Source: Clostridia bacterium
GTDB taxonomy: Bacteria > Bacillota > Clostridia > Oscillospirales > Acutalibacteraceae
Assembly: GCA_017395425.1 (NCBI GenBank)
Contig: JAFPUM010000021.1
Span: 1 to 42,676, forward strand
DNA: 42,676 nucleotides
Direction of reading: 5' to 3'
Under the pieces are notes generated by a model. The model ran no database searches. It was not told the origin of the DNA and saw only the letters and a program-made list of their open reading frames with translations. Of the stretch, positions 1 through 42,676 are shown piece by piece. The translations under genes were made by a program, and so were the position numbers. The stretch's first letter is position 1. Each line of letters starts with the position of its first letter.

Positions 1-1461
1 CTTCTGCTTCTGCTTCTGCTTCTGCTTTTCCTTTTCGATTTCTTTCAGAATGAAATCTGCCGTTTGCTTGGAAGCCGTACCGTCTTCAAAATAGCCTTTG
101 CCGACAAAGAATGCCTGAAGCCGTTTGGCATAGTCTTCCTCGTCAAACTTCATAATATTGGCGCAGAGCTGTTCATCAGAAGAAGCAATCGAAAAAGGCG
201 TTTCACTCAGCGGATAATAGAAGCCGCGGGAATTAATATACTGCTCAATATCGCGGGCATAGATAAAGCCGGGACGACGGGTTGCGATGAAATCAAAAAT
301 CCAGCTGGAATAATCGGTGATACCCACGTCCACTGCCGCGAGAAGCTCCTGCATATCGTTGTAATCGCTCGCGTCGATCACATGATCCATCTGGGCAAAC
401 ATCTCCCGCAATGCCGGATTGTGGCGGTTGTGCATATGCGCTTTGACAAGGATCTTCCAATTGCCGCCGAATTTCTCTTCCAGCGCGTTTTTAAGCATAC
501 CGCAGTCGATGCGGATGGCGCTGACGTCGCCCTTGTTGTCGCGGAAGGTCGGCGCATAGAGCGCGGTATGAACATCCAACGGGATGTTGAAATTCGGGTT
601 GGTATAGACCTTTGTTCTGAGTCTTGCCAGTTCACCTTCATTGTAGAAAATATCGTTGCGCGGATGACCGTATCTCAGAAAGTGTACTTTTGTCTCATCC
701 GACCAAAAAGAATTTCGAAACACCCATTCATCGAAGGTGCTGTTGGTGAGGAAATAATCGATGTAGTCCTGCGACCGCTGCGCGATTCCCAGCCAATGCT
801 CGTCGCCGCCCAGCCGCTTGATGCCGAGAGAACCGTGCCATGTGTTGATATAAATCTGTCCGTCCTTTTTGGGGATATCCTTCCAGATGCAGTTGAGAGC
901 GTTGTCCACCCAGATTTTCGCCGTACCGAGCGCCACGAAGCTGGCAATCGAACCGCGCTGCACCAGCCGCACTCCCGGCGGAATCTCATATGCGTCCTTA
1001 TCCTGATACACCGCACGGTTGACCATGAAAATGATTTCACAATCCGCGTTGCGACGGCGCAATTCCTCCGCGATATAGCGGGGGTTGCAGGTATAGGTAT
1101 TCTGGAACGTACTGAATACAATGCGGTTGGGGACAATCGGGAGGTCTTTCATTAAGGAATACCGCGCGTCACGTCCGATGCGTTCGTCCATTTCCGCGAG
1201 TTTTCCGGGCGTTTTGTGGGCTTCCGCGGCTTTTTCGGTTTCAACCGTGACCGTCTCCACCGATTCGTCAGCCTCCTCCGGATGCGGTTCATCCTTCACC
1301 AGAAAATGAAACACGCCGCCGATTTTAGCCGCAGCTCTGCGAAGGTCTCTCCGGCGCTTGCGCAGAAAATACCCCTCCGCAAACGCAGTCTTCATTTTAA
1401 TGGAAAACTTGGATTTGTCAATCGACACTTGCTGGGTTTCCGGGTCAAAAATCAATTCCAT
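1..1461 (-). CDS. CDP-glycerol glycerophosphotransferase family protein (TagF/TagB-like), 3' end off the window
   Basis: The frame is open from an ATG at 1461 to the window edge (487 codons, no stop reached), so the C-terminus is missing. It has the marks of the Glyphos_transf family, which polymerises glycerol-phosphate or ribitol-phosphate units for teichoic acids or similar wall polymers. NTWHGS lies at residues 206-211, DYFLTNS follows, and ITDYSSWIFDF lies near residues 381-391. The first 110 or so residues match nothing I know and include an acidic Glu/Val/Thr stretch. The last visible residues are a Lys-Gln alternation encoded by cttctg hexamers at 1-24. A GAGGGAG ribosome site sits 9 bases before the ATG and a good promoter lies at 1502-1530. 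The family is clear, but the exact polymer cannot be told from sequence. Confidence 0.85.
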   Translation of the reverse strand, partial: MELIFDPETQQVSIDKSKFSIKMKTAFAEGYFLRKRRRDLRRAAAKIGGVFHFLVKDEPHPEEADESVETVTVETEKAAEAHKTPGKLAEMDERIGRDARYSLMKDLPIVPNRIVFSTFQNTYTCNPRYIAEELRRRNADCEIIFMVNRAVYQDKDAYEIPPGVRLVQRGSIASFVALGTAKIWVDNALNCIWKDIPKKDGQIYINTWHGSLGIKRLGGDEHWLGIAQRSQDYIDYFLTNSTFDEWVFRNSFWSDETKVHFLRYGHPRNDIFYNEGELARLRTKVYTNPNFNIPLDVHTALYAPTFRDNKGDVSAIRIDCGMLKNALEEKFGGNWKILVKAHMHNRHNPALREMFAQMDHVIDASDYNDMQELLAAVDVGITDYSSWIFDFIATRRPGFIYARDIEQYINSRGFYYPLSETPFSIASSDEQLCANIMKFDEEDYAKRLQAFFVGKGYFEDGTASKQTADFILKEIEKEKQKQKQKQK

Positions 1462-1501
1462 TATTTTTTCTCCCTCTCATACCAAAAAGGTTTCTTCCGT
1501 T

Positions 1502-1530
1502 ATTAAACCATACTGCCGCCGCTTTGTCAA
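1502..1530 (-). promoter_or_regulatory. Sigma-A type promoter of the glycerophosphotransferase gene
   Basis: On the minus strand TTGACA (1525-1530) and TTTAAT (1502-1507) are separated by 17 bases, about 40 bases before the ATG at 1461. The spacer contains GCGGCAGTATG, which recurs at the same place in the esterase promoter at 30208-30236. Confidence 0.7.
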
Positions 1531-1559
1531 GCGTAACCCCGTGAATCCATGAAATCTAC

Positions 1560-1610
1560 AAAAAACGAAACGCGGAGTGCGCCGTTTTTCTTTCCGCACA
1601 CTCCGCGTTT
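1560..1610 (-). terminator. Intrinsic terminator after the APH-like phosphotransferase
   Basis: The 12-bp arms AAACGCGGAGTG (1568-1579) and CACTCCGCGTTT (1599-1610) form a hairpin. On the minus strand it is followed by a short run of T (complement of 1560-1565). It lies 37 bases after the stop of the gene ending at 1647. Confidence 0.8.
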
Positions 1611-1646
1611 CTTACACGGCGCTGTGACGTCAGCGCCAACCGGCTC

Positions 1647-2402
1647 TTACTGATACTCTACCACGTTGACCCACTTGAGCAGGAAGTCCCGCTCTTCGGG
1701 CTTGCCCTTGACCGACTGGGACGCCGCCACAATCGGAAGCCACTGCTGCACATACTGACGCGCCGTGTCGCTCTTCTTGCAGTAAAGGCTCATATATCTC
1801 TCCGCCAGTTCCGTCTTGCCCTCGAGCGAGAACAGCAGATAGGTTCTCGCGGCGTCCGCCGCGCCGTTGCCCTGCGTGGCGTGGGACCAGTCCAGCACGA
1901 ATGCCTTGCCCTCGGCGTTGATAATGATATTGCTGGGATTGAAGTCGCCGTGGCAGATTTTGACGTGCTTCTTCATGCCCGCCAGACGCATATCCAGCTC
2001 GTAGCGGGTGGTCGCGTCGAGACCGGTTTCGGAAATCTTCCGTCTCATCTTATCCTGGAGCTTGTTGAGCAGCGGCGCGCGCTTGCTCTGGATTTCCAGC
2101 TGCAAATCCACAAACCGTTCCAGATATTCGTCCAGCTTTTCGGGATGGGCTTCCATCAGCGACGCCAGCGTCTGTCCCTCGATGTAATCGTATACAATCG
2201 CCCATTTGCCGTCGATTTTCGTGACCTGATCCACCTTGGGAATCGGCAGACCGGTTTCTTCCACACGGGCAGTGTTAAGCGCTTCATTGAGAATATCCGC
2301 CTTGGAAAAATCCTCCGCAAACACCTTCACGGTATAATCCCCGCAGCGGTAAATCGTCTTATTCGGACGCTCCGCGATAATTTCCATCTTGTCAAATTCC
2401 AT
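1647..2402 (-). CDS. APH/choline-kinase-like phosphotransferase
   Basis: This 251-residue protein has the aminoglycoside-phosphotransferase (APH) fold signature. The catalytic-loop motif HGDFNPSN is at 151-158 and the metal-binding VLDWSHA at 169-175. The N-terminal lobe has a plausible nucleotide-binding Lys in YTVKVF (residues 23-28). Family members phosphorylate antibiotics, choline, sugars or other small molecules, and the substrate cannot be read from sequence. An AAGGAGG ribosome site precedes the ATG. It lies 35 bases downstream of adhE on the same strand with no terminator between, so it may be co-transcribed with adhE. A strong terminator follows. Antibiotic resistance should not be assumed: similar kinases are common in clostridial core genomes. 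Confidence 0.85.
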   Translation of the reverse strand: MEFDKMEIIAERPNKTIYRCGDYTVKVFAEDFSKADILNEALNTARVEETGLPIPKVDQVTKIDGKWAIVYDYIEGQTLASLMEAHPEKLDEYLERFVDLQLEIQSKRAPLLNKLQDKMRRKISETGLDATTRYELDMRLAGMKKHVKICHGDFNPSNIIINAEGKAFVLDWSHATQGNGAADAARTYLLFSLEGKTELAERYMSLYCKKSDTARQYVQQWLPIVAASQSVKGKPEERDFLLKWVNVVEYQ

Positions 2403-2437
2403 AAATATGCCTCCTTGCCGGAATATAGGTCAGTTCC

Positions 2438-5035
2438 TTACTCGCCGTAGTAAGCCTTGCGATAAATCTCCTTCATCTCGCTGATGAGCGGATAGCGCGG
2501 ATTGGCGCCGGTGCACTGGTCGTCGAAGGCATATTCGGTCATTTCGTCGAGCGTCGCGAGGAAATCTTCTTCCTTCACGCCGTAATCCGCGATGGTCTTC
2601 CTGATACCGATGGCTTCCTTGAGCGCTTCCAGTTTGGCAATCAGACCTTCGAGCTTCTCGGTGTCGTCCCTGCCCTCAATGCCGAGATACTCGGCAATCT
2701 CCGCGTAACGGCGGAGGGTCTTGGGATGGTCATACTGCGAGAAGGTTCCCATCTTGGTGGGCGCTTCGGCGGCATTGTAGCGCATGACATGGGTCAGCAC
2801 CAGCGCGTTGGCGATACCGTGGGCGATATGATGATAAGCGCCCAGCTTGTGCGCCAGCGAGTGATTGATGCCGAGGAAGGCATTGGCGAATGCCATGCCC
2901 GCGAGCGTGGCGGCGTTTGCCATTTTCTCCCGTGCGGCAGGCTGATGATTGCCGTCCTCATAGCACAGCGGCAGATAGTCGAAAATCATCTTGATGGCTT
3001 GCAATGCCAGACCGTCGGTGTAATCGGTCGCCATGACGGACACATAGGCTTCCAGCGCGTGGCTCATCGCGTCGATGCCGGAGGCGGAGGTCAGTCCCTT
3101 GGGCGCGGTCATCTGCATATCCGCGTCCACAATCGCCATATTGGGCATGAGCTGATAGTCTGCCAGCGGATACTTCACGCCCGCGTCGTCGGTAATGACC
3201 GCGAAGGGCGTCACTTCCGAACCGGTGCCAGCGGAGGTCGGCACGGCGATGAAGTATGCCTTCTCGCCCATCTTGGGGAAGGTGTACACTCTCTTGCGGA
3301 TATCCATGAAGCGCATCGCCATATCCATGAAGTCGGCTTCGGGATGTTCGTACAGCACCCACATGATCTTGCCGGCGTCCATCGCGGAGCCGCCGCCGAC
3401 CGCGATAATGCAGTCCGGCTCAAAGGCGCGCATCTGCTTGACGCCTTCCTGCGCACAGGCAAGCGTCGGGTCGGGCGCGACGTCGAAGAAGGTGGCGTGG
3501 ATAATGCCCATTTCGTTGAGCTTGTCGGTAATGACCTTGGTATAGCCGTTTTTATACAGGAACTGGTCGGTGACAATGAAGACCCGCTTCCTGCCCAGCA
3601 CGTTCTTGATTTCTTCGAGCGCCACGGGCAGACAGCCCTTCTTGATATAGACCTTTTCAGGCGCGCGGAACCACAGCATATTCTCTCTCCTCTCGGCAAC
3701 GGTCTTGATATTGATGAGGTGCCTGACGCCGACGTTTTCCGATACGGAATTGCCGCCCCAGGAGCCGCAGCCCAATGTCAGCGAAGGCGCCAGCTTGAAA
3801 TTGTAGAGGTCGCCGATGCCGCCGTGGGAAGAAGGGGTATTGACCAGCACGCGGCAGGTCTTCATTCTCGCGCTGAACTCGTCAATTTTGGCGGTTTCGG
3901 TGAGCGCGTTGCAATAGAGGGAGGAGGTGTGACCGTAGCCGCCGTCGGCGATGAGCTGTTCCGCCTTGGCGAGCGCGTCGCCAAAGTCCTCCGCGCGGTA
4001 CATGGCAAGCACGGGAGACAGCTTCTCATGGGCGAATTCCTCGGAAATATCCACGCTCTCCACTTCGCCGATCAGAATCTTGGTGCTTTCCGGCACTTCC
4101 ACACCGGCGAGCGCCGCAATCGTCACCGGCTTCTGACCCACAATCTTCGCGTTGAGGGAGCCGTTGATGATCATGGTCTTTCTGACCTTGTCTTTTTCAT
4201 CGTCCTTGAGGAAATAGCAGCCTCTTCTGACAAATTCCTCGCGGACCGCGTCATAAATCTCCTTGTCCACGATGACCGACTGTTCGGACGCGCAGATCAT
4301 GCCGTTGTCAAAGGTCTTGGAATGGATAATGGAATTGACCGCCAGCAGGATATCGGCGGACCTGTCGATGATGGCGGGGGTATTGCCCGCGCCCACGCCG
4401 AGTGCCGGCTTGCCCGAACTGTAAGCCGCCTTGACCATGCCGGGACCGCCGGTTGCCAGAATGATATCGGCTTCCTTCATGACCAGATTGGTCATTTCCA
4501 GCGAAGGAACGTCAATCCAGCCGATGATGCCTTCCGGCGCGCCCGCCGCGACAGCCGCCTCCAGCACGATTTTCGCGGCGGCGATGGTGCTCTTTTTGGC
4601 ACGGGGGTGAGGGCTGATGATGATGCCATTTCTGGTTTTGAGACAGATGAGGGTCTTGAAAATCGCGGTAGAGGTGGGATTGGTCGTGGGAATGACCGCC
4701 GCCACCACGCCGATAGGTTCGGCGATTTTCTTCATGCCATAGACCTTGTCCTCTTCGATGACGCCGCAGGTCTTGGCGTCACGATAGGCATTGTAGATGT
4801 ACTCGGCGGCATAGTTGTTTTTGATGACCTTGTCTTCCACCACGCCCATGCCGGTTTCCTCCACCGCCATTTTAGCCAGCGGCAGCCGCGCCTGATTGGC
4901 GGCAATCGCCGCCGCCAGGAAGATTTTGTCCACCTGCTCTTGCGTGTAGGTCGCAAAGATCCGCTGCGCCTCCCTTACCTGCGCGAGCTTCTTCTCCAGC
5001 GCTTCCACGCCGTCTACGATTTCGTACTCTGCCAT
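2438..5035 (-). CDS. adhE: Bifunctional acetaldehyde-CoA/alcohol dehydrogenase AdhE
   Basis: AdhE reduces acetyl-CoA to acetaldehyde and then ethanol using two NADH, disposing of fermentation electrons. The protein is 865 residues, the usual AdhE length. The N-terminal aldehyde dehydrogenase half carries the catalytic Cys248 in [12 protein letters not shown]. The C-terminal iron-dependent alcohol dehydrogenase half shows [23 protein letters not shown] and the metal-ligand region [18 protein letters not shown]. The start at 5035 (MAEYEIVDG) is preferred over the in-frame ATG at 5089 because GGGAG precedes it and known AdhE proteins begin there. Upstream lie two promoters and a perfect Rex-type operator (5115-5132), which indicates control by the NADH/NAD ratio. 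The APH-like gene follows at 35 bases. Confidence 0.97.
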
Positions 5036-5114
5036 TGTAAAATCTCCCATCTTATTGGAATCTGATAATCCCCCGCAAATCTGCCGCACGGCATTTCCGC
5101 AGGGGGAGAATGAC

Positions 5115-5132
5115 TTGTTAATAGTTTAACAA
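5115..5132. promoter_or_regulatory. Perfect Rex-type operator upstream of adhE
   Basis: The 18-base palindrome TTGTTAATAGTTTAACAA matches TTGTTAA-N4-TTAACAA, the form reported for clostridial Rex redox repressors. It covers the -10 element of the adhE-proximal promoter (5123-5128), where a bound repressor would block RNA polymerase. It ends 80 bases upstream of the adhE start codon. adhE is a known Rex target in Clostridia. No rex gene is in the window. Confidence 0.85.
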
Positions 5133-5151
5133 ACTTTGAAATGATTGTCAA
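5123..5151 (-). promoter_or_regulatory. Proximal adhE promoter
   Basis: On the minus strand TTGACA (5146-5151) and TAAACT (5123-5128) are 17 bases apart. The -10 element lies inside the Rex-type palindrome. Confidence 0.6.
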
Positions 5152-5206
5152 GCCGTTCATCCTCTTTTGCAGGGACATGAATCTCCTTACGCCTGCTATC
5201 CTATTC

Positions 5207-5235
5207 ATTATAACCAATCTTTATAGAAAATTCAA
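5207..5235 (-). promoter_or_regulatory. Distal adhE promoter
   Basis: On the minus strand TTGAAT (5230-5235) and TATAAT (5207-5212) are separated by 17 bases. Its transcript would pass through the Rex site and a short leader frame (5178 to 5014) that has an AAGGAG ribosome site. Confidence 0.6.
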
Positions 5236-5266
5236 CATTTATCTTGCATTCTATGGTAAAATTTAT

Positions 5267-5361
5267 TAGGGATACGCTGATTAAAGGCGTAGCCGTCGAT
5301 TCGCCCGCGCGAGAATACGTCACCGAGCGGGGGCAGAATCGACTTAATCAGCGTATCCCTA
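5267..5361. mobile_element. 91-bp MITE-like palindrome with TA target duplication
   Basis: Perfect 16-bp terminal inverted repeats, GGGATACGCTGATTAA (5269-5284) and its complement (5344-5359), are flanked by TA on both sides (5267-5268 and 5360-5361). A second inner inverted repeat (GTCGATTC with GAATCGAC) makes most of the element foldable. There is no coding capacity. TA duplication is the hallmark of IS630/Tc1-type transposition, and the element resembles in design the RUP elements of pneumococcus. Family assignment is inference. It lies between the distal adhE promoter and the micro-ORF at 5423. Confidence 0.6.
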
Positions 5362-5371
5362 GAATATAAGA

Positions 5372-5395
5372 GGAAGTCTTTGATGAAAGACTTCC
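5372..5395 (+). other. Short perfect leader hairpin
   Basis: GGAAGTCTTT and AAAGACTTCC (10-bp arms, 4-base loop) lie 27 bases upstream of the 40-codon micro-ORF. It could stabilise or regulate that transcript. No T run follows, so it is not a terminator. Confidence 0.4.
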
Positions 5396-5422
5396 AGAAG
5401 GAAAGGTGGTGTATGGATTCCC

Positions 5423-5545
5423 ATGAGAAGAAACATTATGGCAGCGTTTGCGCTCTCCCTGAGCATTGTCGGCACCGTCATTTCCATTACGGGCATCGTG
5501 CTGGCAGGCTGCGCACTCGGCAGCAGAAGACGTCTTCACAGATAA
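5423..5545 (+). CDS. Putative 40-residue single-span membrane micro-protein
   Basis: An ATG at 5423 opens a 40-codon frame. The basic start MRRN is followed by about 27 hydrophobic residues (residues 5-33, including SIVGTVISITGIVLAGCAL) and a basic tail (RRRLHR) before TAA. AAAGGTGG lies 14-20 bases before the ATG, so the ribosome site is distant. A bidirectional terminator follows at 5598. The hydrophobic segment with basic ends is what a small membrane protein would show and is not expected from random sequence, but I recognise no family. An overlapping frame from 5380 has no such features and is taken as spurious. Confidence 0.45.
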   Translation: MRRNIMAAFALSLSIVGTVISITGIVLAGCALGSRRRLHR

Positions 5546-5597
5546 CACGCCGCGGGAAAGGGACCGCACACATCCGTTATCCCCGGTATCCGCAGAT

Positions 5598-5650
5598 AAA
5601 AATCCGGATCGGCAGAAACCGCTTGTCTCTGCCAATCCGGATTTTTTTCT
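5598..5650. terminator. Bidirectional intrinsic terminator
   Basis: The arms AAAAATCCGGATCGGCAGA (5598-5616) and TCTGCCAATCCGGATTTTT (5628-5646) pair with one G-T mismatch. There are T runs on both strands. It ends both the rightward micro-ORF and the leftward Spo0A-like gene. Confidence 0.85.
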
Positions 5651-5666
5651 TTTGTCCCGGCAAACG

Positions 5667-6485
5667 TCATCTGTAAATATTCGGCTGAAGCCGGAGGCGG
5701 TCGGCAATCATGGCAATAAACTCGCTGTTGGTGGGCTTGCCTCTGCCGTGATGAATCGTATAGCCGAAATAGGAATTCAGGACGTCAATATCCCCTCTGT
5801 CCCATGCGACTTCAATGGCGTGGCGGATGGCACGTTCCACCCGCGACGGTGTGGTATCGAACCGCTGCGCCACACACGGATACAGCCGCTTGGTGACGGC
5901 ATTCATCATATCGGGATACTGCACCGTGGTCATGATGGCAAAGCGGACATACTGATATCCCTTGATATGCGCCGGAATGCCGATCTGATGAATGATATCG
6001 GTCACAGCCAGTTCATATCTGACAGAAACCGTATCCCTTTGTCCGTCAGCGTGATTCCTGTGATACGGCATATACGGCAGAACATCTTTGCCGCCGTCCG
6101 AAAGAAGCAGATCGCAAAGGAGCCTGGGGCTCCCCGTCTTGTTCATCACCATCGCGGCGCCGGCACTGTAAAGCTGGCGTTCCATGCGAAGGGACGGAAA
6201 CTCGGTGATTACCACAAATCGCGGGACATGGTTTTCCATGCTCCGGCGAATGGCTTCCATCAGCGTCATGGCGTCGCTGCTGCCGATAAACAAATCCAGC
6301 ACCAGTATATCGGGACAGCATCGTTTCACCGCGGAAAGAATGGTTTCACAGTCGTTATGGACTGACATAATCCCCTCCAATCTTTGGGAATCAGGCGCCT
6401 CTCCGTCACGCGCAGACTGCATTTGCATGTTTCTGAGAAGCTTCTGCTTGTTTTCATGGGACATGATTGCTTTTACAGGATTCAT
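5667..6485 (-). CDS. spo0A: Spo0A-family sporulation response regulator with an altered receiver pocket
   Basis: Spo0A is the master transcription regulator of entry into sporulation. The C-terminal DNA-binding domain is textbook, with IIHQIGIPAHIKGYQYVR, TPSRVERAIRHAIEVAW and KPTNSEFIAMIADRLRL. The receiver is divergent. It keeps the phospho-acceptor D64 (ILVLDLF), T94 (VVITEF) and K116 (MVMNKTG). The Mg-binding acidic pair that is D10-D11 in B. subtilis reads H10-E11 here (MSHENK). An insertion of about 8 residues follows. The start at 6485 aligns exactly with B. subtilis Spo0A numbering. The frame extends upstream to 6566, but no start there has a good ribosome site. Two Spo0A-box-like sites lie upstream (6745-6751, 6794-6800). 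It may be the main Spo0A of this lineage or a paralogue. Confidence 0.9.
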   Translation of the reverse strand: MNPVKAIMSHENKQKLLRNMQMQSARDGEAPDSQRLEGIMSVHNDCETILSAVKRCCPDILVLDLFIGSSDAMTLMEAIRRSMENHVPRFVVITEFPSLRMERQLYSAGAAMVMNKTGSPRLLCDLLLSDGGKDVLPYMPYHRNHADGQRDTVSVRYELAVTDIIHQIGIPAHIKGYQYVRFAIMTTVQYPDMMNAVTKRLYPCVAQRFDTTPSRVERAIRHAIEVAWDRGDIDVLNSYFGYTIHHGRGKPTNSEFIAMIADRLRLQPNIYR

Positions 6486-6744
6486 GGATATCGCACTGGC
6501 TTTCATCAAAATTTCCGGAAAAAACCGTTCCGTAATCATATCACAACGTGCGGTTTTTTTCAACATCTTTCGGGGAATTTTTACTGCTCGCTGTGAAATT
6601 TGTCACGATGCACAAATACCTCACTTTGCGGTAAAAAATGGGAACAAAAAAATTTTAGTCAAATTGTATTTTACAGGGAAATGATTCTGTACAGGCTCCG
6701 CAAAAAACCGACGTTTCTATGCCTGTTTCGGAATGTGAAATATG

Positions 6745-6800
6745 TTCGACAAAATTCATGGCGCTTGTGCAGCTATCCAAACAACGCCCAAACTTCGACA
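6745..6800 (-). promoter_or_regulatory. Two Spo0A-box-like sites
   Basis: The core TGTCGAA occurs twice on the minus strand, as TTTTGTCGAA (complement of 6745-6754) and CCTGTCGAA (complement of 6794-6802). They lie 260-315 bases upstream of the Spo0A-like start, in a 400-base gene-free stretch. The core also occurs elsewhere by chance, including inside genes, so only the pairing is suggestive. Confidence 0.35.
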
Positions 6801-6814
6801 GGAATAACACAACC

Positions 6815-6856
6815 AAAAAACGTGACGGCATTCCGGTAAATGACGTCACGTTTTTG
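6815..6856 (-). terminator. Terminator after spoIVA
   Basis: AAAAAACGTGACG (6815-6827) pairs with CGTCACGTTTTT (6844-6855). Read leftward, the hairpin is followed by TTTTTT, and it lies 29 bases after the spoIVA stop. The rest of the gene-free stretch 6486-6884 holds only the Spo0A-box-like sites. No convincing gene is seen there. Confidence 0.8.
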
Positions 6857-6884
6857 TTTCTCCGTTTTTTTATTATATAAAAAA

Positions 6885-8363
6885 TTATAGAATAATGCAA
6901 ATCAAGCCGCTGCATCCCTCATTGATAATCCGTTCAATGGTTTCACGCATTTTGTCACGGGCATCCACCGGCATTTTGCTGAGCTTGTTATGCAGCCCCT
7001 CATTGACCAGTTCATGCAGGGATTTTCCGAAGATATTGGACTGCCAGATGGAAGACGGGTCCTCTTCAAATTCCTGCAGCAGATAGCGCACCAAATCCTC
7101 CGACTGCTTTTCCGAACCCACAATGGGCGCGACCTCGGTGGTGATGTCGGTCTTGATGATGTGGAGAGACGGCGCCGATGCGGTCAGCCGCACACCGTAA
7201 CGTCCGCCCTGCTTCATGAGTTCGGGTTCTTCGAGCGTCAGCTCATCCATCGCGGGCATCACGATGCCGTAACCCGTGCGCTCCACCTGATCGAGCGCGT
7301 CACTCAGCTTGTCGTAGCGTTGCTTGACGGCGGCGAGTTCGGTGATGGACTTCATCAGATCGCTCTCGTTGCGGATGGGCAGACCGGTCTTTTCGCCGAT
7401 CACGCGGTAGAAAAGCTCCGGCTGTAAATCCACTCTGACACGGGTCTTGCCGGTGCCAAGGTCGATGGAGGACGTCGCGGCGTCGGCGACATAGCGATTA
7501 TCCGAAAGCGCGGCAACCAATCTGTCAATCTCGCGGATGCGGCGGATATCTTTGGCAGCCTGCCGGATGGTGGCAAAAAGGTCGGATTTGAGCCAGTGGT
7601 CGCGGTCGAGGGAATTGATCCAGCCCGGCATATCAATCGCGACGGAGCGGACGGGAAATTCGTACAGCACCTCCGAGAGAATGTGCTGGATTTCTCCCTC
7701 CGTGATTTCCTGACAGTTGACCGCCATGACCGGCACGCCGTAACGGACGGTCAGCCGCTCCGCGAGGCTCTGGCTGTCCGCCGCGGACGGGTCGGCGCAG
7801 TTGAGCAGCACGGCAAAGGGCTTGTTGATTTCCTTGAGCTCATGGATGACGCGTTCCTCGGCTTCTTCGTACTCCGCGCGGGGGATATCGCTGATACTGC
7901 CGTCGGTCGTCACCACCAGTCCGATCGTGGAATGCTCGGTAATGACCTTGCGGGTGCCGATTTCCGCCGCCAGATTGAAGGGAATCTCCTCTTCAAACCA
8001 CGGGGTCTTGACCATGCGCGGCGCGTTGTCCTCGATATAGCCCAAAGAGGACGGCACGATGTAGCCCACACAGTCAATCATACGCACGCGGAAGGAGGCG
8101 TTTTCATCGAGATCAATCTCAATCGCCTCTTCGGGAATGAATTTCGGCTCGGTGGTCATGATGGTGCGTCCCGCCGCCGACTGGGGCATTTCATCCGTCG
8201 CGCGCTCCACCTTGTATTTGCTGCTCATATTGGGCAGCACGAGGGTCTGCATAAACTGCTTGATAAAGGTGGATTTGCCGGTGCGCACCGGACCGATCAC
8301 ACCGATATAGATATCACCGCCGGTACGCTCGGCGATATCCCGGTAAATTTTGATATCTTCCAT
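6885..8363 (-). CDS. spoIVA: Stage IV sporulation protein A (SpoIVA), spore-coat ATPase
   Basis: SpoIVA is a cytoskeletal ATPase of the mother cell. It polymerises on the outer forespore membrane and forms the base layer of the spore coat. The 492-residue length is typical. The P-loop GPVRTGKST is near residues 24-32, followed by FIKQFMQTLVLPNM. The switch-like region is RMIDCVGYIVPSSLGY, and the conserved C-terminus ends in ICIIL. A GGGAGGAG ribosome site precedes the ATG. It starts 15 bases after the sipL-like gene, so the two form an operon. It is anchored by SpoVM, whose gene is also in this window at 29142. Expression under sigma-E is expected from the family. Confidence 0.97.
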   Translation of the reverse strand: MEDIKIYRDIAERTGGDIYIGVIGPVRTGKSTFIKQFMQTLVLPNMSSKYKVERATDEMPQSAAGRTIMTTEPKFIPEEAIEIDLDENASFRVRMIDCVGYIVPSSLGYIEDNAPRMVKTPWFEEEIPFNLAAEIGTRKVITEHSTIGLVVTTDGSISDIPRAEYEEAEERVIHELKEINKPFAVLLNCADPSAADSQSLAERLTVRYGVPVMAVNCQEITEGEIQHILSEVLYEFPVRSVAIDMPGWINSLDRDHWLKSDLFATIRQAAKDIRRIREIDRLVAALSDNRYVADAATSSIDLGTGKTRVRVDLQPELFYRVIGEKTGLPIRNESDLMKSITELAAVKQRYDKLSDALDQVERTGYGIVMPAMDELTLEEPELMKQGGRYGVRLTASAPSLHIIKTDITTEVAPIVGSEKQSEDLVRYLLQEFEEDPSSIWQSNIFGKSLHELVNEGLHNKLSKMPVDARDKMRETIERIINEGCSGLICIIL

Positions 8364-8378
8364 TTTCGCGCTCCTCCC

Positions 8379-9914
8379 TTATGCCGTAACGATCAGCAGC
8401 CTGCTGTCGGTGACACAGTCGCCGTCGATGTCATTTTCCGCGCGAATCGCTTCCACAGAGGAATTGTATTCCCGCGCAATGTCCCACAGTTCCTCGCCGC
8501 TCCCGGCAAAATACAGCACGGCGGCGGGACGGCTCTCTTCGGACTTCGGACGGGTTTCGTCCAGTTCCACGCTCTCCACCAGCTTCATGGGGATATCCTC
8601 GTACAGCGACGAATGCACGCAAAGCTCCGCCTGAAGCTCCACCCTGTTGTCTCCGGTGAGGGTGCAGACGCAGGATTTCACCGTCACGCGGCATTCGGGA
8701 CGCAGCATCTGTCCCTGTGCCGGCTGCGCGACCGCGCAGTCAAAGCGCACGTTTTTCTCGGTGTACACCACCCCCTGACGGGGGTCTCTCACAATCATGC
8801 ACACCGCCAGATTGCCCGTGGTGACGGTTTTGCCGTCCCGCCAGACGCTGCGGCTGTCCGACACGCTGCACCAGACGTCGCAGAGGCTCTCGATTTTCAC
8901 ATCGCCCGTATCCACCGTCTGCTTGCACATCACCGTATCGTACACGGTACTGCACAGCCGTTCCGGTTTAAGCTGCCTGCGCCTGCAATTGGTTTCATAC
9001 GCCACCGAATACGCGTCGGTGATCCACTCGATCTGCCTGGGACGGTAGGCGCGGATATCCGCCATGGCGCGCAGATCCACATCCAGCCGACGGTATTCCC
9101 CGTCCGCGTCGGTGCGAAGCGACACGTCAACCGATTCGCACGCCATTTTCAGATCAATCAGGCAGTTCTCATCCACACCCGACACATCAAAAAACTGATG
9201 AAACGGAATGACATATTCCATATGCTCCGGATCGTCGCCCTGTTCGGTCACATACACCATGGTAAAAATCGCGTCGCCCTTGACGATCAGCTTGTTGGCA
9301 ACCGCCTTGCATTCCTCCATGCAAATCGCGGTACCGGTGCGCAGAATGGAGGAAACCGGCGGCTTGCCCTCGCCCAGCTCCATCGCCTCGCTGATTTCAA
9401 AGCCGCACTGGGTGCAGCACACCAGATCGCTGATCTCACACCGGCACTTGCGCAGACGAAGTCCCTCGCCTTCCGCGTCGGTGATCAGCTCCATCATTTT
9501 AGCGGAAACAGCGGTCATATGCAGGGTGAAAGCGCCGTGGATATCCAGCTTGCGCTGGCTGACGGCACGGCAGTTGACATAATCGACGTGAATATCCACC
9601 AGCAGTCTGACATTGTCGGCGGTATTGTCAAAGGGCAGCGACGCCTTGAAGGGATAGAGACGGTCGCAGCATCGGATTTTTTTATCCCGGTCGTCCAGAT
9701 ACATGACGGAAACGCGCGCGCTGCCCTCCACGGTGAGCGCGTCGCTGCTGACCTCGCGGGAAGTAATCATCGGCTCGAGACGGCATTTGAGCAGCCTGCC
9801 GATATCGGGGCAATAGTCCGGCAGCGTAAAATCGACGTCCACCGCCTGCTCGCAGTTGCCTTCCAATAACACTTCCTTGGCGAATACGGATTCACCGGTC
9901 GCTTTACATTCCAT
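8379..9914 (-). CDS. sipL: SipL-like SPOCS (DUF3794) and LysM domain protein
   Basis: SipL is the clostridial partner of SpoIVA that tethers the coat to the forespore, the counterpart of SpoVID in Bacillus. The 511-residue protein has DUF3794/SPOCS-type repeats (FTLPDYCPDIGRLLKCRLEP near the N-terminus, and similar sequence around residues 170-300). A C-terminal LysM-like segment follows (ELWDIAREYNSSVEAIRAEN), which in SipL is needed to bind SpoIVA. The start at 9914 is preferred over 9971 because AAAGGAGAG stands just before it. The spoIVA gene follows at 15 bases, which supports the assignment. A candidate sigma-E-like promoter lies at 9970-10000. Confidence 0.9.
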   Translation of the reverse strand: MECKATGESVFAKEVLLEGNCEQAVDVDFTLPDYCPDIGRLLKCRLEPMITSREVSSDALTVEGSARVSVMYLDDRDKKIRCCDRLYPFKASLPFDNTADNVRLLVDIHVDYVNCRAVSQRKLDIHGAFTLHMTAVSAKMMELITDAEGEGLRLRKCRCEISDLVCCTQCGFEISEAMELGEGKPPVSSILRTGTAICMEECKAVANKLIVKGDAIFTMVYVTEQGDDPEHMEYVIPFHQFFDVSGVDENCLIDLKMACESVDVSLRTDADGEYRRLDVDLRAMADIRAYRPRQIEWITDAYSVAYETNCRRRQLKPERLCSTVYDTVMCKQTVDTGDVKIESLCDVWCSVSDSRSVWRDGKTVTTGNLAVCMIVRDPRQGVVYTEKNVRFDCAVAQPAQGQMLRPECRVTVKSCVCTLTGDNRVELQAELCVHSSLYEDIPMKLVESVELDETRPKSEESRPAAVLYFAGSGEELWDIAREYNSSVEAIRAENDIDGDCVTDSRLLIVTA

Positions 9915-9969
9915 GAGCTTCTCTCCTTTGGGGGAAGTACCTTTTGGTGCTTCGGTTGGTTTCTGTTGC

Positions 9970-10000
9970 ATTCATATGCAGACCATGTCCCGGTTATGCC
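9970..10000 (-). promoter_or_regulatory. Candidate sigma-E-like promoter of the sipL-spoIVA operon
   Basis: On the minus strand GGCATAA (9994-10000), 15 bases, then CATATGAAT (9970-9978) resembles the mother-cell sigma-E consensus (GKMATAT, about 14 bases, CATACAMT) with several -10 mismatches. The position, about 55 bases upstream of the sipL-like ATG, is suitable. Confidence 0.35.
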
Positions 10001-10018
10001 TGTATTTTTATACAGCAC

Positions 10019-10059
10019 AAAAACAGCCGACGCTTCCCTCCCGGCAATCATCGGCTGTT
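10019..10059 (-). terminator. Terminator after the branching enzyme gene
   Basis: AACAGCCGA (10022-10030) pairs with TCGGCTGTT (10051-10059). On the minus strand it is followed by TTTTT. It lies 37 bases after the glgB stop. Confidence 0.75.
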
Positions 10060-10095
10060 GTGTGATATTTTTCAAATAATTATTATAATAACATA

Positions 10096-12024
10096 CTATT
10101 CCCCGTCAGAATCTGTTTTTCCCTCTTCCGTGTCTGCTTCGTCCGGATTCTCTTTCAGCAGGAAAATGTGCGCGGAGAGCGGCGCGAGCTGCACCGTCAC
10201 GCTGCACGGGAAATCCTTGTGGGGATAGGGCGAAACCGTCTGGGGAGGATTCTGCGTCAGACCGTCGCCGCCATAGGCAACGTCATCCGTACACAGCAGT
10301 TCCTCAATCACGCCCTGATGCTTCAGCCCCAGGATATAGCGGTACTGGGGATTGGTGGAGAGGTTGAGCGCCACGACGACTTCCTGACCGCCGCCGCGGC
10401 GGATATAGGTGAAAAGATTGTTGTAATCGTCGGTGGGGTCAATCCACTCAAACCCGATGCCGTTGTAATCCATCTCCCACAGCGACGGATACCAGCGGTA
10501 AATCTGGCTCATCTCCCTGAAGAAGGCGTAGAATTTGGCGTTGTATTCATTCTGGAGGTCGTACCAGTGAAGCTCCTCGGTGATTTTCCACTCGTCGAGC
10601 TGGGCGAATTCGTTGCCCATGAAGTTGAGCTTTTTGCCGGGGTGGGTGAACATATAGACATACAGCGCGCGGCACTGGGCGAATTTCTGTTGGGTGGTTC
10701 CCCACATCTTGCCCAGAATCGACTTCTTGCCGTGGGAGGATTCGTCGTGGGAAAACGGCAGCAGATAGTTTTCCGCCTGGTAATAATCCATCGAGAAGGT
10801 GATCTTATCATGACTGCCGCGGCGGAAGAAGGGGTCGAGCGAAAAATATTTGAGGGTATCGTTCATCCAGCCCATGTCCCATTTGTAGTCGAAGCCCAGA
10901 TGCCAGTGATCGGCATACCGGGAAGTGACATTGTAATAGGAGCTGGAATCCTCCGCGATGAGCATGACTTCCGGCAGCACCTCGTGGAGCGTGTCATTGA
11001 AGCGGCGGATAAATTCCACGGCGCCCTGATTGACGCCGCGTTCGGGCTGTCCCTGCCAATAGATGATATTGCTGGCGGCGTCGATGCGCAATCCGTCGAA
11101 ATGATAGGTACTCAGCCAGAAATACGCCGACGACAGCAGAAAACTCTGCACTTCGCCCTTGTAGAAATCATAATTGTAGCTGTCCCATTCGCTGTTTGCC
11201 ATGAAGTCGAGCGGATATTCATAGAGAGGGGTGCCGTCGAACCGTCCCAGCCCGAAGCTGTCCCGCACAAAATGCACCATCACAAAATCCAGAATCACGC
11301 CGATGCCCTTGCTGTGGCAGACGTCGATGAGGCGTATGAGCTGCTGCGGCGAACCGTAGCGGGAAGTGGCGGCAAACATACCGCTGACGTGATACCCCCA
11401 TGATCCGTCGAAGGGATGCTCGGTCAGGGGCATGATCTCGATATGGGTAAAACCGTTTTCCAGCGCGTAATCGGCGAGACGCTCGGCGATTTCGTCGTAG
11501 GTGTACCAGCTCTGATCGCTGCCGCCCCACTGTTTGCGGCACCACGCGCCGAGATGCACCTCATAGATATTGAGCGGGCGCTCGAAGCAGCGGGAACGGG
11601 TGCGCAGCCATTCCGCATCGTGAAATTCACTTTCGTCGATATCCATGATGACCGAGGAATTGTAGGGTCTGCGCTGTCCCATGAAGGCGTAAGGGTCAGA
11701 TTTGTCGCAGACACTCCCGCCGACCTGCCATATGCGGTATTTATAAAGCTGTCCCCGGCAGGCGCCCGGCACAAAGACCGAGAATACGCCGAGGTTGTCG
11801 ATTTTATGCAGGATATGGGCATTGTCGTTCCACGCGTTGAAATCGCCGATGACCGCGATGCGGACGGCATAAGGGGCATAGACCGTGAAGCGCACGCCGT
11901 CGGCGCCATCCTCCCGCGAGAAATGGGCGCCGAGATGGTTGTGCGCCACCAATGCCCGTCCGCCGTGGAACGCGTCCAGCAGGGACTGTCCCGCCCGGCT
12001 GAATTCCTCTTTCAGATTTCTCAT
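10096..12024 (-). CDS. glgB: 1,4-alpha-glucan branching enzyme (GH13)
   Basis: GlgB adds alpha-1,6 branches to glycogen. The 642-residue protein has an N-terminal CBM48-like module (VRFTVYAPYAVRIAVIGDFNAW), a GH13 catalytic barrel and a C-terminal beta domain. The conserved GH13 regions are present: GVILDFVMVHF, the nucleophile D315 in GLRIDAAS, the acid/base E358 in MLIAEDSS, and FSHDESSHGK. The start at 12024 (MRNLKEEF) is chosen because AGGTGA precedes it; the longer frame to 12072 lacks such support. No other glycogen gene is adjacent, and terminators on both sides suggest a single-gene unit. A weak leftward promoter (TTGACA at 12137-12142, 19-base spacer, TGATAT at 12112-12117) lies upstream. 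Confidence 0.95.
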   Translation of the reverse strand: MRNLKEEFSRAGQSLLDAFHGGRALVAHNHLGAHFSREDGADGVRFTVYAPYAVRIAVIGDFNAWNDNAHILHKIDNLGVFSVFVPGACRGQLYKYRIWQVGGSVCDKSDPYAFMGQRRPYNSSVIMDIDESEFHDAEWLRTRSRCFERPLNIYEVHLGAWCRKQWGGSDQSWYTYDEIAERLADYALENGFTHIEIMPLTEHPFDGSWGYHVSGMFAATSRYGSPQQLIRLIDVCHSKGIGVILDFVMVHFVRDSFGLGRFDGTPLYEYPLDFMANSEWDSYNYDFYKGEVQSFLLSSAYFWLSTYHFDGLRIDAASNIIYWQGQPERGVNQGAVEFIRRFNDTLHEVLPEVMLIAEDSSSYYNVTSRYADHWHLGFDYKWDMGWMNDTLKYFSLDPFFRRGSHDKITFSMDYYQAENYLLPFSHDESSHGKKSILGKMWGTTQQKFAQCRALYVYMFTHPGKKLNFMGNEFAQLDEWKITEELHWYDLQNEYNAKFYAFFREMSQIYRWYPSLWEMDYNGIGFEWIDPTDDYNNLFTYIRRGGGQEVVVALNLSTNPQYRYILGLKHQGVIEELLCTDDVAYGGDGLTQNPPQTVSPYPHKDFPCSVTVQLAPLSAHIFLLKENPDEADTEEGKTDSDGE

Positions 12025-12222
12025 GACATCACCTGATCCGTTTTTGATACAAAACGAAGGCACTGACAGCACATAGACAATTCCTGTGAGCCGGTCACAC
12101 CTTCATCTGCTATATCATGCGCTATTTCCCGGCATTTGTCAATTGACTTGATGTAAATTTTTTCTGTGTTTTTCAGGCAAAATCCTTATACTATATATAT
12201 TATAAACCATGCCGCCTGATAA

Positions 12223-12281
12223 AATCCGTCTTTTTTCCCGAAAAACGCCCTCAGAAACGTTTTCCGGAAAAAAGACGGATT
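12223..12281. repeat. Long near-perfect hairpin between divergent genes
   Basis: AATCCGTCTTTTTTCC (12223-12238) pairs perfectly with GGAAAAAAGACGGATT (12266-12281). The pairing continues inwards (CGAAAAACG with CGTTTTC), giving about 24 bp around a 10-base loop. It stands alone in the 748-base gap between glgB and the G5/3D gene and does not follow a recognised gene. No convincing protein-coding gene is seen in the rest of 12025-12772. Confidence 0.6.
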
Positions 12282-12599
12282 GGGAATATATAACGGTTTT
12301 GGGAGGAATTGGCAACGGTTTCTCAGCATATTGTTTTGAAAAAGAAGGTGAATCGTATTTTTTATCACAGAATAACAGCTTTTTTCGAGAAAAACAAATC
12401 GGTGACAATGATTACAAAAAAATGACAAATTGAATTCGGCGCTTTGCCTAAAAAAGACGGTTTATCGATTTAACGCAGTAAAATACGGACGGGCTGTTTG
12501 TTGTCATTTTTACCATGAAACGATGGAATTCATTGGCGCTTTTGTCGATTCGGTTTTTTTTGTTCGTCATATTATACAAAAGTTTTCAGTGAACACGGC

Positions 12600-12628
12600 T
12601 TGACAGAATGAATTCATGAGATTATAAT
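12600..12628 (+). promoter_or_regulatory. Consensus sigma-A promoter of the G5/3D wall-protein gene
   Basis: TTGACA (12600-12605) and TATAAT (12623-12628) are exactly 17 bases apart, a perfect consensus match. The predicted leader is about 138 bases long, with no riboswitch that I recognise. Confidence 0.85.
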
Positions 12629-12772
12629 AGCGACAACGTTTGAACGACGCAGTCAAACGGCCGGAAAACAAAACGTCCTCCCTTCCGATTCACAGGCGGA
12701 CGTCGAGTGGAACGGTAACACATGAGGTCCCGCAGCATTTTCCATAAGGGACAGAAAGTTGAGGAAAGGATT

Positions 12773-13828
12773 ATGAGCAAGACAGCAGATTTCATCAGGA
12801 GCCGCAAAGGAGCTTCGCTTCTCTTGGCAGGCGCCACATTGGTCAGCTCGATCTTCATCTCTTCCAATCTCTCCGCAGTAAAAGTGATTGACGGCGAAAA
12901 AACCAAGACAGTTGTTTCCACCCGTTCGGCGACGCCGGTGGAAATCATACATCAGGCGGGCTTTGCCCTTTCGGACAACGACGCCTACTCCATCACCAGC
13001 ATTGACACGGTCAAGGCGATCAAGATTTTCCGCACCTTTGATCTCACCGTCGTGGACGGCGGCGAATCCAAGACCATTTCCGCCGTGGACGGCACCGTGG
13101 AACAGGCGCTGGTAAACGCAGGCGTATCGCTTCCCGATGAAGATGACGTGATCAATGTCAGCCTCGACAGCGAAGCCGAGGAAAACATGACCGTGAAGAT
13201 CGACAGAGTCAAGTATGTGACCGATACCGTCACCAAGACCGTCAAGTACAAGACCGTCACCAAGAACGACAGCACCCTTGCCAGCGGCAAGACCAAGGTG
13301 TCCGTCGCGGGCGTCAACGGCAGCAAAAAAGTGACCACCGTCAAGAAGTACGTCAACGGCAAGCTCGTCGATACCAAGAAGACCGAAAAGGTGACCAAGA
13401 AGGCAGTCGATGAAGTGGTGCTCAAGGGCACCAAGAAGGCTTCCTCTTCCAAGAAGAGCAGCAATACCGGCTCCAAGGCTTCCGTGGATACCGGCAGCAA
13501 GACCATCACCGTCAACGGCAGAACCATCAGCTATAAGAAGGTTCTCACCGGTTCCGGCACGGCCTATACCGCCAGCGCCGGTGCCAGAACATCTACCGGC
13601 AAGGTCGCCAGAGAGGGTCTTGTCGCGGTCAATCCCAAGATCATCCCCTACGGCACCAGACTGTATATCACCACCACCGACGGTTCCTGGACTTACGGTT
13701 ATGCCGTCGCCGCCGATACGGGCGGAGCGCTCAGAAGCGGTTCCGCGCTGGTTGACCTCTATTACAGCTCCGAGAGCAAGTGCCGTCAGTTCGGCAGACG
13801 TCAGGTGAAGGTGTATATCCTCGACTGA
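12773..13828 (+). CDS. Secreted DUF348, G5 and 3D domain cell-wall protein (YabE-like)
   Basis: The 351-residue protein begins with a basic stretch and a hydrophobic segment (GASLLLAGATLVSSIFISS), a signal peptide or anchor. Repeated DUF348-type units follow (TFDLTVVDGGESKTISAVDG and TVEQALVNAGV). Next is a G5-like segment (VKYVTDTVTKTVKYKTV, then KVTTVKKYVNGKLVDTKKT), a Ser/Lys linker, and a C-terminal 3D domain with GTAYTAS, VAVNPKIIPYGTRLYI, AADTGGAL and LVDLYY. This layout is that of YabE/YocH-type wall enzymes, whose 3D domain is a double-psi beta-barrel related to lytic transglycosylases, so peptidoglycan cleavage is likely. The start at 12773 has GAGGAAAGG. The earlier in-frame ATG at 12722 has no ribosome site. 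Confidence 0.9.
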   Translation: MSKTADFIRSRKGASLLLAGATLVSSIFISSNLSAVKVIDGEKTKTVVSTRSATPVEIIHQAGFALSDNDAYSITSIDTVKAIKIFRTFDLTVVDGGESKTISAVDGTVEQALVNAGVSLPDEDDVINVSLDSEAEENMTVKIDRVKYVTDTVTKTVKYKTVTKNDSTLASGKTKVSVAGVNGSKKVTTVKKYVNGKLVDTKKTEKVTKKAVDEVVLKGTKKASSSKKSSNTGSKASVDTGSKTITVNGRTISYKKVLTGSGTAYTASAGARTSTGKVAREGLVAVNPKIIPYGTRLYITTTDGSWTYGYAVAADTGGALRSGSALVDLYYSSESKCRQFGRRQVKVYILD

Positions 13829-13883
13829 CCGCGGAACGATAAAAAAATCACTGCTGAGAGAATCGGAAAACAGATGAATCGTG

Positions 13884-13932
13884 AAACCGCCGCTTCGCAC
13901 TGCATGGGCAATGCGAAACGGCGGTTTTTTTG
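13884..13932 (+). terminator. Terminator after the G5/3D gene
   Basis: AAACCGCCGCTTCGCA pairs with TGCGAAACGGCGGTTT, with one mismatch, and is followed by a run of seven or more T. It separates two convergent genes. Confidence 0.85.
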
Positions 13933-13934
13933 TA

Positions 13935-14792
13935 CTAGTACTTTTTCTTCCTGCAATCGGCATACAGTCTGGCGACGTTGGCTCTGTGGAAATCCGCGCC
14001 TTCAATATGCTGATTGATAATGAACATCATCAAGCTGCGTTTTGCCACCCAGCCCATGTCCCACACGCCGGGCTTGAACCGGATATTCATCCGGATGTGG
14101 CGTTCGCTCAGGATCCACATACGGATGGATTTGATCTGTTCCGGCGGCACGGCAATGGTCGTATCCAGATAGGCTTTGGGTATATTGTCTTGTTGGGCAT
14201 AAATGGGAATGATGAACAGCCCTTTTTCACAATAGTTCATGACAACGGCACCGCGGGTGTATCGGCTATGCCGCATTTTCACCTCCTGGTTGCAGATAAA
14301 GTAAATGTTATTCTCGCCCCATGCGTTGACCGTATTCAGAAGCTGTGCCATCGCCGCTTCGCTGTATTCTGTGATGGGAATTTCCCACTCTTCGGGCACA
14401 TACGGACGCTGCGGGTAGCCTGTATTGCGGCTCACTGTCTTAACCGTATTGAGATAATGATGCTTGAATAGGAAAAAGGATTCGGGGTGGCGCAAACCAT
14501 GGATGCCGTAAATTCCCATCCCCATCATCGCCGCGAAAAAGAGAACGCAGGTGAAACAGCCTCCGTAATTCCGGATGTACACCCCGATAGGCAGCAGCAG
14601 CAGAAACGGAAGCGCGCAAAGAAACCCCGTCACCGCAAAGATCACACCGCATTTCCGGCAGTACTGAAGCAGAGGAGCAGCGTCGCCGGTGCGGATGTAT
14701 TCCCGGAACTGATCAAATCGCTTGCGGGCGTGAAAGAGAACGTCATATTTCAGTTGCAGCTGATCTAAGGGAGTACGCTCATTTTGATTCAT
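13935..14792 (-). CDS. Unknown protein with two membrane spans
   Basis: This 285-residue protein is not recognised. Residues about 50-70 (VIFAVTGFLCALPFLLLLPIG) and 76-97 are hydrophobic and form a hairpin of two membrane segments. A charged N-terminal stretch of 45 residues and a soluble C-terminal part of about 180 residues lie on the same side. A CRKC pair precedes the first span. The C-terminal part is rich in aromatic residues (MNIRFKPGVWDMGWVAKR). AAAGGAG precedes the ATG, and a promoter (TTGATT, 17 bases, TAGAAT at 14826-14854) lies upstream. It is convergent with the G5/3D gene and divergent from yicC. Function unknown. Confidence 0.75.
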   Translation of the reverse strand: MNQNERTPLDQLQLKYDVLFHARKRFDQFREYIRTGDAAPLLQYCRKCGVIFAVTGFLCALPFLLLLPIGVYIRNYGGCFTCVLFFAAMMGMGIYGIHGLRHPESFFLFKHHYLNTVKTVSRNTGYPQRPYVPEEWEIPITEYSEAAMAQLLNTVNAWGENNIYFICNQEVKMRHSRYTRGAVVMNYCEKGLFIIPIYAQQDNIPKAYLDTTIAVPPEQIKSIRMWILSERHIRMNIRFKPGVWDMGWVAKRSLMMFIINQHIEGADFHRANVARLYADCRKKKY

Positions 14793-14825
14793 GGTATTAT
14801 GCTCCTTTTGATGGTATTTACCATT

Positions 14826-14854
14826 ATTCTATCATGCCGTCCTTTCAGAATCAA
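14826..14854 (-). promoter_or_regulatory. Promoter of the unknown membrane protein gene
   Basis: On the minus strand TTGATT (14849-14854) and TAGAAT (14826-14831) are 17 bases apart, 35-60 bases upstream of the ATG at 14792. A small palindrome ATGGTAAATACCAT follows in the leader. Confidence 0.55.
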
Positions 14855-14936
14855 GCATTTTTCATCAAAAAATACCGCTTTTCAAAGCCCCCGATATGGG
14901 AAAAAAGATAAAATTGATTTCCCTGTTGCATTACTA

Positions 14937-14966
14937 TTGACAATCGCGGGCAAAAACTGTTATAAT
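14937..14966 (+). promoter_or_regulatory. Sigma-A promoter at the head of the yicC-spoVM cluster
   Basis: TTGACA (14937-14942) and TATAAT (14961-14966) are separated by 18 bases, about 75 bases upstream of yicC. No good terminator is seen until after spoVM, so it may drive a very long operon. Confidence 0.75.
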
Positions 14967-15041
14967 GTAATTTACATAAGTATGTTGATATTGGGTATAC
15001 GCCGATTGGACACGTCTTGTCGGCATGAAAGGACGACGTGT

Positions 15042-15920
15042 ATGATAAAAAGCATGACGGGATACGGTCACGCACAGCAAATCGTTCACGGCAGGGATAT
15101 CACCGTAGAAATCAAGTCCGTCAACCACAAATTCTTCGACTTTTCGGTTCGCACCACGCGGGGCTATTCGTTTCTGGAGGATAAAATGCGGAATTTTGTC
15201 AAGGAACGGGTATCGCGCGGCAAGGTGGACGTCTATGTCACCGTGCTGGAAGTCGATGAAACCGCGTCTGACGTCATTCTGAATGAATCGCTCGCCGCTG
15301 GATACCTGCGGGCACTGCGGGAACTGAGCGACAAATTCGGTCTGCCGGATGATATCACGGTAAGCTCAGTGGCACGGTATACCGATCTGTTTACGGTCAG
15401 ACGTGCCGAAAAAAACGAAGATGAGATATGGGAGGATATACGTCCCATTCTCGAAGAAGCAGTGAAAGACTTTGTGGCGATGCGCACCGCCGAAGGAAGC
15501 CGTCTGCGGGAAGATGTACTGGGGCGTATGGACGTCATCACGGCGGACGTGGCGCGTGTGGAGGCACTCTCCCCTCAGACGCTCACGGATTACACCCGGA
15601 AGCTGCGTACCCGCATTGAAGAACTCAAAGGCGATACCGCTATCGACGAACAGCGGCTGCTGACCGAAATCGCGATCTTCGCCGACAGAATCGCCGTAGA
15701 CGAGGAAACCGTCCGCCTGCGGAGCCATATGGACCAGATGCGGCTCATGCTGGACGGGGACGAAGCGGTGGGGCGACGGCTGGATTTCATGGTGCAGGAG
15801 ATGAACCGTGAAGCCAACACCATCGGCTCCAAGGCGCAGAATTCCGAAATCGCCCATCTGGTCGTGGATATCAAGGCAGAAATCGAAAAGATCCGCGAAC
15901 AAATTCAGAACATTGAATAA
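15042..15920 (+). CDS. yicC: YicC family endoribonuclease
   Basis: The 292-residue protein starts MIKSMTGYG, the invariant N-terminus of the YicC/YloC family. It carries the family's N-terminal signature (VEIKSVNHKFFDFSVR) and the C-terminal DUF1732 region (GRRLDFMVQEMNREANTIGSKA). Family members are endoribonucleases implicated in RNA turnover. The frame stays open upstream to 14784, but AAAGGA and the family start place translation at 15042. remA follows at 15 bases. This is the first gene of the conserved yloC-remA-gmk-rpoZ order. Confidence 0.93.
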   Translation: MIKSMTGYGHAQQIVHGRDITVEIKSVNHKFFDFSVRTTRGYSFLEDKMRNFVKERVSRGKVDVYVTVLEVDETASDVILNESLAAGYLRALRELSDKFGLPDDITVSSVARYTDLFTVRRAEKNEDEIWEDIRPILEEAVKDFVAMRTAEGSRLREDVLGRMDVITADVARVEALSPQTLTDYTRKLRTRIEELKGDTAIDEQRLLTEIAIFADRIAVDEETVRLRSHMDQMRLMLDGDEAVGRRLDFMVQEMNREANTIGSKAQNSEIAHLVVDIKAEIEKIREQIQNIE

Positions 15921-15935
15921 GGCGGGGGTCTTTGC

Positions 15936-16226
15936 ATGAAACTCATTAATGTAGGCTATGGCAACATGGTTGCCGTCAGCCATATCATAGCCATCGTCAG
16001 TCCCGACTCCGCACCCATCAAGCGCATGGTGCAGGACGCCAGGGAACGGGGCAGCGCAATAGACGCAACATTCGGTCGGCGCACCAAAGCGGTCATTTTT
16101 ACCGACAGCGGTTATGTGATTCTGTCGGCCATACAGCCTAAGCACATTGCCGGACGGCTGGAGAATCGCGATGAGAATGGCTCCGATGAAAGTGAGGTAA
16201 ATGAGGAAAATGAAGCAATCGACTGA
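15936..16226 (+). CDS. remA: RemA family DNA-binding regulator (DUF370)
   Basis: The 96-residue protein has the full RemA signature: [56 protein letters not shown] and [15 protein letters not shown]. In B. subtilis RemA activates biofilm-matrix genes, and in many Clostridia it sits next to gmk. The acidic tail of about 20 residues after IAGRL is longer than usual and overlaps the start of gmk by 26 bases, suggesting translational coupling. Confidence 0.93.
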
Positions 16227-16863
16227 AAGAGGGCTGGTGGTCATTGTATCCGGTCCGTCGGCTTCCGGCAAAGGGACGGTGGTAGACCGTACCATGGAAA
16301 AGGCGGGCGAGGAACGTGTCAACCTGCGGCTGTCGGTATCTATGACCACACGCGGCATCGGCAGAAACGAAGTGGACGGAGAATCCTATTATTTTGTCAG
16401 CCGTGAAACCTTTGAAAAAAACATTGCCGAAAACAATCTGCTGGAATACAACAGTTATGCCGGTGAATATTACGGCACGCCCAAGAGCATGATAGAAGAA
16501 TGGCTGGACGACGGATGCAGCGTCATTCTGGAAATTGACGTCAACGGCGCCAAACAGGTGCTCAGGCAGTACCCGCAGGCGGTGACGGTGTATATCCTGC
16601 CGCCTTCCTTCCGCGAACTGGAGTGCCGCCTGCGCAACCGCAACCGCGACAGCGAGGAAAAAATCCGCTACCGCCTTGCCAAGGGCAAGGACGAAATTCC
16701 CGAGGCGCGGTGGTACGATTACATTCTGGTCAACGATATCATTGAGGAATCGGCGGATGACCTGCTGAGTATTATTAAGGCGGAACTGAACAACCGCGCG
16801 CGTATTGAGTATAAGATTGACGAGGTGCTGGAAACATATGGAGAAGATTCGCAGAACAATTGA
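16201..16863 (+). CDS. gmk: Guanylate kinase
   Basis: Gmk phosphorylates GMP to GDP in purine nucleotide synthesis. The P-loop [10 protein letters not shown] is at about residues 18-27. The GMP-binding region ([21 protein letters not shown]), the [17 protein letters not shown] motif and the lid ([15 protein letters not shown]) are all present. The length of 220 residues is slightly above the usual 200-210. The start may be 16201 or the ATG at 16210; both have GAGG-type ribosome sites. It overlaps both remA and rpoZ. Confidence 0.96.
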
Positions 16864-17224
16864 CGATGTGTTTGAGATGTCGGAGAGCCGCTATTCGCTG
16901 GTCAACGCCATCAGCCGCAAGGCACGCGAAATTGCCGACAAGGCGGAAAGCAACAACGATGTGCTTTACCGCAAGCCGGTCAATATGGTGATCGACCGGC
17001 TGCTCGACGGCAGAGCGACCATTGAACACATCCAGCCGCAGAAATCCGACGAGGATGATTTTAACGCAACGTGGCACGCTTCCTATATGGCGGAAGCCGG
17101 CGTTCCCCTGTATGCCGAGCTGGAAGCGGCGGACGAGGACGAATCCGTCAGGGACGAGGACGCGGATTATGACAGTGACGCGGAAGACGAAGATCCGGAC
17201 AGAGATGAAGACGAGGACGCCTAA
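16838..17224 (+). CDS. rpoZ: RNA polymerase omega subunit with long acidic tail
   Basis: Omega supports assembly of RNA polymerase. Residues 1-60 carry the recognisable core (SRYSLVNAISRKAREIADKA, then KPVNMVIDRLLDGRATIE). The protein is 128 residues, while most Firmicute omegas are 65-85. The extra 60 residues end in an Asp/Glu run (DEDADYDSDAEDEDPDRDED). The start at 16838 has GAGGTG and fits the family; the frame stays open to 16805. It overlaps the gmk end by 26 bases. priA follows at 39 bases; coaBC, which usually sits between them, is absent. Confidence 0.88.
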   Translation: MEKIRRTIDDVFEMSESRYSLVNAISRKAREIADKAESNNDVLYRKPVNMVIDRLLDGRATIEHIQPQKSDEDDFNATWHASYMAEAGVPLYAELEAADEDESVRDEDADYDSDAEDEDPDRDEDEDA

Positions 17225-17263
17225 CCTGTCCTCCTTTTCCCGTACACAGGAGGCATCTGCTGC

Positions 17264-19723
17264 ATGAAATACGCCAAGGTGGCGGTGGAAAATACGGTTT
17301 ATGATTTTGACAAGCTGTTTGATTATGCCGTCCCTGTGGAGTACATCGCGGCAGCCGTTCCGGGCTGCCGGGTGCTGGTGCCGTTCGGGCGGGGGAATCA
17401 AAAGCGGCAGGGCGTGATTTTCGCAATCTGTGATAAAACATCATACGACAAAATCAAGCCGTTCTCAAGCCTGCTGGACGATGCACCGGTACTCTCCGCG
17501 GAAATGATCAGGATGGCGGAATGGTTCCGCGATAATTACTATTGCACCTATTATGAGGCTGCCAAGGTGATGCTCCCCACCGGCATCAATGTGCGGTTGG
17601 TTACTTCCTACCGTGCTTCCAGGCAGCTTACCCGCGAAGCAGTGGCGCGGCAGGACGACGTCACGCCGCAGCAGCGAAAGATTCTGGAGATGTTTCTCTC
17701 CAACAAAGGACTGGTGCTGGAAAAGCAGCATATCACCGAGATCATGAACCTGCCCGCGCATTCCGCCATTCCCGACAAGCTGGTGGAAAAGGGCTATCTG
17801 GTGCGCACGGACGACGCCGTGCGAAAAATCAAGGACGCCAATATTAAAATGGCAGCCCTTTGTGAAGACGCCGACCGGCTGGATGGCATCACCCTCACAC
17901 CCAAGCAGCGGGAGATTGTTACGCTGCTCCGGGATGTGCAGACCGCGTCGGTGAAAGAAATCTGCTATTTTACAGGTATCTCGCAGGCGGTGGTGGATAT
18001 TCTTGCCAAAAAAGGCGTCATCCGCTATTACGAAGAAGAGGTCTACCGCAATCCCTATGCCCGCGTCAATCAGTCGGACGAAGGACGGGTGCTGCTTTCT
18101 CCGCAGCAGCAGACCGCGTTTGAAAACCTGTACCGGCTTTACAAAGAAGATCAGTTTCACGTTTCGCTGCTGTTCGGCGTGACCGGAAGCGGCAAAACGT
18201 CTGTATTTCTGCGCCTGATCGATGAGGTACTGGGCGAGGGCAAGGGCATCATTGTCATGGTGCCGGAAATCGCGCTCACTTCACAGACCTTGCAGAAATT
18301 CCACGCGCGTTACGGCAGCCGCGTGGCGGTGTTCCACAGCGGACTGTCGCTCGCGCAGCGGCTCGACGAATGGAAGCGCGTGCGCGACGGCGACGCGCAG
18401 ATTGCCGTCGGCACGCGTTCGGCGATTTTTGCGCCGTTTGAACGGCTGGGATTGGTCATCATCGATGAGGAGCAGGAATACACCTATAAATCCGAAAAGA
18501 ATCCCCGGTTTCATGCCCGCGACGCGGCGCGTTTCCGCTGTGCCTATCACAGGGCGCTGCTGGTACTGGCGTCCGCGACGCCTTCTATCGAAACCTATTA
18601 CAACGCCACAGAAGCGGGACGCTACGATTATCAGGTGCTCACCAAGCGGTACGGCGACGCGATTCTGCCCGATGTGGAAAAGATAGATATCTCCCGCATG
18701 GACGCCGCGGAAGGTCTGATCAGTCCGCCGCTCTATCACGCGCTCAGGGAAAATCTGGCGAACGGACAGCAATCCATTCTGCTCAATAACCGGCGGGGAT
18801 TTCACACCTTTGTGTCCTGCCGTGCCTGCGGCGAAGTGGTATCCTGTCCGCATTGCAGCGTTTCGATGACCTACCACAGCGACAACCGCCGCCTGATGTG
18901 CCATTACTGCGGCTATTCGGTGCCGCTGCCGGGCAGCTGCCCGTCCTGCGGTACGCCGCAGCTTCGCTTTGCGGGACACGGTACGCAGAAGGCGGAGGAA
19001 GAACTGGCAAACCTTTTCCCCCAAGCGCGTATTCTGCGCATGGACGCCGATACCATGACACGGCGTTCTTCTTATGACAAAAAGCTCGGCGATTTTGCCG
19101 CCGGGCAGTATGATATCATGATCGGCACCCAGATGGTCGCCAAAGGGCTGGATTTTGAGCGGGTCACGCTGGTCGGGGTGCTGATGGCGGATCAGGCGCT
19201 TTACAGCGACGATTTCCGTAGCTATGAACGCGCGTTTTCCCTGCTCACGCAGGTGGTTGGACGTTCGGGTCGCGGCGACCGCAAGGGTCGCGCCCTGATT
19301 CAGACCGTCACGCCGGATAATCCCGTGATTGAGTTGGCAGCGCGGCAGGATTATAAAAAGTTCTATGAGAATGAGATTGTGCTGCGGCGCGCCATGCTGT
19401 ATCCGCCGTTTGCGGATCTCTGCATGGTGGGCTTTGTGGGGAACGGCGACGATTCTACCGCGCAGGCGGCGCAGCGTTTTCTGGAGATGCTCAAGCGTCT
19501 CACACAACAGGAATATGCCGACGTACCGCTTCGGGTGCTGGGACCTTCTCCCGCCGCCGTCAAAAAGGTAAGCGAACGCTATCGCTACAAGCTGCTGCTC
19601 AAATGCCGCAACAATTCCCGCTTCCGGGCGTTGATGCACGCGCTGCTCTGCGCATTCGGCGGTGATTCCGCCAATAAGGACATTACCGCCTATGCGGATA
19701 TGAATCCCGACAGCGTATGGTAA
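17264..19723 (+). CDS. priA: Primosomal protein N' (PriA helicase)
   Basis: PriA is the 3'-5' superfamily 2 helicase that restarts stalled replication forks. The 819-residue protein has the 3'-DNA-binding domain (AVENTVYDFDKLFDYAVP), the Walker A motif GVTGSGKTSVF near residue 305, and a DEEQE helicase box. The zinc-binding region has eight Cys in four CxxC-type pairs (CRAC, CPHC, CHYC, CPSC). The helicase core continues with GTQKAEEEL and MIGTQMVAKGLDFERVTLVG. DEEQE replaces the more common DEEHE. It has a good AGGAGG site and the usual place between rpoZ and def. Confidence 0.96.
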   Translation: MKYAKVAVENTVYDFDKLFDYAVPVEYIAAAVPGCRVLVPFGRGNQKRQGVIFAICDKTSYDKIKPFSSLLDDAPVLSAEMIRMAEWFRDNYYCTYYEAAKVMLPTGINVRLVTSYRASRQLTREAVARQDDVTPQQRKILEMFLSNKGLVLEKQHITEIMNLPAHSAIPDKLVEKGYLVRTDDAVRKIKDANIKMAALCEDADRLDGITLTPKQREIVTLLRDVQTASVKEICYFTGISQAVVDILAKKGVIRYYEEEVYRNPYARVNQSDEGRVLLSPQQQTAFENLYRLYKEDQFHVSLLFGVTGSGKTSVFLRLIDEVLGEGKGIIVMVPEIALTSQTLQKFHARYGSRVAVFHSGLSLAQRLDEWKRVRDGDAQIAVGTRSAIFAPFERLGLVIIDEEQEYTYKSEKNPRFHARDAARFRCAYHRALLVLASATPSIETYYNATEAGRYDYQVLTKRYGDAILPDVEKIDISRMDAAEGLISPPLYHALRENLANGQQSILLNNRRGFHTFVSCRACGEVVSCPHCSVSMTYHSDNRRLMCHYCGYSVPLPGSCPSCGTPQLRFAGHGTQKAEEELANLFPQARILRMDADTMTRRSSYDKKLGDFAAGQYDIMIGTQMVAKGLDFERVTLVGVLMADQALYSDDFRSYERAFSLLTQVVGRSGRGDRKGRALIQTVTPDNPVIELAARQDYKKFYENEIVLRRAMLYPPFADLCMVGFVGNGDDSTAQAAQRFLEMLKRLTQQEYADVPLRVLGPSPAAVKKVSERYRYKLLLKCRNNSRFRALMHALLCAFGGDSANKDITAYADMNPDSVW

Positions 19724-19781
19724 AGATTTTCCAAGTAGATAAATGTTTTTTCGGCAAACACCAAAGAAAGGAACGTAATCT

Positions 19782-20267
19782 ATGGCACTCAGACAAATTG
19801 TAAAAGAGGGAGACCGCGTTCTGCGCAAGCAATGCCGTCCCGTCACGTCCTTCGATCAGAAGCTGTGGACGCTGCTGGACGATATGAACGAAACGCTCGA
19901 CCAGGCGCAGGGGCTGGGACTGGCAGCGCCGCAGGTGGGCATTTTAAGAAGAGTGGTTGTCATTCATATGAATGACGAGGTGCTGGAGATGGTCAACCCC
20001 GAAATCATCGAGCGCCGCGGGGAACAGGAGTGCATGGAGGGCTGTCTGTCCATTCCGGGCGAATGGGGCATCCTCAACCGCCCCGAATTTGTGAAGGTAC
20101 GCTACTACGACCGTCACGGCGATTGTTATGAAGTGGAGGGCGACGGACTGTTCGCGTCCTGCGCCAGCCACGAGACCGATCATCTCGACGGTATTCTCTA
20201 TACAGACAAAGTCATTCGCATGGTGGATCCCTCCGAACTGGAAGAGGCACAGCAACCCGAAGAATGA
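19782..20267 (+). CDS. def: Peptide deformylase
   Basis: Def removes the formyl group from new proteins using a bound metal. The 161-residue protein has the three family motifs: GLGLAAPQVG, ECMEGCLSIPG (metal-ligand Cys) and SHETDHLDG (metal-ligand His pair with catalytic Glu). Length and order are typical. It is 58 bases after priA and 25 bases before fmt, the enzyme that adds the formyl group, as in most Firmicutes. AGAAAGGA precedes the ATG. Confidence 0.96.
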   Translation: MALRQIVKEGDRVLRKQCRPVTSFDQKLWTLLDDMNETLDQAQGLGLAAPQVGILRRVVVIHMNDEVLEMVNPEIIERRGEQECMEGCLSIPGEWGILNRPEFVKVRYYDRHGDCYEVEGDGLFASCASHETDHLDGILYTDKVIRMVDPSELEEAQQPEE

Positions 20268-20292
20268 CCGCAAGAGAGAAAGGTGAACGCCA

Positions 20293-21222
20293 ATGAAGCT
20301 GATTTTTATGGGAACGCCCGACTTCGCGGTGCCGGCGATTGACGCGTTGATCGCGGCAGGGCATGACATCGCGGCGGTATTTTCCCAGCCGGATAAGCCC
20401 AAGGGGCGCGGCTATACCCTCACGCCGCCGCCGGTCAAGGTCAGGGCGCTCGAGCACGGCATTCCCGTCTGGCAGCCCGCAAGCATGAGAGACGGCGAGG
20501 CGCTGAAAATATTTGAGGAAATACAACCTGATGTCGCGGTGGTCATCGCCTACGGACGGATTCTGCCCAAGGAGATTCTCGACACGCCGAAATACGGCTG
20601 CATCAATGTTCACGCGTCGCTGCTGCCCAGATACCGGGGCGCCGCGCCGATTCAGTGGAGCGTCATCGACGGCGAAGCGGTGACAGGCGTCACCACGCAG
20701 CAGATGGACGTGGGACTGGATACCGGCGATATTCTGATGACAAGCGAAACGCCGATCGATCCCGACGAGACGGCGGGAGAACTGCATGACCGCCTCTCGG
20801 AAATGAGCGCGAAGCTCATTGTGGATACGCTGGCGGCGCTCGAAAAAGGGGAACTGCACCCCCAAAAACAGGACGACGCGCAGAGCTGTTACGCCAGAAT
20901 GCTGACCAAGGAACTGTGCGCCGTGGATTGGCAGAAGGACGCGCAGACCATCCATAATCAGATCCGGGGGCTGTCGCCGTGGCCGGTCGCGGTCGCGGTG
21001 CTGGAGGGTAAAAAGCTCAAGCTCCATCGTTCGGCGGTGTCGGATCTGTCGGACGACAACGCGCGGTGCGGCGAGGTGATTTGTCTCGAACCCTTCACGG
21101 TACAGTGCGGCAACCACACTGCCATTGAGCTGCTCGAAATACAGGCGGAAGGCAAAAAACGCATGACGACGCAGGATTATCTGAGAGGTCACAAAATAGC
21201 ATTGGGAACGGTTCTGCAATAA
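20293..21222 (+). CDS. fmt: Methionyl-tRNA formyltransferase
   Basis: Fmt formylates initiator Met-tRNA with 10-formyl-tetrahydrofolate. The 309-residue protein starts MKLIFMGTPDFAVPAID and has the formyl-folate-binding and catalytic region INVHASLLPRYRGAAPIQW, with catalytic Asn and His, then DVGLDTGDIL. A C-terminal OB-like domain completes the usual length. AGAAAGG precedes the ATG. It forms the standard def-fmt pair. Confidence 0.96.
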   Translation: MKLIFMGTPDFAVPAIDALIAAGHDIAAVFSQPDKPKGRGYTLTPPPVKVRALEHGIPVWQPASMRDGEALKIFEEIQPDVAVVIAYGRILPKEILDTPKYGCINVHASLLPRYRGAAPIQWSVIDGEAVTGVTTQQMDVGLDTGDILMTSETPIDPDETAGELHDRLSEMSAKLIVDTLAALEKGELHPQKQDDAQSCYARMLTKELCAVDWQKDAQTIHNQIRGLSPWPVAVAVLEGKKLKLHRSAVSDLSDDNARCGEVICLEPFTVQCGNHTAIELLEIQAEGKKRMTTQDYLRGHKIALGTVLQ

Positions 21223-21268
21223 CAGCAGATTCAGTATAACTTCTTTCATAGAAAGGATGACGTAAAAC

Positions 21269-22051
21269 ATGTTACAGGCATTGACACTGTTCGCACAGGG
21301 TGCGTACACCGATCAGTACGGCGCCATCGGCTCGGGCTATTCCGGTCTGGGAATCGGCATGGATTATTATTACATCCTGCTGGTCATTCCCGCCATGCTC
21401 ATCGCTCTCTTTGCGCAGGCAAAGGTCAAATCGGCTTACAAAAAGTACTCGCAGGTGGGCAATTCCCGCAATCTGACCGGTGCGCAGGCGGCGAGAATGA
21501 TTCTCGACAGCCACGGTCTGACCTATGTTCCCATCAACGTGGTGCAGGGAGAACTGACCGACCACTTCAACCCGACCGACAACACCGTGAACCTTTCGCC
21601 TGACGTGTACAACGGCACATCGGTGGCTTCCATCGGCATTGCCTCGCATGAGGTGGGTCACGCGATTCAGCACGCGGAGGGCTATTTCCCCAACAAGCTC
21701 CGCGCCGCGATTATCCCGGTGACGAATTTCGGCTCGCAGGTCTCCATGATTCTCATTTTAATCGGTCTGGTCATGAGCAGCTTCGTCTGGCTGGCGTGGC
21801 TGGGCGTGATTCTCTATTCGACCGCGACGCTGTTCCAGCTTGTGACGCTGCCGGTCGAATTCAACGCCAGCAACCGCGCGCTCAAGCACATCAAGGAGCT
21901 TGGCATCGCCGGCGACGACGACTACAAAGGCGTCAAGAAGGTGCTGTCCGCAGCAGCCATGACCTATGTGGCGGCGCTCATCACGTCTCTCGCCAGCTTC
22001 CTGCGTCTGCTGCTCATCGTGCGCGGCAGCGACAGCCGCAGCAGAAGATAA
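21269..22051 (+). CDS. Membrane zinc metallopeptidase (YugP family)
   Basis: The 260-residue protein matches the neutral zinc metallopeptidase family PF04298. It has an N-terminal membrane span (YYILLVIPAMLIALFAQAKV), the zinc site HEVGH at residues 127-131 in IASHEVGHAIQHAEGY, the upstream family motif LTGAQAARMILDSHG, and two further hydrophobic segments. It is probably an integral membrane protease of unknown substrate. It lies between fmt and rsmB. As I recall, this insertion is common in Clostridia but not in B. subtilis, where the homologue yugP lies elsewhere. A Ser/Arg tail ends 4 bases before rsmB. Confidence 0.9.
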   Translation: MLQALTLFAQGAYTDQYGAIGSGYSGLGIGMDYYYILLVIPAMLIALFAQAKVKSAYKKYSQVGNSRNLTGAQAARMILDSHGLTYVPINVVQGELTDHFNPTDNTVNLSPDVYNGTSVASIGIASHEVGHAIQHAEGYFPNKLRAAIIPVTNFGSQVSMILILIGLVMSSFVWLAWLGVILYSTATLFQLVTLPVEFNASNRALKHIKELGIAGDDDYKGVKKVLSAAAMTYVAALITSLASFLRLLLIVRGSDSRSRR

Positions 22052-22055
22052 CGCG

Positions 22056-23450
22056 ATGGCACACAACGCAAATCGCCCGGATCCTATCAGCCGTCCGAAC
22101 CATACTGCCCCCGCCAATCCCCGCATGACCGCCTATCGGGTGCTGATGCAGGTGGATGGCGAGGGCGGCTATTCTAATATTGCCCTGAACGCGGCGCTCA
22201 GCGGAACAAGTCTGGCGCCGCGCGACAAGGCGTTTGTCACACGGCTGGTGTACGGGGTGCTGGAGCATGAGGAATACCTCGACCATGTGATAGGCAGCTA
22301 TGTCAGAAACGGCGGCGGGGGAAAAATCGAGCCCGCCGTGCGCTGTCTGCTGCGCATGGCTGTGTATCAGATGGCCTTTCTTGACACGCCCGACGCGGCG
22401 GCGGTCAATGAGAGTGTCAATCTTGCCAAAAAGCTGAAGCTGTTCCGCGCGACCGGTTTTATCAATGGGCTGCTGCGGCATTATATCCGCGACGGGAAGC
22501 AGGTAAAACTGCCCGACCCGCACAGGCAGCCCGACCGTTACTTGAGTGTAACCTATTCCTGTCCGCTGTGGCTGGTGAAGCTGTGGCGGGAGGCTTACGG
22601 AGACGCGCTCTGTGAGGGAATTCTGTCGCGTCTGACCGAACGTCCGCCGCTCTTCGCGCGGGTTAATACCACCCGTGTTTCCACCGAAACATTACAGCGC
22701 GCATTGGCGGAATGCGGCGTGAATGCGGAACCGTCGGCGGTTCTGCCCGACTGTCTGCTGCTTTCCCACACCGGCGCGATTCAGGAGACGCCCCCGTATC
22801 TCAGGGGAGAATTCCATGTGCAGGACGGTTCCTCCCAGCTTTGCTGTCTGCTGGCAGCCCCTTCGCCCGGCGATACGGTGTACGACGTATGCGCCGCGCC
22901 CGGCGGCAAGAGTTTTACGATAGCCGAACGCATGGGCAATGTGGGAAAGGTGATCTCCTGCGACATTCACCCCCACCGCGTCGCGCTGATCGCGGAAGGA
23001 GCGGAACGGCTGGTGCTGGATTGCATCCAGCCCACCGTGCGGGACGCGCTGTCGGACGACGGGGAAGCGGGCTGTGCCGATCTGGTGCTGTGCGACGTAC
23101 CCTGTTCGGGGCTGGGCATTATCCGCCGCAAGCCGGATATCAAACGCAAGCCGTGGAGCGAAATCCAAGACCTGCCCGCGCTGCAATACGACATTCTCAC
23201 CCACGCGGCGCGTCTAGTAAAGCCGGGCGGACGGCTGGTGTATTCCACCTGTACGCTCCGTCCCGCCGAAAACGGCGGCGTGGTGGAACGGTTCCTGAAG
23301 GGCTGCCCGGATTTTGAACCCTGCGCCATGACGCTGCCTTCCGGCTGGAAACGGCTGATACAGGAACCGGCGCATATGCTCACGGTGTTCCCGCAGACGG
23401 CGGATACCGACGGCTTTTTTATTGCGACAGTCAGGAGGAGAACAAACTGA
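22056..23450 (+). CDS. rsmB: 16S rRNA (cytosine-C5) methyltransferase RsmB
   Basis: RsmB methylates C967 of 16S rRNA. The 464-residue protein has the N-terminal NusB-like RNA-binding domain (RMTAYRVLMQVDGEGGYSNI to about residue 160). The Rossmann methyltransferase domain has the SAM motif VYDVCAAPGGKS, the catalytic motifs DVPCSGLGI and STCTLRPAEN with their two Cys, and RRKPDIK. The frame is open upstream to 21966, inside the peptidase gene, so the ATG at 22056 is taken as the start; its ribosome site is weak and coupling to the upstream stop is likely. Its end touches the probable start of rlmN. Confidence 0.95.
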   Translation: MAHNANRPDPISRPNHTAPANPRMTAYRVLMQVDGEGGYSNIALNAALSGTSLAPRDKAFVTRLVYGVLEHEEYLDHVIGSYVRNGGGGKIEPAVRCLLRMAVYQMAFLDTPDAAAVNESVNLAKKLKLFRATGFINGLLRHYIRDGKQVKLPDPHRQPDRYLSVTYSCPLWLVKLWREAYGDALCEGILSRLTERPPLFARVNTTRVSTETLQRALAECGVNAEPSAVLPDCLLLSHTGAIQETPPYLRGEFHVQDGSSQLCCLLAAPSPGDTVYDVCAAPGGKSFTIAERMGNVGKVISCDIHPHRVALIAEGAERLVLDCIQPTVRDALSDDGEAGCADLVLCDVPCSGLGIIRRKPDIKRKPWSEIQDLPALQYDILTHAARLVKPGGRLVYSTCTLRPAENGGVVERFLKGCPDFEPCAMTLPSGWKRLIQEPAHMLTVFPQTADTDGFFIATVRRRTN

Positions 23451-23485
23451 TTTCGGAATCCACAGACAGAATCGACATCCGGAGC

Positions 23486-24523
23486 ATGACCAAGCCGGAG
23501 CTGACTCAGCGCTTTCTGGCGGAGGGACTGCCCCGGTTCCGCGCCGATCAGGTATATCAATGGCTTCATGCCAAGGGCGCGGAATCCTTTGACGAAATGA
23601 CCAATCTTTCCAAATCACTGCGGGAAGCTCTGTTACAAAAATATTACATCTTCGGCGTAACCATTGAAAAAAAGCTGGTTTCGGCGTATGATGATACCGT
23701 TAAATACCTGTTCCGTCTCGACGACGGAGAGTATATTGAGAGCGTGCTGATGCACTATCATCACGGCTGGACCATCTGTATTTCCACGCAGGCGGGCTGC
23801 CGTATGGGGTGTGCCTTCTGTGCCACCGGCATGGGCGGACTGGCGCGCAACCTCCGTCCGTCGGAAATGCTTTCGCAGATCACCACCGCCCAGCGGGACA
23901 ACGGTATCCGCATTTCCAACATCGTGCTGATGGGCATGGGAGAACCGCTGGACAATTACGACAACGTGATGCGGTTTCTCGAACTGGTGTCGGACGTGGA
24001 TGGCGTGGGAATCGGTATGCGGCACATATCGCTTTCGACCTGCGGCATTGTCAGCCGCATTTACGAGCTGATTGAACGGCGACCGCAGTTTACGCTGTCG
24101 GTGTCGCTCCATGCGCCCAATGACGCGCTGCGGAGTGAAATGATGCCCATCAACCGCCGCTGGGGCGTGGACGAACTGCTGGAAGCCTGCCGCGCCTATG
24201 CCGAGGCAACCCACCGCCGGATTTCCTTTGAATATTCCCTCATTAAGAATAAAAACGATACCGACGAATGCGCACGCGAACTGGCGGGAAAATTAAAGGG
24301 AATGCTGTGTCATGTCAACCTCATTCCGGTCAACACGGTGAAGGGCAACGGCTTTGAGCGTTCATCGCCGGGACAGATTCAGCGATTTATCAAGATATTG
24401 GAGGACAGCGGCATTACCGCCACTGTCAGAAGAACGTTGGGCGCGGATATCAACGCGTCGTGCGGTCAGCTCCGCCGCAAGCAGAAGGAGGGATCCGATG
24501 GAACTGTTCAGCAGGACAGATAA
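23486..24523 (+). CDS. rlmN: 23S rRNA/tRNA adenine-C2 methyltransferase RlmN
   Basis: RlmN is a radical SAM enzyme that methylates A2503 of 23S rRNA. The radical SAM cluster motif CRMGCAFCATG, the substrate-handling motif LMGMGEPLDNYDNV, and the C-terminal catalytic region TVRRTLGADINASCGQLR are clear. The first ATG (23486) has no ribosome site at proper distance and cuts into the family-typical DIRSMT N-terminus. The same frame continues upstream to a CTG at 23447 or ATT at 23450, placed correctly after AGGAGGAG, so the real start may be one of these and the protein about 12-13 residues longer. It overlaps prpC by 26 bases. Confidence 0.94.
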   Translation: MTKPELTQRFLAEGLPRFRADQVYQWLHAKGAESFDEMTNLSKSLREALLQKYYIFGVTIEKKLVSAYDDTVKYLFRLDDGEYIESVLMHYHHGWTICISTQAGCRMGCAFCATGMGGLARNLRPSEMLSQITTAQRDNGIRISNIVLMGMGEPLDNYDNVMRFLELVSDVDGVGIGMRHISLSTCGIVSRIYELIERRPQFTLSVSLHAPNDALRSEMMPINRRWGVDELLEACRAYAEATHRRISFEYSLIKNKNDTDECARELAGKLKGMLCHVNLIPVNTVKGNGFERSSPGQIQRFIKILEDSGITATVRRTLGADINASCGQLRRKQKEGSDGTVQQDR

Positions 24524-25226
24524 GGGATTGGTCAGAAGCGCCAATCAGGACGCGGAAATGCACGGTATGTTTGAGGACGGCAACGCGTGGGCGATTGTCT
24601 GTGACGGCATGGGCGGCGCCAACGGCGGCAACGTCGCGAGCAGCACCGCCGTGGAGGAAATAGCCGATCAGCTGCGCAAGAATTATCTCAGCGGCATGAC
24701 CGGCAGCGAAATCCGCGACATGGTGGGACGCTCCATCGCGTCCGCCAACATAAAAGTTTACATTGAGGCGCAGGAAGATTTGTCGCTGCGCGGCATGGGT
24801 ACGACCGTTGTGGTGGTGGTGGTATGCGGACATACCGCCTATATCGCCCACGCGGGCGACAGCCGCGCCTATCTGGTGACGGGAGAACGGATCATGCAGC
24901 TCACCACCGATCATTCGGTGGTGCAGGTCATGGTAGACCGCGGCGAACTCACGCAGGCGGAAGCCCGCCGTCATCCCCGCAGGAACCTCATTACCCGCGC
25001 GCTGGGGGTCAAACCCAAACTCGATATTGACTATTGCGAATGCCCGTTCAACAAGGGCGATATTCTTTTGATATGCAGTGACGGTTTATCCAATTATGCC
25101 GATGAAGATCAGATGCGCCGCATACTCAGCGGCAACGACGGCGATCAGGCTGTCAACAAGCTGATTGACACCGCCAATTACAGCGGCGGCGTGGATAACA
25201 TCACCGCGGTGGCGATTTACTGCTGA
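24498..25226 (+). CDS. prpC: PP2C-type protein phosphatase (PrpC/Stp)
   Basis: This Ser/Thr phosphatase reverses phosphorylation by the neighbouring PASTA kinase. The 242-residue protein shows the PP2C metal motifs: SANQDA, VCDGMGGANGG, AGDSRAYLV, CSDGLSNY and GGVDNITAV. The start at 24498 has AAGGAGGG; the longer frame to 24354 lies inside rlmN and is rejected. The prpC-prkC-rsgA order matches the conserved Firmicute cluster. Confidence 0.95.
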   Translation: MELFSRTDKGLVRSANQDAEMHGMFEDGNAWAIVCDGMGGANGGNVASSTAVEEIADQLRKNYLSGMTGSEIRDMVGRSIASANIKVYIEAQEDLSLRGMGTTVVVVVVCGHTAYIAHAGDSRAYLVTGERIMQLTTDHSVVQVMVDRGELTQAEARRHPRRNLITRALGVKPKLDIDYCECPFNKGDILLICSDGLSNYADEDQMRRILSGNDGDQAVNKLIDTANYSGGVDNITAVAIYC

Positions 25227-25289
25227 CGAATTTTTCGACAGCCGCCCGGACGGGTTCCTCTGACGGCGGCAGTAAGGAGTTGTGATAAT

Positions 25290-27218
25290 ATGGAAAGATA
25301 TATAGGCAGGGTATTGGACGGCCGTTACGAGATTCTCGAAGAGGTCGGCAACGGCGGCATGGCAGTGGTATATAAAGCCAAGGATTTTGACACCGGCTCG
25401 GTGGTGGCGGTCAAGATTCTGCGGGAGGAGTATCTCGACAATGAGGAATTCTGCCGCCGGTTCCGCAACGAATCCCGCGCCATCGCGCTGCTCAATCATC
25501 CCAACATCGTCAAAATTCTCGATGTGTGCAACACACCCACGCTGCAATATATCGTGATGGAATATATTGACGGCATCTCCCTCAAGGATTACATCGAGCA
25601 GCAGGGTGTGATCCGCATCAAGGAAGCGGTGCATTTTACCACCCAGATTCTGCGTGCGCTCATGCAGGCGCATTCCAAGGGCATTGTCCACCGCGACATC
25701 AAGCCCCAGAATATCATGCTGCTGCCCAACGGTCAGATCAAGGTGACGGATTTCGGCATTGCCCGTCTTTCGACCAGCCGTACCAGCACCATCACCGACA
25801 AAGCCATCGGCTCGGTGCATTATATCGCGCCGGAACAGGCGCGGGGCGGTCATACCGACGCGCGTGCCGACCTGTATTCCGTGGGCGTCATGCTGTACGA
25901 AATGCTGACCGGGCAGCTGCCCTTCGACGCGAGCAGCGCCGTATCGGTAGCGGTCATGCAGCTTCAGGCGGACCCAAAGATGCCGCGCCAGATCAATCCC
26001 AATATTCCCATCGGACTGGAAGAGATTACCATTCAGGCGATGCAGAAGGATCCTGCCAAGCGGTATCAGAGCGCGGCGGAAATGCTCCAGGATATCGAGA
26101 ATTTCAAGCGCAACCCCAGCATTAAATTTGACTACCGCTATGTGGCGGAGGATAATATCAAGTACCGCAAGGCGGCACAGGCAGCCGATACGGAAGAAGA
26201 AGAATACCGCAGCCCGGTCATTCCGGTCATGGCGGGCATTGCGACGGCGTTTGTGCTGGTAGCGCTGGTGTTTGCGGTGCTGTTTGCGGACGCCAGCGGC
26301 ATCTTTAAGAAAAACACCAGTGAACAGACCGAACTGCCCAACTTCGTGGGTCAGGTCTATAACGATATTATCGAAAGCAAGAAATACGATTACGAATTTT
26401 TCCCGGAGGTCAAGTTCAGCAGCGAATATGCCGAGGGCGTGGTCATGGAGCAGTCGCCCAAGCCGGGCAAGACGGTCTATTCCACCGCCAAGGTGACACT
26501 GTATGTGAGCAAGGGTCCCGAACGCCTGATGGTGCCCGATTACAAGAACCGGACGTTCTCGGAATACACGCAGCTTCTCACCCAGCTGGGACTGAGCTAT
26601 GTGGAAATGCCGGTATACGATGACAACGTACCGGCGGATATCGTGTGCAACACCAATCCGCAGCCGCAGTCGGAGGTGAATGTCGGCGACGTGGTGGAGG
26701 TGTATTACAGCCAGGGACCCAAGACCAAGGACAGCAAGATCGACAACTATATCAACACCCCCTATGTAACCGCCAAGAGCAAGCTCACGTCACTCGGCTT
26801 TACGGTAGCCGACCCGACGATGGTTGACAGCAACAAGCCGGAGGGCACCATTATCTCGCAGGAACCGTCCTACGGCACCAAACTCACCAAGGATACCGTC
26901 ATCAAGTTCACGGTGAGCAACGGCAAGGCGCCTACTTCCAATGTGCGGATGGACATTGATCTGCCCCAGGGCAAGAACAATGACGTCACGCTGGAAATCT
27001 TCATCAACGGCGAAAGCTTCAAAGCGGTCAAGGTATCGCTGGGTTCGCAGGAAAGCTATTCGGTCAAGCTCCCCGGTTCGGGCGAACTGGACGTGAGCGT
27101 AACCATGAACGGCAAGAACTACCGCGATTACCGCGTGAACTTTACCGAAGGAACCTATGACCTGATCAAGGAATACGACACGTCATGGCTGGACGGCGAG
27201 GATACCGCCATTGGATAA
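25290..27218 (+). CDS. prkC: PASTA-domain Ser/Thr protein kinase (PrkC/PknB)
   Basis: PrkC is a membrane kinase that senses muropeptides and controls wall metabolism and spore germination. The cytosolic kinase domain (about residues 10-270) has GNGGMAVVYKA, VVAVKIL (catalytic Lys), VHRDIKPQNIML, VTDFGIAR and APEQARGG. One membrane span (IPVMAGIATAFVLVALVFAV) follows near residue 310. The extracellular part has three PASTA repeats (starting near LPNFVGQVYNDI, MVPDYKNRTFSEY and YINTPYVTAKSKL) and an extra beta-rich C-terminal domain of about 80 residues. AAGGAG precedes the ATG. It overlaps rsgA by 8 bases. Confidence 0.96.
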   Translation: MERYIGRVLDGRYEILEEVGNGGMAVVYKAKDFDTGSVVAVKILREEYLDNEEFCRRFRNESRAIALLNHPNIVKILDVCNTPTLQYIVMEYIDGISLKDYIEQQGVIRIKEAVHFTTQILRALMQAHSKGIVHRDIKPQNIMLLPNGQIKVTDFGIARLSTSRTSTITDKAIGSVHYIAPEQARGGHTDARADLYSVGVMLYEMLTGQLPFDASSAVSVAVMQLQADPKMPRQINPNIPIGLEEITIQAMQKDPAKRYQSAAEMLQDIENFKRNPSIKFDYRYVAEDNIKYRKAAQAADTEEEEYRSPVIPVMAGIATAFVLVALVFAVLFADASGIFKKNTSEQTELPNFVGQVYNDIIESKKYDYEFFPEVKFSSEYAEGVVMEQSPKPGKTVYSTAKVTLYVSKGPERLMVPDYKNRTFSEYTQLLTQLGLSYVEMPVYDDNVPADIVCNTNPQPQSEVNVGDVVEVYYSQGPKTKDSKIDNYINTPYVTAKSKLTSLGFTVADPTMVDSNKPEGTIISQEPSYGTKLTKDTVIKFTVSNGKAPTSNVRMDIDLPQGKNNDVTLEIFINGESFKAVKVSLGSQESYSVKLPGSGELDVSVTMNGKNYRDYRVNFTEGTYDLIKEYDTSWLDGEDTAIG

Positions 27219-28158
27219 AACGAGGCAGTTGGAAGGCATCATTCTCAAAGGCATCGGCGGCTTCTATTATGTGGAAGCCGCCGGGCAGCGATATGAATGC
27301 CGCGGACGGGGCACGCTGCGCGGCAGAGGCGGCAAGGCTGCTTCCGCCGGCATCACGCCGCTGGCGGGGGATCGGTGCGTCATTTCGGTGTATGAAAACG
27401 GGCTGGCGAGTCTGGATCGCATTCTCGAGCGGCGCAATTACCTCACCCGTCCGCCGGTTGCCAATCTCGACAATCTGTTTATCGTGGTGTCGGTGTGCGA
27501 TCCTCCCCCGAATCCCCTGACGGCAGACCGGTTCATCTCGCTGGCGGAATACAAAGGCATTGAGCCGATACTGGTGTTGACCAAGCTGGACAGAGCTTCC
27601 GACGAAGGCTTCGGCGATATCTACCGTCAGGCGGGCTTTACGGTCATCGAGGCGGATTACACGGCAGGCGATGAAAAGCGCGAAGCGTTTCTCGAAGAAA
27701 TCCGCGCACTGATGCGGAACCGTGTGAGCGCCTTTGCGGGCAATACGGGCGTGGGAAAATCTACGCTGCTCAATGCCCTCTGTCCGGAGCTGGCGCGGGA
27801 AACCGGTGAAACCAGCCGCAAGCTGGGACGCGGACGTCACACCACCCGCGAAACCGAACTCTTCACACTGCCGTTCGGCGGCAGAATTGCGGACACACCG
27901 GGCTTTTCGTCCTTTGACAGCGAGTTTGCGGAGGTTGTGTACAAAGAAGACCTTCCGGATACCTTCCGGGAATTTGCGGCATATGCGGAAGACTGCCGCT
28001 TTACGGGCTGTTCCCATACCTGTGAAAAAGGCTGCGCCGTGCTGGCGGCAGTCGCTCGGGGCGAGATATCGCCGATACGACATGCGGATTATGTGACGCT
28101 GTACAATGAAGTTAAGGATATCAAGGAGTGGGAAAAGAAAAAAGCGCGCCATCCGTAA
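27211..28158 (+). CDS. rsgA: Ribosome small-subunit-dependent GTPase RsgA
   Basis: RsgA is a circularly permuted GTPase that assists 30S maturation. The 315-residue protein has an OB domain, the G4 motif LTKLD, G1 GNTGVGKSTLLN near residue 177, the switch RHTTRE, G3 DTPGF, and the zinc motif in CRFTGCSHTCEKGC. Translation starts at a TTG (27211) placed after GAGGA and overlapping the prkC stop. The stop codon TAA (28156-28158) is also the left copy of the target duplication of the adjoining 161-bp palindrome, so the element inserted exactly at the end of this gene without altering the protein. Confidence 0.95.
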   Translation: MDKTRQLEGIILKGIGGFYYVEAAGQRYECRGRGTLRGRGGKAASAGITPLAGDRCVISVYENGLASLDRILERRNYLTRPPVANLDNLFIVVSVCDPPPNPLTADRFISLAEYKGIEPILVLTKLDRASDEGFGDIYRQAGFTVIEADYTAGDEKREAFLEEIRALMRNRVSAFAGNTGVGKSTLLNALCPELARETGETSRKLGRGRHTTRETELFTLPFGGRIADTPGFSSFDSEFAEVVYKEDLPDTFREFAAYAEDCRFTGCSHTCEKGCAVLAAVARGEISPIRHADYVTLYNEVKDIKEWEKKKARHP

Positions 28159-28322
28159 GAGCCTGTTCAGAATCTCCGCGTGTGCGGATTGCGCCGTCAG
28201 GTTTTTCGCCAGATGAAGGGAATTTTGTGCCGCCATACTGTCGTATTGCAAGCAAAATTCCCAAAATATGGCGGAAAAGATGCAAGCAAGCCGTGCGTGA
28301 AGAGATTCTGAACAGGCTCTAA
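28156..28322. mobile_element. 161-bp palindromic MITE-like element with TAA target duplication
   Basis: Perfect 18-bp terminal inverted repeats, GAGCCTGTTCAGAATCTC (28159-28176) and its complement (28302-28319), are flanked by TAA on each side (28156-28158, 28320-28322). The interior is an imperfect palindrome; for example, GGGAATTTTG pairs with CAAAATTCCC, and a CGCCATA-type segment has a partner on the other side. It codes for nothing. The TNA-type 3-bp duplication and GAGCC ends suggest an IS5-family (IS1031 group) parent, which is inference. It lies between rsgA and thiN, where rpe sits in B. subtilis. Confidence 0.65.
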
Positions 28323-28415
28323 CGCTTGCGCATACGGCTGCCCTGTTCATGGGGCAGGAGAAGATCAAAAACAAACTGCTGAGAAGCGGAATGCAAACAA
28401 GGACTGAAGAACGAA

Positions 28416-29039
28416 ATGAACTGTATCATTTTATCAGCCGGTCACATTACCGACTACGAAAGCATGAAGCGTTATCTTCACGAAGGAGACTATATTGTAG
28501 CCGCTGACGGCGGATACCGGCATCTGACGGGACTGGGAATCAAGTGCGATTATTTTATCGGCGATTTTGATTCTTACAGCGACGTTCCTGATTGTGAATG
28601 GGAAAAATATCCCACCGAAAAGGATGATACCGATACCATGCTCGCCATCAAGCACGGTCTGCTCAAAGGACTGGATCGGTTTGTCATTTTCGGCGGACTG
28701 GGCGGCAGACTGGATCATACAGTAGCCAATTTTTCCGCGCTGGAATACCTCAAAGCGCACGGCTCCTGCGGTGTGTTGGTGGACGAGCGGACGGCAGTGC
28801 GGCTGCTGGGCGTGGGAGACCGGTTTGTACCGATTCTGCATGGCGGCTATTTTTCGGTATTTCCCTTCGGCTGTGCCTCCGCGGTAGTGAGTATACGAGG
28901 GGTCAAGTACCCCATCCGGCGGCAGCGGCTGACGTCGGATTTTCCGCTGGGCGTAAGCAACCGCATCACCGATGAAGAAGCGTTTGAAATACAGATTCAT
29001 GAAGGAAAAGTCCTTGTGATGGAATGTCAAAAAGATTGA
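28416..29039 (+). CDS. thiN: Thiamine diphosphokinase
   Basis: ThiN transfers pyrophosphate from ATP to thiamine, forming thiamine diphosphate. The 207-residue protein has the family motifs AADGGYRHL, FIGDFDSYS, KDDTDTMLAI and GGLGGRLDHTVANF, and a C-terminal substrate-binding beta domain. The ribosome site AAGGA is about 12 bases before the ATG, somewhat far. It lies in the conserved slot before spoVM, with the upstream gap filled by the palindromic element. No THI-box riboswitch is seen upstream. Confidence 0.94.
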   Translation: MNCIILSAGHITDYESMKRYLHEGDYIVAADGGYRHLTGLGIKCDYFIGDFDSYSDVPDCEWEKYPTEKDDTDTMLAIKHGLLKGLDRFVIFGGLGGRLDHTVANFSALEYLKAHGSCGVLVDERTAVRLLGVGDRFVPILHGGYFSVFPFGCASAVVSIRGVKYPIRRQRLTSDFPLGVSNRITDEEAFEIQIHEGKVLVMECQKD

Positions 29040-29141
29040 CACCTTTTTCCTCCCGCTGCGTACTATGAAAATGAGAGCGGGATTCCGGAAAGATGCTCCG
29101 GAGTCGGCTCCGTACATTCTCATCGCGGGGGAGGCATTCCT

Positions 29142-29222
29142 ATGAAAATTGTAGTGGTCAAAAGTCCCAAGCTGCTCGGCGGCATTCTGCGTCTGATGTT
29201 CGGCATCAAAAAGGACGCGTGA
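29142..29222 (+). CDS. spoVM: Stage V sporulation protein M (SpoVM), 26 residues
   Basis: A 26-codon frame preceded by GGGGGAGG encodes a close match to B. subtilis SpoVM, which is also 26 residues. The core KSPKLLGGILRLMFG aligns with KLPKFLGGIVRAMLG, including Pro9, the Gly-Gly pair and the basic residues. SpoVM is an amphipathic helix that recognises the curved forespore membrane and anchors SpoIVA, encoded at 6885-8363. The position after thiN is the same as in B. subtilis, which makes the call firm despite the tiny size. Upstream, small hairpins (TCCGGA pair, CGGAG/CTCCG) lie in the leader. The rpmB gene that follows in Bacillus is absent. Confidence 0.95.
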   Translation: MKIVVVKSPKLLGGILRLMFGIKKDA

Positions 29223-29227
29223 CAGAC

Positions 29228-29259
29228 GGCAGCTACGGCAGCTACGGCAGCTACGGCAG
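29228..29259 (+). repeat. Tandem 9-bp repeat after spoVM
   Basis: The unit GGCAGCTAC is repeated three times in tandem, followed by a partial fourth copy (GGCAGC), just after the spoVM stop codon. In one frame it reads Gly-Ser-Tyr and in the spoVM frame Ala-Ala-Thr, but neither frame has a start with a ribosome site. It is probably a non-coding 3' tract that may vary in length between strains. Confidence 0.6.
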
Positions 29260-29292
29260 CGGCAATGGGACTGAACCCCATCACAAACAAAT

Positions 29293-29340
29293 ACAAAACC
29301 GGCACGGTGGGAAGCATCCATACCGTGCCGGTTTTGTGTT
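29293..29340. terminator. Probable terminator after spoVM
   Basis: ACAAAACCGGCACGGT (29293-29308) pairs perfectly with ACCGTGCCGGTTTTGT (29322-29337). It has only short T runs (TTTTGTGTT). It lies between spoVM and the convergent esterase gene and may act on both transcripts. Confidence 0.7.
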
Positions 29341-29372
29341 ATGAAATCACGATTGACAATGTATCAAACCAT

Positions 29373-30158
29373 TCACTTTCCCGCTTCTCCGGACAAAAAG
29401 ACCGACAGGAAATCCGGGAACACGCTCCGCCACGCGGCTTCGTTGTGGGGCTGATCGGGTTTGATCACTTCTTTGAGCCGCCGGGGCGGGCAGCATTCTT
29501 TCAGCAGGTCAAACGCAAACTTCCCGGACTTGTACATGGATCTCTCCTTGGCATCGCCCTCGCCCATGTAGAGATAGAGGAACGGCATCGCGTCTGAGGT
29601 TCTTCCTTCCAGCCATGCCCGGAATTGCTTTTCGGTGTACATCTCAAAGGCGGGGGAAAACACGCCTGCCGCGGAAAACAGCTTGGGATAATTCATCGCG
29701 ATGAAAAACGATTCCAATCCCCCGGATGAACTGCCGCAGAACGCCGTGAATTCTCTTCCCTTTTTGGCGGGGAACATCTCCTCTACGGCGGGCTTGACCA
29801 CATCCACCACAAAACGCGCGAATTCATCCCCTTCGGGGTGAATCAGCAGACGCATCAGCGGTCCTTTCAGACGACCGATACTGGAGGGAGTCAGTTCATT
29901 GGTGCGCCACCGGTTTTCATTGTCAATTCCCACAATGATCGCGGCGCGTCCGGTTTTGGCATATTCGTCCCGGACCGCCTCGCGCGTGAGCCAGCTGCCG
30001 AACCGGCTGGCTTCCTCTTCAAAAATATTGCGTCCGTCGGTCATATAGACCACCGGGAAGGTCTCGCCCTCCTCATGTGCCGGTACAAACACGCGCACCA
30101 GCCGATTGCCTTTGCCGGGATAGGGCAGATCAATGTTGAAAATAGTCTCGTCTGTCAT
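29373..30158 (-). CDS. Esterase (alpha/beta hydrolase, esterase D/enterochelin-esterase-like)
   Basis: The 261-residue protein has the alpha/beta hydrolase nucleophile elbow GSSSGG (in FCGSSSGGLESFF), the N-terminal NIDLPYPGKGNRLVRVFVP segment and FPVVYMTDGRNIFEEE typical of PF00756 putative esterases. A histidine in QPHNEAAWR is a plausible catalytic His. No signal peptide is seen, so it is probably cytosolic. The substrate is unknown. AGGAG precedes the ATG and a consensus promoter lies at 30208-30236. It is a single-gene unit divergent from the two-component system. Confidence 0.88.
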   Translation of the reverse strand: MTDETIFNIDLPYPGKGNRLVRVFVPAHEEGETFPVVYMTDGRNIFEEEASRFGSWLTREAVRDEYAKTGRAAIIVGIDNENRWRTNELTPSSIGRLKGPLMRLLIHPEGDEFARFVVDVVKPAVEEMFPAKKGREFTAFCGSSSGGLESFFIAMNYPKLFSAAGVFSPAFEMYTEKQFRAWLEGRTSDAMPFLYLYMGEGDAKERSMYKSGKFAFDLLKECCPPRRLKEVIKPDQPHNEAAWRSVFPDFLSVFLSGEAGK

Positions 30159-30207
30159 ATCATTTCACTCCTGACCGGAAAAAGATATAGCGTTATTACC
30201 AAAAAAA

Positions 30208-30236
30208 ATTATAGCATACTGCCGCTGGTTTGTCAA
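30208..30236 (-). promoter_or_regulatory. Consensus promoter of the esterase gene
   Basis: On the minus strand TTGACA (30231-30236) and TATAAT (30208-30213) are 17 bases apart. The spacer shares GCGGCAGTATG with the promoter at 1502-1530. Confidence 0.8.
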
Positions 30237-30264
30237 TGTTTCCCTGTTATTTGCCAAACAATCA

Positions 30265-30293
30265 TTGCTTTTTCAGCCCTGCTATCGTATAAT
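30265..30293 (+). promoter_or_regulatory. Promoter of the two-component operon
   Basis: TTGCTT (30265-30270) and TATAAT (30288-30293) are separated by 17 bases, about 80 bases upstream of the response regulator start. Confidence 0.55.
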
Positions 30294-30309
30294 TTTTTTA
30301 TAGCAATCC

Positions 30310-30349
30310 TCAGAATCTTCAGATCAATTTCAGATGGGGCTGCTACAAT
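30310..30349 (+). promoter_or_regulatory. Direct repeats with a second -10, possible response-regulator operator
   Basis: TCAGA occurs at 30310, 30319 and 30330. The last two lie in TTCAGAT units with an 11-base period, followed by TACAAT at 30344-30349. Direct repeats spaced about one helical turn over a missing -35 box are the usual OmpR-type binding arrangement, so autoregulation is plausible. Confidence 0.4.
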
Positions 30350-30373
30350 CAAACATAAGACAGGTGAATGAAT

Positions 30374-31051
30374 ATGTACCGTATCCTGCTGGTGGAAGAC
30401 GACCCCGATATCCGGGAACTGATCGTGCAGTATTTTACCAAAAAAGAAAAAGACGCCTTTCGGGTGGACATCGCGGTCAACGGTCCGCGCGGACTGGAAA
30501 AAGCTGCCGAGAATCCCTATGACCTCCTGCTGCTGGACGTGATGCTCCCCGAACTCGACGGCTTCGCCATCTGCCGGGAAATCCGCCGCAGCAGTGACAT
30601 ACCCATTCTGTTCATCACTGCCCGCGCCGACGAATCGGACATCCTGCACGGCTACGCGCTGGGCTGCGACGATTATGTGGTCAAGCCCTTCCCGCTGCCG
30701 GTGCTGTATCAGAAGGTCGGCGCGCTCATCAAACGCGCCAAAGGGTTGGTGCGGTTTCCGACGCTCCACGCCGGAAGCCTCTCGCTCAATCCCAACAACG
30801 GCACCGTCATCAGCGACGACAGGGAAGTGACCCTCACCGCCAAGGAATACGGCATTCTGCGGGTACTGCTCGAAAACAAGGGCAGCATCATCAGCCGCGA
30901 ACAGCTGCTCAACCGGGTATGGGGCTACAACCACACCACCGACGAGCGCGTGCTGGACACCCATATCCGCAACCTGCGGAAAGCCCTGGGAACCGACGGC
31001 AAAATTATCAAAACCGCCATCGGGCGCGGTTACACCATCGAGGACTGCTGA
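30374..31051 (+). CDS. OmpR-family response regulator
   Basis: The 225-residue protein has a receiver domain with acidic pair EDD (LLVEDDPDI), phospho-acceptor Asp in LLLLDVMLPELDG, Thr in FITARAD and Lys in YVVKPFPLP. A winged-helix domain follows (LTAKEYGILRVLLENKG, then REQLLNRVWGY and VDTHIRNLRKAL-like sequence). CAGGTGA is best spaced for the ATG at 30374; an ATG two codons earlier (30368) is possible. The cognate kinase starts 3 bases after its stop. The stimulus cannot be told from sequence. Confidence 0.93.
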   Translation: MYRILLVEDDPDIRELIVQYFTKKEKDAFRVDIAVNGPRGLEKAAENPYDLLLLDVMLPELDGFAICREIRRSSDIPILFITARADESDILHGYALGCDDYVVKPFPLPVLYQKVGALIKRAKGLVRFPTLHAGSLSLNPNNGTVISDDREVTLTAKEYGILRVLLENKGSIISREQLLNRVWGYNHTTDERVLDTHIRNLRKALGTDGKIIKTAIGRGYTIEDC

Positions 31052-31053
31052 AT

Positions 31054-32739
31054 ATGGAACATCGATTCAAAACACAGCGCAACCGTCTCTTTCTGCGGAT
31101 CACACTCATCCTGCTTGCCGTATGGCTGCCGGTATCCGCCATCTATTGTGTCATACAGCTACATAACGAAAAAATCAATATACAGCGTCAGATGCTCTCC
31201 AACGCGTCCTATGCCAAACAGTCGCTTTCGATGGGAATGCTCCATGAAAACAGCGGCAATCAGGTCTATATTTCCAACGGCAACCTGCTGGAATTCAAGG
31301 ACATGATTGAAAAGGACTATGACAGCCAGATGATTGTCATCGACACGGACAGCGGACAGGTTCTCGCCGACACCGCCGACCGTGTCCGGGTGGTGTACTC
31401 CTTCCGGACGGACAAAGGCACCTACCCTGACGATTACGGATTTCTCGATTTCCATGTTCTCCGCGACGGGCTCACCGACGCGCAATATCGGAAAATCGCA
31501 CAATGGCTCCGCACTGACCCCGGAGACGGCTCGTCCTATGCGCTCATTTGCAGTCAATTCTACGCCGTTGCCGATCAGATTTTCCCGCTTACGGTCTCGG
31601 TCATACGCACCGAAAGCGAAAGCGACCGGTTCCGGGAGGACGCTGTCGTGGAAGATTTTCCTACCGGTCTCACCGCTCCCGCCGGTTCGGTGATCTTCCG
31701 CAACGGAGAGAACAGGCTGAATCGGATTCCCACCGACTTTCTTCTGGACGGTATCCGCAACCGGGACTGTATTCACCGGCTCACCGACAGCCAGCGGGAG
31801 AAAAACATCACTATGATTCCTGTCGGAACAGCCCAATACATTGTCTATATCTCGGACTACATCTTTCTCAACGCATTTACCTTCAACGACGAAAAAGGCT
31901 ATTACGAAAAACACGACCAACTCTATCTGATGCAGTATGCCCGGCAGGTCAATCTGCTCCAAAGCAGCGCTGTCACACTGGCAGTTGGCATGGCGGTGAT
32001 ATCCGGCATTTTCCTTCTCACCGGCACGGTTCTCTTCCTCATGATCTGGCACACCACCGGCACGCAGATACGGCAGGAACAGCGCCGCCGCGACCTCACC
32101 AACGCTCTGGCGCACGACATCAAAACCCCCCTCTTCATCATCAGCGGCTATGCGTACAGCCTCAAAGAGGACATCGACAGCGGCGAACGCGACCGCTATC
32201 TCGATAAAATCATCGAGCAGACCGACCGTATCAACGCGCTGGTGCATAATATGCTCAATCTCAGCAAGCTGGATTCCGATCAGATGACCCTCACCCGCAC
32301 GACCTTTGATCTGTGGGAACTGACGGAGGAGCTTCTCGCGGACTATCAGAAACTGCCCGAAGGCAAAACCATTCTGACCGCCCACAGCGGCGACAGCATG
32401 ATATCAGCCGACAGGACGCTCATTCGCACCGCGCTGCAAAATCTCATTGACAACGCCGTGCAATACGCGCTGCCGGGCAGTGACATCCGCATCGACGTCA
32501 CGGAGAAAACCTTCCGCATTGCCAATCTCTGCCAGCCGCTTACCAAAGCCCGGCAAAAAGCCATCTGGCAGCCCTATTACCGCATTGACCCGAGCCGTCA
32601 TCACAAGGGCAACGGACTAGGGCTGTCCATTGTCAAAGCCATATTCGACCTGCACGGCGTCAGATATGAACTGAACGTCCAAGACCCCGCGATGTTTGAT
32701 TTATCCGTCGAATGGAAAGATGACACAGACCTTCATTGA
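31054..32739 (+). CDS. Membrane sensor histidine kinase
   Basis: The 561-residue protein has an N-terminal span (FLRITLILLAVWLPVSAIYCV), an extracytoplasmic sensor region of about 270 residues and a second span (LAVGMAVISGIFLLTGTVLFLMI written in part). The kinase has the phospho-acceptor His in LAHDIKTPLFIISGY, the N box LQNLIDNAVQYAL and the G box GNGLGLSIVKAI. The sensor region matches no domain I recognise. The longer open frame to 30919 lies inside the regulator gene and is rejected. A decayed hydrolase remnant follows at 33 bases. Confidence 0.92.
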   Translation: MEHRFKTQRNRLFLRITLILLAVWLPVSAIYCVIQLHNEKINIQRQMLSNASYAKQSLSMGMLHENSGNQVYISNGNLLEFKDMIEKDYDSQMIVIDTDSGQVLADTADRVRVVYSFRTDKGTYPDDYGFLDFHVLRDGLTDAQYRKIAQWLRTDPGDGSSYALICSQFYAVADQIFPLTVSVIRTESESDRFREDAVVEDFPTGLTAPAGSVIFRNGENRLNRIPTDFLLDGIRNRDCIHRLTDSQREKNITMIPVGTAQYIVYISDYIFLNAFTFNDEKGYYEKHDQLYLMQYARQVNLLQSSAVTLAVGMAVISGIFLLTGTVLFLMIWHTTGTQIRQEQRRRDLTNALAHDIKTPLFIISGYAYSLKEDIDSGERDRYLDKIIEQTDRINALVHNMLNLSKLDSDQMTLTRTTFDLWELTEELLADYQKLPEGKTILTAHSGDSMISADRTLIRTALQNLIDNAVQYALPGSDIRIDVTEKTFRIANLCQPLTKARQKAIWQPYYRIDPSRHHKGNGLGLSIVKAIFDLHGVRYELNVQDPAMFDLSVEWKDDTDLH

Positions 32740-32756
32740 TTTTTCCATAAAATCCA

Positions 32757-32898
32757 AGGAGGTTATCCTGTATGAAAACAAACCGCAGCAAGCACCGTAT
32801 ACTGGTCCGTGGTGTATCATCAAAGCGATTTCACGATGGACGTCGCCACCAACAAAAATTTTGACACCGTGTACCATCTGGAACCGGGTGATTATTAA
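32757..32898 (+). pseudogene. Internally deleted remnant of a choloylglycine-hydrolase-type gene
   Basis: The sequence ATCCAAGGAGG, with ATG at 32772, copies the ribosome site and start context of the intact hydrolase at 34883 (also ATCCAAGGAGG). Only about ten codons later, in a different frame, comes a C-terminal segment of 31 residues ending at TAA 32898. It reads WSVVYHQSDFTMDV, then FDTVYHLEPGDY. The intact protein ends WSCVYHMSDFSVDV, then YDKVCHLSPDDFR. So the 5' and 3' ends of a diverged paralogue remain, while the middle of over 300 codons is gone and the junction is out of frame. It cannot make a functional enzyme. Confidence 0.75.
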
Positions 32899-32922
32899 GC
32901 GTATGAAAAGGAGTGATTCGCC

Positions 32923-34626
32923 GTGGCGGATTTCAGTCTGATGTGGCCTTCCGACTGCCCACGGAATTTCAAAGAACTGGGAGAGGATTGCTGCAACGAT
33001 CTCTCGCTGGAGTTCCTCTGCGCCAGCCTTTCCCCCAAGGAGTACGACCGCAATGTCATCGCCGCTATGCTGCGGCAAATGCCTGCCGAACCGCAGGTCG
33101 TGCAGTACCGCGTGGATGTGTTTGATGATATCCTGCGTCATCCGGCGCTCCGGCAGAATATGGCAGCGCTGCTCGATCAGCTCGAATTTCTCAAAAGTCT
33201 GCACAAGCACGCCCGCGACTGTGAGGCAACGAGTATCTGGCAGATCATCAACCGCCTGAACGAACTCGATTCCTACATCGACTGTGTGACCGGCATCAAA
33301 CAGATTCTCGAAAGCAATGAAATCCATTCCGAAGGTCTCAAAGCCCTGCTGGGGCTGGTGCGGCATATCTACTCGGACAGCGGATTCCCGGCGCTCAAAG
33401 AGGACATCAAACGGGTGGTCAGCGAAACCGGTCAGATCAAAAGCGTCACGCTGGGCGTGAATCTCAACCGGACGCTCGCACCGGTGGAAGTCGGCGTGGT
33501 GTCCATCAACAACGCGCCCTATACCCGCGCGGGCGTGCTGTCCCATTTCTACGAATTCGCCGCGTCCAAAGACGGTCTTCACGACGGCACCGACGTCACT
33601 TCCATGAAATACCACGTTCCCAATACAAGCACCGGCATCATCGGTGTTCCCAGGCAGTCAGGGACTCGGGGCGCGCTGACCGGTCTTGCCAAGGTCTACA
33701 CTCTCAGCGACGCCGAAACCAACCCCCTCATGAACAATCTCAACGCCGTCATCACCGATATGCTCAAACCAGTGGTGCGCAAGCTCAACGACGTACTTGC
33801 CAAATATGTGGATGTGAGCGGCTATTCCCTGATCTCGCTCATACCGGAACTCACCTTCTACCTGCGCTGGGCGGAGCTGACCGAACAGATGATGGCTGCC
33901 GGCATTCCCATGTGCAAGCCGGAGGTACTCGCGGCGGAACGCAGGGAATTCTATGCCGACGGACTTTATAATCTCAAACTGGGTCTGAAAAAACTCAAAG
34001 GCGAGGAACTGGACATCGTCCCCAACACCGTGGACTTCCGTGCCGAGCGCCGCATTTACATCATGACCGGTCCCAACCGCGGCGGCAAGACCACCTTCAC
34101 CCAAGCCATCGGGCTGATCTTCCTGCTGGCGCAGCACGGACTGTATGTCCCCGCCACGCGCTGTATGCTCTCCCCCGCCGACTGCATCTACACCCATTTT
34201 CCCGCCGACGAAAACCGCACGGTCGATCTCGGACGGCTGGGCGAGGAATCCCGCCGCATCAGCGATATCTTCTCCGAAGCCACCGACCGGAGCCTGCTGC
34301 TCTTCAATGAATCGCTCGCCACCACCAATTTTGAAGAAGGACTTTACATCGCCAAGGACGTGGTCAAAGCACTGCATCTGCTCGGCGCACGCACCATCTT
34401 CAATACCCATATGCACGATCTGGCGATGAATCTGGACGAACTCAACCGTTCCATGCCGGGCGACAGCGCGGTTGCCAGTCTGATCACGGGCATTGACAAC
34501 GGACAGCGCTCTTATAAGGTATCGCTGGCGCCGCCCTGCGGTCAGAGTTATGCCCGCGATATCGCGAAGCAGTACGGCGTGACTTATGCACAGCTCAAAG
34601 CACGGGTGGAACACAACCGCCAATAA
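32923..34626 (+). CDS. MutS-like ATPase lacking the mismatch-recognition domain
   Basis: The 567-residue protein has a helical lever/clamp-like region and a C-terminal MutS-type ABC ATPase. Walker A is GPNRGGKTTF near residues 384-393. The Walker B region is LLLFNESLATT, where canonical MutS has an Asp-Glu; as I recall, Asn-Glu is usual in this MutS-like subgroup. NTHMHDLAMNL is the His-switch segment. The mismatch-binding domain of MutS (Phe-x-Glu) is absent, so classical mismatch repair is unlikely. The start is a GTG (32923) with AAAAGGAG before it. It lies between the remnant and the intact hydrolase; the cellular role is unknown. Confidence 0.85.
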   Translation: MADFSLMWPSDCPRNFKELGEDCCNDLSLEFLCASLSPKEYDRNVIAAMLRQMPAEPQVVQYRVDVFDDILRHPALRQNMAALLDQLEFLKSLHKHARDCEATSIWQIINRLNELDSYIDCVTGIKQILESNEIHSEGLKALLGLVRHIYSDSGFPALKEDIKRVVSETGQIKSVTLGVNLNRTLAPVEVGVVSINNAPYTRAGVLSHFYEFAASKDGLHDGTDVTSMKYHVPNTSTGIIGVPRQSGTRGALTGLAKVYTLSDAETNPLMNNLNAVITDMLKPVVRKLNDVLAKYVDVSGYSLISLIPELTFYLRWAELTEQMMAAGIPMCKPEVLAAERREFYADGLYNLKLGLKKLKGEELDIVPNTVDFRAERRIYIMTGPNRGGKTTFTQAIGLIFLLAQHGLYVPATRCMLSPADCIYTHFPADENRTVDLGRLGEESRRISDIFSEATDRSLLLFNESLATTNFEEGLYIAKDVVKALHLLGARTIFNTHMHDLAMNLDELNRSMPGDSAVASLITGIDNGQRSYKVSLAPPCGQSYARDIAKQYGVTYAQLKARVEHNRQ

Positions 34627-34645
34627 TAACAAAAAGCGCCAATTA

Positions 34646-34774
34646 GCCGCGCAGCGGCGGGGATTCCAAAGGGACGAGTCCCTTTGGCAGGGGGGTGGGG
34701 GCAGCGCCACCACTGGGGCGTGGGGCAAAGCCCCACGAGGCAGCACAACGTGCTGCCGGGCAAAACCAGCCCGG
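34646..34774. repeat. Cluster of consecutive GC-rich hairpins
   Basis: Within 130 bases there are at least five short hairpins in a row: GCCGC/GCGGC (34646-34658), CCAAAGGGA/TCCCTTTGG (34666-34687), CGTGGGGC/GCCCCACG (34719-34737), GGCAGCAC/GTGCTGCC (34739-34757) and CCGGG/CCCGG (34756-34774). A weaker one (GGTGG/CCACC) lies between. The tract fills the gap between the MutS-like gene and the hydrolase and looks like a REP/BIME-type extragenic repeat. The frame reading through it from 34586 is not a gene. Confidence 0.6.
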
Positions 34775-34882
34775 ACAACCAACCGGGAAAGGCAAATTCA
34801 GAAAACAAACCCACCAAAATCAGCCAGCCCGGAACCAAAAACGGTTCTATCCTATAAAAAAACATCCAAGGAGGCACCCCAC

Positions 34883-36010
34883 ATGAAACCCAACCACGAG
34901 CCCATTACCACACCTGAAACCATTCCACCCGTCAGCGACAAACCATCCAAAACAAAACGAAACACGCTCAAAATCATCCTCAGCACACTCGGCGTTGTCC
35001 TGCTCGCCATTGCCATCACCGCCGCGGTACTGCTCTACGGTCCCCTGATCACTATCGGCACGCTAAAGGAAGTGGACACCGATCTGTACCGCATCCACTA
35101 CCGGCAGGATTATCACCTCGACAAAGCCCTGTCCTCCAATATCTCGACCGAACAGGAATTTCTCGATTTTATCTCCAAAAACTTCTTCTTCGGCTATCCC
35201 ATCGAAGGAAATCAGGATTATATCGCGTGCAGTGCCTTTCTGACGCAGAACGCGGACGGCGGATATCTGACGGGGCGCAACTTTGACTATTCCGAAACCG
35301 ATCTGCTCGCGGTCTATACCACTCCGCGTGACGGCTACGCCTCCATCGCCATGGCGCCGCTCGCCGCGCTGAACATCGATTTTTCCCAAGGCATTGAAAA
35401 TGCCGACACGGTTGACAAGCTGGCGACGCTGGCTGCGCCTTATATGTGCGCCGACGGCATGAATGAAAAGGGGCTGACGGTATCCGCCCTTGACCTCACG
35501 CCTGTCAAAATCCGGCAGAATACCGGCAAACCCAAGCTGCCCACCATGCTTGCGATCCGTCTGCTGCTCGACCGCGCCGCCACTGTGGATGAAGCCGTGG
35601 CACTGCTGCGTCAATATGACTTCTACTCCATCTCCCAATACGCCCAGCACCTTTTCATCTCGGACGCACAGGGCAACGCCGTGGTGGTCGAATGGGCAAT
35701 GAACAACGTATTAGGCGAAACGTCGCGCGGTTTTGAAATGCAGGTAATCGAATCGCCGGTATGCACCAATTTCTGGATGTCGCAGGTGCCGGAATTCAAG
35801 GGTCAGTGCAAACGCTTTGACACCATCACCCAGCGTCTGACCGATCAGCCGATCAATACGCAGGAGGACACCATGAGCCATCTCGAAGCGGCAAGCGTCG
35901 GCTGGACCGAATGGTCATGCGTCTATCATATGTCGGATTTCTCGGTGGACGTTTCCCTCGATACCCAGTACGACAAGGTCTGTCACCTCTCCCCCGACGA
36001 TTTCCGCTGA
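34883..36010 (+). CDS. Linear amide C-N hydrolase (choloylglycine hydrolase/Ntn-hydrolase family)
   Basis: The 375-residue protein has a charged N-terminus, one membrane span (residues about 33-55, LKIILSTLGVVLLAIAITAA), and an Ntn-hydrolase domain. The likely nucleophile is Cys116 in IACSAFLTQN, followed by GYLTGRNFDY, the binding-site Arg/Asp pattern of the family. N115-C116 autocleavage is not obvious, so processing before Cys116 would be needed if it works like other Ntn enzymes. The catalytic domain is probably outside the membrane. Candidate substrates include bile-salt amides, penicillin-like amides or acylated amino acids; none can be chosen from sequence. CCAAGGAGG precedes the ATG. 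A decayed paralogue lies at 32757-32898. Confidence 0.82.
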   Translation: MKPNHEPITTPETIPPVSDKPSKTKRNTLKIILSTLGVVLLAIAITAAVLLYGPLITIGTLKEVDTDLYRIHYRQDYHLDKALSSNISTEQEFLDFISKNFFFGYPIEGNQDYIACSAFLTQNADGGYLTGRNFDYSETDLLAVYTTPRDGYASIAMAPLAALNIDFSQGIENADTVDKLATLAAPYMCADGMNEKGLTVSALDLTPVKIRQNTGKPKLPTMLAIRLLLDRAATVDEAVALLRQYDFYSISQYAQHLFISDAQGNAVVVEWAMNNVLGETSRGFEMQVIESPVCTNFWMSQVPEFKGQCKRFDTITQRLTDQPINTQEDTMSHLEAASVGWTEWSCVYHMSDFSVDVSLDTQYDKVCHLSPDDFR

Positions 36011-36040
36011 CCGCATTTCAGCAATCTCAATTTCTACCAG

Positions 36041-36080
36041 AAAAAGCGCCGTCTTTTGGCACAAAAGACGACGCTTTTTT
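36041..36080. terminator. Terminator between convergent genes
   Basis: AAAAAGCGCCGTCTTTT (36041-36057) pairs with AAAAGACGACGCTTTTTT (36063-36080), with one bulge, and has T runs on both strands. It serves the hydrolase and the leftward PH-domain operon. Confidence 0.85.
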
Positions 36081-36086
36081 CATGGA

Positions 36087-37634
36087 TTAATTTTCCACCG
36101 TATCCGCCAGCGGCTCAAAAAAATCCTCCGGCAGATGACCGCCGACCGACAGATTGCAATCGTTCGGACCGTGAAAATGCACATAATAGGTGCCCAGTCC
36201 GCATACTGCGCGGAACGGGTCGGTGCGGAACCGGACTTCCTGCACCGCGTTAGTGCGGATACGGTACAGCGTCCGGCGGAATCCGCCGCGCTGCACACTC
36301 ACGATACGGGAATTCCAATCCAGCGCGGTATGAAGAAACGCCAGCACACCGTTCAGACATATCCCCGCTACCACTATTCCGCCGCACAGCCCCGGCAGCA
36401 GCAGCCATTGGATCCGATATGCCGCCAGCCGCATCACCGCAAAGCACACCGCCGCACTGATGACCGTCGGCAGCCCCGCGTGGAACAGCAGTCCGGCAAA
36501 ATTGCGGGGATGCTCCCGCGTTTCGGTTTTGTATTCCGGCAGCAGCCTGTCGAGATAACGGTTGAGTTCCCTGTAAGGAATCAGCGGAAACAGCGGCGCG
36601 GTTTCCGCCTTATCATTGCCAAACCCGCCGCATACCGCCTCAACGGAGCAGTTTCCCGTAAGCTGCCCCAGCAGGGTCTGTCTCACCACAATCGCATGAA
36701 TCCGGCGCACCTGCAAGGTATACTGCTTCTCCGTAAACAATCCGCAGCGCACCAGAACCGTTCCGCCCTGACGCACCGCACGGAAATCAAACCGTTTTAC
36801 CCATGCCCACAGTGCCGTCACGATATCCGACACCAGCGACAACGCCAGATATACGCCCGCTATCACCAACAGTGCTTTTCCCACACCCCACTGCTCCGCC
36901 GTTTGCAGACAGTTCCGCAGGAGAGGCAGCGCGGCGTGGACGGCTTTTCCGGTCAGCACCGCCGACGTCTCCGCCGCGACACAACCTCCCAGAATCAACA
37001 GCCATATGAGCTTCCATATACCGGATGAAGTCAGTCCGTAGAGGAAAAAGTCCCCCGCTCTCATGCGCACCGTCCATTTCGGCTCGACAATCGCGGCGCC
37101 GTCACGATCGGCTCCGGTACGTTCATACAGTCCGCTCCGGCTGAGAATATACCGCCGGAGGCGATAAGCCTGCGTCAGTTCAAACACCGGCTCTATGTCC
37201 GGCTGCTTTTCTCCCCGCAAGGGCAGATAGCCTTTCGTATCGATCTTCAACCGGCAGGTGCCGGTCAGCTTTTCAAAGACATTCCGCTCCAAGGCAACCG
37301 TGTTGACATTGTTGAAGGGGACTGACACGCGCTTCCTGAAAAACCAGCCGGTCTCATAATCCAGCGCGTCCTCCCGCAGTTTCAGGCAGGTGTGCCGCCA
37401 TTGAAACACGCAGTACAGCAGCACGATTCCGCCAAATACCAGCAGCGCTCCCAGCGACAGCAGCACGATTTTCCCCCACGGCAGACCGTCCATTCCCTGC
37501 CGCGCCGATTCATCGTCCGCCATCTGTCCCGCGATGCTCAGACAGGCGGTCAACGCCATCGCGGCAATCACCGCGCCTTTGCGGAAAAACAGTTCAAAGA
37601 GATAGGCATAATGACAACGTACTGTTCTGTCCAT
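36087..37634 (-). CDS. YdbT-like membrane protein with three bacterial PH (DUF304) domains
   Basis: The 515-residue protein alternates membrane spans with three bPH2-type segments. These lie near TGWFFRKRVSVPFNNVNTVA, CGLFTEKQYTLQVRRIHAIV and RGGFRRTLYRIRTNAVQEV, each a basic strand-turn pattern typical of DUF304. Paired hydrophobic segments precede each PH domain (for example, VAAETSAVL-type and VISAAVCFAVMRLAAY). In B. subtilis the ydbS-ydbT pair is linked to resistance to certain bacteriocins and is a sigma-W target; whether that holds here is unknown. GGAGGG precedes the ATG, which overlaps the ydbS-like stop region, so the two genes are coupled. Confidence 0.85.
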   Translation of the reverse strand: MDRTVRCHYAYLFELFFRKGAVIAAMALTACLSIAGQMADDESARQGMDGLPWGKIVLLSLGALLVFGGIVLLYCVFQWRHTCLKLREDALDYETGWFFRKRVSVPFNNVNTVALERNVFEKLTGTCRLKIDTKGYLPLRGEKQPDIEPVFELTQAYRLRRYILSRSGLYERTGADRDGAAIVEPKWTVRMRAGDFFLYGLTSSGIWKLIWLLILGGCVAAETSAVLTGKAVHAALPLLRNCLQTAEQWGVGKALLVIAGVYLALSLVSDIVTALWAWVKRFDFRAVRQGGTVLVRCGLFTEKQYTLQVRRIHAIVVRQTLLGQLTGNCSVEAVCGGFGNDKAETAPLFPLIPYRELNRYLDRLLPEYKTETREHPRNFAGLLFHAGLPTVISAAVCFAVMRLAAYRIQWLLLPGLCGGIVVAGICLNGVLAFLHTALDWNSRIVSVQRGGFRRTLYRIRTNAVQEVRFRTDPFRAVCGLGTYYVHFHGPNDCNLSVGGHLPEDFFEPLADTVEN

Positions 37635-37636
37635 CG

Positions 37637-38164
37637 TCAGCCCTCCGTGCGAACCCGGCGCGCCTGACCCGGCGCGTCACTGTATCCCGACTTGTAGTGA
37701 ATGCGCTTTTGCAGATAGGCGCAGATTTTTTCCGCCATCTCCATGCTCACTTCCTGAATTTCCATGACGTCCCCCGCCGTGTGAAGCTGCACGTTGGCAA
37801 GTCCGAACGGTTTTTGCAGCACACTCTGCGTCACCGCGACGTGCTGTAATCGTGAGATGGGAATAATGGTATGCGTGCGGTAAAAAATACCCTTCTTGAT
37901 TTCAATACGGTCGGGCGCAATCAGATATTCCCATTGGGCATATTCGATGACCGGATACAGAATGATTTGCAGTAATTGCGCCATAAGCAGCAGCACCGCC
38001 AGCACAATCCCCACCGTTTCGGCGGGACGCCATGCCTCCCGCGCCACGGCGGATGTTATCAGCAGAATCAGCCCCGCCGACGGCACCACACCGAATATCA
38101 GCGCCAGCACCCGTGAAAGCCGCCATTTGCGCTTGGCGGACGGGTCTACCCTTTGAAATTTCAA
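37637..38164 (-). CDS. YdbS-like membrane PH (DUF304) protein
   Basis: The 175-residue protein has two membrane spans (ALIFGVVPSAGLILLIT and GIVLAVLLLMAQLLQIILY) and one bPH2 domain. The domain has the family pattern IEIKKGIFYRTHTIIPISRL, then QHVAVTQSVLQKPFGLANV. It starts at a TTG codon (38164) after GGAAGGAG. It is the first gene of a two-gene unit with the YdbT-like gene, as in Bacillus. Confidence 0.85.
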   Translation of the reverse strand: MKFQRVDPSAKRKWRLSRVLALIFGVVPSAGLILLITSAVAREAWRPAETVGIVLAVLLLMAQLLQIILYPVIEYAQWEYLIAPDRIEIKKGIFYRTHTIIPISRLQHVAVTQSVLQKPFGLANVQLHTAGDVMEIQEVSMEMAEKICAYLQKRIHYKSGYSDAPGQARRVRTEG

Positions 38165-38212
38165 AATAATCTTCTCCTTCCATATAATTCCCCGTGAATC
38201 ATCAGAAAACCA

Positions 38213-38241
38213 TTGTAATTCCTATCAGACTATGATACACT
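38213..38241 (+). promoter_or_regulatory. Promoter of the pseudouridine synthase gene
   Basis: TTGTAA (38213-38218) and TACACT (38236-38241) are 17 bases apart, about 57 bases upstream of the ATG at 38298. Confidence 0.5.
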
Positions 38242-38297
38242 ATTTCATCGGGAAACGCAATACTTCGAGAAAAAATCGTGGAAAGGAAGCGCGCATC

Positions 38298-39203
38298 ATG
38301 CCCGATCTCACCTTTACGGTGCCGCCGGAGAAGGACGGCATTTCGGTTTATCATTTCCTGCGCGGTTCATGCGGCGTGTCCTACCGCCTGATCAAATCCC
38401 TCAAACGCGTGCCGCTCGGCATTACGGCGAACGGACAGCATATCCGCACCATCGACCCGCTGTCCGGCGGCGATGTGGTCGTGCTGCACCTCCCCGACGA
38501 CCCCAATCCCACGGTTCCCAATGCCCTGCCCATTCAAATTGTCTATGAGGACGCGCATATCGCGGTACTTAACAAGCCGCCTCATATGCCGGTTCACCCC
38601 GCCCGCGACCATGTGACCGACACCCTTGCCAACGCCTTCTCCGCCCACCTGATCGCGGGCGGCGAGCCGAATACCGCTTTCCGCGTCATCAACCGTCTTG
38701 ATCGCGACACCAGCGGGCTGGTGCTGACCGCCAAAAACAGCCACGCCGCTTCGCTCCTGCACGGACACACCGACAAGGTGTATTATGCCGTCTGTCAGGG
38801 AACCCTTCACGGCAGCGGCACCATTGACGCGCCCATCCGCCTGATGGAGGGACACGGCATCCAGCGGGAAGTCGGGGAAGGCGGCGTGCGTGCCGTTACC
38901 CACTGGACGGCACTCCGAAATATCTCCCGCACCGCGCCGGACGGAACCGTCTATGACCTGACGCTGCTGGAAATTCATCTCGAAACCGGACGAACCCATC
39001 AGATACGCGTGCATTTCACCTCGCTGGGAATGCCTCTGGCAGGAGACGATATGTACGGCGGCTCGTGGGATCTGATACAGCGTCAGGCGCTTCACTGCGG
39101 ACAATTGGATTTCCATCACCCCATCACAGGCGAAGCAATGGTATTCCGAATGCCGCTGCCGCCCGACATGGCGGCGCTGACGGAACAGCCAAGCAATTCA
39201 TAA
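38298..39203 (+). CDS. RluA/RluD-family pseudouridine synthase
   Basis: The 301-residue protein has an N-terminal S4-like RNA-binding part (SYRLIKSLKRVPLGITANG) and the catalytic pseudouridine synthase domain. The domain has NKPPHMPVHPA, the catalytic-Asp motif RLDRDTSGLVLTAKN, GRTHQIRVHFTSLGMPLAGD and LDFHHPITG. It modifies uridines in 23S rRNA or tRNA; the exact site cannot be told. AAAGGAAG fixes the ATG at 38298 rather than 38232. A single-gene unit. Confidence 0.92.
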   Translation: MPDLTFTVPPEKDGISVYHFLRGSCGVSYRLIKSLKRVPLGITANGQHIRTIDPLSGGDVVVLHLPDDPNPTVPNALPIQIVYEDAHIAVLNKPPHMPVHPARDHVTDTLANAFSAHLIAGGEPNTAFRVINRLDRDTSGLVLTAKNSHAASLLHGHTDKVYYAVCQGTLHGSGTIDAPIRLMEGHGIQREVGEGGVRAVTHWTALRNISRTAPDGTVYDLTLLEIHLETGRTHQIRVHFTSLGMPLAGDDMYGGSWDLIQRQALHCGQLDFHHPITGEAMVFRMPLPPDMAALTEQPSNS

Positions 39204-39209
39204 AAATCA

Positions 39210-39248
39210 GCGCGGTGTTTTCAAACAGCTTGTTTAAAAACACCGCGC
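39210..39248. terminator. Hairpin between convergent genes
   Basis: GCGCGGTGTTTT (39210-39221) pairs perfectly with AAAACACCGCGC (39237-39248). Leftward, a TTTTT run follows a few bases later, so it can end the anti-sigma operon; rightward, the T run is poor (CTTCTTG). Confidence 0.65.
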
Positions 39249-39320
39249 CTTCTTGCAGACAACCTTCCTGACTGTCTTGACAGGAATGGAACTACAGTTT
39301 CTGTGCCAAAATACGACTCG

Positions 39321-39755
39321 TCATCCTATTTTTTCATCGTCCCCTTCTGTAATCGCCACCGAAATACTTTGTTCATCATCTTCCTGTATCTCGATTTCAA
39401 CTCCCTCCAGATCTTCAGGAAGTCCCCGCAGTTCGAACTGACAGGCTTCCTCATCGGCTTTTTCAACGATCAACTCAATCCCGTTTTCGCTCAGATAATC
39501 GCTCGCGCTGACTTCCTCGCCGTTGATAAACAGCTTGATATGTTCAACAGCCTGATTCAGTGCGCCCGCGCTGACCGCTATTGCGGAACCGACCACCAAA
39601 GCCGCCGCTATAAGAATTGAGATGATAATCTTCTTGCGCTTGGTCAAACTCATTGTTTTACCTTCCATTTCCGTTGCCTCCATCATTTTCTGCTGCAATG
39701 CCTCGGAAGCATGAATCTGCGAAAAGGTTGACCGGTATTCTTCTTTAAAATTCAT
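39321..39755 (-). CDS. Probable membrane anti-sigma factor
   Basis: The 144-residue protein has a cytosolic helical N-terminus of about 48 residues, a single span (IIISILIAAALVVGSAIAVSA) and an acidic extracellular part of about 75 residues ending in many Asp/Glu. No Zn-binding HxxxCxxC motif is seen, so it is not a classical ZAS anti-sigma factor. The call rests on its position: it overlaps the end of the ECF sigma gene by 11 bases, on the same strand, and its topology fits a membrane regulator. Family unknown. Confidence 0.65.
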   Translation of the reverse strand: MNFKEEYRSTFSQIHASEALQQKMMEATEMEGKTMSLTKRKKIIISILIAAALVVGSAIAVSAGALNQAVEHIKLFINGEEVSASDYLSENGIELIVEKADEEACQFELRGLPEDLEGVEIEIQEDDEQSISVAITEGDDEKIG

Positions 39756-40239
39756 AATCCGCCTCCGAAAGTAATGTTTTCAGCTGCTTTCTCGCTCTCA
39801 TCAGCTGTGTCTGCACGGTGGTTTCCTTCAAATCGAGCATGGCGGCAATTTCCCCCACTGTGTAATCTTCATAATAATACAAATGCACCACTACACGGTA
39901 CTTTGGGGGCAGCGCCATCACCGCGAGAAACAGTTCGCTCTGCTCGGTCGAGGGAAACGTCACGCCTGCGTCCTCCAGACTGCCATCGTCAATCGAACAA
40001 GACGCCCGCCGGTACCACGGCGAAGTCATGTGGGATTTTCCCTCGTTGACAGCCACACGAATGAGCCAGCTTTTGAGATGTTCCTCATCACGGAATGTAT
40101 CCGCATGACGGTAAAGCTTGAGAAACACATTCTGGGTCAAATCTTCCGCGTCACTGCGGTTCCGGCAAATATGCAGACACACGCGATACACCGTATCGGA
40201 ATATTCCCGCACCGCCTGGGTAAATGCCTCGTCCGACAT
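39745..40239 (-). CDS. ECF-type RNA polymerase sigma factor
   Basis: The 164-residue protein has sigma region 2 (DAEDLTQNVFLKLYRHADTF, then HLKSWLIRVAVN) and region 4 (LPPKYRVVVHLYYYEDYTVG and KETTVQTQLMRARKQLK), with no region 3, as in ECF sigma factors. The start at 40239 (MSDEAFTQ) has AGGAGGTG; the frame to 40290 has no such site. It is coupled to the downstream membrane protein. The target regulon is unknown. A perfect 14-base palindrome TGAAAGGCCTTTCA (40272-40285) lies 33 bases upstream. Confidence 0.92.
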   Translation of the reverse strand: MSDEAFTQAVREYSDTVYRVCLHICRNRSDAEDLTQNVFLKLYRHADTFRDEEHLKSWLIRVAVNEGKSHMTSPWYRRASCSIDDGSLEDAGVTFPSTEQSELFLAVMALPPKYRVVVHLYYYEDYTVGEIAAMLDLKETTVQTQLMRARKQLKTLLSEADYEF

Positions 40240-40346
40240 GCCGACACCTCCTATGAGAATCCTGCGTATTTTGAAAGGCCTTTCACCCATAACACCCTTT
40301 TGCCAGCCAAAATATCACACCCATTTCATGAATTAACAGAATATTC

Positions 40347-40386
40347 ATAAAATAAAAGTACCCGTTCCAATTGACGGAATGGGTAC
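40347..40386 (-). terminator. Weak terminator-like hairpin
   Basis: GTACCCGTTCC (40358-40368) pairs with GGAATGGGTAC (40376-40386), with one G-T pair. On the minus strand CTTTTATTTTATG follows. It probably backs up the hairpin at 40451-40488. Confidence 0.5.
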
Positions 40387-40450
40387 GAAATTTCATCACA
40401 CAAAATAATCCTTGACAGCAATATGTCAATATTCACAATAACGGCAATAC

Positions 40451-40488
40451 AAAAGATTAACCGCCCTGTCCTAGCAAACGCGGCGGTT
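40451..40488 (-). terminator. Terminator after the acyltransferase gene
   Basis: AACCGCC (40459-40465) pairs with GGCGGTT (40482-40488). On the minus strand TCTTTTG follows. It lies 28 bases after the stop at 40517. Confidence 0.55.
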
Positions 40489-40516
40489 GATCTTTCAACT
40501 ATTTAAATGCTTATTC

Positions 40517-41866
40517 CTACATACCGAAGTAATCCAGCGGCTTGCCCTGCGCGTGACGCTTGAAGCAGTAAAAATAAATCATATAGGCATAGGCGGAACG
40601 GTAGGTATGAGGGGAATGAATCTCATAATAATCCTTCTCCCCCACCGAAATCTGCACCTTGTTCTTGCTCACGCAGCTCATCTTGGTAATCTCGGTAAAA
40701 GGCCATACATAGGTCTTGGCGCCGATGTTCTGGGATACCCCGTTTTCATCCGCTTCAAAGGCATTCTTGGTGGAAAATTCCAGCCGGTCGCGGTAGAGCG
40801 CAAAGCTGCCCACGCCTGCCAGTACATTCGGCTCGGCGCGTTTGGCGCGGTAGAGTTCATCGCTGTCGCTCACGAGCAGCGGTTCCTCCAGAAACGCGTC
40901 TTCACCGCTTTCCGTCACCAGCTTCACTGCCTGCTGACGCTGCCAGTCATCCCATGTGTCGAAGGAATCGAGCAGCACCCCTTCGCCCTCAAAGAAGCCG
41001 TAGTGGTTCATCGTCACGGTATAACCGCACTCAGTGCAGCCGATGGAATCGCCCCGGCTCTGCATGGTACTCAGCGCGCCGCATTTCGGACACTGGTACA
41101 GCATCCGTTCCGCGCCTTCGAGCAGGTCATGCCCTTTGTAATACACCATCTTCTCGCGCTGATAGTCGATATCGTTAAAGGTCAGCGCGTCCACAATGGC
41201 ATCGTAGGTCTCATCCACCGACATCTTCGCCAACTCATCCGCCTCGATCACCCGCACCAGTTCACAGGTAGTCCGCCCCTTGCGCCACGAATGACACCAC
41301 TTGGGATGGGTCAGGTATCCGCCCTTGACGTTGAAAAGCGCTACCGGCATCTTGAATTGTTTGACCAGCTTGGCGGTGGCGGGCGCAATGTAACTCGTCT
41401 TGCCGCTGAAACAGCAGTTTGCCTCGGGGAAGATCAGAATACTGCCGCCGTCCTTCTTGGCTTGCATGGCTTCCTTGATGGATTTCAGATCCATCTGCGC
41501 CCGCACAATCGGTATCGGTTCGGCAACGTGCCGCACGAACTTCCCGAAAATCGCGTGCTTGAAAAGATGGTCGCTCGCCAGCGCGTGAATCACGCCGGGC
41601 GCCGACACAATCACCATCAGCGGGTCCAGCTCACAGATATGGTTGCACAGCATCAGGTAGGGCTGCCCCTTTTTCAGATCGTTTTTCTGGCGCTTGAAAT
41701 TCGCCACCATCTTCAGATAGAGATACACCAGCGGCTTGGCAACGGTAAACCAGATTTTATGCCGCGGCAGATTGTATTTCTGCGTTTTCTTTCCGTTCCT
41801 GCCGTTTTTTTCGCTCTTCTGTGCGGAATCGGCAGCCGTCTCAGCGGCACGTCGCTCCTCCGACAT
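40517..41866 (-). CDS. PlsC-type acyltransferase with a zinc ribbon and C-terminal extension
   Basis: The 449-residue protein has a charged, Lys-rich N-terminus of 30 residues and a PlsC/LPLAT acyltransferase domain. Motif I is NHICELD (N75, H76, D81), the Pro-rich IPIVR follows, and motif III is FPEAN at 146-150. A zinc ribbon with C259, C262, C277 and C280 (CPKC, 14 residues, CTEC) follows. The last 165 residues form a beta-rich domain ending in an aromatic helix, which I do not recognise. Ordinary PlsC proteins stop at about 250 residues. It probably acylates a lysophospholipid at the membrane; the ribbon and tail may regulate this. AGGAG points to the ATG at 41866. It is 42 bases after the Lys/Glu-rich gene. 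Confidence 0.85.
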   Translation of the reverse strand: MSEERRAAETAADSAQKSEKNGRNGKKTQKYNLPRHKIWFTVAKPLVYLYLKMVANFKRQKNDLKKGQPYLMLCNHICELDPLMVIVSAPGVIHALASDHLFKHAIFGKFVRHVAEPIPIVRAQMDLKSIKEAMQAKKDGGSILIFPEANCCFSGKTSYIAPATAKLVKQFKMPVALFNVKGGYLTHPKWCHSWRKGRTTCELVRVIEADELAKMSVDETYDAIVDALTFNDIDYQREKMVYYKGHDLLEGAERMLYQCPKCGALSTMQSRGDSIGCTECGYTVTMNHYGFFEGEGVLLDSFDTWDDWQRQQAVKLVTESGEDAFLEEPLLVSDSDELYRAKRAEPNVLAGVGSFALYRDRLEFSTKNAFEADENGVSQNIGAKTYVWPFTEITKMSCVSKNKVQISVGEKDYYEIHSPHTYRSAYAYMIYFYCFKRHAQGKPLDYFGM

Positions 41867-41908
41867 TGCAATCACTCCTGTCGTGTTATTTTTTTACACA
41901 TCAGCACG

Positions 41909-42430
41909 CTATCTCAAAAAGTCCAGAAACGCCAGCACGCCGCAACACAGCGCCAATACCCCGTACAGCGCGGCAAAAATGCCATACCGCCCTGTACCGA
42001 TACGGGCTACCATCACGATCTTCTCGGCTGCGAGCATACCGAATACGGTCGCGCACAGCGCATAATTGGTGGTGCCGGTGAGAAAATACTGCGCGGCGTA
42101 AAACACCAGCGTCAGCACCAGTGCGGCAATGCCGCTGATATAGCCCGCCTGCCGTTCAGCGTCATCTCGTTCCGCTTCCGCCAACGGCTTTGCCGCAGGT
42201 TTTTCCCGCTCCTTGGATTCCTGCTTTTCCTTTTCTTTGTGATTTTTCTGTTTTTCTTTTTTTTCCTGTTTTTCCGCGACCTCTGACGTTTCCTCCTTCA
42301 CAGGCGCATTGGTCTCTTTATTTTCCTTTTTTTCTTCTTCCTTGTTTTCGCCTGGTTCCTTGATTTCTTCCAGTTCCTCCACGACGTCGGCTGCTTGCTC
42401 CGCGGTGGATTCCTGATGAAGCTCGTTCAT
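41909..42430 (-). CDS. Lys/Glu-rich membrane protein of unknown function
   Basis: Residues 1-90 are almost only Glu, Lys, Gln and Asn, which suggests a long charged helix or disordered arm (KEEEKKENKE, EKQEKKEKQK). About 75 residues follow with three hydrophobic spans (ISGIAALVLTLVFYAAQYF, YALCATVFGMLAAEKIVMV and IFAALYGVLALCCGVLAFL). This resembles the small DUF6442-type membrane proteins of Clostridia, but the assignment is weak. AAAGGAG supports the ATG at 42430; a TTG two codons earlier is possible. It leads an operon with the acyltransferase gene behind a consensus promoter. Confidence 0.75.
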   Translation of the reverse strand: MNELHQESTAEQAADVVEELEEIKEPGENKEEEKKENKETNAPVKEETSEVAEKQEKKEKQKNHKEKEKQESKEREKPAAKPLAEAERDDAERQAGYISGIAALVLTLVFYAAQYFLTGTTNYALCATVFGMLAAEKIVMVARIGTGRYGIFAALYGVLALCCGVLAFLDFLR

Positions 42431-42463
42431 GGGCAACGGCTCCTTTCCGATTGAATTGTTCTC

Positions 42464-42492
42464 ATTATATCATTTCCGGTCGCGATTGTCAA
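42464..42492 (-). promoter_or_regulatory. Consensus sigma-A promoter of the Lys/Glu-rich gene and acyltransferase operon
   Basis: On the minus strand TTGACA (42487-42492) and TATAAT (42464-42469) are exactly 17 bases apart. The stretch TTGACAATCGCG is also found in the yicC promoter at 14937. Confidence 0.85.
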
Positions 42493-42632
42493 TGCGCAAC
42501 ATATACACCCAACCATCCATTTGAGGAAAACCGTATCGCGACTTCAACAGTTGGAAAGAAAAAAAACAGTGGGAACCCGTGAAAAGCGGGGATTTTTGTG
42601 TCAAATTTTGAAAAATATTTTGTTGTATGGGG

Positions 42633-42661
42633 TTGTATTTTATGAAAAAGTATGATATAAT
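42633..42661 (+). promoter_or_regulatory. Rightward promoter at the window edge
   Basis: TTGTAT (42633-42638) and TATAAT (42656-42661) are 17 bases apart. It drives something beyond the right edge. In the AT-rich gap 42493-42632 I see no gene. Confidence 0.6.
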
Positions 42662-42676
42662 AAAAGAATGAAGCTA

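Follow-up and report, generated by a model that had tools for sequence, protein, structure and literature searches.

Spo0A is described as the regulator through which all endospore formers start sporulation, being activated at a conserved Asp, and the Ruminococcaceae are placed among the families lacking a phosphorelay, in PMC11210211. A class of aspartate-less receivers, including RitR and ChxR, is described in PMC4395418, along with the idea that a Lys in RitR replaces Mg2+. No published report of a Spo0A devoid of the acidic pair was found in the literature searched, most subscription journals lying outside its coverage. The Spo0A considered here is encoded in a window (the whole stretch of DNA analysed) of 42,676 nucleotides. 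Like the Spo0As of Bacillus and Clostridia grouped under TIGR02875, it displays the usual domain order, length and DNA-binding domain (DBD), with sporulation genes present; unlike them, its genus has lost D10/D11 and the aromatic switch residue, mostly the Thr/Ser, and often the Lys of the phosphorylation pocket. It resembles RitR, ChxR and the other aspartate-less receivers of PMC4395418 in having a receiver fold without a canonical pocket, and the Lys found in RitR at the second acidic position recurs in 9 of the 17 orthologues of the genus. The usual pattern is nevertheless reversed, in that it is the acceptor Asp that survives in this genus and the metal-binding residues that are lost; roughly two thirds of the aspartate-less receivers still have the first acid, whereas it is missing from 17 of 17 orthologues here. 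As aspartate-less receivers are defined by replacement of the acceptor Asp, the window protein, in which D64 is present, falls outside that class.

The spo0A gene (5667..6485, minus strand) encodes 272 residues, and its translated open reading frame begins MNPVKAIMSHENKQ. The product scores 206.1 bits against the curated NCBIfam Spo0A model TIGR02875 (cut-off 200), with an alignment that starts only at residue 39; in a genome-wide search with the same model it scored 205.3 bits, and the cut-off was passed in only 6 of 18 genomes of the genus. The Spo0A_C domain (PF08769; 5694..6005, minus strand) is recovered at full length with 153.5 bits, is 56-58% identical to 1lq1 and has an intact recognition helix, the recognition segment reading TPSRVERAIRHAIEVAW versus TASRVERAIRHAIEVAW in B. 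subtilis; the near-canonical DBD claimed in the original prediction is thus borne out. A search of the genome of origin (a draft of 2.36 Mb in 62 contigs, 98.7% complete) returned this protein (7.6e-46) and one divergent Spo0A_C protein on contig C58 (4.0e-19), and no second canonical Spo0A was found there. With the curated model matched, the Spo0A_C domain and its recognition helix in place and sporulation genes in the genome, we take 5667-6485 to encode the true Spo0A, and hence the sporulation regulator, of its genus; what it lacks is the full residue set of a phosphorylatable receiver (two acids, Asp, Thr/Ser and Lys), with H10/E11 at the positions of the two acids.

Residues 1-128 (6102..6485, minus strand) constitute what we term a pseudo-receiver domain. 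The Pfam receiver model (Response_reg) reaches 22.2 bits, below its cut-off of 30.2, and aligns from residue 43. An AlphaFold2 model (mean pLDDT 78.6, pTM 0.49) shows a receiver fold, with strands at 6-9, 39-42, 60-64, 89-94 and 110-115, and helices a1 to a5 at 10-27, 46-56, 72-82, 99-107 and 120-128; Foldseek ranks Spo0A DBD structures first and also recovers 1qmp, the receiver of Spo0A (19% identity; TM 0.72, normalized to the target length). The five-strand receiver fold is accordingly predicted, on this model, to be kept. At the end of strand 1, the window protein reads MSHEN and B. subtilis Spo0A VADDN. This register, which was already assumed in the original prediction, can be regarded as fixed because N12-K13 is invariant across the genus and matches the IADDNK of other Clostridia; among the 49 rows sampled outside the order but within the class, 27 have NK. 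A longer in-frame start exists at 6566, and conservation in the genus starts near 6485. The 62-contig state of the draft might invite the suspicion of a sequencing or assembly error, a wrong start or a wrong register, but this was rejected since orthologues in 17 genomes show the same change; with the register held by N12-K13 and residue 10 placed by the predicted fold just after strand 1, we consider such an artefact to be negligibly probable; of these errors, a sequencing error had been named at the outset as what could overturn the prediction.

In the window protein, the replacement of the metal-binding D10-D11 by H10 (6456-6458) and E11 (6453-6455; together 6453..6458, these and the following codons being on the minus strand) is read directly in the sequence. 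The acceptor Asp is retained as D64 (6294..6296; B. subtilis D56), as seen in the translation and in the genus alignment, the switch Thr position is T94 (6204..6206), and the pocket Lys position is K116 (6138..6140). The earlier description had overlooked that the aromatic switch residue is replaced by V113 (6147..6149), that no Pro follows the pocket Lys, and that Thr and Lys are unconserved in the genus. The alignment of relatives proposed with it reveals a genus-wide loss that is larger than first described. Of 18 genomes of the genus that were searched, 17 yielded a Spo0A with a canonical DBD, the exception being G006, which is 76% complete. Among these 17 orthologues, D10 is absent throughout (H in 13, Q in 2, R and Y in one each), position 11 is occupied by K (9), E (4), A (2), N (1) or D (1), and neither position is acidic in 12. 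The acceptor Asp persists in 16, with E in the remaining one, the switch position is Thr/Ser in only 4 and Cys in 13, V or I takes the aromatic position in all 17 (aromatic residues, 0/17), and the pocket Lys is retained in 6 and lost in 11. Hence, the statement that the Asp, Thr and Lys are kept is correct for the window protein but, as regards the Thr and Lys, does not extend to the genus, and none of the 17 has all five pocket residues (D, D, D, S/T, K). Within the pseudo-receiver, N12, K13, R100, R103, Y106 and G109 are invariant. The genus thus has no conserved His-Glu pocket, His-Glu (4/17) being one local form of a wider loss. The notion of MSHxNK as a wholly new motif was dropped, as N12-K13 is common in other Clostridia; the part that is new is M8, S9 and H10.

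Next to the switch position, at E95 of the window protein (position 87; 6201..6203), a new acid is found in 16 of 17 orthologues (E in 14, D in 2); the five commonest residues there in the rest of the family are S, G, N, T and A. Another acidic pair filling the pocket, which had been named as telling against the original prediction, is not seen in the alignment at positions 10-11, but this acid could serve an altered pocket or, alternatively, bind a basic neighbor. Together with the preceding Cys (13/17), it gives rise to the pattern xxCEF, which might conceivably reflect an altered pocket or a switch based on the thiol. These features bear on the possibility that a phospho-switch persists, in which D64 would be phosphorylated with another metal or with none, helped by the His, the Glu or the position-87 acid. 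In keeping with it are the acceptor Asp and the new acid, each in 16 of 17, and the presence of T94, K116 and E11 in the window protein, so that weak phosphorylation of this one protein is possible. However, 12 of 17 orthologues have no acid at positions 10 and 11, the aromatic residue is lost in 17, Thr has given way to Cys in 13 and Lys is lost in 11, and we judge a persisting phospho-switch to be distinctly unlikely. The original prediction had offered altered metal dependence or control in another way. The first half is weakened because Glu11 is local (4/17) and because the loss extends to the Thr, to the aromatic residue and, in many orthologues, to the Lys; the second half is better supported, and a pseudo-receiver seems more likely than a phospho-switch using an altered metal.

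Examined across the class, this genus appears to be the extreme of a gradient in pocket loss. In samples picked by search rank and by hand rather than at random, all five residues are intact in 47 of 62 Spo0As drawn from the remaining orders of the class (the 30 top-scoring ones all have them, as do 17 of 32 deeper ones), in 10 of 51 belonging to further families of the order and in 20 of 127 belonging to further genera of the family, most of these genera contributing just one or two genomes. In GTDB terms, the family is probably Acutalibacteraceae. Rows without HIKG[YFH] and SRVER had been excluded (L150, L158, L164 and 13 class rows); restoring the class rows gives 47/62 instead of 41/49, and L164, which looks intact, would make the order count 11/52. 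L159, with no receiver in its frame, was scored as not intact, 21 of 150 family genomes gave no match at E <= 1e-30 and are absent from the family counts, row L006 is the window gene again, and L019_1 is a chance frame. Among named records, the pocket is intact in 18 of the best 80 of 592 candidates. Partly eroded pockets likewise occur in the Spo0As of Anaerotruncus sp. G3 (L199; E10-G11, pocket Lys replaced by Met) and Clostridium sporosphaeroides DSM 1294 (L200; N10-D11, pocket Lys replaced by Ile), the latter being an organism that makes spores. Elsewhere in the family, 24 of 126 rows have a non-acidic residue at position 10, and 116 of 127 retain the aromatic switch residue; unlike other genera of the family and order, every orthologue read from the window genus lacks both the acid at position 10 and the aromatic residue. 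The 17 genus orthologues form a single clade with full support (100) in a FastTree analysis, and in a FastTree tree of 244 rows built without the pocket columns, the state of the pocket (intact or not) changes at least 22 times.

Such recurrent change raises the possibility of drift, i.e., that the start of sporulation is no longer tightly controlled in this genus and that the pocket is simply decaying, a fate shared with many other lineages within the order. Median omega values, taken with one cut for all groups from pairs that overlap and are hence not independent, are 0.20 for the receiver and 0.044 for the DBD in 11 genus pairs, 0.20 and 0.062 in 41 eroded-pocket pairs from outside the genus, 0.09 and 0.073 in 18 intact-pocket pairs, and 0.38 and 0.12 in 8 mixed pairs. 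The receiver omega of the genus is therefore twice that of intact pairs and equal to that of other eroded pairs, as drift would have it. Against drift, it still stays near 0.2, and the six invariant residues lie within the receiver. In the eight closest of 14 genus pairs, omega is 0.14-0.37 for the receiver and 0.03-0.07 for the DBD; in the 5 of these 8 for which a linker value is defined (0.38-0.71), the receiver does not exceed the linker. The six more distant genus pairs have receiver values of 0.17-0.65. The receiver of the genus is thus still under purifying selection, looser than that on a working receiver yet not free, and we consider drift a rather unlikely account. That the receiver omega of the genus does not fall below that of the remaining lineages with eroded pockets also counts against the pseudo-receiver explanation preferred below.

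The gene neighborhood indicates that the change is peculiar to spo0A. Its upstream neighbor is spoIVA (6885..8363, minus strand; TIGR02836, 743 bits), followed by sipL (8379..9971, minus strand; PF12673, 104 bits), and the order sipL-spoIVA-spo0A-adhE is kept in 4 of 4 relatives read; between the window and these relatives, spoIVA is 87-93% and adhE 91.5-95% identical by tblastn, but spo0A only 45-58%. Two of the three sporulation genes assigned to the window in the original prediction, spoIVA and sipL, were recovered; the third, spoVM, was not picked up by a crude pattern scan but may still be present. Scans of the window for Rfam families and for tRNAs yielded nothing. A location next to spoIVB, which is frequent but not essential for spo0A, is not seen here: the gene follows spoIVA in the window, whereas it follows spoIVB in all three of the further family genera scanned (5 were fetched), and the spoIVB of the window genome is on another contig than spo0A, with no Spo0A-like sequence found within 1.5 kb of it. 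In all 18 genomes of the genus, we found two matches to SigF/SigG-type sigma factors, all below the curated cut-off, and a SpoIIE match, near full length in 16 and in every case below the curated cut-off; SpoIVB exceeds its cut-off in 17 of 18. A Spo0E-like protein was found in 0 of 18, which we do not use as evidence because named controls were the only intact-pocket lineages searched. Elsewhere in the window, a C45 acyltransferase or choloylglycine hydrolase-like region (34586-36010, plus strand) scores 77 bits, below the family cut-off of 85. An ordinary PhoB-type regulator, with a pocket that is intact by eye and with a histidine kinase gene after it (30368-32739, plus strand), served as a receiver control.

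A search for a second Spo0A with an intact DD pair, which had been suggested as a check, returned no second canonical Spo0A, but the divergent paralogue on C58 does have the pair. This protein (40539-41315 of C58; 260 residues) combines a receiver with DD, D, T and K and a divergent Spo0A_C domain of 67 bits, and it is on a different contig from spo0A, which is on C13. At E <= 1e-30, 17 of 18 genomes of the genus carry it, compared with 3 of 148 from the rest of the family at E <= 1e-35 (the raw family count of 5/150 includes two that belong to the genus); none was found in G014, which is 94% complete and in which the pseudo-receiver Spo0A is present. The pocket is intact in all 17 genus copies (DD in 15 and DE in 2, with the Asp, Thr and Lys), 5 of these 17 having been judged by eye. 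The paralogue adjoins, in each of the 11 contexts inspected, one or two related kinase-like proteins of ~490-560 residues, with a hydrophobic front half and, in one of the two types, an IHKDNK-like box (both by eye); when six of them were scanned with HATPase_c, four scored above its cut-off and two below. In region L381 of C58, for instance, the intact-receiver Spo0A-like regulator (3540-4322) lies beside a GHKL kinase-like gene (1924-3408), and several relatives have two GHKL kinase-like genes by the paralogue, one type being without the His of the box. A likeness between the MSHKNK of Spo0A and the IHKDNK box of these neighbors was set aside, as H10 is not invariant. The paralogue and the kinase-like genes look like a dedicated two-component system, and we hypothesize a tie between it and Spo0A.

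One form of such a tie, which overlaps with the explanation that we prefer, is a division of labor in which the intact-receiver paralogue takes the phosphate and acts via the Spo0A DBD, either as a heterodimer or by driving spo0A. The near-restriction of the paralogue to the genus (17/18 versus 3/148), its intact pocket in 17 of 17 copies and its kinase-like neighbors in 11 of 11 contexts would all fit this. However, spo0A and the paralogue are on different contigs, the link is hypothetical, G014 is without a copy, the divergent DBD of the paralogue may bind DNA by itself, and the three carriers outside the genus keep an acidic pair, EE, in Spo0A (L042, L083 and L142); a division of labor is hence possible, if somewhat doubtful. 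A third, degenerate member of the Spo0A family occurs in 11 of the 18 genomes (L020-L030), none being found in the window genome; it has two acids at 10-11 in one of the 11, and its acceptor Asp is replaced by Asn/Ser in 8. In G002, this degenerate paralogue lies directly after spoIVB (2443-3279 of region L420, contig C39, reversed orientation), where the three other family genera scanned have spo0A; of the other ten, nine are on a different contig from spoIVB and one is 25 kb away from it. It may be a relic of the ancestral spo0A gene. One could imagine in this setting a split switch, comprising an unphosphorylatable promoter binder and a controlling paralogue that carries the signal with its own kinases, the older copy having become degenerate in part of the genus, but we hold this to be only a tentative and fairly improbable scheme.

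Upstream of spo0A are two copies of TGTCGAA (6745..6751 and 6794..6800, minus strand; 266 and 315 bases from the start), which we take to be the core of possible Spo0A-binding boxes. Across the genus, there are 10 in 5.95 kb upstream of spo0A versus 20 in 55.7 kb elsewhere, although only 8 of 17 spo0A genes have an upstream copy, these being common to close relatives; the whole window has 4 against 6.8 expected by chance. The heptamer thus appears to be enriched only upstream of spo0A and not window-wide.

We propose, as the probable though by no means assured explanation, a pseudo-receiver Spo0A that acts without canonical phosphorylation. The receiver is predicted to have kept its fold, whereas the Mg2+-binding pair, the aromatic switch and mostly the Thr/Ser, often also the Lys, have disappeared, and in view of these pocket losses, the protein most likely binds its boxes without canonical Mg2+-dependent phosphorylation of the Asp. 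The retained Asp probably forms a salt bridge with a basic neighbor (H10, K11 or the invariant K13), which would substitute for the metal along the lines proposed for the Lys in RitR. Activity would then most likely be set by the amount of Spo0A, through autoregulation via the upstream boxes, and also by partners at the conserved a4 face (R100, R103 and Y106). The lost phospho-input may have moved to the genus-typical intact-pocket paralogue beside the GHKL kinase-like genes. A supporting contrast comes from other receivers that remain intact, namely, the PhoB-like regulator of the window (by eye) and the copies of the paralogue. Two features sit less well with a pseudo-receiver: an acceptor Asp kept in 16 of 17 would be needless in a fully dead receiver, and the acid at position 87 (16/17) could join an altered pocket.

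The loss of the pocket, alongside a retained DBD and sporulation genes, suggests that sporulation in this genus would be started in another way. With a phosphorylation site largely lost from the one canonical Spo0A found, the genus makes the general rule of Spo0A activation directly testable, and it offers a natural candidate for a phosphorylation-independent Spo0A within an order in which the site is widely eroded. Speculatively, this might also be relevant to the triggering of sporulation among Clostridia of the gut.
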